Assembly (NCBI GenBank): GCA_002722795.1
Contig: PBMY01000023.1
Span: forward strand, 1 to 64,000
Length of the DNA: 64,000 nt
DNA from: Crocinitomicaceae bacterium
GTDB lineage: Bacteria > Bacteroidota > Bacteroidia > Flavobacteriales_D > Sanyastnellaceae
Direction: 5' to 3'
Below the pieces are notes generated by a model. It did not search any database. It was not told where the DNA came from and saw nothing but the letters and a program-made list of their open reading frames with translations. The position numbers were made by a program, and so were the translations under genes. Shown here one piece after another: positions 1-64,000 of the stretch (its first letter is position 1; each line of letters begins with the position of its first letter).

Positions 1-330
1 CTGCTGACGCTGACGCTGACGGAGTTTGTGACGACGTTGACGATTGTGTTGGAGCATTTGACGACTGTGGTGTTTGTAATGGCCCAGGTGCTATTTACGA
101 TTGTGGTTGTTCAGACATTGCTGAAGGCGCATGTGATTGTGATGGCAGTGTTCTTGATGCACTAGGAGTATGTGGAGGTAGTTGTGCTGCTGACGCTGAT
201 GCTGACGGAATTTGTGATGACGTAGACGAATGTGTTGGAGAGTTTGATGATTGTGGAGTATGTAACGGTCCTGGTGCAGTTTACGATTGTGGATGTTCGA
301 ACATTCCAGTTGGAGACTGTGACTGTGAGG
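1..330 (+). repeat. 186-bp tandem repeat inside the coding sequence
   Basis: Bases from 1 and from 187 align at a spacing of exactly 186 bp (62 codons): both begin ctgctgacgctga and continue through the codons for CDDVD, DDCGVCNGPGA and YDCGC. The copies differ mostly at third positions, so the protein repeat is better kept than the DNA. The first copy is cut by the window edge and more copies may lie upstream. Confidence 0.8.
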
Positions 331-1946
331 GTAACTTGCCAGCTGACGGTTACGACTGTGATGGTAATTGTGTAAACGACTCTGACGGTGACGGAGTATG
401 TGATGAGTTCGAGGTAGATGGTTGTACTGATGCTGAGGCTTGTAACTACGACGAAGACGCTACAGAAGAGGACGGAACATGTGAATACCAAGAGCTAACT
501 ACTCTTCCAGGTGCTGTTGAATCTCCATCATGTGGACTATTCTTCAGCGGATACGCAGAAGGATCTTCTAACAATAAGTTCTTAGAGATTTACAACCCAA
601 CTGATTCTGATATCGAACTTGACGGATTTGCATTCCCAAGCGTAAGTAATGCTCCTACTACTCCTGGTCAGTATGAGTATTGGAATATATTCCCAGAAGG
701 AGCATTTGTTGCTGCTGGTGATGTATATGTAATTGCTCACCCATCTGCTGATGAAGTGATACTTGCCGAAGCAGATCACTTCCACCCATACCTATCAAAT
801 GGTGATGATGGATACGCTCTAGTTCAAGGAACTGAGTCTGCTTACACAATACTTGATGCAATTGGTGATTGGAATGGAGATCCTGGACAAGGATGGGATG
901 TTGCAGGTGTGTCTCAAGCCACTAAGGATCACTCATTAATCCGTAAGTCAGATGTAAATAGCGGTAACAGCGGTGATTGGTCTACTTCTGCTGGAACAAA
1001 TGCTGATGATTCAGAGTGGATTGTTTTATCCCAAAACGATTGGACTGGAGTTGGTTATCATGAATTCACTGGTTCTTGTTCAGCTCCTGCTCCAGTTGCA
1101 ACAATTGGAGACTGTGATGTGTTTGAAAATGGTCCAAATGCACTTTGGACTCACGTTTACACTTTAACAACTGCAAGTGATGACAACAGTTCTTCTGCAC
1201 AGTCATTTACTATTAATGTAACATCTTTACCTGTTGGTGGAGCGAATTACAGAATTGTAAAAACAGTTGCAAATGGAAACTGGAACAATGGACCTGCTAT
1301 AGCATTAAACGAGGGTATAAACACTAAGACTGTTCCTGGTGTTGCATTTAACCGTACTGTTAAAGTACAGTTCTCAAGTGGAGACATTGAGTTTGATACA
1401 TTCATTGTTAATGGTGCTGATGTAAATACATGTGCTGTTGCACCAGTTACTGAAGCATACGTCTACGACTGTGACGGAGAATGTATCAATGATGCTGATG
1501 GTGACGGTGTATGTGATGAGCTTGAAATCTCCGGATGTACTGATTACGCAGCTTGTAACTATGACGCATCTTCTACAGATGATAATGGTACTTGTGAATT
1601 CGTTTCATGTGCAGGTTGTATTGACGAAGGTGCTTGTAACTATGACGAAGACGCAATCATTGAAGATGGATCTTGTACTTATGCAGAAGCCAACCAAGAT
1701 TGTGATGGCAACTGCTTGAACGATGAAAACTCTAATGGTATCTGTGATGAAGATGAAGTTTTAGGATGTATGTACGAGGATGCTTGTAACTACAACCCAG
1801 ACGCTAACATGATCGACATGTCATGTGACTTCAGCTGTCTAGGAGTCATCGAGGACGATTGTCCAGGTGACCTTAACGATGATGGTGAGGTTGACGTGAG
1901 TGACCTTCTTGACTTCTTCCAGTTATGGGGTAACATATGTGAGTAA
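1..1946 (+). CDS. Large secreted Cys/Asp-rich repeat protein with lamin-tail domain, 5' end missing
   Basis: The reading frame is open from the window edge (first full codon at 3), so the gene starts upstream; 647 residues are visible. In order: two copies of a 62-residue repeat rich in DADADG and DDCGVCNG motifs (nt 3-330), a DCDGNC/NDSDGDGVCDE unit with GCTDAEACNY, a lamin-tail-like β domain (about nt 530-1080, with FLEIYNPT), a second β domain (nt 1100-1440), three more GCxxxxACNY units, and a C-terminal dockerin-like loop (CPGDLNDDG, nt 1860-1943). The spaced Asp residues suggest calcium binding, as in thrombospondin type 3 repeats; this is inference. No T9SS type A or CHU_C domain is present at the C terminus, so the export and anchoring route is unclear. 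A strong terminator follows. Specific function unknown. Confidence 0.85.
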   Translation, partial: ADADADGVCDDVDDCVGAFDDCGVCNGPGAIYDCGCSDIAEGACDCDGSVLDALGVCGGSCAADADADGICDDVDECVGEFDDCGVCNGPGAVYDCGCSNIPVGDCDCEGNLPADGYDCDGNCVNDSDGDGVCDEFEVDGCTDAEACNYDEDATEEDGTCEYQELTTLPGAVESPSCGLFFSGYAEGSSNNKFLEIYNPTDSDIELDGFAFPSVSNAPTTPGQYEYWNIFPEGAFVAAGDVYVIAHPSADEVILAEADHFHPYLSNGDDGYALVQGTESAYTILDAIGDWNGDPGQGWDVAGVSQATKDHSLIRKSDVNSGNSGDWSTSAGTNADDSEWIVLSQNDWTGVGYHEFTGSCSAPAPVATIGDCDVFENGPNALWTHVYTLTTASDDNSSSAQSFTINVTSLPVGGANYRIVKTVANGNWNNGPAIALNEGINTKTVPGVAFNRTVKVQFSSGDIEFDTFIVNGADVNTCAVAPVTEAYVYDCDGECINDADGDGVCDELEISGCTDYAACNYDASSTDDNGTCEFVSCAGCIDEGACNYDEDAIIEDGSCTYAEANQDCDGNCLNDENSNGICDEDEVLGCMYEDACNYNPDANMIDMSCDFSCLGVIEDDCPGDLNDDGEVDVSDLLDFFQLWGNICE

Positions 1947-1969
1947 AAAACTCCAAATAAATAAAAGAA

Positions 1970-1997
1970 ACGGGCAGCCATTTGGTTGCCCGTTTTT
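1970..1997 (+). terminator. Rho-independent terminator of the repeat-protein gene
   Basis: The arms starting acgggcagcc and ending ggttgcccgt form a ten-pair stem (one G-T) around a four-base loop, followed by a run of T. It begins about 23 bases after the stop codon. Confidence 0.9.
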
Positions 1998-2011
1998 CTT
2001 GCTATAGAATT

Positions 2012-2019
2012 TACCTTTG
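2012..2019 (+). promoter_or_regulatory. Candidate -7 box (TACCTTTG) of the DUF493 gene
   Basis: TACCTTTG is an exact match to the Bacteroidota -7 consensus TAnnTTTG and stands four bases before the ATG at 2024. A box at this distance would start transcription at or next to the start codon, giving a leaderless mRNA. A convincing -33 TTTG at the usual distance is not seen. Confidence 0.45.
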
Positions 2020-2023
2020 CCAC

Positions 2024-2299
2024 ATGTCCAAAGAATCAGATAGAGAGAGGATGCGTAAGCAACTTGATGAAACCCACACTTGGCCGTGTGATTTTATGTT
2101 CAAGTTTATTGTGCCCAAGTGCAATGAGAATGAAGCGGCATTGCGCGCGATTTTTGGCCTAAAAGCGAAGCTAAATTTTAAGGATAGTAAAACTGGAAAA
2201 TACAGATCCTTTACAATTGTTGATAAGGTTGATTCTGCTGATGCGGTTTTTGCCCGTTATGAAGCAGCGGCTATGATTCCGGGAATAATTTCTCTGTAG
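2024..2299 (+). CDS. DUF493 (YbeD-like) small protein
   Basis: 91 residues. The sequence (MSKESDRER at the start, then CDFMFKFIVP and a β-α-β pattern with YRSFTIV) fits the DUF493/YbeD family, small ferredoxin-fold proteins usually near 90 residues; the biochemical role of the family is not settled. The frame is open further upstream into the terminator, but the ATG at 2024 is chosen because family members start there and a promoter box lies just before it. The stop codon ends one base before the stop of argS, so the two genes converge tail to tail with no room for a terminator. Confidence 0.8.
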   Translation: MSKESDRERMRKQLDETHTWPCDFMFKFIVPKCNENEAALRAIFGLKAKLNFKDSKTGKYRSFTIVDKVDSADAVFARYEAAAMIPGIISL

Positions 2300-2300
2300 A

Positions 2301-4070
2301 TTACATACGCTCTGGCATATTTACTCCTAGGAGTGACATGCCAGTTTTAACAGAAGAGCTGCAAAGAGAACAAATGGCAAGTCTAGCCATTCTCAAATCC
2401 TCATTTTCTTCTTTTAAGATTGGATGATCCTGATACCAACTACTGTATGATTTAGTAATCTCGTAACAGAGGTTGGCTAAAATAGAAGGGTCGTATAATC
2501 GAGCTGATTCTTCAATGATATCTGGTAGGGAAAGAGCTGTCATTAAAAGTCTCTTTTCAGTTTGGTCTAGTTCTACACTTGACTCTACAATTAAATATCT
2601 AGCACGCTCTATTCCTGCATTTCTTAATACTGAACGAGAACGAACGTAGTTGAATTGAATGTAAGGTCCTGTGTTTCCAATAAAGTCGATGCTGCCCTTA
2701 GGGTCAAACATCATAGATTTTTTTGGGTCTACTCTTAAAAGGAAATATTTAAGGGCACCGTATCCAACCTGCTTGAATAATTCTGGGCGATCTTCTTCAG
2801 GAATGCTATCTAGTTTACCAGCTTCAATAGCTACTGCCTCAGCAGTTTCTCTCATTTCAGCAAGTATGTCGTCTGCGTCGACAACAGTGCCTTCGCGCGA
2901 CTTCATTTTTCCATCAGGAAGTTCTACCATCCCATAGCTTAAGTGGTGGCAACGTTCTCCTTGCTCAAAACCTAATTTGCCTAGAATTTCAAATAATACT
3001 TTGAAATGATATTCTTGTTCATTTCCTACAGTGTAAACCTGACGGTCAAGACTAGGATAGTCCTCAAATCTCAGAATAGCAGTACCTATGTCTTGTGTAA
3101 TATAAACTGCTGTACCGTCTTTACGTAAAAGTAGTTTTTCGTCAAGCCCTTTGTCAGTTAGGTCAACCCATATAGATCCATCTTCACGCTGACTAAACAC
3201 ACCAGAGGCTAATCCTTTTTCTACTTGGGATTTTCCAATAAGGTAAGTGTCAGATTCGTAATATAGCTTGTCAAAATCGACACCCATTTCTTTATATGTA
3301 GATTCAAAACCAGCGTAAACCCATCCATTCATTTGGTCCCAAAGTGCGCGTACTTCTTCGTCGCCACTTTCCCACTTGTGTAGGATTTCTCTAGCTTCGA
3401 GTAGTATAGGGGCATCATCTTCTCCGTGCTCAACTACCTCAGCTTTATATGCCTTGTCAAAAGCAACGTAGTATTTACCAACGAGTTTGTCGCCCTTGAG
3501 ACCTGATGATTCAGGTGTTTCTCCCTTTCCGAATTTTAACCAAGCAACCATCGATTTGCAGATGTGAATACCTCTGTCGTTGATGATTTGGACTTTTACA
3601 ACATCATGACCTGCAGCTTTAAGAATCTCCGAGACGCTGTATCCAAGGAAATTGTTCCTTAAATGTCCCAAGTGAAGCGGCTTATTAGTATTGGGAGATG
3701 AATATTCCACCATTACTTGAGGCTTAGATTTTGCGGGCTGAAGTCCAAATAAACCTCCAGCGGAAACTGCTTCGTTAAGCTCTGATATCCAATAAGAGTC
3801 GCTAATGCTTAGATTTAGAAAACCTTTTACAATTTGGAAAGAAGTAATTTCTTCTAAGTTTGCAACTAGATATTCCCCAATTGTCTTACCAGTGTCTTCT
3901 GGGTTTTTTTTAGATAGACGAGTGAAAGGAAAAACTATTACAGTTCTTTCGCCTTCAAATTCAGGTCGAGTAAGTTGTATACTTACCTGTGATGGGTCAG
4001 GGGAAGCACCAAAAAGCTCAGTGCATCCTGATAAAACCGCGTCGCTTAATATTTGGTCTATTCTTAGCAT
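2301..4070 (-). CDS. argS: Arginyl-tRNA synthetase
   Basis: Charges tRNA-Arg with arginine in the cytoplasm. 589 residues, the normal class I length. The N-terminal ~110 residues form the Add-1 (tRNA D-loop) domain. The HIGH motif appears as HLGHLRN near residue 135 after SSPNTNKPLHLGH. The second signature (KMSKS position) is GKMKSREGT, a frequent ArgS variant. The C-terminal helical DALR domain follows NTGPYIQFNYVRSRS. The start ATG lies inside the 3' end of the CtlX-like gene (7-base overlap), so argS is probably translated from the same message as two arginine-modifying enzymes. Identification is firm. Confidence 0.97.
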   Translation of the reverse strand: MLRIDQILSDAVLSGCTELFGASPDPSQVSIQLTRPEFEGERTVIVFPFTRLSKKNPEDTGKTIGEYLVANLEEITSFQIVKGFLNLSISDSYWISELNEAVSAGGLFGLQPAKSKPQVMVEYSSPNTNKPLHLGHLRNNFLGYSVSEILKAAGHDVVKVQIINDRGIHICKSMVAWLKFGKGETPESSGLKGDKLVGKYYVAFDKAYKAEVVEHGEDDAPILLEAREILHKWESGDEEVRALWDQMNGWVYAGFESTYKEMGVDFDKLYYESDTYLIGKSQVEKGLASGVFSQREDGSIWVDLTDKGLDEKLLLRKDGTAVYITQDIGTAILRFEDYPSLDRQVYTVGNEQEYHFKVLFEILGKLGFEQGERCHHLSYGMVELPDGKMKSREGTVVDADDILAEMRETAEAVAIEAGKLDSIPEEDRPELFKQVGYGALKYFLLRVDPKKSMMFDPKGSIDFIGNTGPYIQFNYVRSRSVLRNAGIERARYLIVESSVELDQTEKRLLMTALSLPDIIEESARLYDPSILANLCYEITKSYSSWYQDHPILKEENEDLRMARLAICSLCSSSVKTGMSLLGVNMPERM

Positions 4071-5002
4071 TTGGGTAGGTGAATTTCAGCCATCATACAT
4101 CTTGCTGAGCCACCTCCGCAAGCTTCAATAAAGTCAAGAGTCACATGTACAAGTTTACCATATTTTTCTAGAATATCCTTTTGATCTGAGTTTAATGAAT
4201 TAAATGCGGAAGAACTCATTACGATTATAGGATTTTCGTCAGTTGTAGAGCCAACTTCAAGCATATTACCTGCAAAATGCGCGATTTGATCTTCACTTAA
4301 CGCTATAACTTCTAATCCATCCTCTTCTAGGGAATTTTTAAGTAAAGCCTTGTCTTCAGGATGGTCAATACTGTCTAGACAAACAGTAGCCCAGCCAGTA
4401 CCAATACACATCATAACATTGGTATGGTATATTTGCTCACGAGAATCTCCTACGCTTTGCATTGATTCAAATACAATACCCTCGTAGTTCATAGCCTCGC
4501 AGAATTTCTCAAAAGCAACCTTGTCAGTTCTTGGACTCAACGTAGCGTAAGCTTTTTTATTGATTCTGTCTAATACTATGCTTCCGGTTCCCTCTAAATA
4601 GACATTATGATCTTCAAATTCAGTAAAATCCACAACTTCGTTTATTTGAAAATTATATACGTGCTGAAGGTCAACTATAATATCTTCACGACGTTCCTCT
4701 CTACGGTTTGGGGCGTACATTGGGTAGAGGCCAACGCGTGAGTCAGAGTGGAAGCTAATCCAATTATTTGGAAAGAGGCAATCTGGTGTATCAGTCTCAG
4801 GATTGTCTTCGAATACTATTACATTTACTCCCTTTGAGCGCAATGTGTCTACCATTTGGTCAAACTCCTCAATCGCCTTGTCCATTATATCTTCAGGGCT
4901 GTTGTTTAATACCTTTTGGTAATAGTTGTTACTAGCAGTTTCTTCATTCATTCTGAATGCTGCTGGTCTAATCATTAGAATATTTGAAGTATTCTGAGAC
5001 AT
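4064..5002 (-). CDS. ctlX: CtlX-like citrulline/arginine hydrolase (guanidino-modifying fold)
   Basis: 312 residues with the pentein fold signatures of the arginine deiminase/DDAH superfamily: FPNNWIS and HSD near the N terminus, a central GTGSIVLDR segment, an N-H pair (YHTNVMM), and the nucleophile in GGGSARCMMAE (Cys302). This pattern matches the family annotated as citrulline utilisation hydrolase CtlX; the substrate in this organism is inferred. Translation could start at an upstream ATG (5035), but MSQNTSN at 5002 is preferred because it sits two bases after the stop of the upstream gene. It overlaps the argS start and follows a second pentein-fold enzyme, which points to arginine or citrulline turnover in one operon. 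Confidence 0.82.
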   Translation of the reverse strand: MSQNTSNILMIRPAAFRMNEETASNNYYQKVLNNSPEDIMDKAIEEFDQMVDTLRSKGVNVIVFEDNPETDTPDCLFPNNWISFHSDSRVGLYPMYAPNRREERREDIIVDLQHVYNFQINEVVDFTEFEDHNVYLEGTGSIVLDRINKKAYATLSPRTDKVAFEKFCEAMNYEGIVFESMQSVGDSREQIYHTNVMMCIGTGWATVCLDSIDHPEDKALLKNSLEEDGLEVIALSEDQIAHFAGNMLEVGSTTDENPIIVMSSSAFNSLNSDQKDILEKYGKLVHVTLDFIEACGGGSARCMMAEIHLPKC

Positions 5003-5004
5003 GT

Positions 5005-5922
5005 TTATGATCTTAAAATTGGAAGGGTTACACAACGAAGTAGACCCTCCATTTTAGAGGTTTCATTCATGGGGATTTCTATTACGCGATAACCCCATTC
5101 GCGTAGTTGGGCGTTGACCCTATTGAATCCCTCGCCGCTAATTATAGTGGCAGGGCTAATGCTGAATAGATTGCAGTGCATGTGATACATTGATTCTGAG
5201 TCGACTTCAATAATTTTGCCTGCGTAGTATTCCCTTATCCACTCTCTGTCTGCTTCGTTTTTCATTCCTTCAGGGTGGAAAATTGCGTGGCCCAAACCTA
5301 GTGGGCTTAAGCAGCAGTCTAAATGTAGAGCGTTGAGTCGAGGGTCAGTATCTGATTTTGAAAGTGCAAATGCGCGTAAAGTGTGGTTAGGAAACTTCTC
5401 TTTAAGCCAAACCACAGCTGCTTCGTTTGTCCTTGCTGTCTTGAAAACGTCAAAATCCTTGGCATCCCCAATTCCAACCCAAATCTCATCATCCATAGGC
5501 ATCACATCCCCGCCCTCAACTCTTACACCTTTAGGTGGAGTCAAAATATCGCTAGAATTTATCCTAGAAAACAGTGGAGAAATCCCATTCCATTCAGGAG
5601 CTCTATCATCAATCATGGATGTGCGTACTAGTTTATCAGTAATTACAACCCCTACGTCACGAGTAAACACTTGGTTTAAACCATCAACATTTTGGGGCCT
5701 ATATACTATTATCCCTTCGTTTTCCAATACCTTTACTAAGCCATCTAATTCTCTCTTTACGTTTTCTTCAATAGGGTAGGTACCTGCTAGAATGTGTTCT
5801 CTTGATTTAGGATCAATAGCCTCTTCAGGAGTAGGGATATCACCCCAAGAGTCAGCTATTCCTACAATTACAGACTTAAGATGAGAGTTTTCGTTATGTA
5901 CGTTACAAGTAGTAATTGACAT
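5005..5922 (-). CDS. Dimethylarginine dimethylaminohydrolase/amidinotransferase-like enzyme
   Basis: 305 residues of the guanidino-group-modifying (pentein) superfamily. Visible signatures are TRDVGVVI, VEGGDVM (substrate Glu/Asp), the HLDCCLSPL block with the catalytic His, and the C-terminal nucleophile in LLRCVTLP (Cys297). Such enzymes hydrolyse or transfer the guanidino group of arginine or methylated arginine; whether this one is a DDAH, an amidinotransferase or something else cannot be told from sequence alone. Its ATG overlaps the lipoprotein stop by one base and its stop is two bases before the CtlX-like start, so all three are probably co-transcribed. Confidence 0.8.
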   Translation of the reverse strand: MSITTCNVHNENSHLKSVIVGIADSWGDIPTPEEAIDPKSREHILAGTYPIEENVKRELDGLVKVLENEGIIVYRPQNVDGLNQVFTRDVGVVITDKLVRTSMIDDRAPEWNGISPLFSRINSSDILTPPKGVRVEGGDVMPMDDEIWVGIGDAKDFDVFKTARTNEAAVVWLKEKFPNHTLRAFALSKSDTDPRLNALHLDCCLSPLGLGHAIFHPEGMKNEADREWIREYYAGKIIEVDSESMYHMHCNLFSISPATIISGEGFNRVNAQLREWGYRVIEIPMNETSKMEGLLRCVTLPILRS

Positions 5923-6668
5923 TATTTGAGTGCTTCTCTTTTGTCTCTAAGAAGATTTAGTCTTGTATCTCTCAACATGATTGTATCCATACTGTTTTGC
6001 CTACCCTGATCTTCAGAGAGGAATGTGAATTCGTATTTATCAAGTGGAGTGTATACAAATAGTCCCTTCTTGTCATAAACAACAATGCTTCGGATGGGTC
6101 TTTCATCTATAAATTCAATGTCAGCCTTTGGCATTTGTCTTTTTAGAGCTTCAATTAATCTCATAGGATCTGAAGGATATTTCTCGCTAAACTCAGTTTT
6201 GAATTTTAGGTCAAAACCGATGAGGGCTACTTTTTGGTCCTCTTCAACAATCCAATCACTAGCATAATTAATATCTACAGTTTCAAAGATGTTCCTATAC
6301 CCCATATTCCACCACTTAATTGTTGTGTTAACAAAGGAGTTTTTCATTGTGTCCTCGTCAAAAAGGGAAGGGTAGTATTCAAAATGCTTAACATAATCCG
6401 TAGAATCTCCAGTTTGCTGAAGGTAGAAATAGTTGTAAATATGATACTTAACTGTATCAAGCTCAACTGCATCCATAGAGGAAATCAACTCCTCTTCAAT
6501 TATGTTTACTGTTAGAGGGTTTATAGACCAATCAAATCCTGAAGAATCAGTTGGCGTATAATTGTTTGAGGTCTTCTCCACTGCATTTTGGTTAGTTTGA
6601 TTTGCATCACAACTAGCAAAAGCTAATGCTGCGGTTATCAAAAAGAAAATTGAAAAGCGAATCTTCAT
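5922..6668 (-). CDS. Lipoprotein of unknown function
   Basis: 248 residues. A signal peptide (MKIRFSIFFLITAALAF) ends in a lipobox-like ASC, predicting a lipid-anchored periplasmic or outer-membrane protein. The mature part has no family I recognise; it is acidic and mixed α/β (IIEEEL, KWWNMGYRNIFE, RPIRSIVVYDKKG). It heads the run ending in argS and shares a one-base stop/start overlap with the DDAH-like gene. A -7-like box sits four bases before its ATG, so it may have its own promoter separate from the upstream oxygenase. Confidence 0.75.
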   Translation of the reverse strand: MKIRFSIFFLITAALAFASCDANQTNQNAVEKTSNNYTPTDSSGFDWSINPLTVNIIEEELISSMDAVELDTVKYHIYNYFYLQQTGDSTDYVKHFEYYPSLFDEDTMKNSFVNTTIKWWNMGYRNIFETVDINYASDWIVEEDQKVALIGFDLKFKTEFSEKYPSDPMRLIEALKRQMPKADIEFIDERPIRSIVVYDKKGLFVYTPLDKYEFTFLSEDQGRQNSMDTIMLRDTRLNLLRDKREALK

Positions 6669-6672
6669 GTCG

Positions 6673-6680
6673 CGAAGATA
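6673..6680 (-). promoter_or_regulatory. Candidate -7 box (TATCTTCG) of the lipoprotein-CtlX-argS operon
   Basis: Read on the minus strand the bases are TATCTTCG, seven of eight to TAnnTTTG, four bases before the ATG at 6668. The position repeats that of several other genes in this window. No clear -33 element. Confidence 0.35.
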
Positions 6681-6690
6681 CGCAGACAGC

Positions 6691-7671
6691 CTATTTGTCG
6701 TCCTTTTTTAGGCCAATTTCAGCAAGCCTTTCATGTAGATATTCACCAGCTGTAATTGGCGGCTCCTTGGGGTTTTCTCCAGCAGGTACACACTGAGGAA
6801 GAGCATCTAATTTCATGTGTGGTTGCGGGTGGCAGAAAAAAGGAATGCTAAAGCGTGGAGTATGCCAAAGCTCTCTAGGAGGATTTACAACTCTATGAGT
6901 GGTAGACTTCAACTGATGATTTGTCAGCCTTTGAAGCATATCGCCACAATTCATTACTATGTGTTCAGAATTCGCAGTCACTTTATTCCAATTTCCATCT
7001 ATCCCCATCACTTCTAATCCTGAAGCAGACGCTCCAATTAATAAAGTTATGAGGTTTATGTCCTCATGCTCAGCAGATCTAACTGCTGAATCCGGTTCAG
7101 ATGTAATAGGAGGGTAGTGAATTGCTCTTAAAATACTATTTCCACCCTTTGTTTTAGTCGTGAAATAATCTAGAGGTAATTCTAGATGCATTGCTATTGC
7201 TTCTAAAACAATTAATCCAACTGATTCTAAATTTTGGTAAAGCTCGTTTGATTTTTCTGAAAAGTCAGGGAGTTCTGCTACTTTCACATTTGGCGGATAA
7301 TGCTCTAAGTCAGCGTTTTCAGGAATATTGGTTTGACCAACTTGCCAAAACTCCTTCAGGTCTGCACTGTCATTTCCTTTGGCATGCTCTTGGCCAAACT
7401 TAACAAATCCCCTCTGATTATTTGTTTCAGGGTTGCTGTAACTCAGCTTTTGTTCCCTTGAAAGTGAAAAGAACTTTTTCACTCTGTCATACATACTCGC
7501 TATCAATTCGTCAGACACGCCGTGTCCACTAATTGCTGCAAAACCAACTTGCCTGTAAGCTGCTCCAAGTTCTGCTGCAAATGCTTTTTTATCCTCTGTG
7601 CTTCCTTGAGTATACCTTCTTAAGTCAAGTGTTGGTATTCCTGCTTCAAGATTGAATTTGATAGAATCCAT
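6691..7671 (-). CDS. 2-oxoglutarate/Fe(II)-dependent oxygenase, isopenicillin N synthase family
   Basis: 326 residues, typical for the family. The N-terminal DIOX_N part contains VGFAAISGHGV. The jelly-roll iron site is complete: His202-x-Asp204 (EHEDINL) and His259 (STTHRV); Arg273-x-Ser275 (PRFSIPF) would bind 2-oxoglutarate. Proteins like this are widespread in bacteria and oxidise small molecules; the substrate is unknown. It ends 22 bases before the lipoprotein gene and starts just downstream of the broken glycosyltransferase, on the same strand. Confidence 0.88.
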   Translation of the reverse strand: MDSIKFNLEAGIPTLDLRRYTQGSTEDKKAFAAELGAAYRQVGFAAISGHGVSDELIASMYDRVKKFFSLSREQKLSYSNPETNNQRGFVKFGQEHAKGNDSADLKEFWQVGQTNIPENADLEHYPPNVKVAELPDFSEKSNELYQNLESVGLIVLEAIAMHLELPLDYFTTKTKGGNSILRAIHYPPITSEPDSAVRSAEHEDINLITLLIGASASGLEVMGIDGNWNKVTANSEHIVMNCGDMLQRLTNHQLKSTTHRVVNPPRELWHTPRFSIPFFCHPQPHMKLDALPQCVPAGENPKEPPITAGEYLHERLAEIGLKKDDK

Positions 7672-7698
7672 GCTGCAATATATGAAATCGATAAATAG

Positions 7699-8864
7699 CT
7701 ATCCAAAATTTTTGATAAACGCTATTAAGTCACTGAAAACTAGTTTCGTGTCAAAATTTTTACTAGCATGCGTAAATCCGTTTTGGGCAATTCTAGAGGC
7801 TTTGTTAGGGTCTGACAGGAGGTCTAGTATTGAGCGGGCAAACTCTTTTGAAGTGTTTGCTATCATTGCGTTTTTGTTGTGTTCTAAGCCTAAAGAGCAA
7901 AGACCGAGTTCTGTCCCCACAATCGGTAATCCACTAGCCATCGCCTCAACTGCCTTAATTCTCATCCCTGAGCCACTTAAACCGGCACAGTCACAATCCC
8001 CGGTCTGTCTAGAAAATCCGTTGCAGATTGGACTTCGCCCAAAACCTCAACCCCCATTTTCTGATCCGATCTGAATTGCGGCGGCATATTTCGGCCTGCA
8101 ATAACAATCCTAGCCTCTGATAACTCAGCTCTCACTAAAGGCCAAACCTCACCCAACATCCACTTAACTCCTTCAATATTAGGTAACCAATCCATTGAGC
8201 CCAAATGAAAAACATGATCAAATGTCTTTTGTGGTTTGGGTTCTAGAAATTCCATAGAAAAAGGATGAATGTGAACCCTAGAAGCACCTATTTTCTCAAA
8301 CCACCTCGAATCATCTTCGGTAATAGCCACAACTCCATCCACAAGTAAAGCTACACTAATTTCAAATGATTCTAATTGCCTAGCTAACCTTTTAAAATAC
8401 CAAGATTTTATAGGATTTATATACTTTCTAGTCAGATCATGCCAAATCTTGTGTTCAATATTATGAGCTCTTAATATGATTTGGGCTGTAGAGTGTTTGC
8501 GTATCAAATCAACATAACTACATGCATATATAGACTCCAAAATCACGGCATCAAACTCTTCGGTATCTAAAGTCTCAGTAATTGTGTTTGCGACAGAATC
8601 ATGATTAAACCGATTCACATTGTAGCTCTTGTTAGAAAGTAAGTTTAAGAGCGCAGTAATTGGATTTAGTGCAGTTGAAATCTTCACACACTGGTAATCA
8701 CCAAAATTTACTCCTTCAATGTGAGGGTGTTTTTCAGTTGCCATTGCTAAGACTTTAACATAATGTCCTTGTGATCGCAATCCAAAAGTCATGGCATCCA
8801 TAGCGATACACCCCCCGTCAACTATAGGTCTTGGTGGTTTGGGACAAATCTGCAATAACCTCAT
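7699..8864 (-). pseudogene. Family GT4-like glycosyltransferase interrupted by a -1 frameshift
   Basis: Two adjacent frames form one protein. Codons 8864-7977 give an N-terminal Rossmann domain (LLQICPKPP, RAHNIEHKIW, FHLGSMDWLPNIEGV) and stop at VTVPV. The next frame continues LSGSGMRIKAVEAMASGLPIV, the nucleotide-sugar-binding block expected directly after VPV in this family, and runs to 7699. Joining them needs one extra base near 7976, so one T appears deleted. The combined length, about 388 residues, is normal. Either this is a genuine recent mutation, a phase-variable site or an assembly error; the short run of T at the junction is not a convincing programmed-slippage heptamer. The ATG overlaps the permease stop by four bases (ATGA). 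Confidence 0.8.
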
Positions 8865-10246
8865 GTAGCTTTTGTAATAATGTAACGTCCTCCACCTTTT
8901 ATTGCTAGATATGTTAAACCGCTAGCTATAGGCACAAGTATAATTGTGCTAAGCCACATCCCCCAAGCAGGAGGCATAGTTCCGCTCTTTACCATTTCCT
9001 CTCCGGCTATCGAAACAATGTAATAGAAAAGGAAAATTATTAAGGCCAAAACAATAGGCAATCCTATACCCCCTTTCTTAATTAGTGAGCCTAATGGCGC
9101 ACCAACGAAAAATAATACAAGACAACTTATTGCTAGAATAAATTTTCTATGCCATTCGATTGAATGTCGATCTCGTCTCAATAATTTACCCTTGATTTTG
9201 TCAATATAGTTTTCAATACTTCTTACTTGATTCCTTGTTATGTCTTTACTCGCAGAGATTGCTGTGTTTCTATCTTTTCTTGATAGTGCAAGTAACCAAG
9301 ATTTAGAATCACCCGATGATGAAGGGTTGATTATTAAGCTATCTTTAATTGGTGTAATTGCCTTTGTGCCAAAACTTACAAGCTCTTGCCTTTTAAGTTC
9401 AGCTTGAAGCTGAAGGGAATCAGTTGCTACTTTGAGTTTGGGCAAAGACATCATCTCATATGATCTTTTAAAAAGCTTTTCGTCAGCAAGGTCAAAATCT
9501 AAAGAACGGAGATTGATTCTTAGAATTTGATGATCGAAGGATGACATAATATGTGGGTGCGTACGTTCTTTACGGCGTATGTTGGGCTCCTTTTGGTCTT
9601 CATAACTCAAACCATTTTTAAGTTCAACAACAAGTTCGTCTCTAGTCTCATCATTATGCATAAAGCCTTTTTCAGCTTTTATAACAAGCGAAGCTTGACG
9701 CTCTGGATCCCTGTGGTCATAGATCAAAATATTATTCAAAGTACCGTCTAGTTCCTTATCCTCAACTCTTATGGAAAACCCTTCAATCCCTGTGTAGAAT
9801 ACACCTGGCTTAATATTTAACGCAGGTCGTTGTTTTGTTACAGAGTATAAAAGAGCTCTGAATTTCACATTAGCTGAAGGCCATGCGCTACTGCTAAACC
9901 ACAATGCTCCAAATGAAATCATAATCATAAGAACTACTAATGGTTTTATAATCTTCATAAATGTCATGCCCGCAGATTTCATAGCAGTTAACTCATTTCG
10001 TTCTGACAGGTTCCCCATGGCCATAATGCTTGCAACTAAAATGGCTAGAGGTAGAGCAAGATTTACAATTCTAGCTGATGCATACCATAGAAGCTTTAGT
10101 ATCACCCATGTCTCAAGACCTTTCCCAATAAAATCATCTGCATATACCCATAAAAACTGCATATCTAGCACAAAAAGTGCTACTGGAAATGTCACTGCAA
10201 GCGGGCCCAAAAAAGCCTTTAGCATTATGTGAGAAGTCTTACGCAA
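8861..10246 (-). CDS. LptF/LptG family permease (YjgP/YjgQ)
   Basis: 461 residues. Predicted membrane helices lie near residues 10-30, 50-80 and 95-125 and again in the last ~110 residues, separated by a soluble β-jellyroll part; this is the LptF/LptG plan. Conserved text includes NELTAMKSAGMTF and PGVFYTGIEGFSIRV. The family joins LptB in the inner-membrane machine that extracts lipopolysaccharide and sends it to the cell surface. LptF cannot be separated from LptG here. The overlap with a glycosyltransferase gene agrees with an envelope role. Confidence 0.88.
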   Translation of the reverse strand: MRKTSHIMLKAFLGPLAVTFPVALFVLDMQFLWVYADDFIGKGLETWVILKLLWYASARIVNLALPLAILVASIMAMGNLSERNELTAMKSAGMTFMKIIKPLVVLMIMISFGALWFSSSAWPSANVKFRALLYSVTKQRPALNIKPGVFYTGIEGFSIRVEDKELDGTLNNILIYDHRDPERQASLVIKAEKGFMHNDETRDELVVELKNGLSYEDQKEPNIRRKERTHPHIMSSFDHQILRINLRSLDFDLADEKLFKRSYEMMSLPKLKVATDSLQLQAELKRQELVSFGTKAITPIKDSLIINPSSSGDSKSWLLALSRKDRNTAISASKDITRNQVRSIENYIDKIKGKLLRRDRHSIEWHRKFILAISCLVLFFVGAPLGSLIKKGGIGLPIVLALIIFLFYYIVSIAGEEMVKSGTMPPAWGMWLSTIILVPIASGLTYLAIKGGGRYIITKAT

Positions 10247-10285
10247 AGTTTGTTCTAGATTATGTTATGAGTTTTTACTCCGGCT

Positions 10286-10293
10286 CAAAGATA
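10286..10293 (-). promoter_or_regulatory. Candidate -7 box (TATCTTTG) of the LptF/G permease operon
   Basis: On the minus strand the bases read TATCTTTG, an exact TAnnTTTG match, in the 91-base gap between the permease and the divergent dipeptidyl-peptidase gene. It would leave a leader of roughly 35 bases. No -33 TTTG at the standard distance. Confidence 0.4.
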
Positions 10294-10337
10294 CTCCCGT
10301 AAATTGCAGCCTATTATAAACCAATCATACGTTTTCA

Positions 10338-12413
10338 ATGTCAAATAGTAAATACGCCCTTTTACCGATTTTTTCGCTTGTGATATTTTTTGGATGTGGC
10401 CCAAGTGATGAGGATTTTCAAATATTAGATACTGCTAATAAAGTTGTTGGTGCAAGCGAACCAGATGAAGATGGATTTATTTGGCAAACAGAGCAATTTG
10501 CAGATATTAAAATTCTTAGATATCAAATCCCGGGTTGGGAACAGCTTAACAAACGCCAGCAAGCACTAGTATATTGCCTCAATATGGCAGGATTGAGCGG
10601 TAGAGATATTATGTATGACCAAAACAATCGTTACAATCTTAGAATTCGTCATTTACTTGAAAATATTCACACTTCTTACGAAGGTGATAGAAGAACAATA
10701 GGATGGGATAGATTTGAAACTTACTTAAAGAAAATTTGGTTCTCAAATGGTATTCATCATCACTATTCTAACAAGAAGCACCAACCAGAATTCAGTCAGG
10801 AATACTTTGACCATCTTCTTTCTTCAACTTCAAATAAATGTAATGATGAATTAAGAGCAGTGATTTTTGACCCAGCTGTTGAGTCTAAGAAAGTTGAACA
10901 GGATGGTTCTCTGGGATTAGTTGAAAGTTCGGCTGTTAATTTTTACGGCCCCGGTGTTACAACAGAAGAAGCTGAGGCATACTTCGCATCAATTAAAGTT
11001 GAGGGTGACCGAAGCCCTGTAGAATATGGCCTTAACTCTAGACTTGTAAAGACTGATTCTGGTGAAATAGTTGAGGAAGTATATAAACTAGATGGATTGT
11101 ACAGTGATGCAATTAAAGAGATTATTAAATGGCTTAAAGAAGCTCAAAACTATACTGAGAATAACATGCAAAGCATCGCTCTTGCTCATCTTATAGATTA
11201 CTACGTAACTGGTGATCTTGAAAAGTGGAGCCTATACAACATTAATTGGGTAAAGGATACCGAGGGTGATGTTGATTACATAAATGGTTTTATTGAGGTT
11301 TATAACGATCCACTTGGATATACTGGAAGCTATGAGACAATTGTTGAAATAAAGGATTTCGAGGCTAGTTCAAGAATGCAAACTCTAATGGAGAATGCCC
11401 AGTGGTTCGAGGATCACATGCCATTTATGGAAGAGCATAAAAAGTCTGAAGTTGTTGGAATTACATATAACGTAGTAAATGTTGCAGGAGAGGCAGGGGA
11501 TGCTTCAACTTCAACTCCAATTGGAGTTAATCTTCCAAATTCTAATTGGATACGTCAAGTTCATGGTTCTAAATCTGTGAGTCTTGGAAATATTGTTAGT
11601 GCATATGACAAAGCTTCAGGTGGTGGAATGCTAGCTGAATTTGCACACGATGAGGTAGAGAAGAAGAGAGTAAAAGCTCATGGAGCTCTAGCAGGCAAGC
11701 TTCACACAGCAATGCATGAGGTTATTGGTCACGCATCAGGAAAGCTTGAAGATGGAGTTGAAACACCTAAGGAGACTATCAAGGAATATAGTTCCACTCT
11801 TGAAGAGGGTAGAGCCGACCTAGTTGCGCTATACTTCCTGCTTGACGAAAAGCTAGTAGAACTTGGCTTAATGAAAACTATTGAGGTTGGACGTGCTGAA
11901 TACGATAGCTATATTAGAAACGGAATGATGACTCAATTGTGTAGGCTTGAACTTGGTGATGATATTGAGGAAAGCCATATGCGTAATAGAGCTTGGGTTA
12001 GCAATTGGTGTTATGAAAAAGGTGAAGCTGAGGGGGTGATTAGAAAGTATGTTAGAGAGGGTAAAACCTATGTAGATGTAATGAATTACGAGCGCCTTCG
12101 TGAACTATTTGGCGAATTGTTACGCGAGGTGCAGCGAATAAAGTCACAGGGAGATTACGAAGCTGCAAAGAACCTAGTTGAAGGATACGGTGTAAAAGTT
12201 GACTTAGCTATTCACCAAGAGGTTCTTGAACGTTCAGAGGCATTGGGAATTGCGCCTTACGGCGGATTCATTAATCCACAAATGTCTATAACTAGAGCAG
12301 AGAGTGGAGAGATAACAAATGTTGAAGTAACATACCCAAATGATTTTACAGACCAAATGTTACGTTACAGTTCTACTTTAAATTTCCTTCCAACAGTTAA
12401 CAAATTAAACTAG
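10338..12413 (+). CDS. Dipeptidyl-peptidase III-like zinc peptidase (M49), lipoprotein
   Basis: 691 residues. A signal peptide ends in a lipobox (VIFFGC), so the enzyme is probably anchored outside the inner membrane. The M49 zinc motif HExxGH is H460-E461-V-I-G-H465, and the second metal motif EExRAD starts at Glu489 (EEGRAD). M49 enzymes remove dipeptides from the N terminus of short peptides. The gene is divergent from the permease and followed one base later by a secreted T9SS protein, so the two may share a message. With the DPP IV and POT transporter in this window it fits extracellular peptide use. Confidence 0.88.
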   Translation: MSNSKYALLPIFSLVIFFGCGPSDEDFQILDTANKVVGASEPDEDGFIWQTEQFADIKILRYQIPGWEQLNKRQQALVYCLNMAGLSGRDIMYDQNNRYNLRIRHLLENIHTSYEGDRRTIGWDRFETYLKKIWFSNGIHHHYSNKKHQPEFSQEYFDHLLSSTSNKCNDELRAVIFDPAVESKKVEQDGSLGLVESSAVNFYGPGVTTEEAEAYFASIKVEGDRSPVEYGLNSRLVKTDSGEIVEEVYKLDGLYSDAIKEIIKWLKEAQNYTENNMQSIALAHLIDYYVTGDLEKWSLYNINWVKDTEGDVDYINGFIEVYNDPLGYTGSYETIVEIKDFEASSRMQTLMENAQWFEDHMPFMEEHKKSEVVGITYNVVNVAGEAGDASTSTPIGVNLPNSNWIRQVHGSKSVSLGNIVSAYDKASGGGMLAEFAHDEVEKKRVKAHGALAGKLHTAMHEVIGHASGKLEDGVETPKETIKEYSSTLEEGRADLVALYFLLDEKLVELGLMKTIEVGRAEYDSYIRNGMMTQLCRLELGDDIEESHMRNRAWVSNWCYEKGEAEGVIRKYVREGKTYVDVMNYERLRELFGELLREVQRIKSQGDYEAAKNLVEGYGVKVDLAIHQEVLERSEALGIAPYGGFINPQMSITRAESGEITNVEVTYPNDFTDQMLRYSSTLNFLPTVNKLN

Positions 12414-12414
12414 A

Positions 12415-13857
12415 ATGAGAGTACTTTCTATACTTGCAACTTTCCTTACTCTTTGTCTTTCTATTCAATCCCAAACTCTTTGTGAAAATGGTTTTGCTGG
12501 AGAATATCCGTGTGATGGGTACGATCTGCTTGCTCACTATCCGTTAGAAGCAGTTGGTGGTGGAGATAATGGTAATGATTGTTGGGGATGGGTAGATGAA
12601 GCGAGTGGTAGAGAGTATGTGATTTTTGGACGTTCTGACGGAACAAGTTTCGTTGAAATAACGGATCCTCTTAATCCTCAATTTATAGCAACTCTACCAA
12701 CAGTAACAGCATCTTCTCTTTGGAGGGATATTAAGGTCATTGGTAACTATGCATACATTGTCAGTGAGGCTGGAATGCATGGTATGCAGATTCTAAATTT
12801 AGAGGAGCTGTTGCCACTCAGTGGATTCCCATTTTTTATTACTGCAACACATTATTATGCTGGTTTTGGAAATTCACACAACATTGTAGCATGTCCTGAA
12901 ACTGGATACGTATATGGTGTTGGAACGAACACATTTAACGGCGGTCTTCACATTGTTGATGTAAATAATCCCTCTAACCCAACTCTTGCAGGATCTTTTG
13001 ATGAATTTTACACCCACGATGCTCAAGCAATTGTATACAATGGGCCTGATACTGACTACCAAGGAAAGGAAATTCTAATTTGCTTCAATGGTAGCGCTGG
13101 AGTGGCAATTGTAAATGCTGAGAATAAACAGGACGTGCAATTAATCAAGCATGTTACGTATGATGAAATTGCATACACTCACCAAGGTTGGATTAGTGAA
13201 GATCACACAATGGTGTATTTCAACGACGAGCTTGATGAACAGTATGTCGGAAATAATACTAGAACCTATATGATGAATGTTGAGGATTTGGACAATCCTG
13301 AAATCATTGGTTATTATGAGGCTGAAACACCTTCTCCTGACCACAATCTATACACTTATGATGGTAAGGTATTCGCTTCAAATTATACTAGTGGTTTACG
13401 AGTATCTACAATTCTTGAAGATGGTACTATTGAGCCACAAGGATATTTTGATACACATCCTGAAAATGACGATGTTTCATTTGATGGAACTTGGTCTAAC
13501 TATCCATACTTCCCTTCAGGAACTATTGCTGTAAGTAATTTCGATGGTCTATTTTTATTGAGATCCTCTGATTGGATTGATGCAGTTGACCAGTCTGTAA
13601 TGTATGAGTCTCCAGTCTTTACTATTTCACCAAATCCATCATTAAACACCATTCAACTGAAAGGTAAATTTGCAGGTTGTAATGTGTTGATAATTGATAT
13701 GGGAGGCCGTGTTATTTCGGAATACAAATCTATCCCTTACGTGAACGGTTTAAACTTGAACGTAAGCGATCTAAGTGAAGGTGTTTATTCTGTAACTATT
13801 TTAGACTCTAATTCAGGTACGACTCTAGCTGCAGAAAAGCTAGTGATTAGGCATTAA
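12415..13857 (+). CDS. Choice-of-anchor B family protein with T9SS type A sorting domain
   Basis: 480 residues. A signal peptide (cleavage near SIQSQ) leads into LVIVD-like β-propeller repeats of the choice-of-anchor B family (HYPLEAVGGG, DCWGWVDE, FVEITDPLNP, LHIVDVNNPSNP, HDAQAIVYNG). The last ~80 residues are a T9SS type A domain beginning FTISPNPS and ending EKLVIRH, so the protein is expected to cross the outer membrane by type IX secretion and be attached at the surface. The role of the propeller is unknown. One base separates it from the M49 peptidase; its stop overlaps the stop of the convergent cdaA by four bases. Confidence 0.87.
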   Translation: MRVLSILATFLTLCLSIQSQTLCENGFAGEYPCDGYDLLAHYPLEAVGGGDNGNDCWGWVDEASGREYVIFGRSDGTSFVEITDPLNPQFIATLPTVTASSLWRDIKVIGNYAYIVSEAGMHGMQILNLEELLPLSGFPFFITATHYYAGFGNSHNIVACPETGYVYGVGTNTFNGGLHIVDVNNPSNPTLAGSFDEFYTHDAQAIVYNGPDTDYQGKEILICFNGSAGVAIVNAENKQDVQLIKHVTYDEIAYTHQGWISEDHTMVYFNDELDEQYVGNNTRTYMMNVEDLDNPEIIGYYEAETPSPDHNLYTYDGKVFASNYTSGLRVSTILEDGTIEPQGYFDTHPENDDVSFDGTWSNYPYFPSGTIAVSNFDGLFLLRSSDWIDAVDQSVMYESPVFTISPNPSLNTIQLKGKFAGCNVLIIDMGGRVISEYKSIPYVNGLNLNVSDLSEGVYSVTILDSNSGTTLAAEKLVIRH

Positions 13858-14672
13858 TCCTCTTTAGGGATAAGTTCTCTTTCTAGTATTTCTTGGATAT
13901 CCTCCGAAGCAAGCCCTTTGTGTAGCTTTCCATCCATAGCTATACTGATGAGTCCAGTTTCTTCACTTACTATTAAAACTAACGCGTCAGTTTTTTCAAC
14001 CAATCCTAATGCAGCTCTGTGACGCATTCCAAGTTCTTGTGACAGGTCTGTTCTTTGAGATACAGGAAGGATACATTTTACAGCTCTAATTCTTCCAATG
14101 GCTATATACATTCCGCCATCGTGCATTGAGCAGTTCTTATCAAAACTTGCTTCGATAAGTGGTGCATATAAATCAGCAACTAGTGGAGTGGAGCCGTGAA
14201 AGTGAATGCTCAGGTCTGAATTTCGTTGAATAATTAAAAGTGCACCGTCTTTTCTTTTAGACAGATTATTAACGGCTGTTGTAACCTCATTTATTTTAAA
14301 TGGGCTTTTTGCTTCATGACGAAATGTTACGATTTTTTCTAAAATCTTAGTTGGCCCTTTAATGTTGGCGCGCTCGCCAATTGAAAATAGAAATTGCCTA
14401 AGTTCTTGCTGAAAAACTATAATGATAGCAATAATTCCAACTCCAATAAATTGCCCAAGAAGTTCAGCTAATATGGGCATCCCAGCAAATGTTACAACCT
14501 TCCAGATTAAGTAGATTGCAAGTAGTCCTAGGAATACCGGAATAGCTGATGTTCCTTTTGTTAGCTTATAAATCCAAAGGATAATTAGTCCAACTAATAA
14601 ATAATCAAACGCCTTAATTCCCAACTCGTAAAACGGTTGGATAAGTTCCCAGGTCTCGTAGATAAAGCTCAT
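13854..14672 (-). CDS. cdaA: Diadenylate cyclase CdaA (c-di-AMP synthase)
   Basis: 272 residues. Three membrane helices in the first ~95 residues precede a DAC domain with its two signatures, DGGMYI (DGA-type loop) and GMRHRAALGL (RHR motif). The family condenses two ATP into cyclic di-AMP, a messenger usually tied to potassium and osmotic balance. An ATG at 14681 is possible; 14672 is preferred because it forms an ATGA overlap with the folP stop. The folP-cdaA pairing is common in Bacteroidota. Confidence 0.93.
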   Translation of the reverse strand: MSFIYETWELIQPFYELGIKAFDYLLVGLIILWIYKLTKGTSAIPVFLGLLAIYLIWKVVTFAGMPILAELLGQFIGVGIIAIIIVFQQELRQFLFSIGERANIKGPTKILEKIVTFRHEAKSPFKINEVTTAVNNLSKRKDGALLIIQRNSDLSIHFHGSTPLVADLYAPLIEASFDKNCSMHDGGMYIAIGRIRAVKCILPVSQRTDLSQELGMRHRAALGLVEKTDALVLIVSEETGLISIAMDGKLHKGLASEDIQEILERELIPKED

Positions 14673-15520
14673 TGGTTGCAAAGATGGTTATGAAGAATTG
14701 AAACTTCACGTGCTTCTGCAATATCGTGAACCCTTAATAAGCAAGCTCCGTTTACTGCAGAAATCATGTTTAATGCAGTGGTTCCATTTAACGCATGTGA
14801 CGCTTCACATTCTAGTGCTTTGTAAATCATTGACTTCCTGCTTATACCTGACATTATTGGCTTTTCAAATTCCTTAAAAGCATTTAATGAGTTGAGGATT
14901 TTGTAATTATCTTCAAGGGTTTTGCCAAAACCAAATCCAGGGTCCAAGATCACATTTTCAATTCCAAGCTTTTCTAACTCGACTAATTTTATCGAAAAGA
15001 ACTCCCTCACTTCCTCAACTACATTTCTATAAGTTGGATTGTCTTGCATAGTCTCCGGAGTTCCTTTCATATGCATAAGAATATAAGGGACGCCAAGTTC
15101 TGAAACAGTTGAAAACATTAGATGATCAATGCTTCCAGCAGAAATATCATTCACTAGAACAGCACCAGCTTTTACAGCTCTTCTAGCTACAACTGAATTG
15201 TATGTGTCAATGCTGATAAATGATTCAGGTGATTCTTTTAATATCCCATGAATTACAGGTTCAACTCTTGACCATTCCTCCTCAACTGAAATTGAAGTGG
15301 CTCCCGGTCTTGAGCTTTGGCCTCCAATATCAATAATGAATGCCCCATCTCTAATCATCTGTAAACCAGCCTTAATGGCGTTTTCGGAAGAGAAATTTTG
15401 ACCTCCATCGTAAAATGAATCAGGAGTGGTATTTAAAATTCCTAACAATTCGACACGATTTGCATTAGCAATTATTCGCAGTTCTTTAAGAAATTTCTGA
15501 ATGTTTGAATTGGTAGTCAT
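14669..15520 (-). CDS. folP: Dihydropteroate synthase
   Basis: 283 residues. Joins p-aminobenzoate to the pterin pyrophosphate in folate synthesis. Signatures: LLGILNTTPDSFYDGG near residue 28, DIGGQSSRPGA (second family motif), ILDPGFGFGK and GISRKS. The frame extends to an ATG at 15544, but starting at 15520 (MTTNSN) gives the usual N terminus and leaves a small palindrome free between this gene and the divergent DUF1599 gene. A pabC-like enzyme, which would supply p-aminobenzoate, lies 3 kb away. Confidence 0.94.
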   Translation of the reverse strand: MTTNSNIQKFLKELRIIANANRVELLGILNTTPDSFYDGGQNFSSENAIKAGLQMIRDGAFIIDIGGQSSRPGATSISVEEEWSRVEPVIHGILKESPESFISIDTYNSVVARRAVKAGAVLVNDISAGSIDHLMFSTVSELGVPYILMHMKGTPETMQDNPTYRNVVEEVREFFSIKLVELEKLGIENVILDPGFGFGKTLEDNYKILNSLNAFKEFEKPIMSGISRKSMIYKALECEASHALNGTTALNMISAVNGACLLRVHDIAEAREVSILHNHLCNQ

Positions 15521-15523
15521 CGT

Positions 15524-15538
15524 AACTTGGCGCAAGTT
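15524..15538. promoter_or_regulatory. Perfect inverted repeat in the folP/DUF1599 divergent gap
   Basis: AACTTG and CAAGTT flank the centre GCG. It lies just before the folP ATG at 15520 and about 28 bases before the proposed DUF1599 start. It may be a shared operator, or two overlapping weak -7 boxes (TAACTTGG on plus, TAACTTGC on minus). Confidence 0.35.
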
Positions 15539-15565
15539 ATTCAACCTAAGGAGAATTTTCTAAAA

Positions 15566-16108
15566 TTGGAACTAACAACTCATCAATACGACGCGTCTTT
15601 AGAGAAATGTGAATCTCTATTTCGCAAGAAAACGTCAGATTACGGAACAGCTTGGCGAATTTTAAGAACGTCATCACTAACCGACCAAATCTTTATAAAA
15701 GCTTCTAGAATTCGCACTTTACAAGAAGTTGCTGAATCTAAAGTGAACGAAGGGATTGTTCCGGAATTCATTGGGATAGTAAACTACAGTCTTTTGGCTC
15801 TTATTCAATGTGAGTTGCCAAAGGATCATCCTCTTGAAATGCCTGTTGACGAAACAAATCAGCTTTATAGAAAGGCTGCAGAAGCAACAAGGGATTTAAT
15901 GCTCAAAAAGAATCACGATTACGGTGAGGCATGGAGGGATATGAGAGTTAGTTCATTAACTGACCTTATTTTAATGAAGCTCCTTAGAGTTAAGCAGATA
16001 GAGGATAATAATGGTAAGACTGTTGTCTCAGAGGGTGTCGATGCCAATTATATGGATATGGCCAACTATGCTTTATTCGCATTAATTTTACTCGCTGAAC
16101 AAGAATGA
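15566..16108 (+). CDS. DUF1599 protein with an internally repeated domain
   Basis: About 180 residues. The same unit occurs twice: KKTSDYGTAWRILRTSSLTDQI and, some 100 residues later, KKNHDYGEAWRDMRVSSLTDLI, each followed by an R-x-x-Q helix. This duplication is characteristic of DUF1599, a Bacteroidota family whose activity is unknown. There is no ATG near the start: the frame is open from a TTG at 15527, but a second TTG at 15566, preceded by AAGGAG, gives the N terminus that fits relatives (MELTTHQYD). Its stop overlaps the next gene by four bases. Confidence 0.78.
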   Translation: MELTTHQYDASLEKCESLFRKKTSDYGTAWRILRTSSLTDQIFIKASRIRTLQEVAESKVNEGIVPEFIGIVNYSLLALIQCELPKDHPLEMPVDETNQLYRKAAEATRDLMLKKNHDYGEAWRDMRVSSLTDLILMKLLRVKQIEDNNGKTVVSEGVDANYMDMANYALFALILLAEQE

Positions 16109-17481
16109 AGATGTTAGTTGATATATGCCGAACTGTAGTAGGAGCACTCTTTGTAGTCTCTGGATTAATCAAATCTAATGACGCATTAGGTTTTATGTAC
16201 AAGCTCGAAGAGTATTTTGAGCCAGGCGCATTAAACCTAGACTTTCTAACTCCATATGCATTAGAGATTGCTGTGTTTGTTTGTGTAGGTGAGATTTTAC
16301 TTGGAGTGGCTTTGTTGGTAGGGGCACTGCCCAAACTTGTTTCAGTACTTACAACTGGAATGATGTTGTTCTTTACTTGGCTCACTTGGTATACAGCGAC
16401 ATGCGACCCATTTGGTTTTAAAGAAATTGTTGGCCCTGACGGTGCAATTACGAGCATTGCAAATCAATGCGTTTTAGAATGCGGTTGTTTTGGTAATGCT
16501 ATTCCACTCACACCGACTCAAAGCTTTTACAAGGATGTCATCCTTATGATTTTTGTACTGCCAGTTCTTATAGCAGCATATAGGAATAAGATTTCATTGA
16601 ATGATACAAAGACTTCAATGATAGTGTACACAATTGCGATTGTGATGACGTTTCTATTTGGCTACTTAATGTTGGATTGGACTTTCCCAACCCTCTATCT
16701 AATTCTTCTGCTTTTTGCAGCTGAAGCAGTTAGGAAGAGAGTGAAATCTGACAAGGTTGAATGGTTGATGGCAGCTGCGACTCTTGTTGTTATTGGTGCA
16801 TTTCAATACAAGACCCTTGCACACCTTCCCATGAAGGATTACAGGCCTTATTCTGATGGCGAAAGCATAGTGATAAACAGAATGTCAGCTGAAGAATTGG
16901 GATTGGAAGCGCCTAAATATGCATATGAATGGATTTTTAAAAATAATAATACAGGAAAAGACACAATTGTTTTAAGTAACGATTGGTCTGAAAAAAAATA
17001 TTGGGATTCACCTTGGTTTACAAGTACGTATGAAAAGGTGAAAAAGAAAGATTACAATCAAGTAACTATTTCAGAAGGATATGAGCCACGCATTTTGGAT
17101 TTTAAAATGTTAGATGAAGCTGGAGAGGACCTTGCAGATTCATTACTTAATACTTCAGGATACACGTTCTTACACATCTCTAAGGATCTTGATGCTTCTG
17201 GGGCCGCTGGCCAAACCGCCTTCAACGCTATTGCAGAATCTGCATTAGCTGAAGGTCACAGTTTTTACGGTTTAACAAACGTGGATTATGACGCAAGCGA
17301 GGACTTTAGACACGAGCATCAGGCACCATATGATTTTCTTACGTGTGACCAAACAGAACTTAAAATTATTGTGAGATCAAATCCCGGACTCGTACTTCTT
17401 AAAGAGGGAGTTGTTGTAGAAAAATGGGCATGGAGGGACGTTCCATTATTTGACGACATAAAGGATAGCCTCATTAAGTGA
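16105..17481 (+). CDS. BT_3928/DoxX family membrane protein
   Basis: 458 residues. Four helices in the first ~170 residues carry the DoxX/MauE pattern (RTVVGALFVVSGLIKSNDA, then a CxxxCGCFG cysteine block), followed by further helices near 175-235 and a soluble C-terminal half of about 210 residues with a thioredoxin-like feel (TFLHISKDL, PGLVLLKEGVVVEKW). Such proteins are annotated as DoxX-type or BT_3928 family; a redox role at the inner membrane is likely but untested. It is linked by four-base overlaps to DUF1599 upstream (ATGA) and an OppB-like permease downstream (GTGA). Confidence 0.82.
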   Translation: MKMLVDICRTVVGALFVVSGLIKSNDALGFMYKLEEYFEPGALNLDFLTPYALEIAVFVCVGEILLGVALLVGALPKLVSVLTTGMMLFFTWLTWYTATCDPFGFKEIVGPDGAITSIANQCVLECGCFGNAIPLTPTQSFYKDVILMIFVLPVLIAAYRNKISLNDTKTSMIVYTIAIVMTFLFGYLMLDWTFPTLYLILLLFAAEAVRKRVKSDKVEWLMAAATLVVIGAFQYKTLAHLPMKDYRPYSDGESIVINRMSAEELGLEAPKYAYEWIFKNNNTGKDTIVLSNDWSEKKYWDSPWFTSTYEKVKKKDYNQVTISEGYEPRILDFKMLDEAGEDLADSLLNTSGYTFLHISKDLDASGAAGQTAFNAIAESALAEGHSFYGLTNVDYDASEDFRHEHQAPYDFLTCDQTELKIIVRSNPGLVLLKEGVVVEKWAWRDVPLFDDIKDSLIK

Positions 17482-18467
17482 CATTTTTACTCAAGAGATT
17501 ATTGCAGGGATTAGGAGTTCTAATAGGAACTCTCACACTAGTCTTTACCATTTTTGCTTGGGTGCCAGATCCAGCTAGAGAACTTGCTGGCCAAAACGAA
17601 CGAGAAGAGGTAGTTCAAGCGTTCAGGGTTAAACACGGCCTAGACAAACCAGCTTTTCAGAGATACGCAACGTTCATGTGTAACCTTGTGCCAATTGGCT
17701 CACGCGATGACGGTAGTTGGGGTTTAAGATCACCTAATCTTGGAAGGTCTTTCATAACAGATAGACCTGTGAGTAGAGCTATAGGCGATGCACTGCCGGC
17801 AACTCTTTTACTTGCTTTTGTTGCCATTTTTTTTGCTGCAATTATGGGTATAAGTATTGGTTTGGGTATAGCCATAAACGGCACAACAAAATTTGGAGAT
17901 ATTATTCTATCAATTTGTGCATTAGGCATGAGCGCACCCAGCTTTGTAGTAGCAATTTTAGTTGCTTGGTTGTTTGGCTACGTTTTACACTCTTACACAG
18001 GATTACCAATGACAGGAGGAATGGTGGTTGTAGACCCTTTCGATGGGCCCAAACTCGCCTTAGCTCATATAATTCTCCCCGCTTTAACTTTAGGAATTAG
18101 GCCACTAGCGGTTATTATTCAACTATCTAGAAATTCCGCGATGGACGTGCTTTCTCAGCCCTATATCAGGACTGCAAAAGCAAAAGGGTTGTCAAAATCT
18201 AGAATCCTTTTAAAACACGTTTTAAGAAATTCTTTAAATCCTGTAATCACAGCAACTTCTGGTTGGTTTGCATCCATGCTAGCAGGCGCGGTGTTTGTTG
18301 AATTTGTTTTTGGATGGAAGGGGATGGGGCTACTAATGTTTAAATCCCTAGAAAGTGGAGATTTACCAGTTGTGATGGGCTGCACAATTGTAGTTGCAAC
18401 AATCTTTGTCCTAGTAAATATCGTAGTTGATATCCTCTACGGAGTACTAGACCCTAGGGTTAGGTAA
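17478..18467 (+). CDS. OppB/DppB-type ABC transporter permease, no partner subunits nearby
   Basis: 329 residues with six predicted helices: an N-terminal helix (LLKRLLQGLGVLIGTLTLVF), a periplasmic segment containing KHGLDKPAFQRYA, and five helices in the binding-protein-dependent permease domain. The EAA-type loop reads PYIRTAKAKGLSKSRI. Homologues move oligopeptides, dipeptides or nickel with a second permease, ATPases and a binding protein, none of which is next to it. The GTG start overlaps the DoxX-like stop (GTGA). It ends eight bases into the convergent aminotransferase gene. Confidence 0.88.
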   Translation: MTFLLKRLLQGLGVLIGTLTLVFTIFAWVPDPARELAGQNEREEVVQAFRVKHGLDKPAFQRYATFMCNLVPIGSRDDGSWGLRSPNLGRSFITDRPVSRAIGDALPATLLLAFVAIFFAAIMGISIGLGIAINGTTKFGDIILSICALGMSAPSFVVAILVAWLFGYVLHSYTGLPMTGGMVVVDPFDGPKLALAHIILPALTLGIRPLAVIIQLSRNSAMDVLSQPYIRTAKAKGLSKSRILLKHVLRNSLNPVITATSGWFASMLAGAVFVEFVFGWKGMGLLMFKSLESGDLPVVMGCTIVVATIFVLVNIVVDILYGVLDPRVR

Positions 18468-19311
18468 AACTGATTTCCTCGTTCAATTTTTCAAGCAACA
18501 TAGATGCTGTCTTATTGAAGTATCGTTTTGTCCTATAGCTAGCAACCCACTGAATTCCTTTTAGGGCATTAGTTAAGAACACCTCATCAGCCTTTATTAA
18601 TTCATGGGCTTCAAGATTACACTCATAAACCTTGATGTTCAATTTAAGAGCAAGGTTGATTACAGCAGCTCGCATTACACCTCCAACAGGGCCTGCCTCA
18701 AGTTTGGGAGTATGCAAAGCACCGTTAAAAACAAGGAAAATATTAGATGATGTTGCTTCAATTAACTGATTATAATCGTTAAGAATGAGCACATCTCCTA
18801 AGCCTTTATATTTTGCGAAGTTTCCAGCTTGCACATAAAGCTGTGAGTGAAGGTTTTTGAGATTTGAAATGCGAGAAGGTGTTTTTGCCAATTCCTGATA
18901 TAATCCTATAGCCAATCCCTTTTCATTTAGCTCAAAACCATTGCCTTCAGTGTGTTCAACACTTCCAATGGCAGTTGCAAAATTCGTAGTAGGTGTATAC
19001 CCACCTTCTCCATCCCTGTAGATTGTCAATCTTATTCGAGTATCACCATTTAATGCAGATTCTCTAGAAAGCTCTTCAAGAAGAGTTAACAGAGAACCCT
19101 CTTGCATCCATTGAGGCAGATCCATTTTGTAAGCACTTGCGCTATCTACAATTCTTCCGTAATGAAGGTGGAACAATGGAATTCGTCCATTTATACATCT
19201 CATAGTCTCAAAAAAACCATCTGCGTATAAAAATCCTCTTGATTCAAAAGCGTTTGGTAATTGGTGTTCATTTACAACAGCACCGCTATATAAGAATTTC
19301 CTTGAAACCAT
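18460..19311 (-). CDS. Class IV aminotransferase, PabC-like (4-amino-4-deoxychorismate lyase)
   Basis: 283 residues, the usual length. The PLP lysine is Lys152 in ISNLKNLH; EATSSNIF and GVMRAAV bind the cofactor phosphate. The N terminus (RGFLYADGFFETMRC) fits the PabC/branched-chain/D-amino acid group. PabC is favoured by family resemblance and by the nearby folP, since PabC makes p-aminobenzoate for folate, but a D-amino acid or branched-chain role is not excluded. A TATCTTAG box lies six bases before the ATG. Confidence 0.8.
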   Translation of the reverse strand: MVSRKFLYSGAVVNEHQLPNAFESRGFLYADGFFETMRCINGRIPLFHLHYGRIVDSASAYKMDLPQWMQEGSLLTLLEELSRESALNGDTRIRLTIYRDGEGGYTPTTNFATAIGSVEHTEGNGFELNEKGLAIGLYQELAKTPSRISNLKNLHSQLYVQAGNFAKYKGLGDVLILNDYNQLIEATSSNIFLVFNGALHTPKLEAGPVGGVMRAAVINLALKLNIKVYECNLEAHELIKADEVFLTNALKGIQWVASYRTKRYFNKTASMLLEKLNEEISFT

Positions 19312-19327
19312 TGTCTTCTAAGATAGG

Positions 19328-19852
19328 CTAAACCATTTTATCTATGTAGTCAATCAACGCATCGTTTGGGTTAATTAAAACACCACGAACCCCAACAGCT
19401 GCTGCGCAATCTATATCTCTTTGTTTATCCCCAACCATCCATGATATCTTTGGGTCTATATTGTATCTAGCGCAAGCTCTCTCTACCATAAGTGAGCCGG
19501 GTTTTCGGCTAAGCGATCGACCTTTAACCTCGTGATGAGGGCTGTAGTAAATGTCCAAAATAGGAGTGTCGTTTGATTCGCACACCTCTCTTAGGTAATC
19601 GTGAATCTCGGCAACTTCATCATGACCATAAATTCCTTTTGCAATACCTCCTTGATTAGTAATAATGATAAATACATACCCTCTTTCTTTAAGGATTTTA
19701 AGGCTCTCTATTACTGTAGGTAAAATTGTGAATTCATCGATGTTTCGAGTATAATCACTAGGATCGTGATTAATTACACCATCTCTGTCTAAAAAGATTG
19801 CTTTTAGTCTAGGCTTTTCTTCAAAATTGTTGAAAATATTAGACGAATCCAT
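19328..19852 (-). CDS. HAD-IIIA phosphatase (GmhB/histidinol-phosphatase-like)
   Basis: 174 residues. HAD motif I is FLDRDGVIN (Asp22 nucleophile, Asp24), motif II is ITNQGG and motif IV is GDKQRDID. The best match is the D-glycero-manno-heptose 1,7-bisphosphate 7-phosphatase family, which acts in LPS heptose synthesis. The zinc loop that in classical GmhB carries CxH and CxC is YYSPHHE...LSRKPG here, with no cysteine, so zinc is probably not bound and the substrate may differ. The ATG at 19852 is preferred to 19876 because an exact TAGATTTG box ends five bases before it. Confidence 0.8.
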   Translation of the reverse strand: MDSSNIFNNFEEKPRLKAIFLDRDGVINHDPSDYTRNIDEFTILPTVIESLKILKERGYVFIIITNQGGIAKGIYGHDEVAEIHDYLREVCESNDTPILDIYYSPHHEVKGRSLSRKPGSLMVERACARYNIDPKISWMVGDKQRDIDCAAAVGVRGVLINPNDALIDYIDKMV

Positions 19853-19857
19853 GAAGA

Positions 19858-19865
19858 CAAATCTA
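19858..19865 (-). promoter_or_regulatory. Candidate -7 box (TAGATTTG) of the HAD phosphatase gene
   Basis: An exact TAnnTTTG match on the minus strand, five bases from the ATG at 19852. It would give a leaderless or nearly leaderless mRNA and rules against the longer reading from 19876. Confidence 0.45.
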
Positions 19866-19900
19866 ACCTTGAACACGGGTAGGTTGTGTATTTTTAACCC

Positions 19901-22900
19901 GTGAAAAAAAGTAATAATTTTTCAAATAAAATTTCTTTTGACATCCCAACACTGCAAAGATGGAAAGAAAAGGCTGAATCTTCATTGAGAAGCGGTTCTC
20001 TAACTGATTTAGAAAAACTAAGGTGGGATTCTATGCCACTTCCGCTTTCAATTGATTCTAGAACTGATTGTATTCCACTCCCACAAAGACATGAAAACCT
20101 TCGTTCAGATCTTGGACATCCATGGGAGATATGCCAATCCTTCAAGACTTCTAAAAATTTATTAAAAGGCCTTGAACAAGGAGTAGAGTGTATTAGAATA
20201 AATGACTTTAAACTGCTAGATGGTGTTTTGCCTGAAATGGTAGGTATTCATTTTGATGGTGAGAAGGATGAAGCCGCTTTGGACGAATTGTTAGCATGGG
20301 CAGATCGTTCTGAGATAATTGGTTCTGCTATTTGGGACCTGTCTGTTGGTATTCCTGATAATGAAAATGATTTTGTCAATCATGTTAGGATTTGGTCTAA
20401 TGCATTACCTAAATTCTTCACATGGGGTATAGACGCTGCCTTTTGGCAAGACAGAGGGATGTTGCCAAAAGACGCCTTAAAATGCGCTTTTAAATCTGCT
20501 AAGTGGGGGATAGATGCATTGGTGAAAGGTGGATTCACACTTGAAGAAGCCGCAGCGACTTGTTCAATTAGAGTGGCTGTTACTACAGACATAATTGCCT
20601 CAGCTGCTATGATCAGAGGTTTGAGAGTTGCATGGGCTACCTTGATAGACCAAATAGGAGGCGACGGCGCCAATACCCCAATTAGAATTGATGCTCGCTC
20701 AAGCTCAGTTTTATACACGTCTGATAACCAAAACGACAATATTCTAAGAAATTCCTTAATGGGATATGCTGCAGTAATTGGTGGAGCAGATTCAATTGAA
20801 ATTCAAAACCACGATTTCAGATCGCCAAAGGATGGTGAAAGATCACTCCGCTTATCTAGAAACATAAGTCATATTCTTAGAGAGGAGGCTATGTTAGGAA
20901 GGACAAGTGATCCAATGGGAGGAAGTAAGCATTTGGATTTGGCTACAAGGTGGATGGCTTCAAGGGCTTTGGATGGGGTTGATGATGTGAATATTATTGT
21001 TGATGACTTGATCGTAAACGGAAGAAAAGCATGGTTAAATGCTCCAGTGTTTGTTCCAAAAGACAGTTCAAGAGGAAATGCTAAAATTAGCGATGATCCT
21101 ACCGAATTATTTTTCATCCTTAATCATCGTCACTCTGAAGTTAATTATGGTGAAGAATCAGGCATAAAAGAAGATCTATTCAATGTTCCACCTTTGAGTG
21201 TAAACCCATCAATGTTGTCTACTGCTGAAGGAATTGATGTTCCTTCTAGATTTAATGAGAAGAAAAATATGGGACACTCAGGTTATAAAGCTGGTATTTT
21301 GCCATTTCTAGGGGGTCCTTATCCTACTATGTATGCTAGTAGACCTTGGACAATTAGACAATATGCAGGATTTTCTTCTGCTGAAGAGTCTAACGCATTT
21401 TATAGAAGAAATTTAGCTGCAGGTCAAAAGGGTTTATCAGTGGCTTTTGATTTGGCAACTCATAGAGGTTATGATAGCGATCACCCAAGAGTGACTGGTG
21501 ATGTTGGTAAGGCAGGAGTTGCTATTGATAGCGTAGAGGATATGAAAAGATTGTTTGATGGGATACCATTAGACAAAATGTCGGTAAGTATGACCATGAA
21601 TGGAGCAGTTCTTCCAATTCTAGCATTTTATATTGTAGCAGCTGAAGAGCAAGAGGTAAGTCCTGAAAAGCTTGCGGGAACTATACAGAATGATATTTTA
21701 AAGGAGTTCATGGTAAGGAACACTTTTATATATCCGCCAGCTCATTCTATGCGAATAGTATCTGACATTTTCAAATACACTTCGCAGAATATGCCTAAAT
21801 TCAACTCAATCAGTATTTCTGGCTATCACATGCAAGAAGCCGGCGCTACTCCCGAATTGGAATTGGCTTACACAATCTCTGATGGTTTGGAATACGTAAA
21901 GAATGGAATAGAGGTTGGGCTTAAAGTTGATGACTTTGCTCCAAGGCTTAGTTTTTTCTGGGCCAATGGTATGCACCATGTTATGGAGATTGCTAAGATG
22001 AGAGCTGCTCGTATGATTTGGGCTGAAAAAATGCTGCAGTTTAATCCTCAAAATCCTAAGTCTTTTATGCTCAGGGCTCATACCCAAACCTCTGGATGGT
22101 CATTGACTGCTCAAGATCCATGGAACAATGTGGCGAGGACTGTTGTGGAAGCTTTGTCTGCAACATTTGGAGGCACTCAATCATTGCATACAAACTCACT
22201 TGATGAAGCAATTGCGTTGCCTACTGACATGTCAGCAAGAATTTCTCGAAACACTCAGTTAATACTACAGGTTGAGGCAGGGTACGCAGGAGCAGTTGAT
22301 CCATGGGAGGGATCAGATCTAGTAGAATTTCTTACTTCTGAAATAGCTGATAGAGCTGTTGTTCTGATGAATGAAATTGAGGAGTATGGAGGGATGTCTA
22401 AGGCAATAGAGGTGGGTCTGCCCAAACTAAGAATTGAAGAAGCTGCTGCAGGTAAACAGGCACGTATTGATAGAGGTATTGATAGAATTATAGGAGTCAA
22501 TATTTTCCAAATTGATGAGGATGAGGAATTAGAGCTTTTAAATGTCGACACTAATGCAGTAAGAGATCAACAGACAGATTTTTTAAATAACCTGAGGTCT
22601 ATGAGAGATGAAGAATTGGTAAACAAGTTGTTGAGTGAGTTAGAATCAGGTGCAAAAGAAAGCGGAAACTTGCTAGATTTGAGTGTTAAAGCTGCTAGGG
22701 CTAGAGCTACTCTTGGTGAAATCAGTCTTGCTCTTGAAAATGTTTTTGGTCGATTTACACCTAAGGATAGAAGAGTTAGTGGAGTATTTTCGAAACATAT
22801 GTTTGGAGAAGAAAAGTTTGATAAAGCGCTAAAGTTAAGTAATGAATTTGCTGACCTTGTAGGTCGTAGACCTAGAATTATTGTAGCAAAAATGGGCCAA

Positions 22901-23266
22901 GATGGACATGATAGGGGCGCTAAGGTTGTTGCTTCTTCATTTGCTGATTTAGGTTTTGATGTTGATTTGGGCCCTCTTTTCTCTACTCCAGAGGAAGTGG
23001 CACGCCAAGCGATAGAAAACGATGTTCATGTTGTGGGTATTTCAACACTTGCAGCAGGTCATATGACATTAGTGCCAGCTCTTATTTCTGAACTTGATAA
23101 ACTTGGACGATCAGATATACTAGTTGTAGCCGGTGGTGTAATTCCTCAATCGGATTACGATGAGCTATATAAAATGGGAGTTGTTGGGGTGTTTGGTCCA
23201 GGTACTCCAATAACGAATTCAGCGTCTGAAATTTTAGACGTTTTGCTATCATCTTATTCTAAATAA
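19901..23266 (+). CDS. Methylmalonyl-CoA mutase, MutA and MutB fused in one chain
   Basis: 1121 residues from a GTG start. Residues ~15-430 resemble the small subunit (MutA): a TIM-barrel half with [20 protein letters not shown] but no B12 domain. Residues ~455-1121 are a complete large subunit (MutB): [40 protein letters not shown] and a C-terminal cobalamin domain with DGHDRG at 1001-1006, His1003 being the lower cobalt ligand. It interconverts (R)-methylmalonyl-CoA and succinyl-CoA. MutA and MutB are usually separate genes. It is not the IcmF fusion: no P-loop GTPase lies between the parts and the B12 domain is C-terminal. No epimerase or MeaB gene is adjacent. Confidence 0.93.
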
Positions 23267-23309
23267 TTACTGCGCAACCTCTTAGGGAAATATGCGTCAT
23301 AGTTGTGAT

Positions 23310-26300
23310 ATGAAAAAACTGACTTCACTACTTTCATTCCTCGCTCTTGTAACTTTCAATGTTGAAGCTCAAAAGAGCGTTCCAAATGGCGCTCAAGGAA
23401 CCACTGTTCCCGGAGAATTAATTGTTATGTTTCACAGTGATTTAGATCCAGTTTTATTTTGTAATAAGTATAAAAGTGTAAGTGGATATAAATCTGGACT
23501 TCGACCTGTAAAAGTTCTTTCCGATTTATCTCACATACATTTAATGAAATATGACGATGTAAGGTGTGATGGTGATGTCTTACTTCGTGAATTAAGTAAG
23601 GATAGAGCTGTAGAAGCAGCTCAGTACAATCATTTTGTAGAGGACAGAGCTACGCCAAATGACCCATCTTTTTCTCAGCAATGGCATCACATACAGAGTG
23701 GTGACCACGACATTGATAGTGATTTGGCTTGGGATATTACTACTGGTGGAGAAACCGCAATGGGAGATCAAATTGTTGTGGCTGTTTTAGAAGGTGGTGG
23801 TTCAAATTGGGACCATACAGATTTAATTGCTAATCATTGGGTAAACAATGGTGAGATTCCAGGTAATGGACAGGATGATGACGGTAATGGTTATGTGGAT
23901 GATTACAATGGTTGGAATACGACTTCGAATAACGATAATATTTCAGCAGGCTCACATGGTACTTCTGTTAGTGGTATGATAGGAGCAAAGGGTAATAACA
24001 ATAACGGTGGTGTTGGTGTTAATTGGGATGTTGGGATAATGCAGATTCAGATGGGCGGACTTTCAGAGTCAAATGTTATTTCCGCATATAATTACCCATA
24101 TGTAATGAGAAATTTGTTTAATAACACTAATGGTCAACAAGGAGCATTTGTTGTTGCGACAAACGCCTCGTGGGGTATTGATTTAGCAAATCCATCAAAT
24201 TATCCAGTTTGGTGCGCTTATTATGATGATTTAGGGGAAGTAGGAATTCTTAATTGCGGTGCAACAGCAAACGCTCAGTATAATATCGATACTCAAGGTG
24301 ATATGCCAACTGGATGTGGTTCAGATTACATGGTCAGTGTGACTGCAACTAATTCAAACGACGTTAGAACATTCTCTGCTTATGGAGCAACAACGATTGA
24401 TTTAGCTGCACCAGGTGAAAACGTGTATTTACCCTCAGGATCTTCTAGTTATTCTTCTACAAGTGGAACGTCATTTGCAACTCCCTGTGTTGCTGGAGCA
24501 ATAGCGTTAGTATATAGTGTTCCTTGTTCTGATTTGGCCACAAGCGCAATGACAAACCCTCAAACAACAGCAGATATGGTCAGGGGCTATATTCTTGAAG
24601 GAGTTGATGTGGTTTCAAATTTGGTTGGAGAAACAGTAACCGGAGGTAGACTCAATGCCTTTAACTCAGTTAGTATTGCAATGGGTAATTGCAATTCAGA
24701 TTTCGGTTGTACAGATTCTTTAGCTTGTAACTATAGCCCCGAAGCAATAGAGGATGATGGTTCTTGTTTGTACTACGATGAATGTGGGGACTGCGGTGGA
24801 GATAATAGTACGTGTATTGGTTGTACAGATCCACAAGCTTGTAATTACTTGCCTGGAAGTATATTAGACGATGGAAGCTGTGTTTATGGGAACGGGGTAT
24901 CTATTTATGTTGGTGGTGGATCATGGGATAATGAGATTACTTGGGCTCTTTCTTTGAATGGAAATATAGTTGCAAATGGTGACATCGGTACACAAGACCT
25001 TTGTATTGGAGAAGGGTGTTATACTCTTACTATGTATGATAGCTATGGAGATGGATGGAATGGCGCAACATATTCGCTTATTGATTTAGCATCTGGAGGA
25101 GTAATTTCAGTAGGTGATTTGGATAGTGCAATGGAGGGTGATGGTAATAATTCAGGGCAGGATTATATTTCTATTGGTGATGTTAATTGTGGTATTGGTT
25201 GTACAGATGCTTTAGCTTGTAACCATGATCCAAATGCAGAATTTGATGATGGCTCATGTATATATGATTGCATAGGTTGTACAGATCTTTTAGCATGTAA
25301 TTATGATGTTTTTGCTACACAAGACGATGGCACTTGTTTATACTTTGATGAATGTGGAGAGTGTGGTGGTGATAATAGTTTATGTACAGGTTGTACAAAT
25401 TTAGAAGCGTGTAATTATGACCAGGATGCAATTATTGATGATGGATCCTGTATTATTGGAGGGTCAGGAGTTAGCATTTCAGTTCTAACGGATAATTATC
25501 CAGGAGAGACTTCTTGGCAAATTTCTAGCTTAGAAGGAATAGTAGCTTCAGGAGGAGTGTACTCAACTGCATTTACTCTTTATGAAGAATTGCTTTGTTT
25601 AGAAGATGGATGTTACTCATTTACAATAAATGATTCATGGGGTGATGGAATTTGTTGCGAATACGGTGAGGGTTATTACGAAATAAATTCTGGTGGTGTT
25701 GTAATTGCATATGGAGGCGATTTCTTAAATAATGAAACAGTAATGTTTTGTGTCGGTGAGAGTGAAATGGGATGTACTGATGCTAGCGCATGTAACTATA
25801 GCCCAAATGCTGTAATGGACGATGGATCATGCAACTACGATTGTATTGGATGTACTGACCAAGAAGCATGTAATTACGATTCAACAGCCATTCAGGATAG
25901 TGGGGATTGTGTGTATCCGGATCCAACATATGGATGTAATTGTGAGACAGTAATTGAAATCAATTCTGTGTTAGTTGGTTCTGCAAGCGCTGATGCAGTT
26001 TCGTTTCAAGGTCAAGGAGTCATAGAATCAATTATAATTGACATGAATTGGGAGGATGTTGAATTTAGTGCTAGTTGGCCTGCAGATCTTTTAATTCAAG
26101 TAGAAACTCAAGATGGGGACTGTTTTGAGTTTGGTGGATATAATGTAACATCAGGAACATGCGAATTCTTGGGAAATTATGCTACCTTTTTTCCTGATAC
26201 ATGGCAAAACTCTACAAACGGTCAGTATTCTGCTGAAATTTATTTGTTAGATCTAGGGTTTGTTGTTGAGGGTGATGGAATGTGGTCAGTAACAATAACA

Positions 26301-26753
26301 AATGGTTATACATTTTCTGAGGGAGCGCTATACAATGGGACAATCGCTTTTGTTGGCATATGTGATATTGAAGATGTGTTGGATGTGCCAGGGTGTACAG
26401 ATAACACAGCTTGTAACTATAACCCTGAAGCTACATCTAATGATGGTTCTTGTTTATACTTTGATGAATGTGGGGAATGTGGTGGTGATAATAGCACTTG
26501 TGTAGGTTGTACAGATGAATTCGCATGTAATTTTAATCCAGAATCCATAGTAGATAATGGTACATGTGAATACGAAACTTGTAGCTGTCCAGAAGATATA
26601 AATAATGACGGAATCATATCTGTAGCTGACATTTTGATACTACTTGGTGAGTTTGGATGTATGAATAATTGTAATGCTGATATTAATGATGATGGTGTTA
26701 CAAACGTTCAAGATATTTTATTACTCCTTGCATATTTCGGAACTGAGTGTTAA
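23310..26753 (+). CDS. Secreted S8 subtilase with Cys/Asp repeats and dockerin-like tail
   Basis: 1147 residues; the ATG at 23310 (MKKLTSLLS) gives a clean signal peptide, 23292 being also possible. A propeptide-like region is followed by the peptidase: His216 (SHGTSV) and Ser388 (SGTSFATP) are present, but the catalytic Asp position reads Glu161 (AVLEGG). Then come nine GCTDxxACNY-type units, three DECGxCGGDNS units, two copies of a ~100-residue domain with DS(Y/W)GDG (nt 24892-25200 and 25459-25770), a proprotein-convertase-like β domain (nt 25960-26370) and two dockerin-like loops (DINNDG, DINDDG) at the end. No T9SS domain is visible. It starts 43 bases after the mutase gene. Confidence 0.87.
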
Positions 26754-26984
26754 TTCTATTGTATACGTAAAGCATTTTTAATCGTGTTATTAACTGCTTG
26801 ATATAAATGTTTATGGATATCCTTGCATAGATGCTAATGCTGCAATGCTTGTCACTTTACTTACCAACTATAGATGCGAAGGAAAAGGGTGTATTGGTGA
26901 TCTATTAGAAAACGAAGTGGGTTAACGTAGACGAATTGTGATTCTTCATGACAATTTTTAGTCAGGACTTCTAATAGTTAGCGT
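26754..26984. other. Intergenic gap between convergent genes, with a possible gene remnant
   Basis: 231 bases between the subtilase and fmt stops. No hairpin terminator is evident. One plus-strand frame is open from 26794 to the stop at 26925 (43 codons, ATG at 26845) and has protein-like composition (VYGYPCIDANAAM, NYRCEGKGC). I do not recognise it; it could be a decayed gene or chance. Confidence 0.5.
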
Positions 26985-27932
26985 CTAATCAAATTTTTCA
27001 ATTCCTTCTCTTAAACCGTTGACGTAAGATTTAGCAGCCATTACTGATTTACCCGCTGGCTGCAATTTTGTTATCTCATAACATCCGTCAGCTGTTCCAA
27101 CAATTATTCTATCATTTTCAACCTCAACAATTCCGGGCTTTAGATTTCCTTTAATTGGGTGGCCCTCAATAATTTTAATAGGGTCGTTGTAATTGCCTGA
27201 TTTTGTAGTAAATGCTGAAGGGTACGGGCTAAGGCCTCTGATGTGGTTGTGAACATTTGAGCTGTTCATTGACCAATTTATTCTTCTATCTTCCTTGAAA
27301 ATTTTGGGCGCTTCAAATAGCTCACCAACTATTAGTTCGTCTTGAGGAATTTCAGCATCTTTTCCATCAGAAATTAGGTTAAGTGCATCAATAAGAAGAT
27401 GACTTCCTGCTTCAAGAATTCTTTCGTGAAGTGATCCGGCGTTCTCATTTGGCCCAATACTAACTTTGGTACTGCAAATAATGTTTCCAGTATCAATTTT
27501 ATTAGATAATCTAAACACAGTTGCTCCAGATTCGGTTGCTCCTTGCATAATTGCCCTTTGAATTGGTGCAGCACCTCTAAATTGAGGGAGTAGTGATGCG
27601 TGAAGATTAATAGTTCCTTTTTTTGGCATAGCCCAAACAACCTCTGGCAACATTCTAAATGCAACTACAACGAATAAATCAGCATTCCAAGTTTTAAGTA
27701 CATTGTGAAACTCTACGGATTTCAATTTTTCAGGTTGATAAATATTAATCCCCTTTAATATTGCTAGTTTTTTAACTGCAGATTCACTCACCTTTCTTCC
27801 TCTTCCACTTTGTCTGTCCGGAGCAGTAACTACACCTACAACATTGTGTTCGCTATTTAAAATATCGTTTAAGCAATGCGCTGCAAAATCCGGCGTACCC
27901 ATAAAAACTATGTTGAGAGGAAATATTGGCAT
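26985..27932 (-). CDS. fmt: Methionyl-tRNA formyltransferase
   Basis: 315 residues, standard length. Formylates initiator Met-tRNA using 10-formyltetrahydrofolate. Signatures: IVFMGTPDFAAHCL at the N terminus, NLHASLLPQFRGAAPIQ (folate/formyl site) and a C-terminal domain after FEAPKIFKED with IRGLSPYPSAFT. An exact TAATTTTG box lies four bases before the ATG, so it may have its own promoter despite the MATE gene 18 bases upstream on the same strand. Confidence 0.96.
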   Translation of the reverse strand: MPIFPLNIVFMGTPDFAAHCLNDILNSEHNVVGVVTAPDRQSGRGRKVSESAVKKLAILKGINIYQPEKLKSVEFHNVLKTWNADLFVVVAFRMLPEVVWAMPKKGTINLHASLLPQFRGAAPIQRAIMQGATESGATVFRLSNKIDTGNIICSTKVSIGPNENAGSLHERILEAGSHLLIDALNLISDGKDAEIPQDELIVGELFEAPKIFKEDRRINWSMNSSNVHNHIRGLSPYPSAFTTKSGNYNDPIKIIEGHPIKGNLKPGIVEVENDRIIVGTADGCYEITKLQPAGKSVMAAKSYVNGLREGIEKFD

Positions 27933-27936
27933 GTTG

Positions 27937-27944
27937 CAAAATTA
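27937..27944 (-). promoter_or_regulatory. Candidate -7 box (TAATTTTG) of fmt
   Basis: Exact TAnnTTTG match on the minus strand, separated from the ATG at 27932 by the four bases CAAC. It lies in the 18-base gap behind the MATE gene and would give a leaderless fmt mRNA. Confidence 0.45.
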
Positions 27945-27950
27945 ACTAAG

Positions 27951-29291
27951 TCACTCTATGCCTGTCTTCCATTTTCCATTTCTGAGAGCTAAATAGCATC
28001 CTAAAATTATAAACGTGAAGTAAATCCACTCTACTCTCCAAATAGTTTCAATAGGGTAGAATTCGCCATTAATGGGGGTTGTTAAGTAGATCATAGCGCT
28101 TAAATACATTACTGCCCCAAGCATTTCTACTGCAAAAGCTTTTTTTGTACCTCCTGCTCCTTCAAGTGTTGTGAGCAGAATGTGTGCTGATCCGTATCCC
28201 AAAACTGCAATAAATAGAGTAGTAAATGTCCTTGACATCATTGCAATGTGCTCTTGATCAGCGAAAAACAGACTCGCAATTAGTTCGGGATATAGAATGA
28301 AACCGTGGCTGAGAATAATTACGCCAGCAATATTTAAAACCCAAAGTCTTTTTATAGTTGGGATTAATTCGTTTTGGCGTTTGGCGCCAATAAGAGTGGC
28401 GATAACCGTTCTTGTGGTTTGGCCTAAACCTGATGTAACAATAAAGGCAAACATAAATGCATTTCGCCCAATATGACTTACTTTAAGTTGTGTAGATCCT
28501 GTTTTTTCTACAAAAAAGAAGAATGAAGTCCAAACCCCAACTGTCAATAAAAGCTGACCCATTAAAGGGCCTGATATATTCCACCAGGCTTTAATTATCT
28601 CGCCATCCATTTTTTTGGGTAGTTTGAAAAACAGCGGCTCAACCTTTAACATTAACACAACTGCAACGATAAACCCAAGGGTTTCAGCAGCAAGAGAAGC
28701 TCTAGCAGCTCCTATGTGTCCCATGGCTTCAAACCCAAGATTTCCTTCTATCAGGACGTAATCTAAAAATAGATTTGAAAAAGCTGTACTAAGACTAACA
28801 GCTAGTAATAACCTAGTTCTAGCTATTCCAGTCCAATATGCTGTCATGGCAAATGTTATACCGTATGGAACACTTCCCCAAAGTCTAGTACCTAAGTAAG
28901 ACTCAAATACATTTTTCACCTCTACAGTATGAATTAATGCCCCCAAGAAGCCATTATTTAATAAAAGTAATATTACCCATAGCCCAACCCCGATAAATGT
29001 GTTGATTAGCAAGCCAGTGCTTCCTGTCCTAATCTGCATTTGTTCATCACCTTCACCTTTCCTCCTTGCAACAAGGATTTGAATACCGGTTGCACTACCA
29101 AAAATCAGCATACCAAACGTTAGGTACGTCAAACCTGCATTTCCAGCACCATTGATAGCGTTCTCACCAACTCTAGCAAGAAAATAATTATCTGTAAGTA
29201 GAACTAAAAACTGTACAAATGTTCCTACAGAAATAGGGAGTGCAATGTCTATTAACCCTCTAATGTCTGTTTTAATAGGTGAGGTACTCAT
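27951..29291 (-). CDS. MATE family efflux transporter
   Basis: 446 residues with about 12 hydrophobic segments arranged as two six-helix halves. The first half starts IALPISVGTFVQFLVLLTDNYFLARVG, with the Asp/Asn pattern of MATE proteins. The family exports drugs or other cations against sodium or protons; the substrate is unknown. The start overlaps the trmH stop by four bases (ATGA), so both are translated from one message. Confidence 0.88.
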   Translation of the reverse strand: MSTSPIKTDIRGLIDIALPISVGTFVQFLVLLTDNYFLARVGENAINGAGNAGLTYLTFGMLIFGSATGIQILVARRKGEGDEQMQIRTGSTGLLINTFIGVGLWVILLLLNNGFLGALIHTVEVKNVFESYLGTRLWGSVPYGITFAMTAYWTGIARTRLLLAVSLSTAFSNLFLDYVLIEGNLGFEAMGHIGAARASLAAETLGFIVAVVLMLKVEPLFFKLPKKMDGEIIKAWWNISGPLMGQLLLTVGVWTSFFFFVEKTGSTQLKVSHIGRNAFMFAFIVTSGLGQTTRTVIATLIGAKRQNELIPTIKRLWVLNIAGVIILSHGFILYPELIASLFFADQEHIAMMSRTFTTLFIAVLGYGSAHILLTTLEGAGGTKKAFAVEMLGAVMYLSAMIYLTTPINGEFYPIETIWRVEWIYFTFIILGCYLALRNGKWKTGIE

Positions 29292-29968
29292 ATTTCAAAT
29301 GGAGGTTCCATGTTGTAATGCCTCATAATTGCTTTGGGATCTTTGACGGTTCTATATGCCCAAATCAATCTAAGTTTTTGCTTTTCTTCTTCACTCAAAC
29401 CATTATCAACTTCCATGTTATCTAACCTAGTCCTCAGCCTATTTAAGATGATAGCAGCGGCAACAGAAACATTAAAGCTTTCAGAGAAACCATGCATATT
29501 AATCTCAACAAAATCATCTATTTGTGACAACATATTAGTAGTCAATCCGGTTAGCTCTGTTCCCATTACAATTGCAACAGGTTTGTCAAGTGGGAGTGTG
29601 TCAGGTGTATATCCACCCTCGTGCGGAGAAGTTGCTACAATACGAACACCTTGAGCTTTGAGATTTCGTATACAATCGCTTGTAGGGTTATTGCCAAAAT
29701 ACTTATGTATAGTCAACCAACTTGATGCGCCTTTTGACACAGATCTTGTTCCAGTCCATTTGTGATTATCTTCAATTATATGAAGGTCTTGTATGCCAAA
29801 TCCATCAGCACTTCTCATAATTGCACTAGCATTTCTACTTTGAAAAATATCCTCAAGCACAAGTGAAATGTACCTTGTTCTTTTTTCTAGTACATCCTCA
29901 AACCTCTGCTTCCTTTCCTCAGTGAGAAAACGATACAGAGTATTTATGCAAGTTTCGATTGAGGACAT
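29288..29968 (-). CDS. trmH: TrmH-type tRNA (guanosine-2'-O-)-methyltransferase (SPOUT)
   Basis: 226 residues. The N-terminal helical part (RFLTEERKQRFEDVLEKRT) and the SPOUT domain with its three motifs are visible: SRNASAIMRSADGFG, VAIVMGTELTGL and FSESFNVSVAAAI. TrmH methylates the 2'-OH of G18 in tRNA D-loops; the length and N terminus favour TrmH over the rRNA enzyme RlmB. The ATG at 29968 (MSSIETC) is chosen because the longer reading from 30022 runs into the HU terminator. Confidence 0.9.
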   Translation of the reverse strand: MSSIETCINTLYRFLTEERKQRFEDVLEKRTRYISLVLEDIFQSRNASAIMRSADGFGIQDLHIIEDNHKWTGTRSVSKGASSWLTIHKYFGNNPTSDCIRNLKAQGVRIVATSPHEGGYTPDTLPLDKPVAIVMGTELTGLTTNMLSQIDDFVEINMHGFSESFNVSVAAAIILNRLRTRLDNMEVDNGLSEEEKQKLRLIWAYRTVKDPKAIMRHYNMEPPFEI

Positions 29969-29985
29969 ATAATTTTTGTTGCAAA

Positions 29986-30020
29986 GAAAAGCCCCTCTTG
30001 CCAATAAGGGCAAGAAGGGC
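29986..30020 (-). terminator. Terminator of the HU gene
   Basis: Twelve-pair stem (29991-30002 with 30009-30020, one G-T pair) around loop AATAAG, followed on the minus strand by four T. It lies 30 bases after the HU stop and just before trmH. Confidence 0.85.
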
Positions 30021-30049
30021 AAATCATTATTATAAACTGCTATCGCAAC

Positions 30050-30313
30050 TTATACTTCTAGGCCAGATCCAGCTTTGAACTTTACAACGTTCTTTGCTGC
30101 GATTTGAATTTCAGCTCCAGTTTGTGGGTTACGACCCTTACGAGCTGGACGGTGCTTTACTGAGAAAGAACCGAATCCTACTAAAGAAACACGGTCTCCT
30201 TTTCCTAATGCACCCTTAGTTGCTGAAATGAATCCGTCTAGTGCGCGACCAGCATCTGCTTTTGAAATGCCTGCGCTAGATGCCATAGCATCTACTAATT
30301 CTGCTTTGTTCAT
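30050..30313 (-). CDS. hup: HU/IHF family DNA-binding protein
   Basis: 87 residues, the standard length. The N-terminal helices ([11 protein letters not shown]) are followed by the [21 protein letters not shown] β-arm with its Pro and Arg tip. It binds and bends DNA as a dimer in the nucleoid. It stands alone on the minus strand, with its own terminator and a 221-base upstream gap in which I could not pin down a promoter. Confidence 0.97.
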
Positions 30314-30534
30314 GAGAATTATTTTATAAGGTTAAACAATATGATTTTTCAATCTTGTCGCTGCAATGTAAAGGAAGAAAACCAGCAGTGTCAAGGGATT
30401 CAGCCTGATTAGGTGCATTTTGTTAAGAACCTGAGTCTTTTTGTTGATAAAGTTGGAAAAATAACAACTTTTAAGCACATAAATGCCGAAATCACAAGCG
30501 AATCAAGAGGATTAAGGTGGCATATCTTAGCCAA

Positions 30535-30954
30535 ATGAAATATATTCCAGAGATAAGATTCGCAGATATCGACTCATATGGCATTGTTCATAATGCCAAA
30601 TATTTGATTTTTTTTGAGCAAAGTAGAATTAACATGTTTCATAAAATTGTTGGAAATTGGGATTGGGAAAAGAGGGGAGTGTTAGTTGCTAATCAAAAAA
30701 TTGATTATATACACCCTGTTAGATTAAATGATAAATTGGAAATTACAACTTGGATTAAGTCTATTGGAGATAAAAGTTTAACAATTTCATACGAAGCACA
30801 TATAATAAATGACTCAAATAAAACTCTATCAGCAAAATCTGAGACAGTCATAGTCTGCTTTGATCCATCAACAAAATTATCTGTTATCGTACCAAAAAGA
30901 TGGAGGGAATCCATCGAAAAACATGGCTTTTTAAACAAACCTTCGACGTGTTAA
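30535..30954 (+). CDS. Acyl-CoA thioesterase, hotdog fold (4HBT)
   Basis: 139 residues. The hotdog signature is RFADIDSYGIVHNAKYLIFFEQSR, with Asp and His positions like YbgC/FadM-type thioesterases. It probably hydrolyses an acyl-CoA; chain length unknown. A GTG at 30517 is possible, but ATG at 30535 (MKYIPEIRF) fits family starts and has a TATCTTAG box four bases before it. A second thioesterase of the same fold is at 50832; the two are only distantly alike. Confidence 0.85.
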   Translation: MKYIPEIRFADIDSYGIVHNAKYLIFFEQSRINMFHKIVGNWDWEKRGVLVANQKIDYIHPVRLNDKLEITTWIKSIGDKSLTISYEAHIINDSNKTLSAKSETVIVCFDPSTKLSVIVPKRWRESIEKHGFLNKPSTC

Positions 30955-30995
30955 TTTTTTAACTCGATAAAGGCATATTAAACCATACCGGAAGT

Positions 30996-31003
30996 TATAT
31001 TTG
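30996..31003 (+). promoter_or_regulatory. Candidate -7 box (TATATTTG) of the first SprB-repeat gene
   Basis: Exact TAnnTTTG match with 25 bases to the ATG at 31029, so unlike several others here it would give a short leader. No TTTG at the -33 distance. Confidence 0.4.
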
Positions 31004-31028
31004 TTGAATTCTTGAAAAAACTACATTT

Positions 31029-33443
31029 ATGAAGCAATTGCTATTCTTAGCTAGTTTACTATTTACGCTTGGACTTCGAGCTCAGGTTACTAGCATTTCT
31101 GTTGAAACTTATGTTGTACACGACGGCTCTATAGCTGAGTTAGAAGGTTACACAACTTACCACGTATATGCTAATACAACAAACTCAGAAGATTTTATTT
31201 CTGCTGTGTATGGTGACTCTGAAAATCCAATGGGAATAAGTGCTGCTGGTGATGTTTACCAATCAGCTCCATCATTCAATTTTGGTTCAGAAGTTAACCC
31301 AATGATGTTTGCTGTTCTTCCAACTTTGGAATTCGATTCATGGATGACAATCGGTATGATGTCTTCTGAAGATGCAGGTGTAATCGGAAACATTGGATTA
31401 GACCAAGCTTTTTCTGACTTTACAGCATCCGGTTCTTTTTATGTTGATGATCCAATTGGAGGATCTTGGTACAATACAATGCCTTGTGACCCTTCAGTTA
31501 ATGCAACATGCACTTCTTCTTTCCCACAATTTGGTGGAGAAGATAATCAGGTTCTTTTGGCCCAAGTCACAACAAACGATAGCTTCTATGGGGTTTTCAA
31601 TCTTCAAGTTTTTAATGGTGGTGATCAAGCATTAAACGAATACGTAAATGGTTTATGTTTCAGCTCAGACCCTAATGCTGTTTGTGGTTGTACAGACGAG
31701 GCAGCTTCTAATTACAACCCTGATGCAACTAATGATGACTACTCTTGTGTGCTTCCCTGTAATCTTGAGTTAGTAGTTGAATCTGTTGTGCCTCCAACTT
31801 GTTCTGGAGATAATGATGGAGCTTTAGTAATTACAGCAACAGGTGCTCAAGGTTCTGATGACTTTTATTTAGGAGAGGATGATGATCAACCATCAAACTT
31901 TGGAAACTTCAATGGCCTTCTTGCAGGAACATACTATGTTATGGTAGAGGATGGAGCTGGATGTCAGGTTTCTCAATATGTTGAGATTCCTGAAGTAGCT
32001 GCTGTTACCGTTGATGCATCTCTTACTCAGGCTATGTCTTGTAACAATACTAACGACGCAATTATTGAAGTTGTTGGTATGGGTGGAGATGGTAATTTAC
32101 AATACTACTTTGCAGGAGACGATCCATCTACTATGTCTGACAACACAGTGTTTACTGATTTAGTTGCTGGTTCTTATACTATAGTTGCTGTTGATGGAAA
32201 TGGATGTACAGGTGCTTCAGGTCCTACTCAAATTAGTAACCCACCTGCTATAAACGTATATGTGACAGCTTCTTCTGATGCTTCTTGTGCTGACGTTGCA
32301 GATGGTCAGATTGTGGTTTCTGCAATTGGTGGTGCTGCTCCAACAACTTTAGAATTCCTTGTTGATGGCAATACTTATGTATCAAGCCCTATAATGATTT
32401 ACGCTGGTACATTTACTGTACAAGCAATTGACATTAACGGGTGTACTGGCTCTGCTGCTGACGAAGTAGTTATAGGTCCTTCTCCAATCAGTGTAAACGC
32501 TTCTGTTAATGCAGTTGCATGTACAGATGAGGAAAGTGGTTCGATTTCATGGGCTCCAACTGGTGGAGCTGAGGGTTATGAGGTAAAAGTTGACGGTGTG
32601 GTGCAATCAGGATCTTCTCTTGATAATCTTGCTGTAGGATTTTACACTATTCTAGTTGAAGATGCTAACGGTTGTAACTCTTCTGAAATTGTTGAGGTAT
32701 TAAACGCTGAACCAATTGTTCCTTCTGTTGAAGTGACAAATGCACTTTGTAATGGTTCTGAAGATGGTTTTGTCGTTGTTAATGCAACTGGCGGAACAGG
32801 TTCATATCAGTACTCAGATGATGATAATACATATGGATCAATTAACGAATTCGATAATTTAGGAACTGGCGACTATGTATTCTATGTTCAAGATGAAAAT
32901 GGATGTGAAGTTGCAATAGATGCTGAAGTAGAGGAGCCTACAATAATTAATGTTACTGGAATTGTTTCTCATGACCCTACTGATGAAGGGGAGGGGACAA
33001 TTACAGTAAGTGTAGTAGGAGGTACACCTGATTACTATTATGATTGGAGTGGCCCTGACGTTAATGGTACAAACACACAAGATCTTGCTGGGCTATCAGC
33101 AGGAACATATACTTTAGAGGTTACAGACGGAAACGGATGTACAGCAGTTCAGCAGTTTATGGTTTCGTCAATTTTCGAAGTCCACAACGGCGTAGAAATG
33201 TCAGTTTACCCTAATCCAAGTACAGGAATATTTAATATTCAGTGGGATGTTTTAAATGGCGGTGAAGTTCAATACACTCTAGTCGATGCAGTTGGAAGAA
33301 CTGTTGAGTCTGGAACTTGGTATGAATCAGGCACTACTTTCAACGTGATGTTAGACCTTCAGAAATTTGAAAATGGTCTATACAGCCTAAATATTGTATG
33401 TAACGGTACGCCTTCATCAATTCAATTGATAAAGGCCAACTAA
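31029..33443 (+). CDS. Secreted SprB-repeat protein with T9SS type A domain
   Basis: 804 residues. Signal peptide (MKQLLFLASLLFTLGLRAQ), then a ~190-residue domain (residues ~20-215) with DFISAVYGD, FDSWMTIG and IGGSWY, also found twice in the next gene. One GCTDEAASNY unit follows. Residues ~245-690 hold about six SprB-like repeats, each with a C-x-D/G-G-x-I/V-x-V-x-A/V-x-GG pattern and an Ala-Gly-Thr-Tyr stop (LLAGTYYVMVED, LSAGTYTLEVTDGNGC). The T9SS type A domain starts MSVYPNPSTG near residue 720. SprB-like proteins act as adhesins or in gliding; this one is probably surface-exposed. A terminator follows. Confidence 0.87.
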   Translation: MKQLLFLASLLFTLGLRAQVTSISVETYVVHDGSIAELEGYTTYHVYANTTNSEDFISAVYGDSENPMGISAAGDVYQSAPSFNFGSEVNPMMFAVLPTLEFDSWMTIGMMSSEDAGVIGNIGLDQAFSDFTASGSFYVDDPIGGSWYNTMPCDPSVNATCTSSFPQFGGEDNQVLLAQVTTNDSFYGVFNLQVFNGGDQALNEYVNGLCFSSDPNAVCGCTDEAASNYNPDATNDDYSCVLPCNLELVVESVVPPTCSGDNDGALVITATGAQGSDDFYLGEDDDQPSNFGNFNGLLAGTYYVMVEDGAGCQVSQYVEIPEVAAVTVDASLTQAMSCNNTNDAIIEVVGMGGDGNLQYYFAGDDPSTMSDNTVFTDLVAGSYTIVAVDGNGCTGASGPTQISNPPAINVYVTASSDASCADVADGQIVVSAIGGAAPTTLEFLVDGNTYVSSPIMIYAGTFTVQAIDINGCTGSAADEVVIGPSPISVNASVNAVACTDEESGSISWAPTGGAEGYEVKVDGVVQSGSSLDNLAVGFYTILVEDANGCNSSEIVEVLNAEPIVPSVEVTNALCNGSEDGFVVVNATGGTGSYQYSDDDNTYGSINEFDNLGTGDYVFYVQDENGCEVAIDAEVEEPTIINVTGIVSHDPTDEGEGTITVSVVGGTPDYYYDWSGPDVNGTNTQDLAGLSAGTYTLEVTDGNGCTAVQQFMVSSIFEVHNGVEMSVYPNPSTGIFNIQWDVLNGGEVQYTLVDAVGRTVESGTWYESGTTFNVMLDLQKFENGLYSLNIVCNGTPSSIQLIKAN

Positions 33444-33469
33444 ATCCTAAAAAGTCAATTATTTTGTGT

Positions 33470-33500
33470 AGGGAGGTCATAACGGCCTCTCTGCTTTTTA
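33470..33500 (+). terminator. Terminator of the first SprB-repeat gene
   Basis: AGGGAGGTC pairs with GGCCTCTCT (nine pairs, two G-T) around ATAAC, followed by a T-rich stretch. It separates the two giant repeat-protein genes. Confidence 0.75.
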
Positions 33501-33587
33501 TACATTGATATGTTAAGTTTTGAATTGATTAAGAGTTATATATTCAATGGAATTCTTATCTTTAAGACGTAAATACAAACAAGTCAA

Positions 33588-36500
33588 ATGAGTTTATTTA
33601 AATACCATTTCCTTTTACTATCATTACTTGTAGGCTTTACAATGCCGGTAATTAGTCAGTATTCATTAACGGTAGAAGCTATGCCTGCAACTACAGTTGA
33701 AGGCACGTCTTATCGTATGTATGTTAATATGCAAGATCCTACAGACAGGATGAGTGCGGTATTTGGAAATAACCAAACTCCACTTGAAATTTCAGCTTTT
33801 AATGGTGCATATAACAACAGCTTTAACTCTAGCTGGAGTGCTTCAGGAATCAACCCAATGTTTTTGCCTATGTTCCCGGAAATGGCTGATGATACTTATG
33901 CAACAATAGGGTTAGATGGCCCAGCATCAACTTCAGGTGTTGACGGTGCAGAGGATCCTTCTTTAGTTGAAGATATGGACCAGCCGATTACTCCATTTTT
34001 CCAAGTTGATGGAACTACATATGTTATAGCTAGTACATTAACCGGAGCTTCTTATTATGTATTAAATACTGCGGCTAATGGCTTACCTGATGAAAACTTA
34101 AGGGTTTTAATTATGCAGGTTACTACTACTGGTGATTTGTGTGGTACTCTTAATTTTCAAATCTTCCCTCTAGGTGAGGGCACAAATCAGCAACAATTAA
34201 CAGTTGAATTCTGTGGAGATGGTACATTTGAGGCAGGTGTACCATCAGCGAATGGATGTACAAATGTTTTAGCCTGTAATTACAATGAAAACGCAAATGA
34301 AGACGATGGTAGTTGTTTTTATGCAGAGGAGGGGTATGATTGTGATGGAGAATGTTTAGAAGATTTAAATGCCAATAATATTTGTGATATTGAAGAGATT
34401 TTTGGTTGTACAATTGTTCAAGCTTGTAACTATAATCCTGATGCAACTTGGAATGATGGTAGTTGTGACTTCACATCTTGTCTAGCACTTGGATGTACAG
34501 ATCCTATTGCTTGTAATTTTGATCCTGAAGCAATTTATGAAGATGGGTCATGTGATTATTCAACTCTACCGTACGACTGTAATGGTGAGTGTTTGAATGA
34601 TTCAGATGGTGATGGTATTTGTGATGAGTTCGAAACCTTTGGTTGTACAGATATGGTTGCTTGCAACTACGATCCTGAAGCTACAAGTGATGACGGAAAT
34701 TGTACTTACGCTGAAATGTATTACGATTGTGAAGAAAACTGTATTGATGATGAGGATGGAGATGGTATTTGTGACATTAATGAAGTTTCTGGTTGTAATG
34801 ATGTAAATGCATGTAACTTCGACGCTGATGCTACTGATAACGACGGATCTTGTGATTACTGTTCTTGTGCTGATTCAGGGACTGACGGATATGGATTAGA
34901 AGTTGAATTGATTGAAGAGCATACTTCAGGAGATTTAGCCGGAATGTCTACATACAGATTACATCTAACTACACCGCATGATGATGATTTCCTTTCAGCT
35001 ATATATGGTGATGAGAATGATCCACTAAATGTTGGTTCATCATCATCATTCTACCAACACCCATTTGGATCTCACCTAGGATCAGATATGTTCCCTCAGA
35101 TATATCCAACATTCCCAGAACTTGAGTTTGATAGTTGGGTTACAATTGGTCTAGATCAAGGTGCTGGAGATGGGGAAGCTGCGCCACAAGCAATTCAATC
35201 AACAGAATTTTCTTGGGTAGAACAGTTTGAAGCTGGTGGTGATATTGAAATTGATGATTCTATAGGTGGTTCATGGTTTGTACTTGATCCAAATGGAACT
35301 TCTAATGCAGTTTCAGGAGATGATCAAAAAATCTTAATAATGCAGCTTACTACAGATGGAATTCCATCCGGAACAATTCATGCTCAGTTGTTTAATCATG
35401 GTTCTCAAGAAGATGTTTCTCAGATTACCTTATCGTTTGTTGGGATTTCTGGAACAACAGCTTCATCTTGTGGTTGTACATCTGAGATTGCTTGTAACTA
35501 CGATCCAAACGCTACTGAAGATGACGGTAGTTGTGAGTTTGCAGAAGCAAACTATGATTGTGATGGAACTTGTCTTAACGATTCAGATGGAGACGAAGTG
35601 TGTGATGAGGAAGAAGTTCTTGGTTGTCTAGATGAAACGGCATGTAACTACAATGAGAATGCTACAGACAATGACCTTGACCTTTGTGAGTATGCTGATA
35701 TGAACTACGATTGTTTAGGAAATTGCATAAACGACGAAGATGGAGATGGAGTTTGTGATGAGGAAGAAGTTCTTGGTTGTACAGACATGGACGCTTGTAA
35801 TTACGACTCATCAGCAACTGATAACGACAATAGTTGTTTGTATGCTGATATTTACTACGACTGTGAAGGTAACTGTTTGAATGATTCAGACGGTGATGGA
35901 GTTTGTAATGAAGAAGAAGTTCTTGGTTGTACTGACGAAATTGCTTGTAATTACAACGTTGATGCTACTGATGAAGATGGTTCTTGTTTGTATGCTGATG
36001 AATACTACGATTGTGGTGGAATATGTATAAATGACTCAGACGGTGATGGTATTTGTGATGAGTTAGAGGAGCTAGGTTGTACTGATATGGGCGCTTGTAA
36101 TTATGACGAATTAGCTACAGATGACGATGGAAGCTGTGAATACGAAAGTTGTGCTGGATGTACAGATGAGGAATCATGCAACTATGATGTTGATGCTACT
36201 CTTGATGATGGCTCTTGTTCATACCTTGCAATTGTTGATGGTACTACTGTTGACGCAAATTGTAATGGAGACCTTGGATCAGTAACAATTGTCGCTGACG
36301 GTGGTGTAGGAGTTGTTACTTACATAATAGGTGATGATTCAAATGAAACTGGAGTATTCGAACTTGCTGCTGGTATATATACTGTATCTGTGTCTGATGA
36401 CTCAGGTTGTTCAGATGAAGTAGAAATTGAAGTGAGTGAACCAGATGTTCTTACGCTTGAGGCTACAGCTACTGATGAAACATCTACTGAATTAGGCGTT

Positions 36501-36929
36501 GGTACTGCAACTACGACGGGAGGAACAGGTGCTATTGGTATAGTTTGGATTGATTCCGAAGGAAACGATGTAGATCCTGATGGTCTTTCTACTGGTGCTT
36601 ACATAGTAATTGCAGAAGACGAAAATGGATGTACAGATACTGTTGAGGTAGACGTAATATTCAACACTATAAGTGTAATAGACCCAATTGCATTCAATAT
36701 ATTCCCTAACCCAACAAAAGGCGACGTTACAATTCAGATACCTCAGGCATTTAACGATGTTCTAGTTCAAGTGTTTGATGGAGCTGGAAGAGTTGTGTTT
36801 TCCTCTCTGTACGGAGTACTACAAGGAGATATTACGATTAATCTTAGCAACATAGCCGCTGGAACATACAACGTAATGTTGAGCAATAATAAAGGCAACT
36901 CAGTTAGAAGATTGTCTATCGTTAGATAA
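33588..36929 (+). CDS. Giant secreted Cys/Asp-repeat protein with T9SS type A domain
   Basis: 1113 residues. A signal peptide ends near VISQ. The ~190-residue domain of the upstream gene occurs twice, at about residues 24-215 and 445-625. Eleven GCxDxxACNY units with DGDGxCDEEE loops fill the spaces, five of the last forming a regular 50-residue array. Two SprB-like repeats follow (near 890-1020), then a T9SS type A domain starting FNIFPNPTKGD. The Asp-rich loops resemble thrombospondin type 3 calcium sites. Surface structural or adhesive role inferred. A bidirectional terminator follows. Confidence 0.87.
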   Translation: MSLFKYHFLLLSLLVGFTMPVISQYSLTVEAMPATTVEGTSYRMYVNMQDPTDRMSAVFGNNQTPLEISAFNGAYNNSFNSSWSASGINPMFLPMFPEMADDTYATIGLDGPASTSGVDGAEDPSLVEDMDQPITPFFQVDGTTYVIASTLTGASYYVLNTAANGLPDENLRVLIMQVTTTGDLCGTLNFQIFPLGEGTNQQQLTVEFCGDGTFEAGVPSANGCTNVLACNYNENANEDDGSCFYAEEGYDCDGECLEDLNANNICDIEEIFGCTIVQACNYNPDATWNDGSCDFTSCLALGCTDPIACNFDPEAIYEDGSCDYSTLPYDCNGECLNDSDGDGICDEFETFGCTDMVACNYDPEATSDDGNCTYAEMYYDCEENCIDDEDGDGICDINEVSGCNDVNACNFDADATDNDGSCDYCSCADSGTDGYGLEVELIEEHTSGDLAGMSTYRLHLTTPHDDDFLSAIYGDENDPLNVGSSSSFYQHPFGSHLGSDMFPQIYPTFPELEFDSWVTIGLDQGAGDGEAAPQAIQSTEFSWVEQFEAGGDIEIDDSIGGSWFVLDPNGTSNAVSGDDQKILIMQLTTDGIPSGTIHAQLFNHGSQEDVSQITLSFVGISGTTASSCGCTSEIACNYDPNATEDDGSCEFAEANYDCDGTCLNDSDGDEVCDEEEVLGCLDETACNYNENATDNDLDLCEYADMNYDCLGNCINDEDGDGVCDEEEVLGCTDMDACNYDSSATDNDNSCLYADIYYDCEGNCLNDSDGDGVCNEEEVLGCTDEIACNYNVDATDEDGSCLYADEYYDCGGICINDSDGDGICDELEELGCTDMGACNYDELATDDDGSCEYESCAGCTDEESCNYDVDATLDDGSCSYLAIVDGTTVDANCNGDLGSVTIVADGGVGVVTYIIGDDSNETGVFELAAGIYTVSVSDDSGCSDEVEIEVSEPDVLTLEATATDETSTELGVGTATTTGGTGAIGIVWIDSEGNDVDPDGLSTGAYIVIAEDENGCTDTVEVDVIFNTISVIDPIAFNIFPNPTKGDVTIQIPQAFNDVLVQVFDGAGRVVFSSLYGVLQGDITINLSNIAAGTYNVMLSNNKGNSVRRLSIVR
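35468..36220 (+). repeat. 150-bp tandem repeats coding for the Cys/Asp modules
   Basis: Units begin ggttgtaca or ggttgtact and recur at exactly 150 bases (for example 35775 and 35925), coding 50 residues each: GCTDxxACNY, then ATDxDxSC, YYDCxGxC, NDSDGDGxCDEEE. The DNA is similar enough for recombination to change copy number. Confidence 0.8.
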
Positions 36930-36948
36930 TAGAATTACTATACATAAG

Positions 36949-36975
36949 AAAAGCCCGGCATCAGCCGGGTTTTTT
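36949..36975. terminator. Bidirectional terminator between convergent genes
   Basis: AAGCCCGGC pairs with GCCGGGTTT around ATCA, with A before and T after, so it can serve both the giant repeat gene (plus) and the enoyl-CoA hydratase gene (minus). Confidence 0.9.
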
Positions 36976-36999
36976 GTTTGATCTTAATTTTAAATGAGA

Positions 37000-37755
37000 T
37001 CATTTGTTCTTTAATGCTGCGATAGCGTTTCGCGTGAAATCGCTAAGAACTAGACGTCCAGAAATGGCCGCTCTTTCTTTTAATAAGGTGTCCCAACCCT
37101 CAGTACCTGCCCAAAGTACTTTCTTAAGTTCTCTAATAGCTTCTTGGGAGCTTTTAGCAAGCTTTTCTGCAAGATTAGTAACTGCTATATCCATTTGATC
37201 TGCAGTGTCAAATACCTCGCTGTAAAGCCCGTATTGAGCTGCCCAATTTGCGTCCTTCCAAGAAGTTGCGTCGATTGTTAGTTGGGAAAAACCAGAAGTG
37301 CCTAATTTTCTTTCTACAGCAGGCCCAACTACAAATGGCCCAATGCCTATAGCTAATTCTGATAGCTTTACTGCAGCATGCTTTGTCGCAAAACAATGAT
37401 CAACAGCAGAAGCTATACCCACACCACCACCAACTGCTTTACCCTGAACACGTCCAATTACGAATTTGGGACAAAGGCGAATTGCATTAATTACGTTCGC
37501 AAATCCACTAAAAAATTTTAATCCTTCTTCCTCATTTGAAATAGCGACTAACTCGTCAAAGCTTGCTCCAGCGCAGAAAGCTCTATTACCAAAAGATTTC
37601 AAGATAATAACTCTTGCGTCATCATTAGAACCAGCTTCAGTAATTGAATTTGCTATTGAAGCAAGGATTTCACTAGGTAAGCTGTTTGAAGATGGGTGAA
37701 AAAACTCAATAGTGCAGATTCCACTAGAGTGCTCAGACTTTACAAAAGCATCCAT
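37000..37755 (-). CDS. Enoyl-CoA hydratase/isomerase family protein
   Basis: 251 residues of the crotonase fold. The oxyanion-hole segments are FCAGASFDEL and GKAVGGGVGIAS. The second catalytic Glu region reads KLSELAIGIGPFVVG, where one of the two hydratase glutamates is not obvious, so an isomerase or other acyl-CoA activity is possible. It starts five bases after the citrate synthase stop, so it is likely the second gene of that operon, linking acyl-CoA breakdown to the TCA entry. Confidence 0.86.
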   Translation of the reverse strand: MDAFVKSEHSSGICTIEFFHPSSNSLPSEILASIANSITEAGSNDDARVIILKSFGNRAFCAGASFDELVAISNEEEGLKFFSGFANVINAIRLCPKFVIGRVQGKAVGGGVGIASAVDHCFATKHAAVKLSELAIGIGPFVVGPAVERKLGTSGFSQLTIDATSWKDANWAAQYGLYSEVFDTADQMDIAVTNLAEKLAKSSQEAIRELKKVLWAGTEGWDTLLKERAAISGRLVLSDFTRNAIAALKNK

Positions 37756-37760
37756 TTGGA

Positions 37761-39047
37761 TTATCTCTTGTTAAGTGGAACGAAAGGACGAGAAGTAGTT
37801 CCAATGTATACTTGACGAGGCCTACCGATAGGAGCAGAGTGTTCGATCATTTCTTTCCATTGGCCTATCCATCCTGGAAGACGTCCAAGAGCAAACATTA
37901 CAGTAAACATATCAGTTGGAATGCCTAGAGCTCTGTAAATGATACCGCTATAAAAATCTACGTTAGGGTAGAGTCCTCTTTGAACAAAGTATTCGTCACT
38001 TAAAGCAACGGCTTCAAGTTGTTTAGCTATATTTAGAATCGGGTCTTCAACGCCTAATGCTTCGAGAACCTCATCTGCAGCCTTCTTAATGATTGTAGCT
38101 CTTGGGTCGAAGTTTTTGTAAACTCTGTGACCAAAGCCCATAAGTCTGAAACTGTCAGTTTTGTCTTTTGCTTTGTTGATCCACTTATCAAGATCTCCAC
38201 CATCATTTTTGATTTGCTCAAGCATTTCAATTACTGCTTGGTTTGCTCCACCGTGGAGTGGACCCCATAAAGCAGCAATTCCAGCTGAAATAGAGCTGTA
38301 AAGATTTGCTTGAGAAGATCCAACAACTCTTACTGTAGCTGTAGAACAGTTTTGCTCGTGATCAGCGTGTAGAATAAGCAGTTTATTAAGTGCCTTCTCA
38401 ACGATTGGATTTACATCATACTTCTCAGTAGGAACCCCAAACATCATGTGAAGGAAGTTTCCTTCGTAGCTCAACTCGTTCTTAGGGTACATAATCGGTA
38501 ACCCCTTGTTGTGCTTATAAGCTTGTGCTGCTAGTGTTGGAAGCTTAGCAATAATTCTGTGGATAGTTCTCTCAATATCTGTTACAGATCGGTTTTGTTC
38601 TTGTGATTCTGGGTAGAACGTACTTAAGCTTGAAATCATTGAGCTTAACATTCCCATTGGGTGTGCACCGATAGGGAAGGCATCAAAAAACCTCTTCATG
38701 TTTTCGTGAAGAAGAGTATGATGTGTAATAGAATTAGTAAAGTATTCTAGCTCATCAGTATTAGGAAGCTCACCGTAAATTAAAAGGTATGCAACTTCAA
38801 GAAATGAAGCATTTTCAGCCAGTTCTTCAATTGCATACCCACGGTAGCGAAGAATTCCTTTTTCTCCATCAAGAAAAGTAATAGCACTCTGAGTTGAACC
38901 AGTATTTTTAAAGCCTGGATCTAGGGTAATATAACCAGTTGAGGCTCTTAGTTTACTAATGTCTAGAGCTTTCTCGTTTTCAGTTCCAGTGATAACTGGC
39001 AATTCAATTTCTTGGTTTTCTAGAATCAGGCGTGCTGTTTCACTCAT
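37761..39047 (-). CDS. gltA: Citrate synthase
   Basis: 428 residues, the length of type II (hexameric) bacterial citrate synthases. Condenses acetyl-CoA and oxaloacetate. Conserved blocks: LRYRGYAIEELAE, GALWGPLHGGANQAV (catalytic His), GFGHRVYKNFDPRA (catalytic His and Asp) and the C-terminal RPRQVYIG. A leader of about 50 bases with a consensus-like promoter precedes it, and the enoyl-CoA hydratase gene follows closely. Confidence 0.97.
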   Translation of the reverse strand: MSETARLILENQEIELPVITGTENEKALDISKLRASTGYITLDPGFKNTGSTQSAITFLDGEKGILRYRGYAIEELAENASFLEVAYLLIYGELPNTDELEYFTNSITHHTLLHENMKRFFDAFPIGAHPMGMLSSMISSLSTFYPESQEQNRSVTDIERTIHRIIAKLPTLAAQAYKHNKGLPIMYPKNELSYEGNFLHMMFGVPTEKYDVNPIVEKALNKLLILHADHEQNCSTATVRVVGSSQANLYSSISAGIAALWGPLHGGANQAVIEMLEQIKNDGGDLDKWINKAKDKTDSFRLMGFGHRVYKNFDPRATIIKKAADEVLEALGVEDPILNIAKQLEAVALSDEYFVQRGLYPNVDFYSGIIYRALGIPTDMFTVMFALGRLPGWIGQWKEMIEHSAPIGRPRQVYIGTTSRPFVPLNKR

Positions 39048-39104
39048 AATTTGGACCTATTAAATTTGCTTGAACGTAAATTTTATGCTTTGAAAAGCGG
39101 GTTG

Positions 39105-39136
39105 CAAATATAGTGTGAGCCTTGCTAGAAATCAAG
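39105..39136 (-). promoter_or_regulatory. gltA: Candidate promoter of gltA
   Basis: On the minus strand, an exact -7 box TATATTTG (39112-39105) is preceded about 20 bases upstream by CTTG (39136-39133), close to the -33 TTTG. This is the best two-part Bacteroidota promoter seen in the window. Confidence 0.5.
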
Positions 39137-39147
39137 TGTATATTACT

Positions 39148-39705
39148 CTACCAACTTGGAGTGAATGTAGAAGTAAATTCGTTAAAAACAGCTTGTTGGT
39201 TTTCTTTAGGTGTATCCTTACTGTATGCTTCATTAAAGAATTTCAGAAAAACCTCAAGTCTTTTTGAGTCATGATATCCTCTTGACGGAAAGATAATATT
39301 AAAGTTATCATCAAAGAACACAATTGTTGGGAATGCTGATACACCCAATATTTTTGTAAGTTGATGAGTTCCATTCCTAGTGCCCTGTCTGTTTGGATCG
39401 TAGTCTAAATTTTTAAATTCTTTTCCTTTATATGTAATAGAAGATGGGTACTCAGCGTCAAAGTAAATCGAATAGTAATTTTTGTTGATGTACTTAATTA
39501 CGTTTGGGTTTGTAAAAGTGACAGCTTTCATTCTCTTACATGGACCACACCAAGAAGTGTAGACATCCATCATAACAGGCTTGGGGTCTGTCTTAATAGC
39601 TTCTTCCACTTCCTCAATAGTCATCCAGTTAATCTTTGCTACCTGTGAAATTGATGCTGTATGTAATCCCAAACAAAATATAGCAGATACAAATAAAGTT
39701 CTCAT
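39148..39705 (-). CDS. Periplasmic thioredoxin-fold protein
   Basis: 185 residues. A signal peptide (MRTLFVSAIFCLGLHTASIS) precedes a thioredoxin fold with the redox site WCGPCKRM and cis-Pro segment VSAFPTIVFFD. The insert after the active site (TFTNPNVIKYINKNYYSIYFDAEYP) is typical of secreted Bacteroidota thioredoxins acting on misoxidised disulfides or cytochrome assembly. Partner unknown. It is separated from gltA by about 100 bases and is the next gene upstream on the same strand. Confidence 0.85.
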   Translation of the reverse strand: MRTLFVSAIFCLGLHTASISQVAKINWMTIEEVEEAIKTDPKPVMMDVYTSWCGPCKRMKAVTFTNPNVIKYINKNYYSIYFDAEYPSSITYKGKEFKNLDYDPNRQGTRNGTHQLTKILGVSAFPTIVFFDDNFNIIFPSRGYHDSKRLEVFLKFFNEAYSKDTPKENQQAVFNEFTSTFTPSW

Positions 39706-39739
39706 GTCTGTTTTAATTAGATGTGCAATTTACGCAAAG

Positions 39740-39764
39740 AAAAAGGCGACCAAAGCCGCCTTTT
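39740..39764 (-). terminator. Terminator of the POT transporter gene
   Basis: AAAAGGCG (39741-39748) pairs with CGCCTTTT (39757-39764), loop of eight; the A-tract on plus becomes a T-tract on minus. It lies about 20 bases after the transporter stop. Confidence 0.8.
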
Positions 39765-39785
39765 AATTTTTTGTATATATGAGTA

Positions 39786-41339
39786 TTATTTTACTCCGTG
39801 CATCAATTTATTCAATGGTTTAGAGCAAAGTGCAATAAGTACTGCAAACACTACAAGTACCCAGCCAATTGTTGAGAATACTTCAGTGTACATCTGTAAA
39901 CCTGAAACTGCAGTTCCACCTTCTTCACCAACATCGTGCCCGTGACCACCTGTTAGTGTTGCGATAAGTCCACCTGCGTAGTTTGCAATTGCAAAACTCA
40001 AGAACCACCCACCCATTGCTGTTCCTGCAATGTTCTTGGGAGAAAGCTTAGTCACCATTGATAATCCAATAGGTGACAAGAACAACTCACCAGTAGTGTG
40101 TAGCATGTAGAGGAATACTAAAGTAAGTAGCGGAACCATGTTTGCATCGTCAGCAAACTTCAATCCTATTAAAGTAACTAAGAATCCTAAACCAAGTTGA
40201 AGAATACCTAATGAGAACTTCATTGGAATACTAGGGTTTTTACCCATTTGGTCTAGTTTAACCCACATAATGGAAAATATTGAACCAAACAATACAATGA
40301 AGAATGGGTTGAAGAATTGAGTCATCGATGCAGGCATTATCCACCCAAATATTTCTCTATCAACGTTTCTGTCAGCAAATAGAGTTAAAGAAGTTCCGGC
40401 CTGCTCAAAACAAGCCCAGAAAATAATATTGATAAACATGAATATCACTAGAGCAACCATTCTGTCCCTCCAAATTGGACCTTCAGCAATTCCGGCTTTA
40501 ATTAGACTACCAGCAACATATGCAAATAGAGCAAGTAGAATTACAGTCATAAGAGGAAAGGTGAATGCTTCTCCACTAATGTTGAATTGGAAAGTGTTTT
40601 TAAGGATTAAAACATAGCAAAGTGGAATTAGTGCTAGAGAACCAATAGAAATTGCTTGATAAACTCTTAATGGCCTAAATGTAAAAGTTTCTTTTCCGAG
40701 TTTAAATCCTCCATATTCCATTCCAGCTTCTTTAATATCTAATCCTGCAGCGTTTTTATAGTTGTCCCGACCCGTCCAAAATAATAGTAAACCTAAAAGC
40801 ATACCTGCACCTGCAAGACCAAAACCATATTTGAATCCGTAAGTTTCGCCTACGTAAGCTACAAGAGTAGTTGCAAGTAGAGCACCAATGTTGATGCCTA
40901 TATAGAAGATAGTAAAGCCAGAATCTCTTCTAGGATCGTCATCCTCATAAAGCTTACCAACGATAGTTGAGATATTAGCTTTGAAATAACCGTTACCTAC
41001 GATTAAGGCTCCCATACCAATAAGTAAGAAGTTTTCGTTGCCACCTAGGATCATGAACTCACCAATTGACATTAATACTGCACCTAGCATAATGGCATAA
41101 CGGTATCCCAAATACTTATCAGCCATTTTACCTCCAAGCACCGGAGCTGCATAGATTAAGGCTGTGTAAGCACCGTACATAAGGCTTGCTTGTGAGTCGC
41201 CCTTCATTAGTGATTTTACCAAGTATAGAGTTAGAAGAACACGCATGCCGTAGTAGCAGAAACGCTCCCACATTTCTGAGAAGAACAAGGTCATAAGACC
41301 TCTTGGGTGCCCTTGCTGGGCGGTAGATGAATTAGACAT
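39786..41339 (-). CDS. POT/PTR family proton-coupled di- and tripeptide transporter
   Basis: 517 residues with 12-14 predicted helices. The family signature is plain: EMWERFCYYGMRVLLTLYL (the ExxERFxYY motif) in helix 1 and GYFKANISTIVGKLY followed by DSGFTIFYIGINIGAL. It imports small peptides with protons across the inner membrane. Together with the neighbouring DPP IV, and the M49 peptidase at 10.3 kb, it fits uptake of dipeptides cut outside the cytoplasm. The ATG is 25 bases after the DPP IV stop on the same strand, suggesting an operon. Confidence 0.94.
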   Translation of the reverse strand: MSNSSTAQQGHPRGLMTLFFSEMWERFCYYGMRVLLTLYLVKSLMKGDSQASLMYGAYTALIYAAPVLGGKMADKYLGYRYAIMLGAVLMSIGEFMILGGNENFLLIGMGALIVGNGYFKANISTIVGKLYEDDDPRRDSGFTIFYIGINIGALLATTLVAYVGETYGFKYGFGLAGAGMLLGLLLFWTGRDNYKNAAGLDIKEAGMEYGGFKLGKETFTFRPLRVYQAISIGSLALIPLCYVLILKNTFQFNISGEAFTFPLMTVILLALFAYVAGSLIKAGIAEGPIWRDRMVALVIFMFINIIFWACFEQAGTSLTLFADRNVDREIFGWIMPASMTQFFNPFFIVLFGSIFSIMWVKLDQMGKNPSIPMKFSLGILQLGLGFLVTLIGLKFADDANMVPLLTLVFLYMLHTTGELFLSPIGLSMVTKLSPKNIAGTAMGGWFLSFAIANYAGGLIATLTGGHGHDVGEEGGTAVSGLQMYTEVFSTIGWVLVVFAVLIALCSKPLNKLMHGVK

Positions 41340-41364
41340 TATTTATTGATTTATTATTTTCTAT

Positions 41365-43563
41365 TTAGAAGTTTTCTTTTACGAAGTCCATCATCATGTT
41401 GTAAAGATGAATTCTTGTGTTTCTTCCGCCAATACCATGATTTTTATCTGGATATGAGAAGAATTCAAATTGCTTGTTTGCAACAACTAATGCATCTACC
41501 ATTTCTAATGAATTTTGGTGGTGAACATTATCATCAGCAGTTCCTGAAATAAGGAGAAGGTCGCCTTTGAGTTTTGCTGCGTGATTTACTGGGCTATTAT
41601 CATCGTAACCACTTACGTTTTCTTGTGGGGTTTCCATGAAACGCTCAGTATAAATTGTATCATAGTATCTCCAGTTTGTAACTGGCGCTACAGAAATGCC
41701 TGCATTGTAAACATCTGCTCCCTTAGTCATAGCAAGAAGAGTCATAAATCCTCCATAGCTCCATCCTTGGATTCCAATTCTATCTTTATCTACTAGTTCA
41801 TGTGAACCAAGAAATTCAGCAAAATCAATGAAATCTTCAGTTTCTAGCTTTCCAAGTTCCTTGTAAGTGCTGTGTTCAAACTCCTTTCCTCTTCCAGGCG
41901 TTCCTCTTGGGTCAATCGACGCGACAACATAACCTTCTTGAGCTAAGTATTGATGCCACATTAAGCCTGAGCCACCCCAACTGTCCTGGACAGTATTTAC
42001 TCCGGGGCCACCGTAAATGGCAACATATACTGGGTATTTCTTTTCGGGATCTACCTCGTGTGGAGGAATCATCCAACAATTGAGTTCAACACCAGCGTCA
42101 TTGGTTATAGTGAAGAACTCCTTGTCAGAATAATTGTAAACCTCAAGTTTATCTGCAAGAGCAGAATTATCCTTTAGCGTCCTTAATGTGCGTCCATTTC
42201 TGTCTCTCAAAGTGTAAACAGGAGGGGTGTTTGCATTGCTATAGTTGTAGATACTGTAGGCAAACGTAGAAGAGTAATTAGCACCGTGATGACCAGGGGT
42301 TTGGTCTAAAGTTGTAATATTTCCATTTAAATCAACCCTGTGTTGGTGCTTTTGGGTTGGACCAAACATAGAAGAACTAAAGTAGCAGTTCTTCTTTTTA
42401 CTATCATAGCCTGAAAACTCTAACACATCCCATTCTCCCTTAGTTAGCTGAGTAGAAGACCCGTCGTAACCAAATTTGTATATGTGGTTATATCCATCTC
42501 TCTCAGAAGTCCAAAGAAAACTCTCGCCATCCTCGAGGAATATCAAATTGTCATGGATATCAATGTATGTGTTACACACTTCCTTGAAAATCTGCACTGT
42601 TCCAATTCTGTTGTTTGGAAACTCACCCTCTGTAATTAAAAATCTTAAATCGTTCTGATGACGGTTCATTGTTAGGATACACAATTCGTCTGAGTCGTTA
42701 GTCCAAAAGAATCGAGGAATGTAGTGCGCACTCTTTGGTATTGCAACAGCGTGATTTACTCTTGTTTCGTAGTTGTAGATATATACTTCGACCTTAGAAT
42801 TTTCCTCTCCAGCTTTGGGATATTTAAAAGTGTAGAGTTCAGGATAAAGCTCTGTGTATATAGGCATATGAAACTCTCTAACTGCACTTTCATCAAACTT
42901 GTAATAAGCTAGCTTGGTCCCATCCTTAGACCATTTAAGTCCACGGTCATCGCCAAATTCCTCTTCATATACCCAATCAGTGGCTCCATTTATAATATGG
43001 TTAAATAAACCATCATTAGTCACCTGAGTTTCGCTACCATTTAGAAGGTTCGCTATAAACACATTGTTGTCTCTCACAAAAGCAACTTTGTCAGCAGATG
43101 GCGAGAAAGTTGCTAGCCTCTGTTTACCTTTTGAAAAATCAGTAAGAGGTTTAGCTTCATCCCCAGATTTAGTGTCGTAGATGTAAAAATTTGCGTGGAA
43201 AGAGTGCCTGTACATAGATTCCACATCTGTGGTAATCATGATAAACCTCTCATCCTCACTGAATGAGTAACTGCTAATTCTTTCAGAAGGGGTGCCAAAT
43301 ACACTCTTTGAAGATGCAATTGTCTTGATCTTTTTTCCAGACTTATATGAATACTCGTCGATTACAGATCCAAGTTCAGTATCATTGCTCTGCACTGTAT
43401 AGCTTGTTCCTTTTGCCATAGACCTAATTCCCCATACTGATTCTGCCCAAAACTCACCTCTCCAAATCTTTTCATTTGAATATTTCTCTTGAGCTGAAAG
43501 TGTAGAATTTGTACTTGCTAAAAGAATCACCGAACTAAGTAGTGAATAAGTAAATTGTCTCAT
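41365..43563 (-). CDS. Dipeptidyl-peptidase IV (S9B), exported
   Basis: 732 residues. The ATG at 43563 (MRQFTYSLLS) gives a signal peptide cleaved near LSAQ; the longer reading from 43626 runs over the divergent gene's promoter. Residues ~60-480 form the DPP IV β-propeller (EEFGDDRGLKW includes the Glu-Glu pair region), and the C-terminal α/β-hydrolase has the nucleophile Ser602 in GWSYGGF, the Asp in SGTADDNVHH and the His in DKNHGI. It removes X-Pro or X-Ala dipeptides from peptides in the periplasm or outside. The downstream POT gene would import the products. Confidence 0.93.
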   Translation of the reverse strand: MRQFTYSLLSSVILLASTNSTLSAQEKYSNEKIWRGEFWAESVWGIRSMAKGTSYTVQSNDTELGSVIDEYSYKSGKKIKTIASSKSVFGTPSERISSYSFSEDERFIMITTDVESMYRHSFHANFYIYDTKSGDEAKPLTDFSKGKQRLATFSPSADKVAFVRDNNVFIANLLNGSETQVTNDGLFNHIINGATDWVYEEEFGDDRGLKWSKDGTKLAYYKFDESAVREFHMPIYTELYPELYTFKYPKAGEENSKVEVYIYNYETRVNHAVAIPKSAHYIPRFFWTNDSDELCILTMNRHQNDLRFLITEGEFPNNRIGTVQIFKEVCNTYIDIHDNLIFLEDGESFLWTSERDGYNHIYKFGYDGSSTQLTKGEWDVLEFSGYDSKKKNCYFSSSMFGPTQKHQHRVDLNGNITTLDQTPGHHGANYSSTFAYSIYNYSNANTPPVYTLRDRNGRTLRTLKDNSALADKLEVYNYSDKEFFTITNDAGVELNCWMIPPHEVDPEKKYPVYVAIYGGPGVNTVQDSWGGSGLMWHQYLAQEGYVVASIDPRGTPGRGKEFEHSTYKELGKLETEDFIDFAEFLGSHELVDKDRIGIQGWSYGGFMTLLAMTKGADVYNAGISVAPVTNWRYYDTIYTERFMETPQENVSGYDDNSPVNHAAKLKGDLLLISGTADDNVHHQNSLEMVDALVVANKQFEFFSYPDKNHGIGGRNTRIHLYNMMMDFVKENF

Positions 43564-43586
43564 CGTTATCAAACTATTTATTTTTG
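43555..43586 (+). promoter_or_regulatory. Candidate promoter of the FAD-linked oxidase gene
   Basis: An exact TATTTTTG -7 box (43579-43586) with TTG about 21 bases upstream, 26 bases before the ATG at 43613. It overlaps the start of the divergent DPP IV gene. Confidence 0.4.
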
Positions 43587-43612
43587 ACAGCGTACAAGAT
43601 AGTAAGTCAGAC

Positions 43613-45007
43613 ATGCCTGAAAGCATTTATAAGGTTTTTTCTCATCTAATTCCACCGGAAAGACTTCACGAAAGTGATGAGGTTCTAGATATTAATTCTG
43701 TTGATGAAACAGAGGATTTATTCTACAGGCCAAATCTTGTGGCCGAACCCATCTCCACCGAGGAGGTGAGCGCATTGATAGCAAAGGCATACGAACACGA
43801 TATTCCTGTGACCGCTGCTGGTGCCCGAACTGGGCTAAGCGGAGGTGCTCTTTCCGTTAAAGGTGGTCTTGCACTTTCGCTACGAAGGATGAATGAAATT
43901 ATAGCCATTGACGAGGTAAATCACCAAGCCATTGTTCAACCAGGTGTTATAACTGAAGTTCTACAAAACGCAGCTGAAGATAAAGGGCTATTCTATGCTG
44001 TAGACCCTGCATCAAAGGGGACTTGTACAATAGGAGGAAATCTCGCTGAAAACAGCGGAGGGCCTAGGGCTGTGAAATATGGTGTGACTAAGGACTGGGT
44101 TCTGAATTTAGAGGTTGTTCTAGCTAACGGAAAAGTGATTGAGACAGGAGCAAACACACTGAAGAATAGTACTGGATATAATCTTACAGGATTGATAGTT
44201 GGTAGTGAGGGCACGCTAGGTATAATTACAAAGGCTACGCTCAAATTATTACCATTGCCAGAGTTTCATGCGTTAATATTAGTGCCGTTCAAGAGTGCTG
44301 ATAAAGCATGTAGTGCAGTATCAGATGTTTTTAGGGCTGGAATTATGCCCAGCGCCATGGAATTCATGGAACGAGATGCAATGGTGCTGACACAAAAATT
44401 TACCGAAAATTTTGAGTTAGATCTTAAGGAGGAGTTCGAGGCGTATTTGCTAATTGAGGTTGATGCTTTTGACCAAAACGCTTTAATGCCTCAATGCGAA
44501 AAGATGCTCCCAGTGTTGGAAAAGCATGAATGTGGGGATATCCTCTTTGCCAATTCTTCAGTTGAGCAGGATAAACTTTGGTTTTTAAGAAGAAGAATGG
44601 GGGAGGCTGTTAAAGCTGAAAGTATATATAAAGAAGAGGATACTGTGGTGCCAAGAGGTTGTTTGCCAAAGCTAATTAAGGAGGTAAAGAGGATTGGTGA
44701 TGAGTTTGGATTTAGGTCAATTTGCTATGGGCATGCTGGAGATGGAAATCTTCATATAAATATTTTAAAAGACCAAATGGACTGCGAAAAGTGGAATAAT
44801 GAAATTCCTGTTGCTATATCTAAGTTGTTTAAATCTGTAGTAAGGATGGGAGGGACGCTTAGCGGAGAACACGGGATAGGTCTAGTGCAATCTTCTTATA
44901 TGGCAATTGCTTGTTCAGAAGTTCACCTATCAGCAATGAAAGCAGTTAAGAAAGCCCTTGATCCTAAAGGAATTCTCAACCCAAGTAAAATTTTCCCTAT
45001 GGACTAA
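43613..45007 (+). CDS. FAD-linked oxidase, GlcD/D-lactate dehydrogenase type
   Basis: 464 residues. The PCMH-type FAD domain shows GARTGLSGGAL and CTIGGNLAENSGGPRAVKYG; the C-terminal cap domain contains the substrate and metal region GHAGDGNLHINI and LSGEHGIG. This is the GlcD/D-2-hydroxyacid dehydrogenase family, oxidising D-lactate, glycolate or D-2-hydroxyglutarate; no GlcE or GlcF partners are adjacent, which favours a single-subunit D-2-hydroxyacid dehydrogenase. Divergent from DPP IV. Confidence 0.9.
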   Translation: MPESIYKVFSHLIPPERLHESDEVLDINSVDETEDLFYRPNLVAEPISTEEVSALIAKAYEHDIPVTAAGARTGLSGGALSVKGGLALSLRRMNEIIAIDEVNHQAIVQPGVITEVLQNAAEDKGLFYAVDPASKGTCTIGGNLAENSGGPRAVKYGVTKDWVLNLEVVLANGKVIETGANTLKNSTGYNLTGLIVGSEGTLGIITKATLKLLPLPEFHALILVPFKSADKACSAVSDVFRAGIMPSAMEFMERDAMVLTQKFTENFELDLKEEFEAYLLIEVDAFDQNALMPQCEKMLPVLEKHECGDILFANSSVEQDKLWFLRRRMGEAVKAESIYKEEDTVVPRGCLPKLIKEVKRIGDEFGFRSICYGHAGDGNLHINILKDQMDCEKWNNEIPVAISKLFKSVVRMGGTLSGEHGIGLVQSSYMAIACSEVHLSAMKAVKKALDPKGILNPSKIFPMD

Positions 45008-45091
45008 ATCCTCTTTGTGGATATCCTCAGATTTTAAGAGGTTGCTCATAAGCGTAGAAAAACTAATTTAGCCGAACTAAAGTGTAACAAA

Positions 45092-45913
45092 ATGGCACAA
45101 GAATTACTGAAAGGAAAAAAGGGCATAATCTTCGGAGCACTGAATGATATGTCGATTGCGTGGAAGGTTGCAGAGCAGGCTGTTGCGCAGGGAGCGGAGA
45201 TTGTTTTAACAAATGCTCCAATTGCAATGAGAATGGGTTCGATTAACGATTTGGCATCACAATGCAATAATGCACCTGTGATACCTGCTGATGCTACAAG
45301 CGAAGAGGATTTGCAGAATTTGATAGAGGGTGCTATGGAGCATTTTGGAGGTAAGATCGATTTCATTTTGCATAGCATAGGTATGAGCCCCAACGTTAGA
45401 AAGGGAAAGCACTACACAGATGTGAATTACAACTTCTATTCAACCACTCTTGATGTGAGCGCTATCTCACTTCATAAAACTCTTGCTGTTGCTAAAAAGC
45501 TAGATGCAATTAACGAGTGGGGGTCAGTTGTAGCACTCACTTACATCGCAGCCCAAAGAATTTTCCCTGATTACGGTGATATGGCAGATGCCAAATCTCT
45601 ATTAGAAAGCATCACAAGGTCTTTTGGATACCACTACGGAACAGAGAAAAAGGTTAGAATTAACACCATTTCTCAGTCTCCAACTATAACAACTGCCGGC
45701 TCCGGAGTTAAGGGGTTTGACGAATTCATCGCTTACTCTGAATCAATGTCGCCACTAGGTAATGCCGATGCTCTTGCTTGTGCGGATTACTGTATAACCA
45801 TGTTCAGCGATCTTACTCGTTATGTGACCATGCAAAACCTCTTCCATGATGGAGGTTTCTCTAATACTGGAGTAAGTATGGAGGTTATATCTAAGTTTTC
45901 TCTAGAGGCTTAA
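45092..45913 (+). CDS. fabI: Enoyl-[acyl-carrier-protein] reductase (NADH)
   Basis: 273 residues, short-chain dehydrogenase fold. The N-terminal nucleotide site is GALNDMSIAWKVAEQ, and the FabI Y-x6-K pair is Tyr161 and Lys168 (YGDMADAK). Catalyses the last reduction of each fatty-acid elongation round; the target class of triclosan-like inhibitors. The stop overlaps the convergent nth stop by four bases. A weak TAATTTAG box is 28 bases upstream but the promoter is not certain. Confidence 0.95.
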   Translation: MAQELLKGKKGIIFGALNDMSIAWKVAEQAVAQGAEIVLTNAPIAMRMGSINDLASQCNNAPVIPADATSEEDLQNLIEGAMEHFGGKIDFILHSIGMSPNVRKGKHYTDVNYNFYSTTLDVSAISLHKTLAVAKKLDAINEWGSVVALTYIAAQRIFPDYGDMADAKSLLESITRSFGYHYGTEKKVRINTISQSPTITTAGSGVKGFDEFIAYSESMSPLGNADALACADYCITMFSDLTRYVTMQNLFHDGGFSNTGVSMEVISKFSLEA

Positions 45914-46536
45914 AGCCTCCCTTTCAAAGTCGAAGTAATTACGTCTTTATCGAGGTCCCACCCACGAGCTGGGCTATACTCTCTACCGTAAAATATTATT
46001 TGAAGATGTAGTTTATTCCAAAGCTCACGAGGAAATAATCGCTTTGCATCCTTTTCCGTTGTAACTACGTTTTTACCGCTTGAAAGCCCCCATCTTGTCA
46101 TAAGTCTGTGAATGTGTGTGTCGACAGGGAAGGCGGGAATGTTGAAGGCTTGGGCCATCACAACGGATGCAGTTTTGTGACCTACGCCAGGGAGCTCTTC
46201 TAGTTTTTCAAAATCTGCTGGAACTTCTCCATCATATTCCTCAACTAATATTTCGGATAGTCTGTGAATTGCTTTTGATTTACGAGGAGAAAGGCCGCAA
46301 GGCTTTATTATATCTCGTATTTCATCAATATCCTGAAGCATCATTTTTTCAGGTGTGGATGCAAGGTCAAAAAGCTCAGGAGTCACTGTATTTACTCTTT
46401 TGTCAGTACACTGAGCTGAAAGAAGAACTGCGATAAGTAGAGTGTATGCGTCCGTGTGATTTAGCGGAATAGGAGTGGCGGGATATAGTTCTTCCAATTT
46501 GTCAATTACAAACTGAACCTTTTCAGCCTTTTTCAT
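45910..46536 (-). CDS. nth: Endonuclease III (DNA glycosylase/AP lyase) without Fe-S cluster cysteines
   Basis: 208 residues. The helix-hairpin-helix LPGVGHKTA has the catalytic Lys121, and Asp139 sits in FPVDTHIHR, the same positions as in E. coli Nth (120 and 138), so glycosylase and lyase chemistry are expected. The C-terminal C-x6-C-x2-C-x5-C that binds a 4Fe-4S cluster is absent: the end reads YGREYSPARGWDLDKD and has no cysteine. The start overlaps the stop of the DUF6702 gene by four bases. It removes oxidised pyrimidines from DNA. Confidence 0.94.
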   Translation of the reverse strand: MKKAEKVQFVIDKLEELYPATPIPLNHTDAYTLLIAVLLSAQCTDKRVNTVTPELFDLASTPEKMMLQDIDEIRDIIKPCGLSPRKSKAIHRLSEILVEEYDGEVPADFEKLEELPGVGHKTASVVMAQAFNIPAFPVDTHIHRLMTRWGLSSGKNVVTTEKDAKRLFPRELWNKLHLQIIFYGREYSPARGWDLDKDVITSTLKGRL

Positions 46537-47012
46537 TTCGAGACCACTACTTGATGATTAGAGTTTATTAGAATGTGACTTTCCTTGATTTCAGAAGATT
46601 CAAAATCCAAAACGTTTTCTTGATCGTCGAAAATCTCCATTAGAAGGGTTTGGTCTATTTGAAGAGTGTTATCTAAAGAGAACGGCTCAGATTCAATATA
46701 TACGAAGGTAACGTCATAATCACACTCATATCCAACCCAATCCATCTTCAACTGCTGCCCTGCATGAATGGATCTAAATTTCGAAAGAATGTAAATAGAC
46801 ATAAGCGAATCAGTCAATGCATCAGGCTCAATGTCAATCTTAAAATCTTCATGCCCCATTGTCCTAACAGCTAATTCCAAATCGTCAGTAAACACATTCA
46901 TGCTAATCTGTAGCGTCTCGGTGTCTTTGTTGTAATGAGCCTTCGTTCTTGAAAAATGAAAGTCATGAACAAATGGTAGTATAAACAAACTCAAAATGAG
47001 GGTCCGAATCAT
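46533..47012 (-). CDS. DUF6702 family exported protein
   Basis: 159 residues. A short hydrophobic N terminus (MIRTLILSLFILPFVHDFHF) acts as signal peptide or anchor. The mature part (FSRTKAHYNKDTETLQISMNVFTDDLE, then FVYIESEP) matches DUF6702, a Bacteroidota family of unknown role, often placed by M1 peptidase genes but not here. A TACCTTTA box lies four bases before the ATG, and the divergent nrnA start is only 26 bases away. Confidence 0.75.
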   Translation of the reverse strand: MIRTLILSLFILPFVHDFHFSRTKAHYNKDTETLQISMNVFTDDLELAVRTMGHEDFKIDIEPDALTDSLMSIYILSKFRSIHAGQQLKMDWVGYECDYDVTFVYIESEPFSLDNTLQIDQTLLMEIFDDQENVLDFESSEIKESHILINSNHQVVVSK

Positions 47013-47016
47013 GCCC

Positions 47017-47034
47017 TAAAGGTATATATCTTTC
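47017..47034. promoter_or_regulatory. Overlapping divergent -7 boxes between DUF6702 and nrnA
   Basis: Minus strand TACCTTTA (47024-47017) and plus strand TATCTTTC (47027-47034) are each seven of eight to TAnnTTTG, and each stops four bases before its start codon. The gap is only 26 bases, so neither gene can have a normal leader and the -33 regions must lie inside the opposite gene. Confidence 0.5.
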
Positions 47035-47038
47035 GAGT

Positions 47039-48070
47039 ATGGAGACAACGGATGTTTTTGCAAGTAATTCAGCCGCCGAATTGAAAGAGAAGTTGGCGGG
47101 TGCTTCTAACATTGTTTTGACTGCACACAGGTCGCCGGATGGTGATGCTGTTGGTTCTTGTTTGGCTTTGTGGAATCACCTCAAAGAGGGTGATATTAAA
47201 TCAACTGTTGTTTTACCAGATGAGTTTCCAGGATTTTTAAATTGGATGAATGGTCAGGATTATATTGTTCTACATTCTTTAAACCCAAACCGTGCAGAAG
47301 AGCTGTTAGCCTCAGCTGATGTTTTATTTTGCCTTGATTATAATGCTTCTTCAAGAGTTGGTGATTTACAACCTTCTCTTGATTCGTCAAAGGCTTTCAA
47401 AGTGATGATTGATCATCACCAACAACCAGAAGATTTTGTAGATCTGATGTTTTCCGACGAGAAGAGTTGTTCTACAGCAGAAATGGTTTATCGACTTATT
47501 GAGAGTTGGGGGGAAGAGGGACGAGTGTCTGCCGAAACATCTTCCTGTTTGTACTGTGGAATTATGACTGATAGTGGTTCGTTTAGATTTCCCTCAGTAA
47601 CTCCTCGTACCCATAGAATTGCTGCAGCACTTTGCGAGACGGGGATTGATCACAGTTCAATTCACGCCAAGGTTTATGATAACAATAGAGAGGGACAGCT
47701 AAAGCTTGTTGGTTATGCTATAACTGAAAAGCTTCAAGTATTCCCTGAATATAAAGCAGCAATAATTTCCTTAAGTACTGAGGAACTCGATAGATTTGGG
47801 TACGAGAAAGGCGATACAGAGGGTCTTGTTAATAGAGCTTTGAGTTTAGAGGGTGTAAACTTTGCTGCATTTCTTCACGAATCTGGTGATAGAGTAAAAA
47901 TGAGTTTTAGATCAGTAGGAAAATTTAGCGTAAGGGATTTCTCATCTAAGCACTTTGATGGAGGTGGTCATCATAATGCTGCAGGAGGGGCCTCGTTTGA
48001 TTCTCTTTCTGATGTGGTTGACAAAGTGATAAGTTTATTGCCTGAATATGCAGATCAGCTAGCTTACTAA
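47039..48070 (+). CDS. nrnA: DHH phosphoesterase, NrnA-type oligoribonuclease/pAp phosphatase
   Basis: 343 residues. DHH motifs: HRSPDGDAVGS, FCLDYNASSR and the name motif MIDHHQQP; the C-terminal DHHA1 domain ends with HFDGGGHHNAAGG. NrnA degrades very short RNAs and dephosphorylates pAp, a by-product of sulfate use. Its start is 26 bases from the divergent DUF6702 start. The next gene begins five bases after the stop. Confidence 0.9.
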   Translation: METTDVFASNSAAELKEKLAGASNIVLTAHRSPDGDAVGSCLALWNHLKEGDIKSTVVLPDEFPGFLNWMNGQDYIVLHSLNPNRAEELLASADVLFCLDYNASSRVGDLQPSLDSSKAFKVMIDHHQQPEDFVDLMFSDEKSCSTAEMVYRLIESWGEEGRVSAETSSCLYCGIMTDSGSFRFPSVTPRTHRIAAALCETGIDHSSIHAKVYDNNREGQLKLVGYAITEKLQVFPEYKAAIISLSTEELDRFGYEKGDTEGLVNRALSLEGVNFAAFLHESGDRVKMSFRSVGKFSVRDFSSKHFDGGGHHNAAGGASFDSLSDVVDKVISLLPEYADQLAY

Positions 48071-48075
48071 ACACC

Positions 48076-48582
48076 TTGAAACAAATGATTTACATATTTT
48101 TCAGTACCCTCATTCTTGTGTCTTGTTGGTCTAATCCCAAACCTAAAACACTTCATACTCCTGAAACTCTTGATGAAGTTTTGCTAGATTACAGTGAGAA
48201 AAGATTCCTAGCTGAAATTTCAATTTTAGATTCTCTTTCTAAATCATGGGGTTGGCAGCCAGACACTTTAGCCGGAGGTATTTTAGTCCAAACTATTTTT
48301 GATTCATCTAATGAGAAAAACTCATTGTCTGATGAAATTATATTAAGAATTAGGGTGAAACTCGCAAATGAAAATTTGTGCTTTGAGAACGACTCATTGA
48401 AACTTATAGTTGGACATTACGAAGGGCCTAAAGCTATTGATGAGATTGCGTCATTTATTTCAGAAGGAGATAGTGTCAATGCTCTTGTTCCTTCTAATAT
48501 GGGCTTTGGGGTTAAAGGCTTGCCGGGATTTGTTCCTCCAGGAGCTATGCTCCTAGTGGAGGTCAGTCAACCAATTCGTTAA
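48076..48582 (+). CDS. FKBP-like lipoprotein
   Basis: 168 residues. Signal peptide with lipobox (TLILVSC). The C-terminal half has an FKBP fold pattern: ILRIRVKLANENLCFENDS, then GDSVNALVPSNMGFG and the closing strand VPPGAMLLVEVSQP. The aromatic FKBP active-site residues are poorly kept, so prolyl isomerase activity is uncertain. The TTG at 48076 is used because it adds a lysine to the signal peptide; ATG at 48085 is possible. Its 3' end overlaps the convergent phosphatase gene by 20 bases. Confidence 0.72.
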   Translation: MKQMIYIFFSTLILVSCWSNPKPKTLHTPETLDEVLLDYSEKRFLAEISILDSLSKSWGWQPDTLAGGILVQTIFDSSNEKNSLSDEIILRIRVKLANENLCFENDSLKLIVGHYEGPKAIDEIASFISEGDSVNALVPSNMGFGVKGLPGFVPPGAMLLVEVSQPIR

Positions 48583-49018
48583 GCCATTTTTGGACAGCTT
48601 CGTCTAGCATTTGATACACGTTCTCAAATCCTTCATCACCTCCATAATAAGGGTCTGGAACATTCATACCATCAATTACCATGTGAACCTTACTCTCTTC
48701 TTTTTCATTAATAGCAATGCTGCACAAATCAAGATAATTTGAGCGATCCATTGCAAGAATGATATCGTACTCTTCAAAGTCATAGTGATGAAACTTTCTT
48801 GAACGTTGATGACTAATATCATGCCCATATACTTTCATTATTTCAATAGATCTATGATCGGGAGGGCTACCTGAATGAATTCCAATTGTTCCTGCAGAAT
48901 CAACTATAATATCTTTGTCGTATTGTTTGGCATAGTGTTCAAGTAGTCCATGGCATATTGGTGAACGACAAATGTTGCCAAGACAAACAGCTAATATTTT
49001 TATCTGCTTTTGTTCCAT
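48563..49018 (-). CDS. Low-molecular-weight protein tyrosine phosphatase
   Basis: 151 residues. The P-loop is CLGNICRSP with Cys12 as nucleophile and Arg18, and the acid is the Asp of DPYYGG near the C terminus. Dephosphorylates phosphotyrosine, or small aryl phosphates in vitro; in bacteria often tied to polysaccharide export. It follows dnaA on the same strand, but a terminator separates them. Confidence 0.93.
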   Translation of the reverse strand: MEQKQIKILAVCLGNICRSPICHGLLEHYAKQYDKDIIVDSAGTIGIHSGSPPDHRSIEIMKVYGHDISHQRSRKFHHYDFEEYDIILAMDRSNYLDLCSIAINEKEESKVHMVIDGMNVPDPYYGGDEGFENVYQMLDEAVQKWLNELVD

Positions 49019-49024
49019 GTAGAA

Positions 49025-49054
49025 AAAATAAAAAAGGGACCCAAATGGGCCCCT
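49025..49054 (-). terminator. dnaA: Terminator of dnaA
   Basis: On minus AAGGGGCCC pairs with GGGTCCCTT with one A-C mismatch, loop ATTT, followed by a T-run (ttttttattttt). It lies directly after the dnaA stop. Confidence 0.8.
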
Positions 49055-49060
49055 TAGTTA

Positions 49061-50497
49061 CTAGTGTATTGCTAATTTCTTTTCTAAATCTTCTAAGTAC
49101 TTTCTAAAGTGCTTATCAGTTTCGCTTAGGTTATTCACTGTACGACATGCGTGAAGTACAGTTGCGTGGTCTTTACCACCACAGTGAAGTCCAATGTTTG
49201 CAAGAGACGACTTTGTCATCTTCTTAGCAAAGTACATGGCAATTTGACGAGCCTGAACGATTTCTCTTTTTCTTGTTTTAGATTTTAGTAACTCGATAGG
49301 AAGGTCGAAGTAGTCGCAAACAACCTTTTGGATATAATCTATGCTCACCTCTCTTGCAGTATTCTTTACAAACTTGTCAATCATCTGACGAGCAAGGTCA
49401 AGCGTAATCGATTTTTTATTCAAACTGCTTTGAGCGATCAGAGAAATAAGAGCACCCTCTAGTTCTCTCACGTTAGTTGTTATGCTGTACGCTAGGTACT
49501 CGACAACTTCCCTTGGCATATCAATGCCATCGGCATACATCTTCTTTTCTAGAATAGCCATTCTAGTTTCTAAAGAAGGTGTCTGTAGGTCTGCACTGAG
49601 TCCCCACTTAAAACGGCTTAGAAGTCTTTGTTCCATACCCTGCATTTCTACTGGTGGTTTATCAGCTGTTAGTACTAGCTGCTTTCCAGTTTGATGTAGG
49701 TGGTTGAAGATGTGGAAGAATACATCCTGAGTTTTTTCCTTTCCGCTAAAGAATTGAACATCATCAATGATGAGTACGTCAATCATTTGGTAGAAGTGAC
49801 TGAAGTCATTTACGGTATTGTTTCTAACTGAATCAATAAACTGGTGAGTGAATTTTTCAGAAGTAACGTAAAGGACTGTTTTTTCAGGATCCTGATTCTT
49901 TATCTCCAATCCAATCGCATGAGCAAGGTGAGTTTTTCCCAATCCAACACCTCCATATATGAGGAGTGGATTGAATGCTGTTCCTCCTGGCTTATTTGCT
50001 ACTGCAAAACCTGCAGAGCGAGCTAGTCGGTTGCACTCACCTTCAACGAAGCTGTCAAAAGCGTAGTTAGGATTTAGATTGGAATCGATTTTCAACTTAC
50101 GTAGTCCTGGGATTACGAAAGGGTTCTTAATCGGAGCAGGTTCGCCAACAACAGGCATGTTAACTGCAGGATTTTTAGTTGCAGCTTGATTTGTTGTAGG
50201 TACTTTAACCGTGTATGGGTTGGCTTGGTTTCCTTCCAAACTGTGTTCCATAATTATGCTGTATTCCAATTTAGCATCTGTTCCCAATTCTTTACGAACA
50301 GTCTTGCGCAGCAAAGACACGTAATGTTCTTCTAGCCATTCGTAAAAGAATTGAGATGGTACTTGAATCGTTAGAACGCTTTCTTCTAGCCTCACCGGTT
50401 TAATGGGTGCAAACCACGTTTTGTATGCTTGAGAGCTGATATTGTCGCTTATGACTTCTAGGCAGCGAGCCCAAACTTGATTGTGGTTTTGTTCCAT
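49061..50497 (-). CDS. dnaA: Chromosomal replication initiator DnaA
   Basis: 478 residues with all four domains: an N-terminal DnaB-interaction domain (residues ~1-80), a Pro/Asn/Ala-rich linker (~85-130), the AAA+ domain with Walker A GGVGLGKT at 182-189 and Walker B VLIIDDVQF, and a C-terminal helix-turn-helix ending HCGGKDHATVLHACRTV, the DnaA-box reader. No recF or dnaN follows, unlike the classical dnaA operon. The 334-base upstream gap has no clear DnaA-box cluster. Confidence 0.98.
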   Translation of the reverse strand: MEQNHNQVWARCLEVISDNISSQAYKTWFAPIKPVRLEESVLTIQVPSQFFYEWLEEHYVSLLRKTVRKELGTDAKLEYSIIMEHSLEGNQANPYTVKVPTTNQAATKNPAVNMPVVGEPAPIKNPFVIPGLRKLKIDSNLNPNYAFDSFVEGECNRLARSAGFAVANKPGGTAFNPLLIYGGVGLGKTHLAHAIGLEIKNQDPEKTVLYVTSEKFTHQFIDSVRNNTVNDFSHFYQMIDVLIIDDVQFFSGKEKTQDVFFHIFNHLHQTGKQLVLTADKPPVEMQGMEQRLLSRFKWGLSADLQTPSLETRMAILEKKMYADGIDMPREVVEYLAYSITTNVRELEGALISLIAQSSLNKKSITLDLARQMIDKFVKNTAREVSIDYIQKVVCDYFDLPIELLKSKTRKREIVQARQIAMYFAKKMTKSSLANIGLHCGGKDHATVLHACRTVNNLSETDKHFRKYLEDLEKKLAIH

Positions 50498-50831
50498 GAA
50501 TTTGATTTGATTATCGTGGTGGTTAGAGGAACGTAAATTTTTTACAAAACATCTGTAAAAAAAAATGTTTTGGGTATTGTTTTTTCAAAAAGTTTGATTA
50601 GGGATTTGCTATTGTAAGGTAGTATTTAAACATTATACATTTTTCCTTTCCTTGAACTAATGATTATTCTAAACATGAGTTTCAGTTAGTTAAGAGAAAA
50701 ACGAGTGTATTTGAACTAGCATTAAGTTTTAATATGACTAATCTTCAAAGCCAATTTCAATCAAAAAAATATTTGTGATAAGTAGAATTTTTCGTGTGAT
50801 TTTCACATCTACTCAACATTAATTTCATCAT
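50498..50831. other. AT-rich gap between divergent dnaA and thioesterase genes
   Basis: 334 bases. No open reading frame or RNA gene is apparent. Only imperfect DnaA-box relatives are seen (tttgtgataa near 50771, ttttcacat near 50800), and no exact TTATCCACA. It must hold both promoters; the thioesterase start has a weak TAATTTCA four bases before its ATG. Confidence 0.5.
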
Positions 50832-51287
50832 ATGGACAAAAGATATACCTCAGGTTGGACAGGTTCAGAATGTAAAAAAGCATTTTTCATTCACCATCGT
50901 GTTCGATATGCAGACACTGATAAGATGGATATGGTTTATCATGGTTCATATATTCCAATGTTGGAAGCGGCTAGAGTTGATACTCTAAGAGAGATCGGTT
51001 GGGTGTATGAACTAATGGAAAAGAAGGGGATTTTACTTCCTGTTGTTGATTTATCAATTAAGTATTTTGTTCCAGCTAGATATGACCAAATTTTGAAAAT
51101 AGTATCACACGTAATAGAAACACCGACATCAAGATTGAAATTTAGGTTTTCCATTTATCATGAGGAGACATTGCTAGTTACAGCTGAAGTTTGTCTCGCC
51201 TTTATTGATACCAAGTCTGGTCGTCCAATCAGAGCTCCTCAAGCTTTAATAGAAGGTCTTGAAAAACATTGTTTGATTCATGAGTAG
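50832..51287 (+). CDS. Acyl-CoA thioesterase, hotdog fold (YbgC/FadM-like)
   Basis: 151 residues. The active-site region HHRVRYADTDKMDMVYHGSY carries the Asp of the 4HBT family, followed by EAARVDTLREIG. It would release CoA from a short or medium acyl-CoA; substrate unknown. It stands alone on the plus strand next to divergent dnaA, followed by an 80-base gap before the convergent comB gene. Confidence 0.87.
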   Translation: MDKRYTSGWTGSECKKAFFIHHRVRYADTDKMDMVYHGSYIPMLEAARVDTLREIGWVYELMEKKGILLPVVDLSIKYFVPARYDQILKIVSHVIETPTSRLKFRFSIYHEETLLVTAEVCLAFIDTKSGRPIRAPQALIEGLEKHCLIHE

Positions 51288-51366
51288 TCTCTTAAATACA
51301 ATTTAAGGTGTTCAAGCATCTACACACACTGTTTAATACTTAGAAGAAAATGCATTTACGGATGAT

Positions 51367-52119
51367 TTACATCATTTCTTCGACCACAACTTCAAGTGGC
51401 ACTATGATTCCATTTTTTAGAATGGGGATTGCAGATAAAATGTTTGGCGTAAGGCAGTAACTCACATCCGCATTTAAGTCTAGAGCTCTTAATCTCCTTC
51501 TGTGAGAACTAGCTTTAAGATATGCGAACATGTTTTCTTTAGCAGAACGATAAATAAATTTAGCAGCTACAGAACTGTCCTCTTCAGATGTGAATTGTCC
51601 ACTTTTTAATAAGGTGTCAGTTATTGCCCCACCACAAATAGTATCCTCTAAATTGAATTTATCTTTCCATCCTGAAGCAAGAACTAAAACGTCTCGCTTT
51701 TGTTTTACCAACCAATTACAAAGGCTTTTCAAGTTGTTTAAAGAGCCAATTACAACAGTCTTTTTCTGTTCAGAAATTCTAATTGCTTTGGTGCCATTTG
51801 TAGTTGTAAGCGCTATAGTTTTGCCTTTTAGCTCAGGCTTCATGTAGGCGTATGGAGAATTTCCAATGTCAAATCCTTGAACTATTGCTCCGTTTCTTTC
51901 AGCAGCAACAATGTATCCTTTTTCCTTATACTCTCTCGCTTCTTCTAAAGTTGCTAAAGGTATGATGCCTTTTACTCCATATTCTATAGCAGTGCAAATA
52001 GCAGATGTAGCACGAAGCACATCGATAACTACAATTAGATCAAAACCTTCTTCATATTGATGGAAGTCACATGGTGTAAAACACACCTCAACACGGTTTA
52101 ATTCTTGATTAGGAGTCAT
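51367..52119 (-). CDS. comB: ComB-like 2-phosphosulfolactate phosphatase
   Basis: 250 residues. Family signatures: VVIDVLRATSAI near residue 30, ALTTTNGTKAI (TNGT motif) and GWKDKFNLEDTICGG. ComB in methanogens dephosphorylates 2-phosphosulfolactate in coenzyme M synthesis; many bacteria carry the gene without making coenzyme M, and its role there is not settled. ComA and ComC are not nearby. It lies 10 bases after gcvT on the same strand. Confidence 0.88.
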   Translation of the reverse strand: MTPNQELNRVEVCFTPCDFHQYEEGFDLIVVIDVLRATSAICTAIEYGVKGIIPLATLEEAREYKEKGYIVAAERNGAIVQGFDIGNSPYAYMKPELKGKTIALTTTNGTKAIRISEQKKTVVIGSLNNLKSLCNWLVKQKRDVLVLASGWKDKFNLEDTICGGAITDTLLKSGQFTSEEDSSVAAKFIYRSAKENMFAYLKASSHRRRLRALDLNADVSYCLTPNILSAIPILKNGIIVPLEVVVEEMM

Positions 52120-52129
52120 TGATAATTTG

Positions 52130-53227
52130 TTAGGCCAAATTCAAAAAAGGAAATCCTACTACATCAGCAGCAATTTTCTTGTTGCGTATTTTTACGAAAA
52201 CAGGCGTGCCTTTTTTTGAATAATCTCTTTCAAGATAAGCCATACCTATTCCCATTCCTAATGTGGGACTCATCGTTCCACTTGTTATTTGGCCTATAAC
52301 ATAATCCTCTTGAGTAACCACTTCGTATCCTTTTCTTGGAATACCCCTATCATTGATTTTTAATCCGACTAGTTTACGAGAAGGACCGTCAGACTTAATT
52401 TCTTGAAGACGATCCTTGTCAATGAAATCTTTCTTGAATTTTGTTATCCATCCAAGGCCAGCTTCAATTGGGTTAGTGTTCTCATCTATATCGTTTCCAT
52501 ATAGACAAAAGCCCATTTCCATCCTTAGAGTGTCTCTTGCTCCGAGTCCACAAGGAACAACGTCATTATTTATTAGAGAAGTCCAAATTTCAGATGCCGC
52601 ATTGTTTGGCATATAAATTTCAAAACCACCTGCTCCAGTATATCCCGTTGCTGAAATTATACATTTATGTCCTTGAATTGTAGCTTCTTTAAATGTGTAA
52701 TACTTCAGGTCAGCAGTAGATTTGTACTCTTGGTCAAGTATTGGTCTAAGCTTTTCAGCTGAATTTGGTCCCTGAAGTGCGATAAGTGACCAAGAGTCAG
52801 ATTGGTCTTCAAGGCATACATCAAATTTTTTTTCTTTTGCTTTTCGGTTTATCCACTCCCAATCTTTGTTTTTATTTCCAGCGTTTACAACTAGGATGTA
52901 GTCACTCTCACTTTTTCTGTATACTAATAAATCGTCTACTATACCTCCACTACCGTTTGGAAAGCAGCTGTATTGAATCTTTCCGTCATAAAGTTCACTT
53001 ACATCATTTGATGTTATGTATTGTAGAAGGTCTAATGAACCCGGTCCGCTTACAGAAAATTCACCCATGTGACTTACGTCAAACATACCGACGTCATTTC
53101 TTACCGCATTATGTTCATCTTTTAGACCAGAATACGAAACTGGCATAGAGAAACCAGAGTATGGGACCATTTTAGCGCCTAACTTTAAGTGGTTTTGGTA
53201 AAATGCAGTTTTAATTAACTCTGACAC
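52130..53227 (-). CDS. gcvT: Glycine cleavage system T protein (aminomethyltransferase)
   Basis: 365 residues from a GTG start. Uses tetrahydrofolate to take the methylene group from the H protein. Family text: KMVPYSGFSMPVSY, FDVSHMGEFSV, TGYTGAGGFEIYMP and, at the C terminus, GQITSGTMSPTLG. gcvH and gcvP are not in the window. It follows the WbqC-like gene by three bases and probably belongs to the long parA-comB transcript. Confidence 0.96.
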   Translation of the reverse strand: MSELIKTAFYQNHLKLGAKMVPYSGFSMPVSYSGLKDEHNAVRNDVGMFDVSHMGEFSVSGPGSLDLLQYITSNDVSELYDGKIQYSCFPNGSGGIVDDLLVYRKSESDYILVVNAGNKNKDWEWINRKAKEKKFDVCLEDQSDSWSLIALQGPNSAEKLRPILDQEYKSTADLKYYTFKEATIQGHKCIISATGYTGAGGFEIYMPNNAASEIWTSLINNDVVPCGLGARDTLRMEMGFCLYGNDIDENTNPIEAGLGWITKFKKDFIDKDRLQEIKSDGPSRKLVGLKINDRGIPRKGYEVVTQEDYVIGQITSGTMSPTLGMGIGMAYLERDYSKKGTPVFVKIRNKKIAADVVGFPFLNLA

Positions 53228-53230
53228 AGA

Positions 53231-53854
53231 TTAGGTGTTTTGTTGAGGGTTTAAAGATACATCTGTCCACCACTTTTTGGCCTCAGGTCCAACATGGAAT
53301 ATTGCATCTAAAATTGATCTTCCTGAAATAAAACCATTTCTGTCCTCAAATACTTGTGGGTAAGATGGGTAGTTCCAATTTGAACTAATTAAAGCTTGCT
53401 TATTTCTATAGTCATTATCAGACTTTTCCATATATGATGTGCTAATGGTAATGTTGGAAATCCCTAATTCATTTTCTACCCATTTTATTGAAGCGAGATT
53501 AAATTCTAGCAAACTTTGTTTAGGTTTTCCATTTGTGTTGAAAAGCTCACTGAGAGATTCTTCAAAATGCTCATAAAATGGTGATGAACTATAAGCTGTT
53601 TTAATGTTTTTCAGTAAGAATTTAGGATCCATTTGGTCTGTGAAAATAATGTCTTTCATTAACCTTGATTCAGCATTTCGTCTGTGTACAGGTAATGTAA
53701 AATTCCAAAGCCCTTGGGAATTAGCTAATAGAATTCTATTCCTAATACTTTGCTTAATGTAGTTTTCGTGTACATCTATTACTGTTGATGTACTGTTGGA
53801 ATAAGCTAAGTGATACCAGCTCAATGGGGGAAATGGACAACAGGGTAGTATCAC
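53231..53854 (-). CDS. WbqC-like family protein
   Basis: 207 residues from a GTG start that directly follows the lepB stop. The family pattern is present: a starting segment PPLSWYHLAY, NRILLANSQGLWNFTLPVHRR, FLLKNIKTAYSSSPFYEHF and SLLEFNLASIKWV. WbqC-like proteins occur near polysaccharide and lipid-modifying genes and may use small nucleotide or sugar donors, but the activity is not known. The adjacency to lepB is common in Bacteroidota. Confidence 0.83.
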   Translation of the reverse strand: MILPCCPFPPLSWYHLAYSNSTSTVIDVHENYIKQSIRNRILLANSQGLWNFTLPVHRRNAESRLMKDIIFTDQMDPKFLLKNIKTAYSSSPFYEHFEESLSELFNTNGKPKQSLLEFNLASIKWVENELGISNITISTSYMEKSDNDYRNKQALISSNWNYPSYPQVFEDRNGFISGRSILDAIFHVGPEAKKWWTDVSLNPQQNT

Positions 53855-55447
53855 TTATTTTACTGTTGTGAAGACTCTATCCCAACGAATTTTAGATTCT
53901 CCGTGTTGTTCTTTAGTTTGACGACTAAACCAAATAAATGAAGCTCTACCAACAATATGGTCGTTTGGCACAAATCCCCACATTCTAGAATCAGCAGACC
54001 TGTGTCTATTGTCACCCATCATCCAAAAATAATCCTGTTTAAATTTGTAAGAAGTTGCAATTTCTCCATCAATATAAATAACGCCTTCTTTTACTTCTAA
54101 GTTGCACTTGTCATAAACAGAAATGACTCTCTTGTAAATATGTAGATTTCGCTCGTTAAGTTCAACTGTTTCACCGGCTTTGGGAATGTAAACTGGACCA
54201 AAATCATCCAAAGTCCATTCATTAAATTCATCTGTGTAAGCGTTTGGGAAAATTTGTAATGTTCTTTTTCTATTCACAGTACTCATAATCTCAATTTTGC
54301 TATAAAGTTCAGAGTTTTCAAGAATCTCAACTTCAGCATTGGTAAGGGCAATTATTAACTCAATTCCCCCTTCAGAATTGTACACTGTTCCCAAATCTTG
54401 GGTCGTAAGTTCCAATGATTTAATTGCTCTTTCAGCTTTAGTTCGACTATCGAAGCTAACCTTGTATTCATATTGCAGGTTATCAGGATTTTTTATTGGT
54501 GTCCCGTCGATAAATACTTGTCTATCCTTAATTTGAAGAGTTTCACCAGGAAGTCCTATGCACCTCTTTACGTAATTTTCTTTTTTGTCAATAGGCCTTT
54601 GCATTAGACCTGTACTTCTTTTGCCTGCTTCTCGAGCCATTTCTAAATACTCGTCAGGATTTTCTGAAAATTTCTTTACATCGTTTCCCGCATATTTGAT
54701 TGCTTGGTCTCTTAGTATTCCATAAAAATCGTGACCTGCTAATTGCTTGTCTACATAAATTGTATCACCAGGAGGGAAGTTAAATACTACAGCGTCACCT
54801 CTTTTTACTTCTCTATACCCGGGCAGTCTTATGTGTGGCAGTGAGAACCAAGACGTGTAACTTGGAATCATTGAGTAGGGAAGGGTGTTGTGAATTAGTG
54901 GAGCAGCGAATGGGGTTTCAGGTAATTTTGCTCCATATGTCATCTTATTTACAATTAGATAGTCACCAACAAGCATGCTGCCTTCCATTGATCCGGTTGG
55001 GATGGTAAATGTTTCAAATGAATAAGTTCTAAATACACTAGCAACAACTATAGCCCAAAGTATTGCTTCACCCCATTCTCTTATTGATGATTTCTTCATT
55101 CTAGACCAATCCCTTGGGCCTACATATAAATCTTCATTTAAAGCTATTTGGGGTAATGCAATCCAAGGCAACCCACCAAAAAACCACTGATATTTAGTTG
55201 TACGTTTTCCAAAAACAATACCTAGTTCGACATGCATTATTGTTAGCATTATCAGATTTACTCCGGGGACTAATAAGAATAAAGCCCAATACCATGGTCT
55301 TCCAATGATTTTAAGAATGGCTAATGCATTTAGACCAGGTATATAACCATGCCAAACGGTTCCAACAGATCTTTTGATTAGTTTGGGAATAAAGATTAAG
55401 TGTTCAAGGCATACTATACCTAGGAGAATCCAAGGAATTAAACTCAT
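53855..55447 (-). CDS. lepB: Signal peptidase I, long Bacteroidota form
   Basis: 530 residues, nearly twice a typical enterobacterial LepB. Three N-terminal helices (~residues 5-25, 50-75 and 125-145) precede the catalytic Ser153 in FTIPTGSMEGSM; Lys294 in NYVKRCIGLPGE is the general base, and the family end motif is YFWMMGDNRHRSADSR. An insert of about 100 residues lies between Ser and Lys and a second between Lys and the GDNR box. It cuts signal peptides from the many exported proteins of this genome. One-base overlap with dapB upstream. Confidence 0.95.
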   Translation of the reverse strand: MSLIPWILLGIVCLEHLIFIPKLIKRSVGTVWHGYIPGLNALAILKIIGRPWYWALFLLVPGVNLIMLTIMHVELGIVFGKRTTKYQWFFGGLPWIALPQIALNEDLYVGPRDWSRMKKSSIREWGEAILWAIVVASVFRTYSFETFTIPTGSMEGSMLVGDYLIVNKMTYGAKLPETPFAAPLIHNTLPYSMIPSYTSWFSLPHIRLPGYREVKRGDAVVFNFPPGDTIYVDKQLAGHDFYGILRDQAIKYAGNDVKKFSENPDEYLEMAREAGKRSTGLMQRPIDKKENYVKRCIGLPGETLQIKDRQVFIDGTPIKNPDNLQYEYKVSFDSRTKAERAIKSLELTTQDLGTVYNSEGGIELIIALTNAEVEILENSELYSKIEIMSTVNRKRTLQIFPNAYTDEFNEWTLDDFGPVYIPKAGETVELNERNLHIYKRVISVYDKCNLEVKEGVIYIDGEIATSYKFKQDYFWMMGDNRHRSADSRMWGFVPNDHIVGRASFIWFSRQTKEQHGESKIRWDRVFTTVK

Positions 55448-56136
55448 TATAATTCTTTTATCATATCGTCCATAGTGAAGACGCTAGTTCTCCCTTTAGA
55501 CTTTTGTTCAACAATCCATTTTGCAGCTTGCACTGCACCAAGAGCAAAGCCTTTTCTGTTTTTGGCCTCATGTTTAATAGAAATACTATCCATCTCAGAA
55601 TTCCAAACAAGTTCATGAATTCCAATTATTTCTTCCTCTCTAATTGAGTCGATTTTTATCTTAGAAATTCCACTAACGTCTGAAATCTTTTCACTTAATG
55701 TAAGAGCAGTTCCGCTTGGTTTGTCAAGCTTGTGAATGTGATGAGATTCAACTATTGCAGGCTTGTAGTTTTTAAATGAACGAAGAGTACTAGCCATCTG
55801 AGTGGAAAACACATTCAATAGATGAACTCCAATACTAAAATTTGTTGCGTGAAATAGTTGGCCATGAGTTTGTTGAATTGCCTCCTCAACTTTTGCCAAA
55901 TCTTTATACCAACCTGTCGACCCAACAACTACAGGTAACCCGCAGTTAATACATGCAAGTATATTCCTAGTAGCGCTATCAGGTGTTGAGCTTTCAAGTA
56001 CAACATCGCAATCAAGTTCTGAAGCTTTCCATTTACTTGAACTTGTTATAGTATCAGTCACAATACCGCCATCTTCTTCCCAAGCAGAACCAACAGCTTT
56101 CCCTAGCTTTCCATATCCTATAATTGCTAGCTTCAT
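55447..56136 (-). CDS. dapB: 4-hydroxy-tetrahydrodipicolinate reductase
   Basis: 229 residues, slightly short for DapB but complete. The NAD(P) site is IIGYGKLGKAV, VVVGSTGWY lies in the Rossmann half, and the catalytic block is ESHHIHKLDKPSGTA with its His pair and Lys. It makes tetrahydrodipicolinate in the lysine and diaminopimelate pathway. The ATG overlaps the DUF5683 stop by four bases and its stop overlaps the lepB start. Confidence 0.94.
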   Translation of the reverse strand: MKLAIIGYGKLGKAVGSAWEEDGGIVTDTITSSSKWKASELDCDVVLESSTPDSATRNILACINCGLPVVVGSTGWYKDLAKVEEAIQQTHGQLFHATNFSIGVHLLNVFSTQMASTLRSFKNYKPAIVESHHIHKLDKPSGTALTLSEKISDVSGISKIKIDSIREEEIIGIHELVWNSEMDSISIKHEAKNRKGFALGAVQAAKWIVEQKSKGRTSVFTMDDMIKEL

Positions 56137-56690
56137 CTAAGCTTAAGATTTATTCCTACTTGCCAAACATCATTTGTTATAAATTTAGAGTAGGGTGGTA
56201 AAACAGAAAAACTAAGGTCGTCATTTGAGTCGAAGAATCTAAGGTGTGCGTCCACATTTGCATCAACTATTTGAAGTAGATAAAACCCAGCCAAGGCCAA
56301 ATAAGAAAAATCTCTATACCGTCTAAACAAATAAGTGTTGTTTTCTAGATCTGATAATGTGTATAAAACCCCATTATCATCAGTTAATTCACTAACTGTA
56401 TTTACATCATCATCAATCTCATAAATCCAAGCCTGCTTAAATTTATTCATCTTAGCAGTATTGTCTAAGATTAGATATACACTTGTTCCAATTGTTCCAT
56501 AAACAATCGGAACTTTCCAATACTTCTTATTTATTATTTGTCCGGAGCCTGGAATTATTGCGGCCCATCGAGTTGTGCTACGAACTCTGATTTGGCTTTC
56601 TGTGAGCTCAGGCGTTGCATCTTCAACTTTTTCCTGACAAACGACCCAAAGAGGAAGGGATAAGAGTGCTATCAGCAGCAGTTGGTGCAT
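56133..56690 (-). CDS. DUF5683 exported protein
   Basis: 185 residues. Signal peptide (LLLIALLSLPLWVVC). The mature part has the DUF5683 pattern: RWAAIIPGSGQIINKKYWKVPIVYGTIG, then a helix pair and DFSYLALAGFYLLQIVDANVDAHL. Membrane-associated, function unknown; the gene order parA-parB-DUF5683-dapB-lepB is common in Bacteroidota. Confidence 0.87.
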   Translation of the reverse strand: MHQLLLIALLSLPLWVVCQEKVEDATPELTESQIRVRSTTRWAAIIPGSGQIINKKYWKVPIVYGTIGTSVYLILDNTAKMNKFKQAWIYEIDDDVNTVSELTDDNGVLYTLSDLENNTYLFRRYRDFSYLALAGFYLLQIVDANVDAHLRFFDSNDDLSFSVLPPYSKFITNDVWQVGINLKLR

Positions 56691-57647
56691 TCAGTATGAA
56701 AGTTTGTCTAAAAATTTATCTAACTCCTCTTGAGAGCTGTACTTAATCTCAATTTTACCAGACGTAGCACTAGCTTTAACAAGTTTTACTCTTTGGGAAA
56801 AACGCAGATTTATCTCATGTATTGCTTCACTTTCTACATCTGTTATTTCAAAAGTAGGTTTCTTTTTTCTTTTCTTCTTTTTACCCTTTCTACTTATTTC
56901 CTCAGCGAGGCGCACACTTAGATTTTCATCTTTAATAAGGCCAAACAAAACCATCTGGTAATCAGGATTATCTGAAATAGAAAGAAGAGCTTTTGCATGA
57001 CCCTGACTGATTTTTTTGGTAACTAGTGCAATCTTAATTTCTTCAGGTAAATCTAAAAGTCTAAGCTGGTTTGATATTGACGATCTTGATTTTCCGACCA
57101 AGTTTCCAAGCTTTTCGTGACTTAGATTGCACTCATCGATTAACCTTTTGTAAGATGTAGCAATTTCAATAGGGTGGAGGTCCTCTCTTTGTACGTTTTC
57201 AACTAAAGCCATTTCTAGAAGCTTTTTATCATCTGCTTCCCTTATGTAAGCGGGCAATTCCTCTAGACCTACCAGCTGACTAGCTCTAAACCTCCTCTCG
57301 CCAGAAATTAATTGATATTTGAGTGCACTTAGCTTCCTGACTGTTATTGGTTGAATTATCCCTAATTCTTCAATGCTATTAGCAAGTTTTTTCAGTGCAT
57401 TTTTATCAAACTCTGTTCTTGGCTGATCCTTGTTGGGGATTATTTGTCCAATAGGTACCAAAGCAATGTCGCCTGCCATCTTACCAATAATTCGAGGTGA
57501 ATTTTGTGATGACGACACCTCTTTTAACTTGTCTGAGCTTCTGAAAAGAGGATGTTTGTGCTTGCTTTCAGAACTGAAATGATTCTGATAGTGAGGCATA
57601 TCTGTAAGCCCTCTGCCTAAACCCTTTGAAGCTTTTTGTTTGGACAT
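56691..57647 (-). CDS. parB: Chromosome partitioning protein ParB
   Basis: 318 residues. The N-terminal ParB/Spo0J domain (residues ~60-160) has the CTPase motif GERRFRAS; the middle helix-turn-helix (LSHEKLGNLVGKSRSSISNQLRLL) reads parS sites, and a Lys-rich linker (KGKKKKRKKK) leads to the dimerisation end. It loads on origin-proximal DNA and works with ParA. It starts two bases after the parA stop. Confidence 0.96.
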   Translation of the reverse strand: MSKQKASKGLGRGLTDMPHYQNHFSSESKHKHPLFRSSDKLKEVSSSQNSPRIIGKMAGDIALVPIGQIIPNKDQPRTEFDKNALKKLANSIEELGIIQPITVRKLSALKYQLISGERRFRASQLVGLEELPAYIREADDKKLLEMALVENVQREDLHPIEIATSYKRLIDECNLSHEKLGNLVGKSRSSISNQLRLLDLPEEIKIALVTKKISQGHAKALLSISDNPDYQMVLFGLIKDENLSVRLAEEISRKGKKKKRKKKPTFEITDVESEAIHEINLRFSQRVKLVKASATSGKIEIKYSSQEELDKFLDKLSY

Positions 57648-57649
57648 TA

Positions 57650-58462
57650 TTACCCAAGAATGTCACTCAAGAATTTTTCTTCGTCAGACAACTGAGTGTA
57701 TTTGTTTTTCTGAAGTACTTCTCTTGCAAGATTAAGATAGTTAACTGATCCCTTGCATGTTGCGTCATGTAATATAATAGATTCACAATGACTAGGAGCT
57801 TCTCCAAGTCTTGTGTTTCTATGAATCACAGTATTTAGAACTAGATCTTGAAAATGCACTCTTACTTCTTCTACAACTTGATTAGCCAAGCGCAATCTTG
57901 TATCGTACATAGTTAAGAGAATTCCTTCTACACAAAGAGATGGGTTAAGACCGCCTTGAACAATTTTAATTGTATTTAGAAGTTTACCTAAGCCCTCAAG
58001 TGCAAAGTATTCACACTGAACAGGAATCATAACTGAATCTGCTGCTGTTAATGCATTAAGTGTAACTAAGCCCAAACTTGGTGCACAGTCTATCACGATG
58101 AAATCGTATTCATCTTTAACAGTAGCTAATGCAGTAGCTAACCTATGCTCTCTATTTTCAGCATCTACTAGGTCTATTTCAGCCCCAATAAGGTCAAGAC
58201 TAGAAGGAAGAAGGTCTAAGTTTGGAGAGTTTGTACTTAGGATAACCTCTTTGATTTCTGCTGTTTCATTAAGAACTTCATACGTTCCTTTTTCATTAGA
58301 ATATGGGTCTATCCCAACACCAGAAGTGGCATTTGCCTGTGGATCTGAATCTACAAGTAGAGTCTTGTATTCAAGTACTCCTAAGCAAGCGCTTAGATTT
58401 ATTGCAGTAGTAGTTTTACCTACTCCGCCTTTTTGGTTAGTAACAGCGATAGTTTTTCCCAT
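57650..58462 (-). CDS. parA: Chromosome partitioning ATPase ParA
   Basis: 270 residues. The deviant Walker A motif is KGGVGKTT at 11-18 with the signature Lys; VIDCAPSLGLVT is the Walker B region. It forms ATP-dependent patterns on the nucleoid that move ParB-parS. It heads a minus-strand run that continues through parB, DUF5683, dapB, lepB, wbqC, gcvT and probably comB without clear terminators. Confidence 0.97.
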   Translation of the reverse strand: MGKTIAVTNQKGGVGKTTTAINLSACLGVLEYKTLLVDSDPQANATSGVGIDPYSNEKGTYEVLNETAEIKEVILSTNSPNLDLLPSSLDLIGAEIDLVDAENREHRLATALATVKDEYDFIVIDCAPSLGLVTLNALTAADSVMIPVQCEYFALEGLGKLLNTIKIVQGGLNPSLCVEGILLTMYDTRLRLANQVVEEVRVHFQDLVLNTVIHRNTRLGEAPSHCESIILHDATCKGSVNYLNLAREVLQKNKYTQLSDEEKFLSDILG

Positions 58463-58617
58463 TTTCTATATAATCTTAGGTATAGTTTGAGCCTATGCTA
58501 AGTTAGAATTTGGAAGACTGTTATGCTTGCAAAGTTTTACACACCGTAGCCCAATAGAATAAGCGATTGAGGTGTTAAGAAGTTTGAAAATTGTGGATAA
58601 AGTCTAGTGTGTTAATT
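58463..58617. other. parA upstream gap with two DnaA boxes, possible origin region
   Basis: 155 bases, AT-rich. TGTGGATAA at 58592-58600 is the exact reverse complement of the DnaA box TTATCCACA, and TTTTACACA at 58535-58543 fits TTWTNCACA. Two boxes within 66 bases beside parAB are unlikely by chance. Two boxes are few for a full origin, so this could also be DnaA control of parA. Confidence 0.4.
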
Positions 58618-59019
58618 CTAGAGGTCGTCGAATTCAACTTCGTCTTCTGAAGTAGTTTCAGAAGTGTCTTCTGCGTTTTTTTCAGAATCACTGTCATAAT
58701 CGTTTTCGCTGTTTCCCTCTGCTGCATTTCGTTCAGCAATTGGGTCTCTATATTCACCCGTTGTCATAAGTTCTTTAATTTTATCTGTAGCGTCGATAAA
58801 ACCATCCTCAAACTTTTCGAAATCCTCTCTGTATAAAAACAGTTTGTGCTTTTGGTAGTGTATATTTCCATCGTTGTCGAAATTTCTTTTCGATTCTGTG
58901 ATGGTCATATAAAGATCTTTTCCTCGAGTTTCCTTTACATCGAAAAAGTAAGTGCGTTTTCCTGCTCTTACACGAACTGAGTACAATTCCTCTCTGTTCT
59001 CATTTCCATAATCTGACAT
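58618..59019 (-). CDS. DUF3276 (PUR-α-like) nucleic-acid-binding protein
   Basis: 133 residues. Residues ~10-85 form the PUR repeat fold (LYSVRVRAGKRTYFFDVKETRGKDLYMTITESKR), followed by an acidic, disordered tail rich in Asp, Glu and Ser. Bacterial PUR-type proteins bind single-stranded DNA or RNA; the family is mostly Bacteroidota. The gene lies upstream of parA on the same strand, across the 155-base gap with DnaA boxes. Confidence 0.88.
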   Translation of the reverse strand: MSDYGNENREELYSVRVRAGKRTYFFDVKETRGKDLYMTITESKRNFDNDGNIHYQKHKLFLYREDFEKFEDGFIDATDKIKELMTTGEYRDPIAERNAAEGNSENDYDSDSEKNAEDTSETTSEDEVEFDDL

Positions 59020-59062
59020 CTCTTGTACTTTTAGTTTTAATTTCGTCTAAGTTAGTTAAAAA

Positions 59063-61777
59063 TTATCTTGTTAAAAACACTCTTCCAGTTTTTGACCTTG
59101 GGTATCCTATTTGGTCTACCCAAACCACTTCCCAAACATATAATCCGTCAGGGCAAAAGTGGTTTCCGTCGAGACCCTTTTGACCCAACCAAGGATTCTC
59201 ACTATCAAGAGTTTCCCATATTAATTCACCCCATCTATTAAATATTCTCAGCCTATAAGAATTAGCACCTAAAATCACGGGCATCCAATAGTCGTTTATT
59301 CCATCACTATTAGGAGTGAAAGAGGTTGGAGCATAAAATACAGATCCAGATATGCTAACTTCTCCACTTGCATTATTTACACATCCAAACTCGTTTATAA
59401 GAGTTTGGGTTATAGTATAATTACCTCCGTCACTATATAAGTATTGACCATTGCAATCCTGCATTGAACCTCCATCTCCAAAGTTGTAGTAACAATCTAC
59501 TTCTTCGTCACCAAGATTTGTGATATTGACTAAAGGAGTCAGAATGTCTACTTGGTTTGGGTCGACATCAAATGCAGCAATGGGAACAGGGTAGGTGTTT
59601 ACTAGATTTTCTTGAAGTAACGCGAGTTCTTGAACACAGAATCCGCCAGTTGTCATTTCAAGAGCAACATTGAATGATCCTGTATTTAAGTATTGGTGAA
59701 CTGCATGAACTGAATTTGAGGTAGAACCATCACCAAAATTCCACAAATAAGTTGTAGCAGTATTTGTGGTACTTTGGTTTGTAAAAGAGACTTGGTGAGG
59801 GGGGCATCCCTCAAGAGGCCCTGCGCTGAAATTTACAGTTGGGTCTGCAATTGCTTCCACTTGTTCAGTATATGATTGGAGGCAACCATCTAGTCCAGGT
59901 ACTTCGGCAGTAAGTGTAACATCATATATGCCAGGTTCAGAATAAACTAGATTGCTAACATTAGGTCCATTAGTATTTGCGCTTGTAATATTACCTCCAA
60001 AGTCCCAACTATATTCAGTATTTGAATCAATTGAAGCTGTTCCGGTCATAGAAAAATTATGAGACGAAAAGCAATCAGGGTGAGGTGCTTGGAATTGGGG
60101 TTCAAGAAGGTAGTAAATATCTACAGTGGCTGTAGTTGAATGCGGACAGGTGAAAGGTGCATAAGCAGTTAATGTCACTATATATGAGCCTGAATCTGCA
60201 TATGTGTATGAAGGCTCAAAATCCATGGACGAATCATCACCCCAAGGGCTGCCAAAATCCCATAGATATGTCTCTGAATTTGAAGAATTGTTTTCAAATG
60301 TGAATGTAAGACCCTCACAGAATCCGGTTTGGTCTTCAATAGAAGCTATAGGTTCTAGGGGAGCTGTGTAATCAAAACTTGTTTCAGCAACACATCCATG
60401 GTTGTTTACAGTAAGATCTACGCTCCATGTGTCTGCATTGGAAAAGTTGATGTTTTGAGGATTTTGGATATTTCCATTTGCGGGTTGGCCACCGTTAAAA
60501 TCCCAGAAATAAGTCGCCTCAGTATTTAAGTTGCCAGTTGCTGCAAAATCAAAAATCTCAGTGTTGTTTATGCAATCAAAGTCATCGATTAGAATTTCAG
60601 GTTCTAGGGGTTCAAATACGTCGAATATTTGAGATGAAGTGTCTGAACACGGCCATGTTGGATTTGCAATCAGAGTAACAATGTATGTTCCTGTATCTGG
60701 GAAAGTGAACTGTGGTTCAAACTCTGTGCTTATATCAGTTTCAATTCCATCTACGCCAAAATCCCAAATGTAATCTTCTGCATTAATAGAATTATTTTCA
60801 AAAGTTAATGTCTCACCTATGCAAAGTTGTTCGGGTTGTTGAGGGGTAACTGAGCTGACAATATTCGCGTCACATAGAACTACATTGAATTGAAAGTCCC
60901 TTAGTATTCTACCTAGGTATACGCCATCTCTGTATTCTTCACAGCAAATACCCATTGCATATTGTCCTGGAGTTGTAGGTGTCCCAGTTATCAATCCAGT
61001 CACAGGGTCAATTGTAAAAGCAGGATCAGAAGCAATGGGGTAGTTCGCACTAAAGCCTGGGGCGTATGGAACGGGGATATATGGTGGATTATTAGGAGGA
61101 TTAGGAGCAGGGTCATTTCCATCTGCACCATGAAATGGAGCGCAAAATGAATAAACGAGTTCATCTCCATCACTGTCAATAGCTCCGTGGTCAAAGAAAA
61201 ATTCAAAGTTTGCACAAATAGCTACTGGAGGGAATTCTTCCCAAACTGGTGAGCTGTTATTTACTTGATTTATTTGGTTAGTTCCTGGAATAGTAACAGT
61301 AGAAGTCATTCCCGGCTGATTACCTCCGATGGTGTTGAGGTTGCTTATTGTAGGGTTCCTACAGCATCTTTGCCAAACTACGGTGTATCCATCGGGTCCA
61401 TCTGGTAGATACATTTGTTGAGTAAAAGTCGCCTCGTCAATACACAAATCTGTTGGAGGAATTCCACATGGATTTGTCATTATTATTGGAACGTCTTGTA
61501 TTGTTATAGCGTTAAGAAAAACATCATATTCATCAATAAGTTGGTTTGTTGCACTATTGAAAACGCCAAAGTAAATGATGTCATCAAATCCTGTTCCGTT
61601 TGTGTTAGCAGGGCCACACTCTCTGTAAACCTTTAGAATGATGTTGTAATTTCCTCCGCCCAAATCCTCGTAATACATATCGCTACCAACAAGGTGTGTT
61701 GCACTCATGTCATCTGTGAATAACATAGAAGCTATGAATAGACAAATGGTTATAAATGTTTGCGAAAAACGTCTCAC
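59063..61777 (-). CDS. PKD-repeat surface protein with CHU_C/T9SS type B domain
   Basis: 904 residues from a GTG start. A signal peptide (TICLFIASMLFTDDMSA) is followed by a β domain of about 290 residues beginning THLVGSDMYYED. About six PKD-like domains follow, marked by the repeated YxWDFG pattern (YIWDFGVDG, YLWDFGSPW, YSWDFGG, YLWNFGDG, CYYNFGDGG). The end is the CHU_C gliding-associated domain (TPNSDGINDYW, LRIFNRWGELIW). It is a large adhesin or sheath-like protein secreted by T9SS and left on the surface. A TACCTTTA box is four bases before its GTG. Confidence 0.88.
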   Translation of the reverse strand: MRRFSQTFITICLFIASMLFTDDMSATHLVGSDMYYEDLGGGNYNIILKVYRECGPANTNGTGFDDIIYFGVFNSATNQLIDEYDVFLNAITIQDVPIIMTNPCGIPPTDLCIDEATFTQQMYLPDGPDGYTVVWQRCCRNPTISNLNTIGGNQPGMTSTVTIPGTNQINQVNNSSPVWEEFPPVAICANFEFFFDHGAIDSDGDELVYSFCAPFHGADGNDPAPNPPNNPPYIPVPYAPGFSANYPIASDPAFTIDPVTGLITGTPTTPGQYAMGICCEEYRDGVYLGRILRDFQFNVVLCDANIVSSVTPQQPEQLCIGETLTFENNSINAEDYIWDFGVDGIETDISTEFEPQFTFPDTGTYIVTLIANPTWPCSDTSSQIFDVFEPLEPEILIDDFDCINNTEIFDFAATGNLNTEATYFWDFNGGQPANGNIQNPQNINFSNADTWSVDLTVNNHGCVAETSFDYTAPLEPIASIEDQTGFCEGLTFTFENNSSNSETYLWDFGSPWGDDSSMDFEPSYTYADSGSYIVTLTAYAPFTCPHSTTATVDIYYLLEPQFQAPHPDCFSSHNFSMTGTASIDSNTEYSWDFGGNITSANTNGPNVSNLVYSEPGIYDVTLTAEVPGLDGCLQSYTEQVEAIADPTVNFSAGPLEGCPPHQVSFTNQSTTNTATTYLWNFGDGSTSNSVHAVHQYLNTGSFNVALEMTTGGFCVQELALLQENLVNTYPVPIAAFDVDPNQVDILTPLVNITNLGDEEVDCYYNFGDGGSMQDCNGQYLYSDGGNYTITQTLINEFGCVNNASGEVSISGSVFYAPTSFTPNSDGINDYWMPVILGANSYRLRIFNRWGELIWETLDSENPWLGQKGLDGNHFCPDGLYVWEVVWVDQIGYPRSKTGRVFLTR

Positions 61778-61781
61778 GAGG

Positions 61782-61789
61782 TAAAGGTA
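61782..61789 (-). promoter_or_regulatory. Candidate -7 box (TACCTTTA) of the CHU_C gene
   Basis: Seven of eight to TAnnTTTG on the minus strand, four bases before the GTG at 61777. This spacing supports the GTG as the true start. The gap to the divergent helicase start (61805) is only 27 bases. Confidence 0.4.
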
Positions 61790-61804
61790 GGTTATATTAA
61801 CGGC

Positions 61805-63082
61805 GTGGAAAAAGAGGAAGTTACTGAAAATCAGACGTCATTTTATGACCTTGAGTTGCATCCCGATATTGAGGATGGATTAGAGGCCATGGGGTTTGAA
61901 AAGCCAACACCTATTCAATCCGAAGCTATACCTCATATTTTAAAGAAGAAGGATGTATTGGGTATAGCCCAAACAGGTACTGGAAAAACCGCAGCATTCT
62001 TGCTTCCAACTATGGATAGGATTTTAGACACTCCTGATAATGGTAAAGTAAAAGCACTAGTTGTTGTGCCGACAAGAGAGTTGGCAATGCAAATTGATCA
62101 AGCAACAGAGGGGTTTGGATATTATACAGGGGTTTCTAGTTTAGCTATATATGGTGGTGGAACAGGAAAGGAGTTTTCAAGGGAGAAAAAGGCTCTTCAG
62201 CAAGGTGCAGATTTGGTTATTGTAACTCCCGGTAGAATGTTATCTCATTTGAATTTGGGTTATGTAGACCTAAGTGAATTAGAGTTTTTGATTTTAGACG
62301 AGGCAGATAGAATGCTTGACATGGGATTCCACCAAGACATCATGAGAATTGCCTCTCATTGTAAAAAGAAAAGGCAAACTCTTCTTTTCAGTGCAACAAT
62401 GCCTGAGAAAATGAGGAGACTTGCGCACGACTTATTAAATGATCCAGTTACCGTACAACTTGCTCTAAGTAAACCATCAGAAAATGTTAAACAGAGCGCT
62501 TATGTGGTTTTTGATTATCAAAAAGATGATGTTCTTATAGACATATTAAAAAAGAAAAGAGTTGAAAGTGGGATAATATTTACTTCTAGAAAGAAGACTG
62601 TTAATCAAGTTGTCAGGGCATTAAGAAAAGCAGGCCTTAAATGCGGAAAAATTTCATCTGATTTAAAACAGGAGGAAAGAGAAGAGGTTATGTTAGATTT
62701 TCGCCAAAAGAAAATACCTCTATTAGTAGCAACAGATGTTGTTTCTAGAGGAATTGACATTGATAGCATAGAGATTGTAGTTAACTATGATGTTCCGCCA
62801 AACGAAGAAGATTACGTCCATAGAATTGGTAGAACAGCAAGGGCGTCAAGAGAAGGTGAAGCATTTACTTTGATTGTTCCTGATGACATGCAAAGGTTTG
62901 GGCGAATTGAGAAGCTTATTGAAAAATCTGTTGAAAAGTTAAGTTTGCCAGAAAATGTAGGTAATGGTCCTGAATACAACCCAAATAGAAATAAGAGAAG
63001 AGGCTTTTTCAAAAGTAAAAAATCTCATAATCATGATTCTGGCAAAAAGAAACCAAAAGGGAGATATGGAAAAAAGCGGTAG
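61805..63082 (+). CDS. DEAD-box RNA helicase, RhlE-like
   Basis: 425 residues. All helicase motifs are readable: Q motif (GFEKPTPIQSEAIP), AQTGTGKT (55-62), PTRELA, TPGR, DEAD, SAT, and HRIGRTAR in the second domain. The C-terminal tail is Lys/Arg-rich and would contact RNA. It probably remodels rRNA or mRNA. Reading from a TTG at 61760 is possible but overlaps the divergent gene; the GTG at 61805 is preferred because it has a weak TATATTAA box four bases upstream and gives the standard N terminus. Confidence 0.92.
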   Translation: MEKEEVTENQTSFYDLELHPDIEDGLEAMGFEKPTPIQSEAIPHILKKKDVLGIAQTGTGKTAAFLLPTMDRILDTPDNGKVKALVVVPTRELAMQIDQATEGFGYYTGVSSLAIYGGGTGKEFSREKKALQQGADLVIVTPGRMLSHLNLGYVDLSELEFLILDEADRMLDMGFHQDIMRIASHCKKKRQTLLFSATMPEKMRRLAHDLLNDPVTVQLALSKPSENVKQSAYVVFDYQKDDVLIDILKKKRVESGIIFTSRKKTVNQVVRALRKAGLKCGKISSDLKQEEREEVMLDFRQKKIPLLVATDVVSRGIDIDSIEIVVNYDVPPNEEDYVHRIGRTARASREGEAFTLIVPDDMQRFGRIEKLIEKSVEKLSLPENVGNGPEYNPNRNKRRGFFKSKKSHNHDSGKKKPKGRYGKKR

Positions 63083-63198
63083 CTGTTTTGTCAGAGGTGT
63101 TTTGTTTTTCCTCATATTTAACTTAAACAAATTATTAAAAGTGTCTTTTATAGAAATTAATAAAGCAACCATTTTAATTGTTTGATTGTTTTATTGCC

Positions 63199-63735
63199 AT
63201 GAAGAGCTTAAATATAAAAAGTATGAGATTTAGCATCTTATTTTCAATTCTAATGACATGCACACAAGTGTTTACTCAGGTTGAAAAATCTGAGACTTTT
63301 TCTAGAGGCACAACGTCTTCAGCAGGTTCTACAGTCCAAACTCAAATTGACGGTCATAATGTTGTTGTCCATCAAACCATTGGGCAATCATCAATTATTG
63401 GCTCAGCAAAATCAGCAAGTTTGTCAGCTGTTCAAGGTTTTATTCAGCCATTTATTCTTGAGAAAATCCTTACACCTCAAATCCCACAGGTGTTGGAAGC
63501 TAAAATCTACCCCAATCCGTTTGTCAATAATCTATTTCTAGAATTTGACTTTATGCCTAAAACAAATATTGTTGTTAGTTTGTTTGATATAATGGGCCAA
63601 GTGGTTTGGTCTAAATCATATGTTTCCACAAATTTTATAACTTTTGAACCCACTAACCTTACATACGGATATTACTTTTTAAAAGTTGAATGTGACGCTA
63701 TGCAACGAGTAGAAAAAATTTTAAAATCTAAATAA
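63199..63735 (+). CDS. Small T9SS type A sorting-domain protein
   Basis: 178 residues. A signal peptide (SILFSILMTCTQVFTQ) precedes a short mature part of ~70 residues with the pattern HQTIGQSSIIGSAK and LSAVQGFIQPF, seen in small T9SS cargos of Bacteroidota, then the T9SS domain (AKIYPNPFVNN to the Lys-rich end). Its TAA overlaps the next ATG by one base, so it is co-translated with the outer-membrane protein gene that follows. Function unknown. Confidence 0.83.
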   Translation: MKSLNIKSMRFSILFSILMTCTQVFTQVEKSETFSRGTTSSAGSTVQTQIDGHNVVVHQTIGQSSIIGSAKSASLSAVQGFIQPFILEKILTPQIPQVLEAKIYPNPFVNNLFLEFDFMPKTNIVVSLFDIMGQVVWSKSYVSTNFITFEPTNLTYGYYFLKVECDAMQRVEKILKSK

Positions 63736-64000
63736 TGAAGAATTTAACCTTTTTGATAATTGCTGCTTTTTTAAGCGCATCAGTTCTTGGTCAAGAAATC
63801 TACCTTGAATCAGGTGTGAATGTTACCAACTTTGAGTTTTTAGATTCATCTGGAGAACTTTATGAGACCTTCTATCCCAAAACAAATAACACTTTTAGTC
63901 TTGGGTACAGACATTTTTATAAGGATGATTTCAGTTTTACTGGAGGATTGTCATTCGTTGAGTTTGGTGCATTAGGAAGAAATTCAACTAATAATATCAA
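63735..64000 (+). CDS. Putative outer-membrane β-barrel protein, 3' end missing
   Basis: Starts with ATG at 63735 overlapping the previous stop. A signal peptide (FLIIAAFLSASVLGQ) is followed by alternating hydrophobic and polar residues (YLESGVNVTNFEFL, FSLGYRHFYKDDFSFTGGLSF) typical of barrel strands. The frame is open to the window edge; 88 codons are visible. The pairing with a small T9SS cargo suggests a surface or secretion link, which is inference. Confidence 0.75.
   Translation, partial: MKNLTFLIIAAFLSASVLGQEIYLESGVNVTNFEFLDSSGELYETFYPKTNNTFSLGYRHFYKDDFSFTGGLSFVEFGALGRNSTNNI

Follow-up and report, generated by a model that had tools for sequence, protein, structure and literature searches.

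Two adjacent genes of the window, the whole 64,000-nucleotide stretch of DNA that was analysed, share a domain of about 190 residues that carries no family name. It is given here the working label domain X. The original prediction placed one copy in gene 1 (copy A) and two in gene 2 (copies B and C), and all three were recovered by pairwise BLASTP, with identities of 30% over 173 columns between copies A and B (E 1.9e-15), 31.5% over 184 columns between A and C (E 1.2e-30) and 31% over 192 columns between B and C (E about 4e-24). The alignment of the three copies runs over their full length instead of over short motifs only and contains 28 columns identical in all of them; judged from these comparisons, the copies are homologous from end to end. 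The motifs listed beforehand were found in copies A, B and C, the IGGSW(F/Y) motif being present, as foreseen, in two of them (A and C), with LTGASYY in its place in copy B.

The description of both products as surface proteins was likewise upheld. Each gene combines a signal peptide, called by eye, with a C-terminal tail of the PF18962 / TIGR04183 kind, the combination expected of T9SS type A cargo, and because of this signal-peptide-like start and Por_Secre_tail end the two products are assigned, from sequence features, to the secreted or surface proteins. The positions of the features are collected in Table 1.

Table 1. Genes, domain copies, repeat units and C-terminal tails in the window.
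Feature	Positions	Strand	Remarks
Lamin-tail-domain protein	336-1946	+	ORF bearing the half-dockerin of the next line; LTD E 1.6e-8
Half-dockerin (single-repeat) tail	1854..1940	+	clade profile E 2.1e-5
Subtilase gene	23292..26753	+	upstream of the X genes; Peptidase_S8 E 7e-26, Dockerin_1 E 2e-4
Subtilase dockerin-like C-terminal tail	26586..26750	+	two repeats; clade profile E 7.8e-26
Gene 1	31029..33443	+	ORF, 804 aa; signal peptide and X copy A, followed by a single GCTD unit, by SprB repeats and by a T9SS type A sorting tail
X copy A	31086..31685	+	gene 1; BLASTP; profile match E 6.5e-91
GCTD unit GCTDEAASNYNPDATNDDYSCV	31686..31751	+	adjoins copy A on its 3' side
SprB repeats of gene 1			4 stretches; Pfam E 3.9e-20
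Por_Secre_tail (T9SS sorting tail), gene 1	33204..33404	+	residues 726-792; PF18962 E 1.6e-12
Gene 2	33588..36929	+	ORF, 1113 aa; signal peptide, then copy B with five GCTD units behind it, copy C with six, and a T9SS sorting tail
X copy B	33657..34253	+	gene 2; BLASTP to copy C E 4.3e-24
X copy C	34872..35441	+	gene 2; BLASTP; 190 residues, AlphaFold2 model
Por_Secre_tail (T9SS sorting tail), gene 2	36699..36920	+	residues 1038-1111; PF18962 E 2.4e-13

No match to domain X above a curated cut-off was found in Pfam-A (2025), NCBIfam 20.0 or PHROGs v4, the Pfam and NCBIfam scans having also been run with each of 89 diverse X members, and the search of PDB sequences gave nothing significant (best E 1.4). 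The sub-cut-off matches to TDP-43_C (E 0.04), DUF7012, SbsC_C and choice_anch_R were isolated, each confined to a single member, and were dismissed as chance. Viral, phage or plasmid relatives were not found. The prediction of an unnamed domain is thereby supported, having withstood both refutations named for it in advance (a match to a known family, or copies that fail to align beyond short motifs), and X is undescribed in these libraries. Its near-invariant polar positions are, in the numbering of copy C, T27, R29, D39, D87, S88, T91, Q158, T160 and Q172.

The genome of the window holds 13 copies of X, ten besides A, B and C. In a profile search covering Bacteroidota, with other phyla covered by a pattern scan of GTDB, the domain was present throughout one marine Flavobacteriales family at 1-36 copies per genome (genomes of 1.4-4.6 Mb) and was rare in other Bacteroidota. 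An apparent archaeal occurrence, in 'Euryarchaeota archaeon SP189' (locus L120), was set aside as a mislabelled Bacteroidota MAG, since its genome has the same size and the same hit places as G012, which belongs to the genus of the window. The three copies of the window are all followed by GCTDxxACNY units; the statement that this is always so holds for these three but not family-wide, a GCTD unit lying within 40 residues after X in 203 of the 242 assessable copies of related loci (about 84%), where some copies are solitary or followed by other modules. Stand-alone single-domain proteins of 223-243 aa also occur (loci L114, L028, L011 and L099). The C-terminus is intact in 72 of the X proteins, of which 41 are T9SS-tailed and 23 end in a dockerin or half-dockerin; some proteins combine X with a half-dockerin. 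The domain is repeated, with up to five copies per protein, on anchored scaffold proteins that occur alongside dockerin-tailed enzymes.

One such enzyme, the subtilase encoded upstream of the X genes, ends in a dockerin-like tail in place of a T9SS tail. In the alignment of the dockerin-like tails, the proposed partners of X, both repeats keep the DxNxDGxxxxxD calcium loop (conserved columns 4, 6, 8, 15 and 32, 34, 36, 43), and two such loops are the mark of dockerins as described by PF00404 / NF041540. Against the Pfam dockerin model the subtilase tail scored 21.9 bits (cut-off 22.9) and passed together with its neighbours in the wider scan. Ten further proteins with dockerin tails, encoded elsewhere in the genome, were examined. 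Among them are endonuclease I, one esterase-like protein, a pair of vanadium-peroxidase-like proteins and two proteins of 'choice-of-anchor B', a family whose name refers to the exchange of C-terminal anchors; they have 0-2 GCTD units each, none of them contains X, and a T9SS tail at the C-terminus was reported for none. The model NF041540, named 'GC-type dockerin domain-anchored protein' by NCBI for a related tail, matched below its cut-off. The classical cohesin (PF00963) was not found in the genome of the window, and its cut-off was reached in only five of 40 relatives; with cohesin absent or rare in these genomes, the dockerin-like tails are therefore left without a known receptor.

The number of X copies follows the number of these tails. 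Across 37 genomes of the family, which are phylogenetically non-independent, the Spearman correlation of X with tails counted by the clade profile was 0.87; collapsed to genus (n=21) it was 0.93, and 0.95 once T9SS-tail number and genome size had been removed. Inside the window's genus it was 0.72 (0.77 with both counts divided by completeness), a value not attributable to probe distance, since the comparison stays within that genus. Candidate counts from the neutral Pfam dockerin model gave 0.80. No correlation of X was seen with T9SS-tail counts (-0.20) or SprB repeats (-0.03). In terms of presence and absence among 60 genomes, both modules occurred in 40, X only in none, dockerin only in one and neither in 19. 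The X and dockerin genes showed no clear clustering, the X-centred loci with a dockerin tail being close to a rough density expectation. Tail-to-tail X and dockerin neighbours do occur, for example at locus L028. This copy-number tracking suggests that X is the socket for the dockerin-like 'plug', and from it X is tentatively read as an extracellular docking receptor for such tails, a reading that we hold possible rather than probable.

Whether X could instead be a distant, unrecognised member of a described superfamily, such as a true cohesin whose link is hidden by divergence, was considered from its predicted structure. The model of copy C is all-beta (pLDDT 96.4, pTM 0.91) and had no match in the PDB at E<0.001 by Foldseek. 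Its commonest weak neighbours were cohesins, a family with a nine-stranded jelly-roll fold, which took 18 of the first 50 places (highest probability 0.96), at E>0.005, TM of about 0.3-0.44 and rmsd of 6-10, and they recurred, though only four times in the top 50 and ranked behind adaptor mu-homology domains, with a poorer second model, that of a natural X+dockerin protein (pTM 0.67, dockerin pLDDT about 50-75). Against this recurrence, X is longer than a cohesin, its comparison by hhalign with a cohesin profile built from PDB sequences and relatives gave a probability of 0.2%, inside the range of the column-shuffled control, and PF00963 matched neither the window proteins nor any of the 89 X members. 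A hidden cohesin is accordingly held to be quite improbable. The frequency of cohesins among the weak neighbours of the confident model also speaks for the receptor reading, but the profile comparison with cohesin lent that reading no support, and neither did the second model, in which the dockerin was not placed on X in cis.

A rival explanation, given about one chance in three, sees in X a head for general adhesion or ligand binding (to glycans, algal surfaces or particles) on T9SS proteins, with no dockerin role, its number following the surface interactions of a lineage while dockerin-tailed enzymes expand with the same lifestyle. The adhesin-like arrangement of tandem X between GCTD spacers in modular T9SS-exported proteins, the strong divergence of copies (about 30% identity) with polar positions near-invariant, and pilins and staphylococcal adhesins among the weak fold neighbours all agree with it, but it explains neither the specific tracking of dockerin tails by X (rho 0.87-0.93), which has no counterpart for T9SS tails or SprB repeats, nor why the tails lack any other receptor. 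The correlation could also reflect joint expansion of shuffled modules, GCTD units accompanying both. That the role of X is chiefly structural, as a spacer or an aid to folding in such a toolkit of X, GCTD units and dockerin or half-dockerin tails is nevertheless rather unlikely: GCTD units are found with X and with some dockerin tails, and X and half-dockerin meet in some proteins, but 190 residues, near-invariant polar strand residues and the stand-alone versions exceed the needs of a spacer, and the ten further dockerin-tailed proteins that were examined have few GCTD units and no X. As improbable as the hidden cohesin is the view of the tail as a sorting or anchoring signal for a secretion machine, X being a cargo domain that leaves the cell by the same route but has no relation to the tail; the position of the tails at the extreme C-terminus, in place of a T9SS tail and on choice-of-anchor families, speaks for it, whereas calcium loops in both repeats are the pattern of a protein-docking EF-hand module, and the tracking of the tails by X would go unexplained.

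If X is the docking receptor, the T9SS-tailed proteins would present it at the cell surface, and exported enzymes that end in an EF-hand pair of the dockerin-like type, the subtilase among them, would plug into it and so be kept there; X proteins ending in a single-repeat half-dockerin would form a second tier. Against this reading, it gives no outer-membrane route for dockerin-tailed proteins without a T9SS tail. The wider proposal, that X represents a dockerin receptor of a new class in T9SS-bearing marine Flavobacteriales, serving a cellulosome-like surface display not meant for cellulose in which T9SS-exported scaffolds capture dockerin-tailed enzymes and perhaps carry them across the outer membrane, is somewhat unlikely. 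Should X be the receptor of the dockerin-like tails, this would name a partner for orphan dockerins that NCBI labels only 'anchored', would explain how T9SS bacteria could hold dozens of surface enzymes without individual T9SS tails, and would add a second protein-docking pair to cohesin-dockerin. Even without a receptor role, X merits its own family model, being unannotated in hundreds of surface proteins.

Compared with known systems, X proteins commonly share the export tail of SprB-repeat and T9SS type A surface proteins, and gene 1 has SprB repeats itself; X has, however, no relationship to the SprB repeat, and the counts of the two vary independently. The Ig-like domains of staphylococcal adhesins (MSCRAMM) and pilins are all-beta surface modules like X, with no significant structural or sequence match. 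The tails co-varying with X are of or near the NF041540 and PF00404 dockerin kinds, although many fall under curated cut-offs, the repeats are Cys-flanked and single-repeat versions occur. From the cohesins (PF00963, types I and II), the sockets of cellulosomes, X differs in its length, in the lack of profile similarity, in a TM of about 0.4 only and in being T9SS-borne in a Gram-negative family, but it resembles them as an extracellular module, a putative beta-sandwich, that recurs within display proteins of several domains, and the genomes that encode it likewise hold many dockerin-tailed enzymes.

Two adjacent genes of the window carry three copies of a domain of about 190 residues, here called X, and both encoded proteins open with a signal-peptide-like stretch and close with a type IX secretion (T9SS) sorting tail (PF18962; TIGR04183), SprB repeats being additionally present in gene 1. 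Pairwise BLASTP of the copies gave E-values of 1.9e-15, 4.3e-24 and 1.2e-30 at 30–32% identity over 173–192 columns, and 28 columns scattered along the whole length are invariant in the three-way alignment. The motifs named in the original prediction are found in the copies, which align beyond these short motifs.

Coordinates of the genes, X copies and dockerin-like features in the window
Feature	Position	Description
Half-dockerin tail	1854-1940	single-repeat
Subtilase	23292-26753	
Dockerin-like tail	26586-26750	Cys-rich, two-repeat, C-terminal
Gene 1	31029-33443	804 aa, one X copy
X copy A	31086-31685	in gene 1
Gene 2	33588-36929	1113 aa, two X copies
X copy B	33657-34253	in gene 2
X copy C	34872-35441	in gene 2

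As had been supposed, X bears no existing family name: it remained unmatched in Pfam, NCBIfam and PHROG when the window proteins and the isolated copies were scanned. An iterated HMM search, run to convergence, gathered 240 copies from related loci. The profile of alignment A2, made of 86 diverse copies from related loci and the window copies, had no match among PDB sequences, and scanning each of its members against Pfam and NCBIfam, in order to catch any distant known family, gave isolated sub-threshold matches only.

X is expanded in the marine Flavobacteriales family of the window, and the genome that contains the window (1.74 Mb, completeness 83%) has 13 copies. Among 60 genomes searched as relatives, it occurs in all 37 family genomes, the window's own included (1–36 copies each), and in 3 of the 23 others (few copies each). 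The same family-centred distribution appears in 299 genomes sampled from the order, where all family genomes but three were matched, and outside the family 11 genomes were matched, mostly weakly; in the phylum-level sample, X was found in 3/395 genomes, namely the window's, a second from the family and a third from elsewhere in the order. A GTDB-wide pattern scan kept 80 loci from MAGs of Flavobacteriales or other Bacteroidota, except one labelled Euryarchaeota. The latter MAG, 'Euryarchaeota archaeon SP189' (G452; locus L120, PBNL01000044.1), equals genome G012 in size and has match coordinates identical to those of G012; like G012, it belongs to Bacteroidota and to the genus of the window. 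No relatives of X were found in the viral contigs, phages and plasmids searched.

A GCTD-type unit, a short GCTDxxACNY-type repeat, lies within 40 residues after X in 203 of 242 assessable copies; the predicted association thus stands as a strong tendency and fails as an invariable rule. Of the X proteins whose C-terminus is intact (72), 41 carry a T9SS tail there, 23 a dockerin or single-repeat half-dockerin and 8 neither, some of the last being frame-broken. Single-domain stand-alone versions (223–243 residues) exist, and in several congeners (L028; also around G011 C2:7226-7997) such a gene stands tail-to-tail with a dockerin-tailed gene.

In the subtilase, 4.3 kb upstream of gene 1, a C-terminal pair of dockerin-like calcium loops replaces the T9SS tail. 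Cys-rich two-repeat tails of this kind occur family-wide (L145-L174, L187-L216) and mostly fall under the cut-offs of Pfam and NCBIfam and call for a clade-specific model; such a profile (A3) detected 20–21 in the window's genome and 1–74 per genome in family relatives. Large proteins, X proteins among them, bear a second class of tail, the half-dockerin CPxDLNGDGxxxxxDLLxFLxxFGxxC (also at L228, L229, L230, L232 and L233), which often comes after a GCTYxxAxNY unit. Ten tailed proteins of the window's genome besides the subtilase were inspected, nine with the full tail and one (L231) with a single repeat: sortilin/BNR, endonuclease I, two vanadium-peroxidase-like, two choice-of-anchor B, esterase-like, PKD/MopE-motif and two FG-GAP/UnbV proteins. 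X was found in none of the ten, and a terminal T9SS tail was reported on none. The window's genome encodes two tailed vanadium-dependent chloroperoxidase-like proteins (L222 and L225; contigs C14 and C7 of G000). Choice-of-anchor families are named for differing C-terminal anchors in different bacteria; this naming, together with the NCBI label 'dockerin domain-anchored', points to an anchoring role of the tail.

The numbers of X copies and dockerin tails co-vary across the 37 family genomes (Spearman 0.87) and when averaged by genus (0.93, n=21; 0.95 as a partial correlation controlling for genome size and the number of T9SS tails), these counts coming from phylogenetically non-independent genomes. 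X number is unrelated to the numbers of T9SS tails (−0.20, from candidate counts, match counts being capped at 78) and SprB repeats (−0.03). In the 60 genomes, X never occurs without a dockerin-like tail, and tails occur without X in one (G050), which has a classical cohesin match. Both probes may be less sensitive farther from the window's genus; against such an artefact argue the correlations within that genus alone (rho 0.72, becoming 0.77 when counts are scaled by completeness and 0.59 as a rank partial controlling for completeness), in genomes beyond it (0.89) and with a neutral Pfam dockerin model (0.80 for candidate counts; 0.50 for the few Pfam-threshold matches alone).

Tentatively, X may be a surface receptor on which the dockerin-like tails would dock, enzymes thereby being held on the cell. 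Classical cohesin is absent from the window's genome and reached the cut-off in only 5/40 relatives, so that the tails are left with no known receptor; titles and abstracts of the open-access literature, to which the search was confined (cohesin/dockerin with Bacteroidetes, T9SS, Crocinitomicaceae/Cryomorphaceae/Schleiferiaceae, 'GC-type dockerin'), yielded no paper describing X or a receptor for these tails. The co-variation argument is weakened by GCTD units, which can accompany both X and the tails, and X could be a structural module that co-expands with them, which we consider unlikely. The receptor reading is opposed by the profile-profile comparison of X with a cohesin alignment (PDB and relatives), at a probability of 0.2% no better than column-shuffled controls, and by a model of a natural 274-residue protein (divergent X copy, GCTD unit and dockerin), in which docking in cis was not found; it also gives no account of how tail-bearing proteins lacking a T9SS tail pass the outer membrane, which counts against it. 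That X is instead an adhesive module unrelated to the tails is doubtful, and adhesins are among its weak structural matches.

The AlphaFold2 model of copy C with A2 (pLDDT 96.4, pTM 0.91) is an all-beta domain with short helices, for which Foldseek found no solved structure at E<0.001; viral structures gave nothing clear. Cohesins, mainly type II, make up 18 of the 50 best weak matches (probability up to 0.96, TM about 0.4, rmsd 6–10), the others being complement C3, pilins, adhesins and adaptor ears. The 274-residue model reproduced the secondary structure of X at lower confidence; its top 50 matches, led by adaptor mu-homology domains, include only four cohesins, and 'cohesin-like' is therefore a weak structural hint.

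By eye, a divergent X-like segment shares a protein with a classical cohesin match in one genome (L177, G021). Elsewhere in the family, one protein (L175, G022 C45) has about four cohesin-like domains in tandem and ends in a dockerin; its neighbour looks T9SS-tailed and contains dockerin-like repeats internally, and the two may form a classical cohesin-dockerin cluster. In clostridial dockerins, loop positions 10 and 11 set cohesin specificity; in the tails studied here these positions are mostly V/I, then most often A, in both repeats, as would be expected if many tails shared one kind of receptor.
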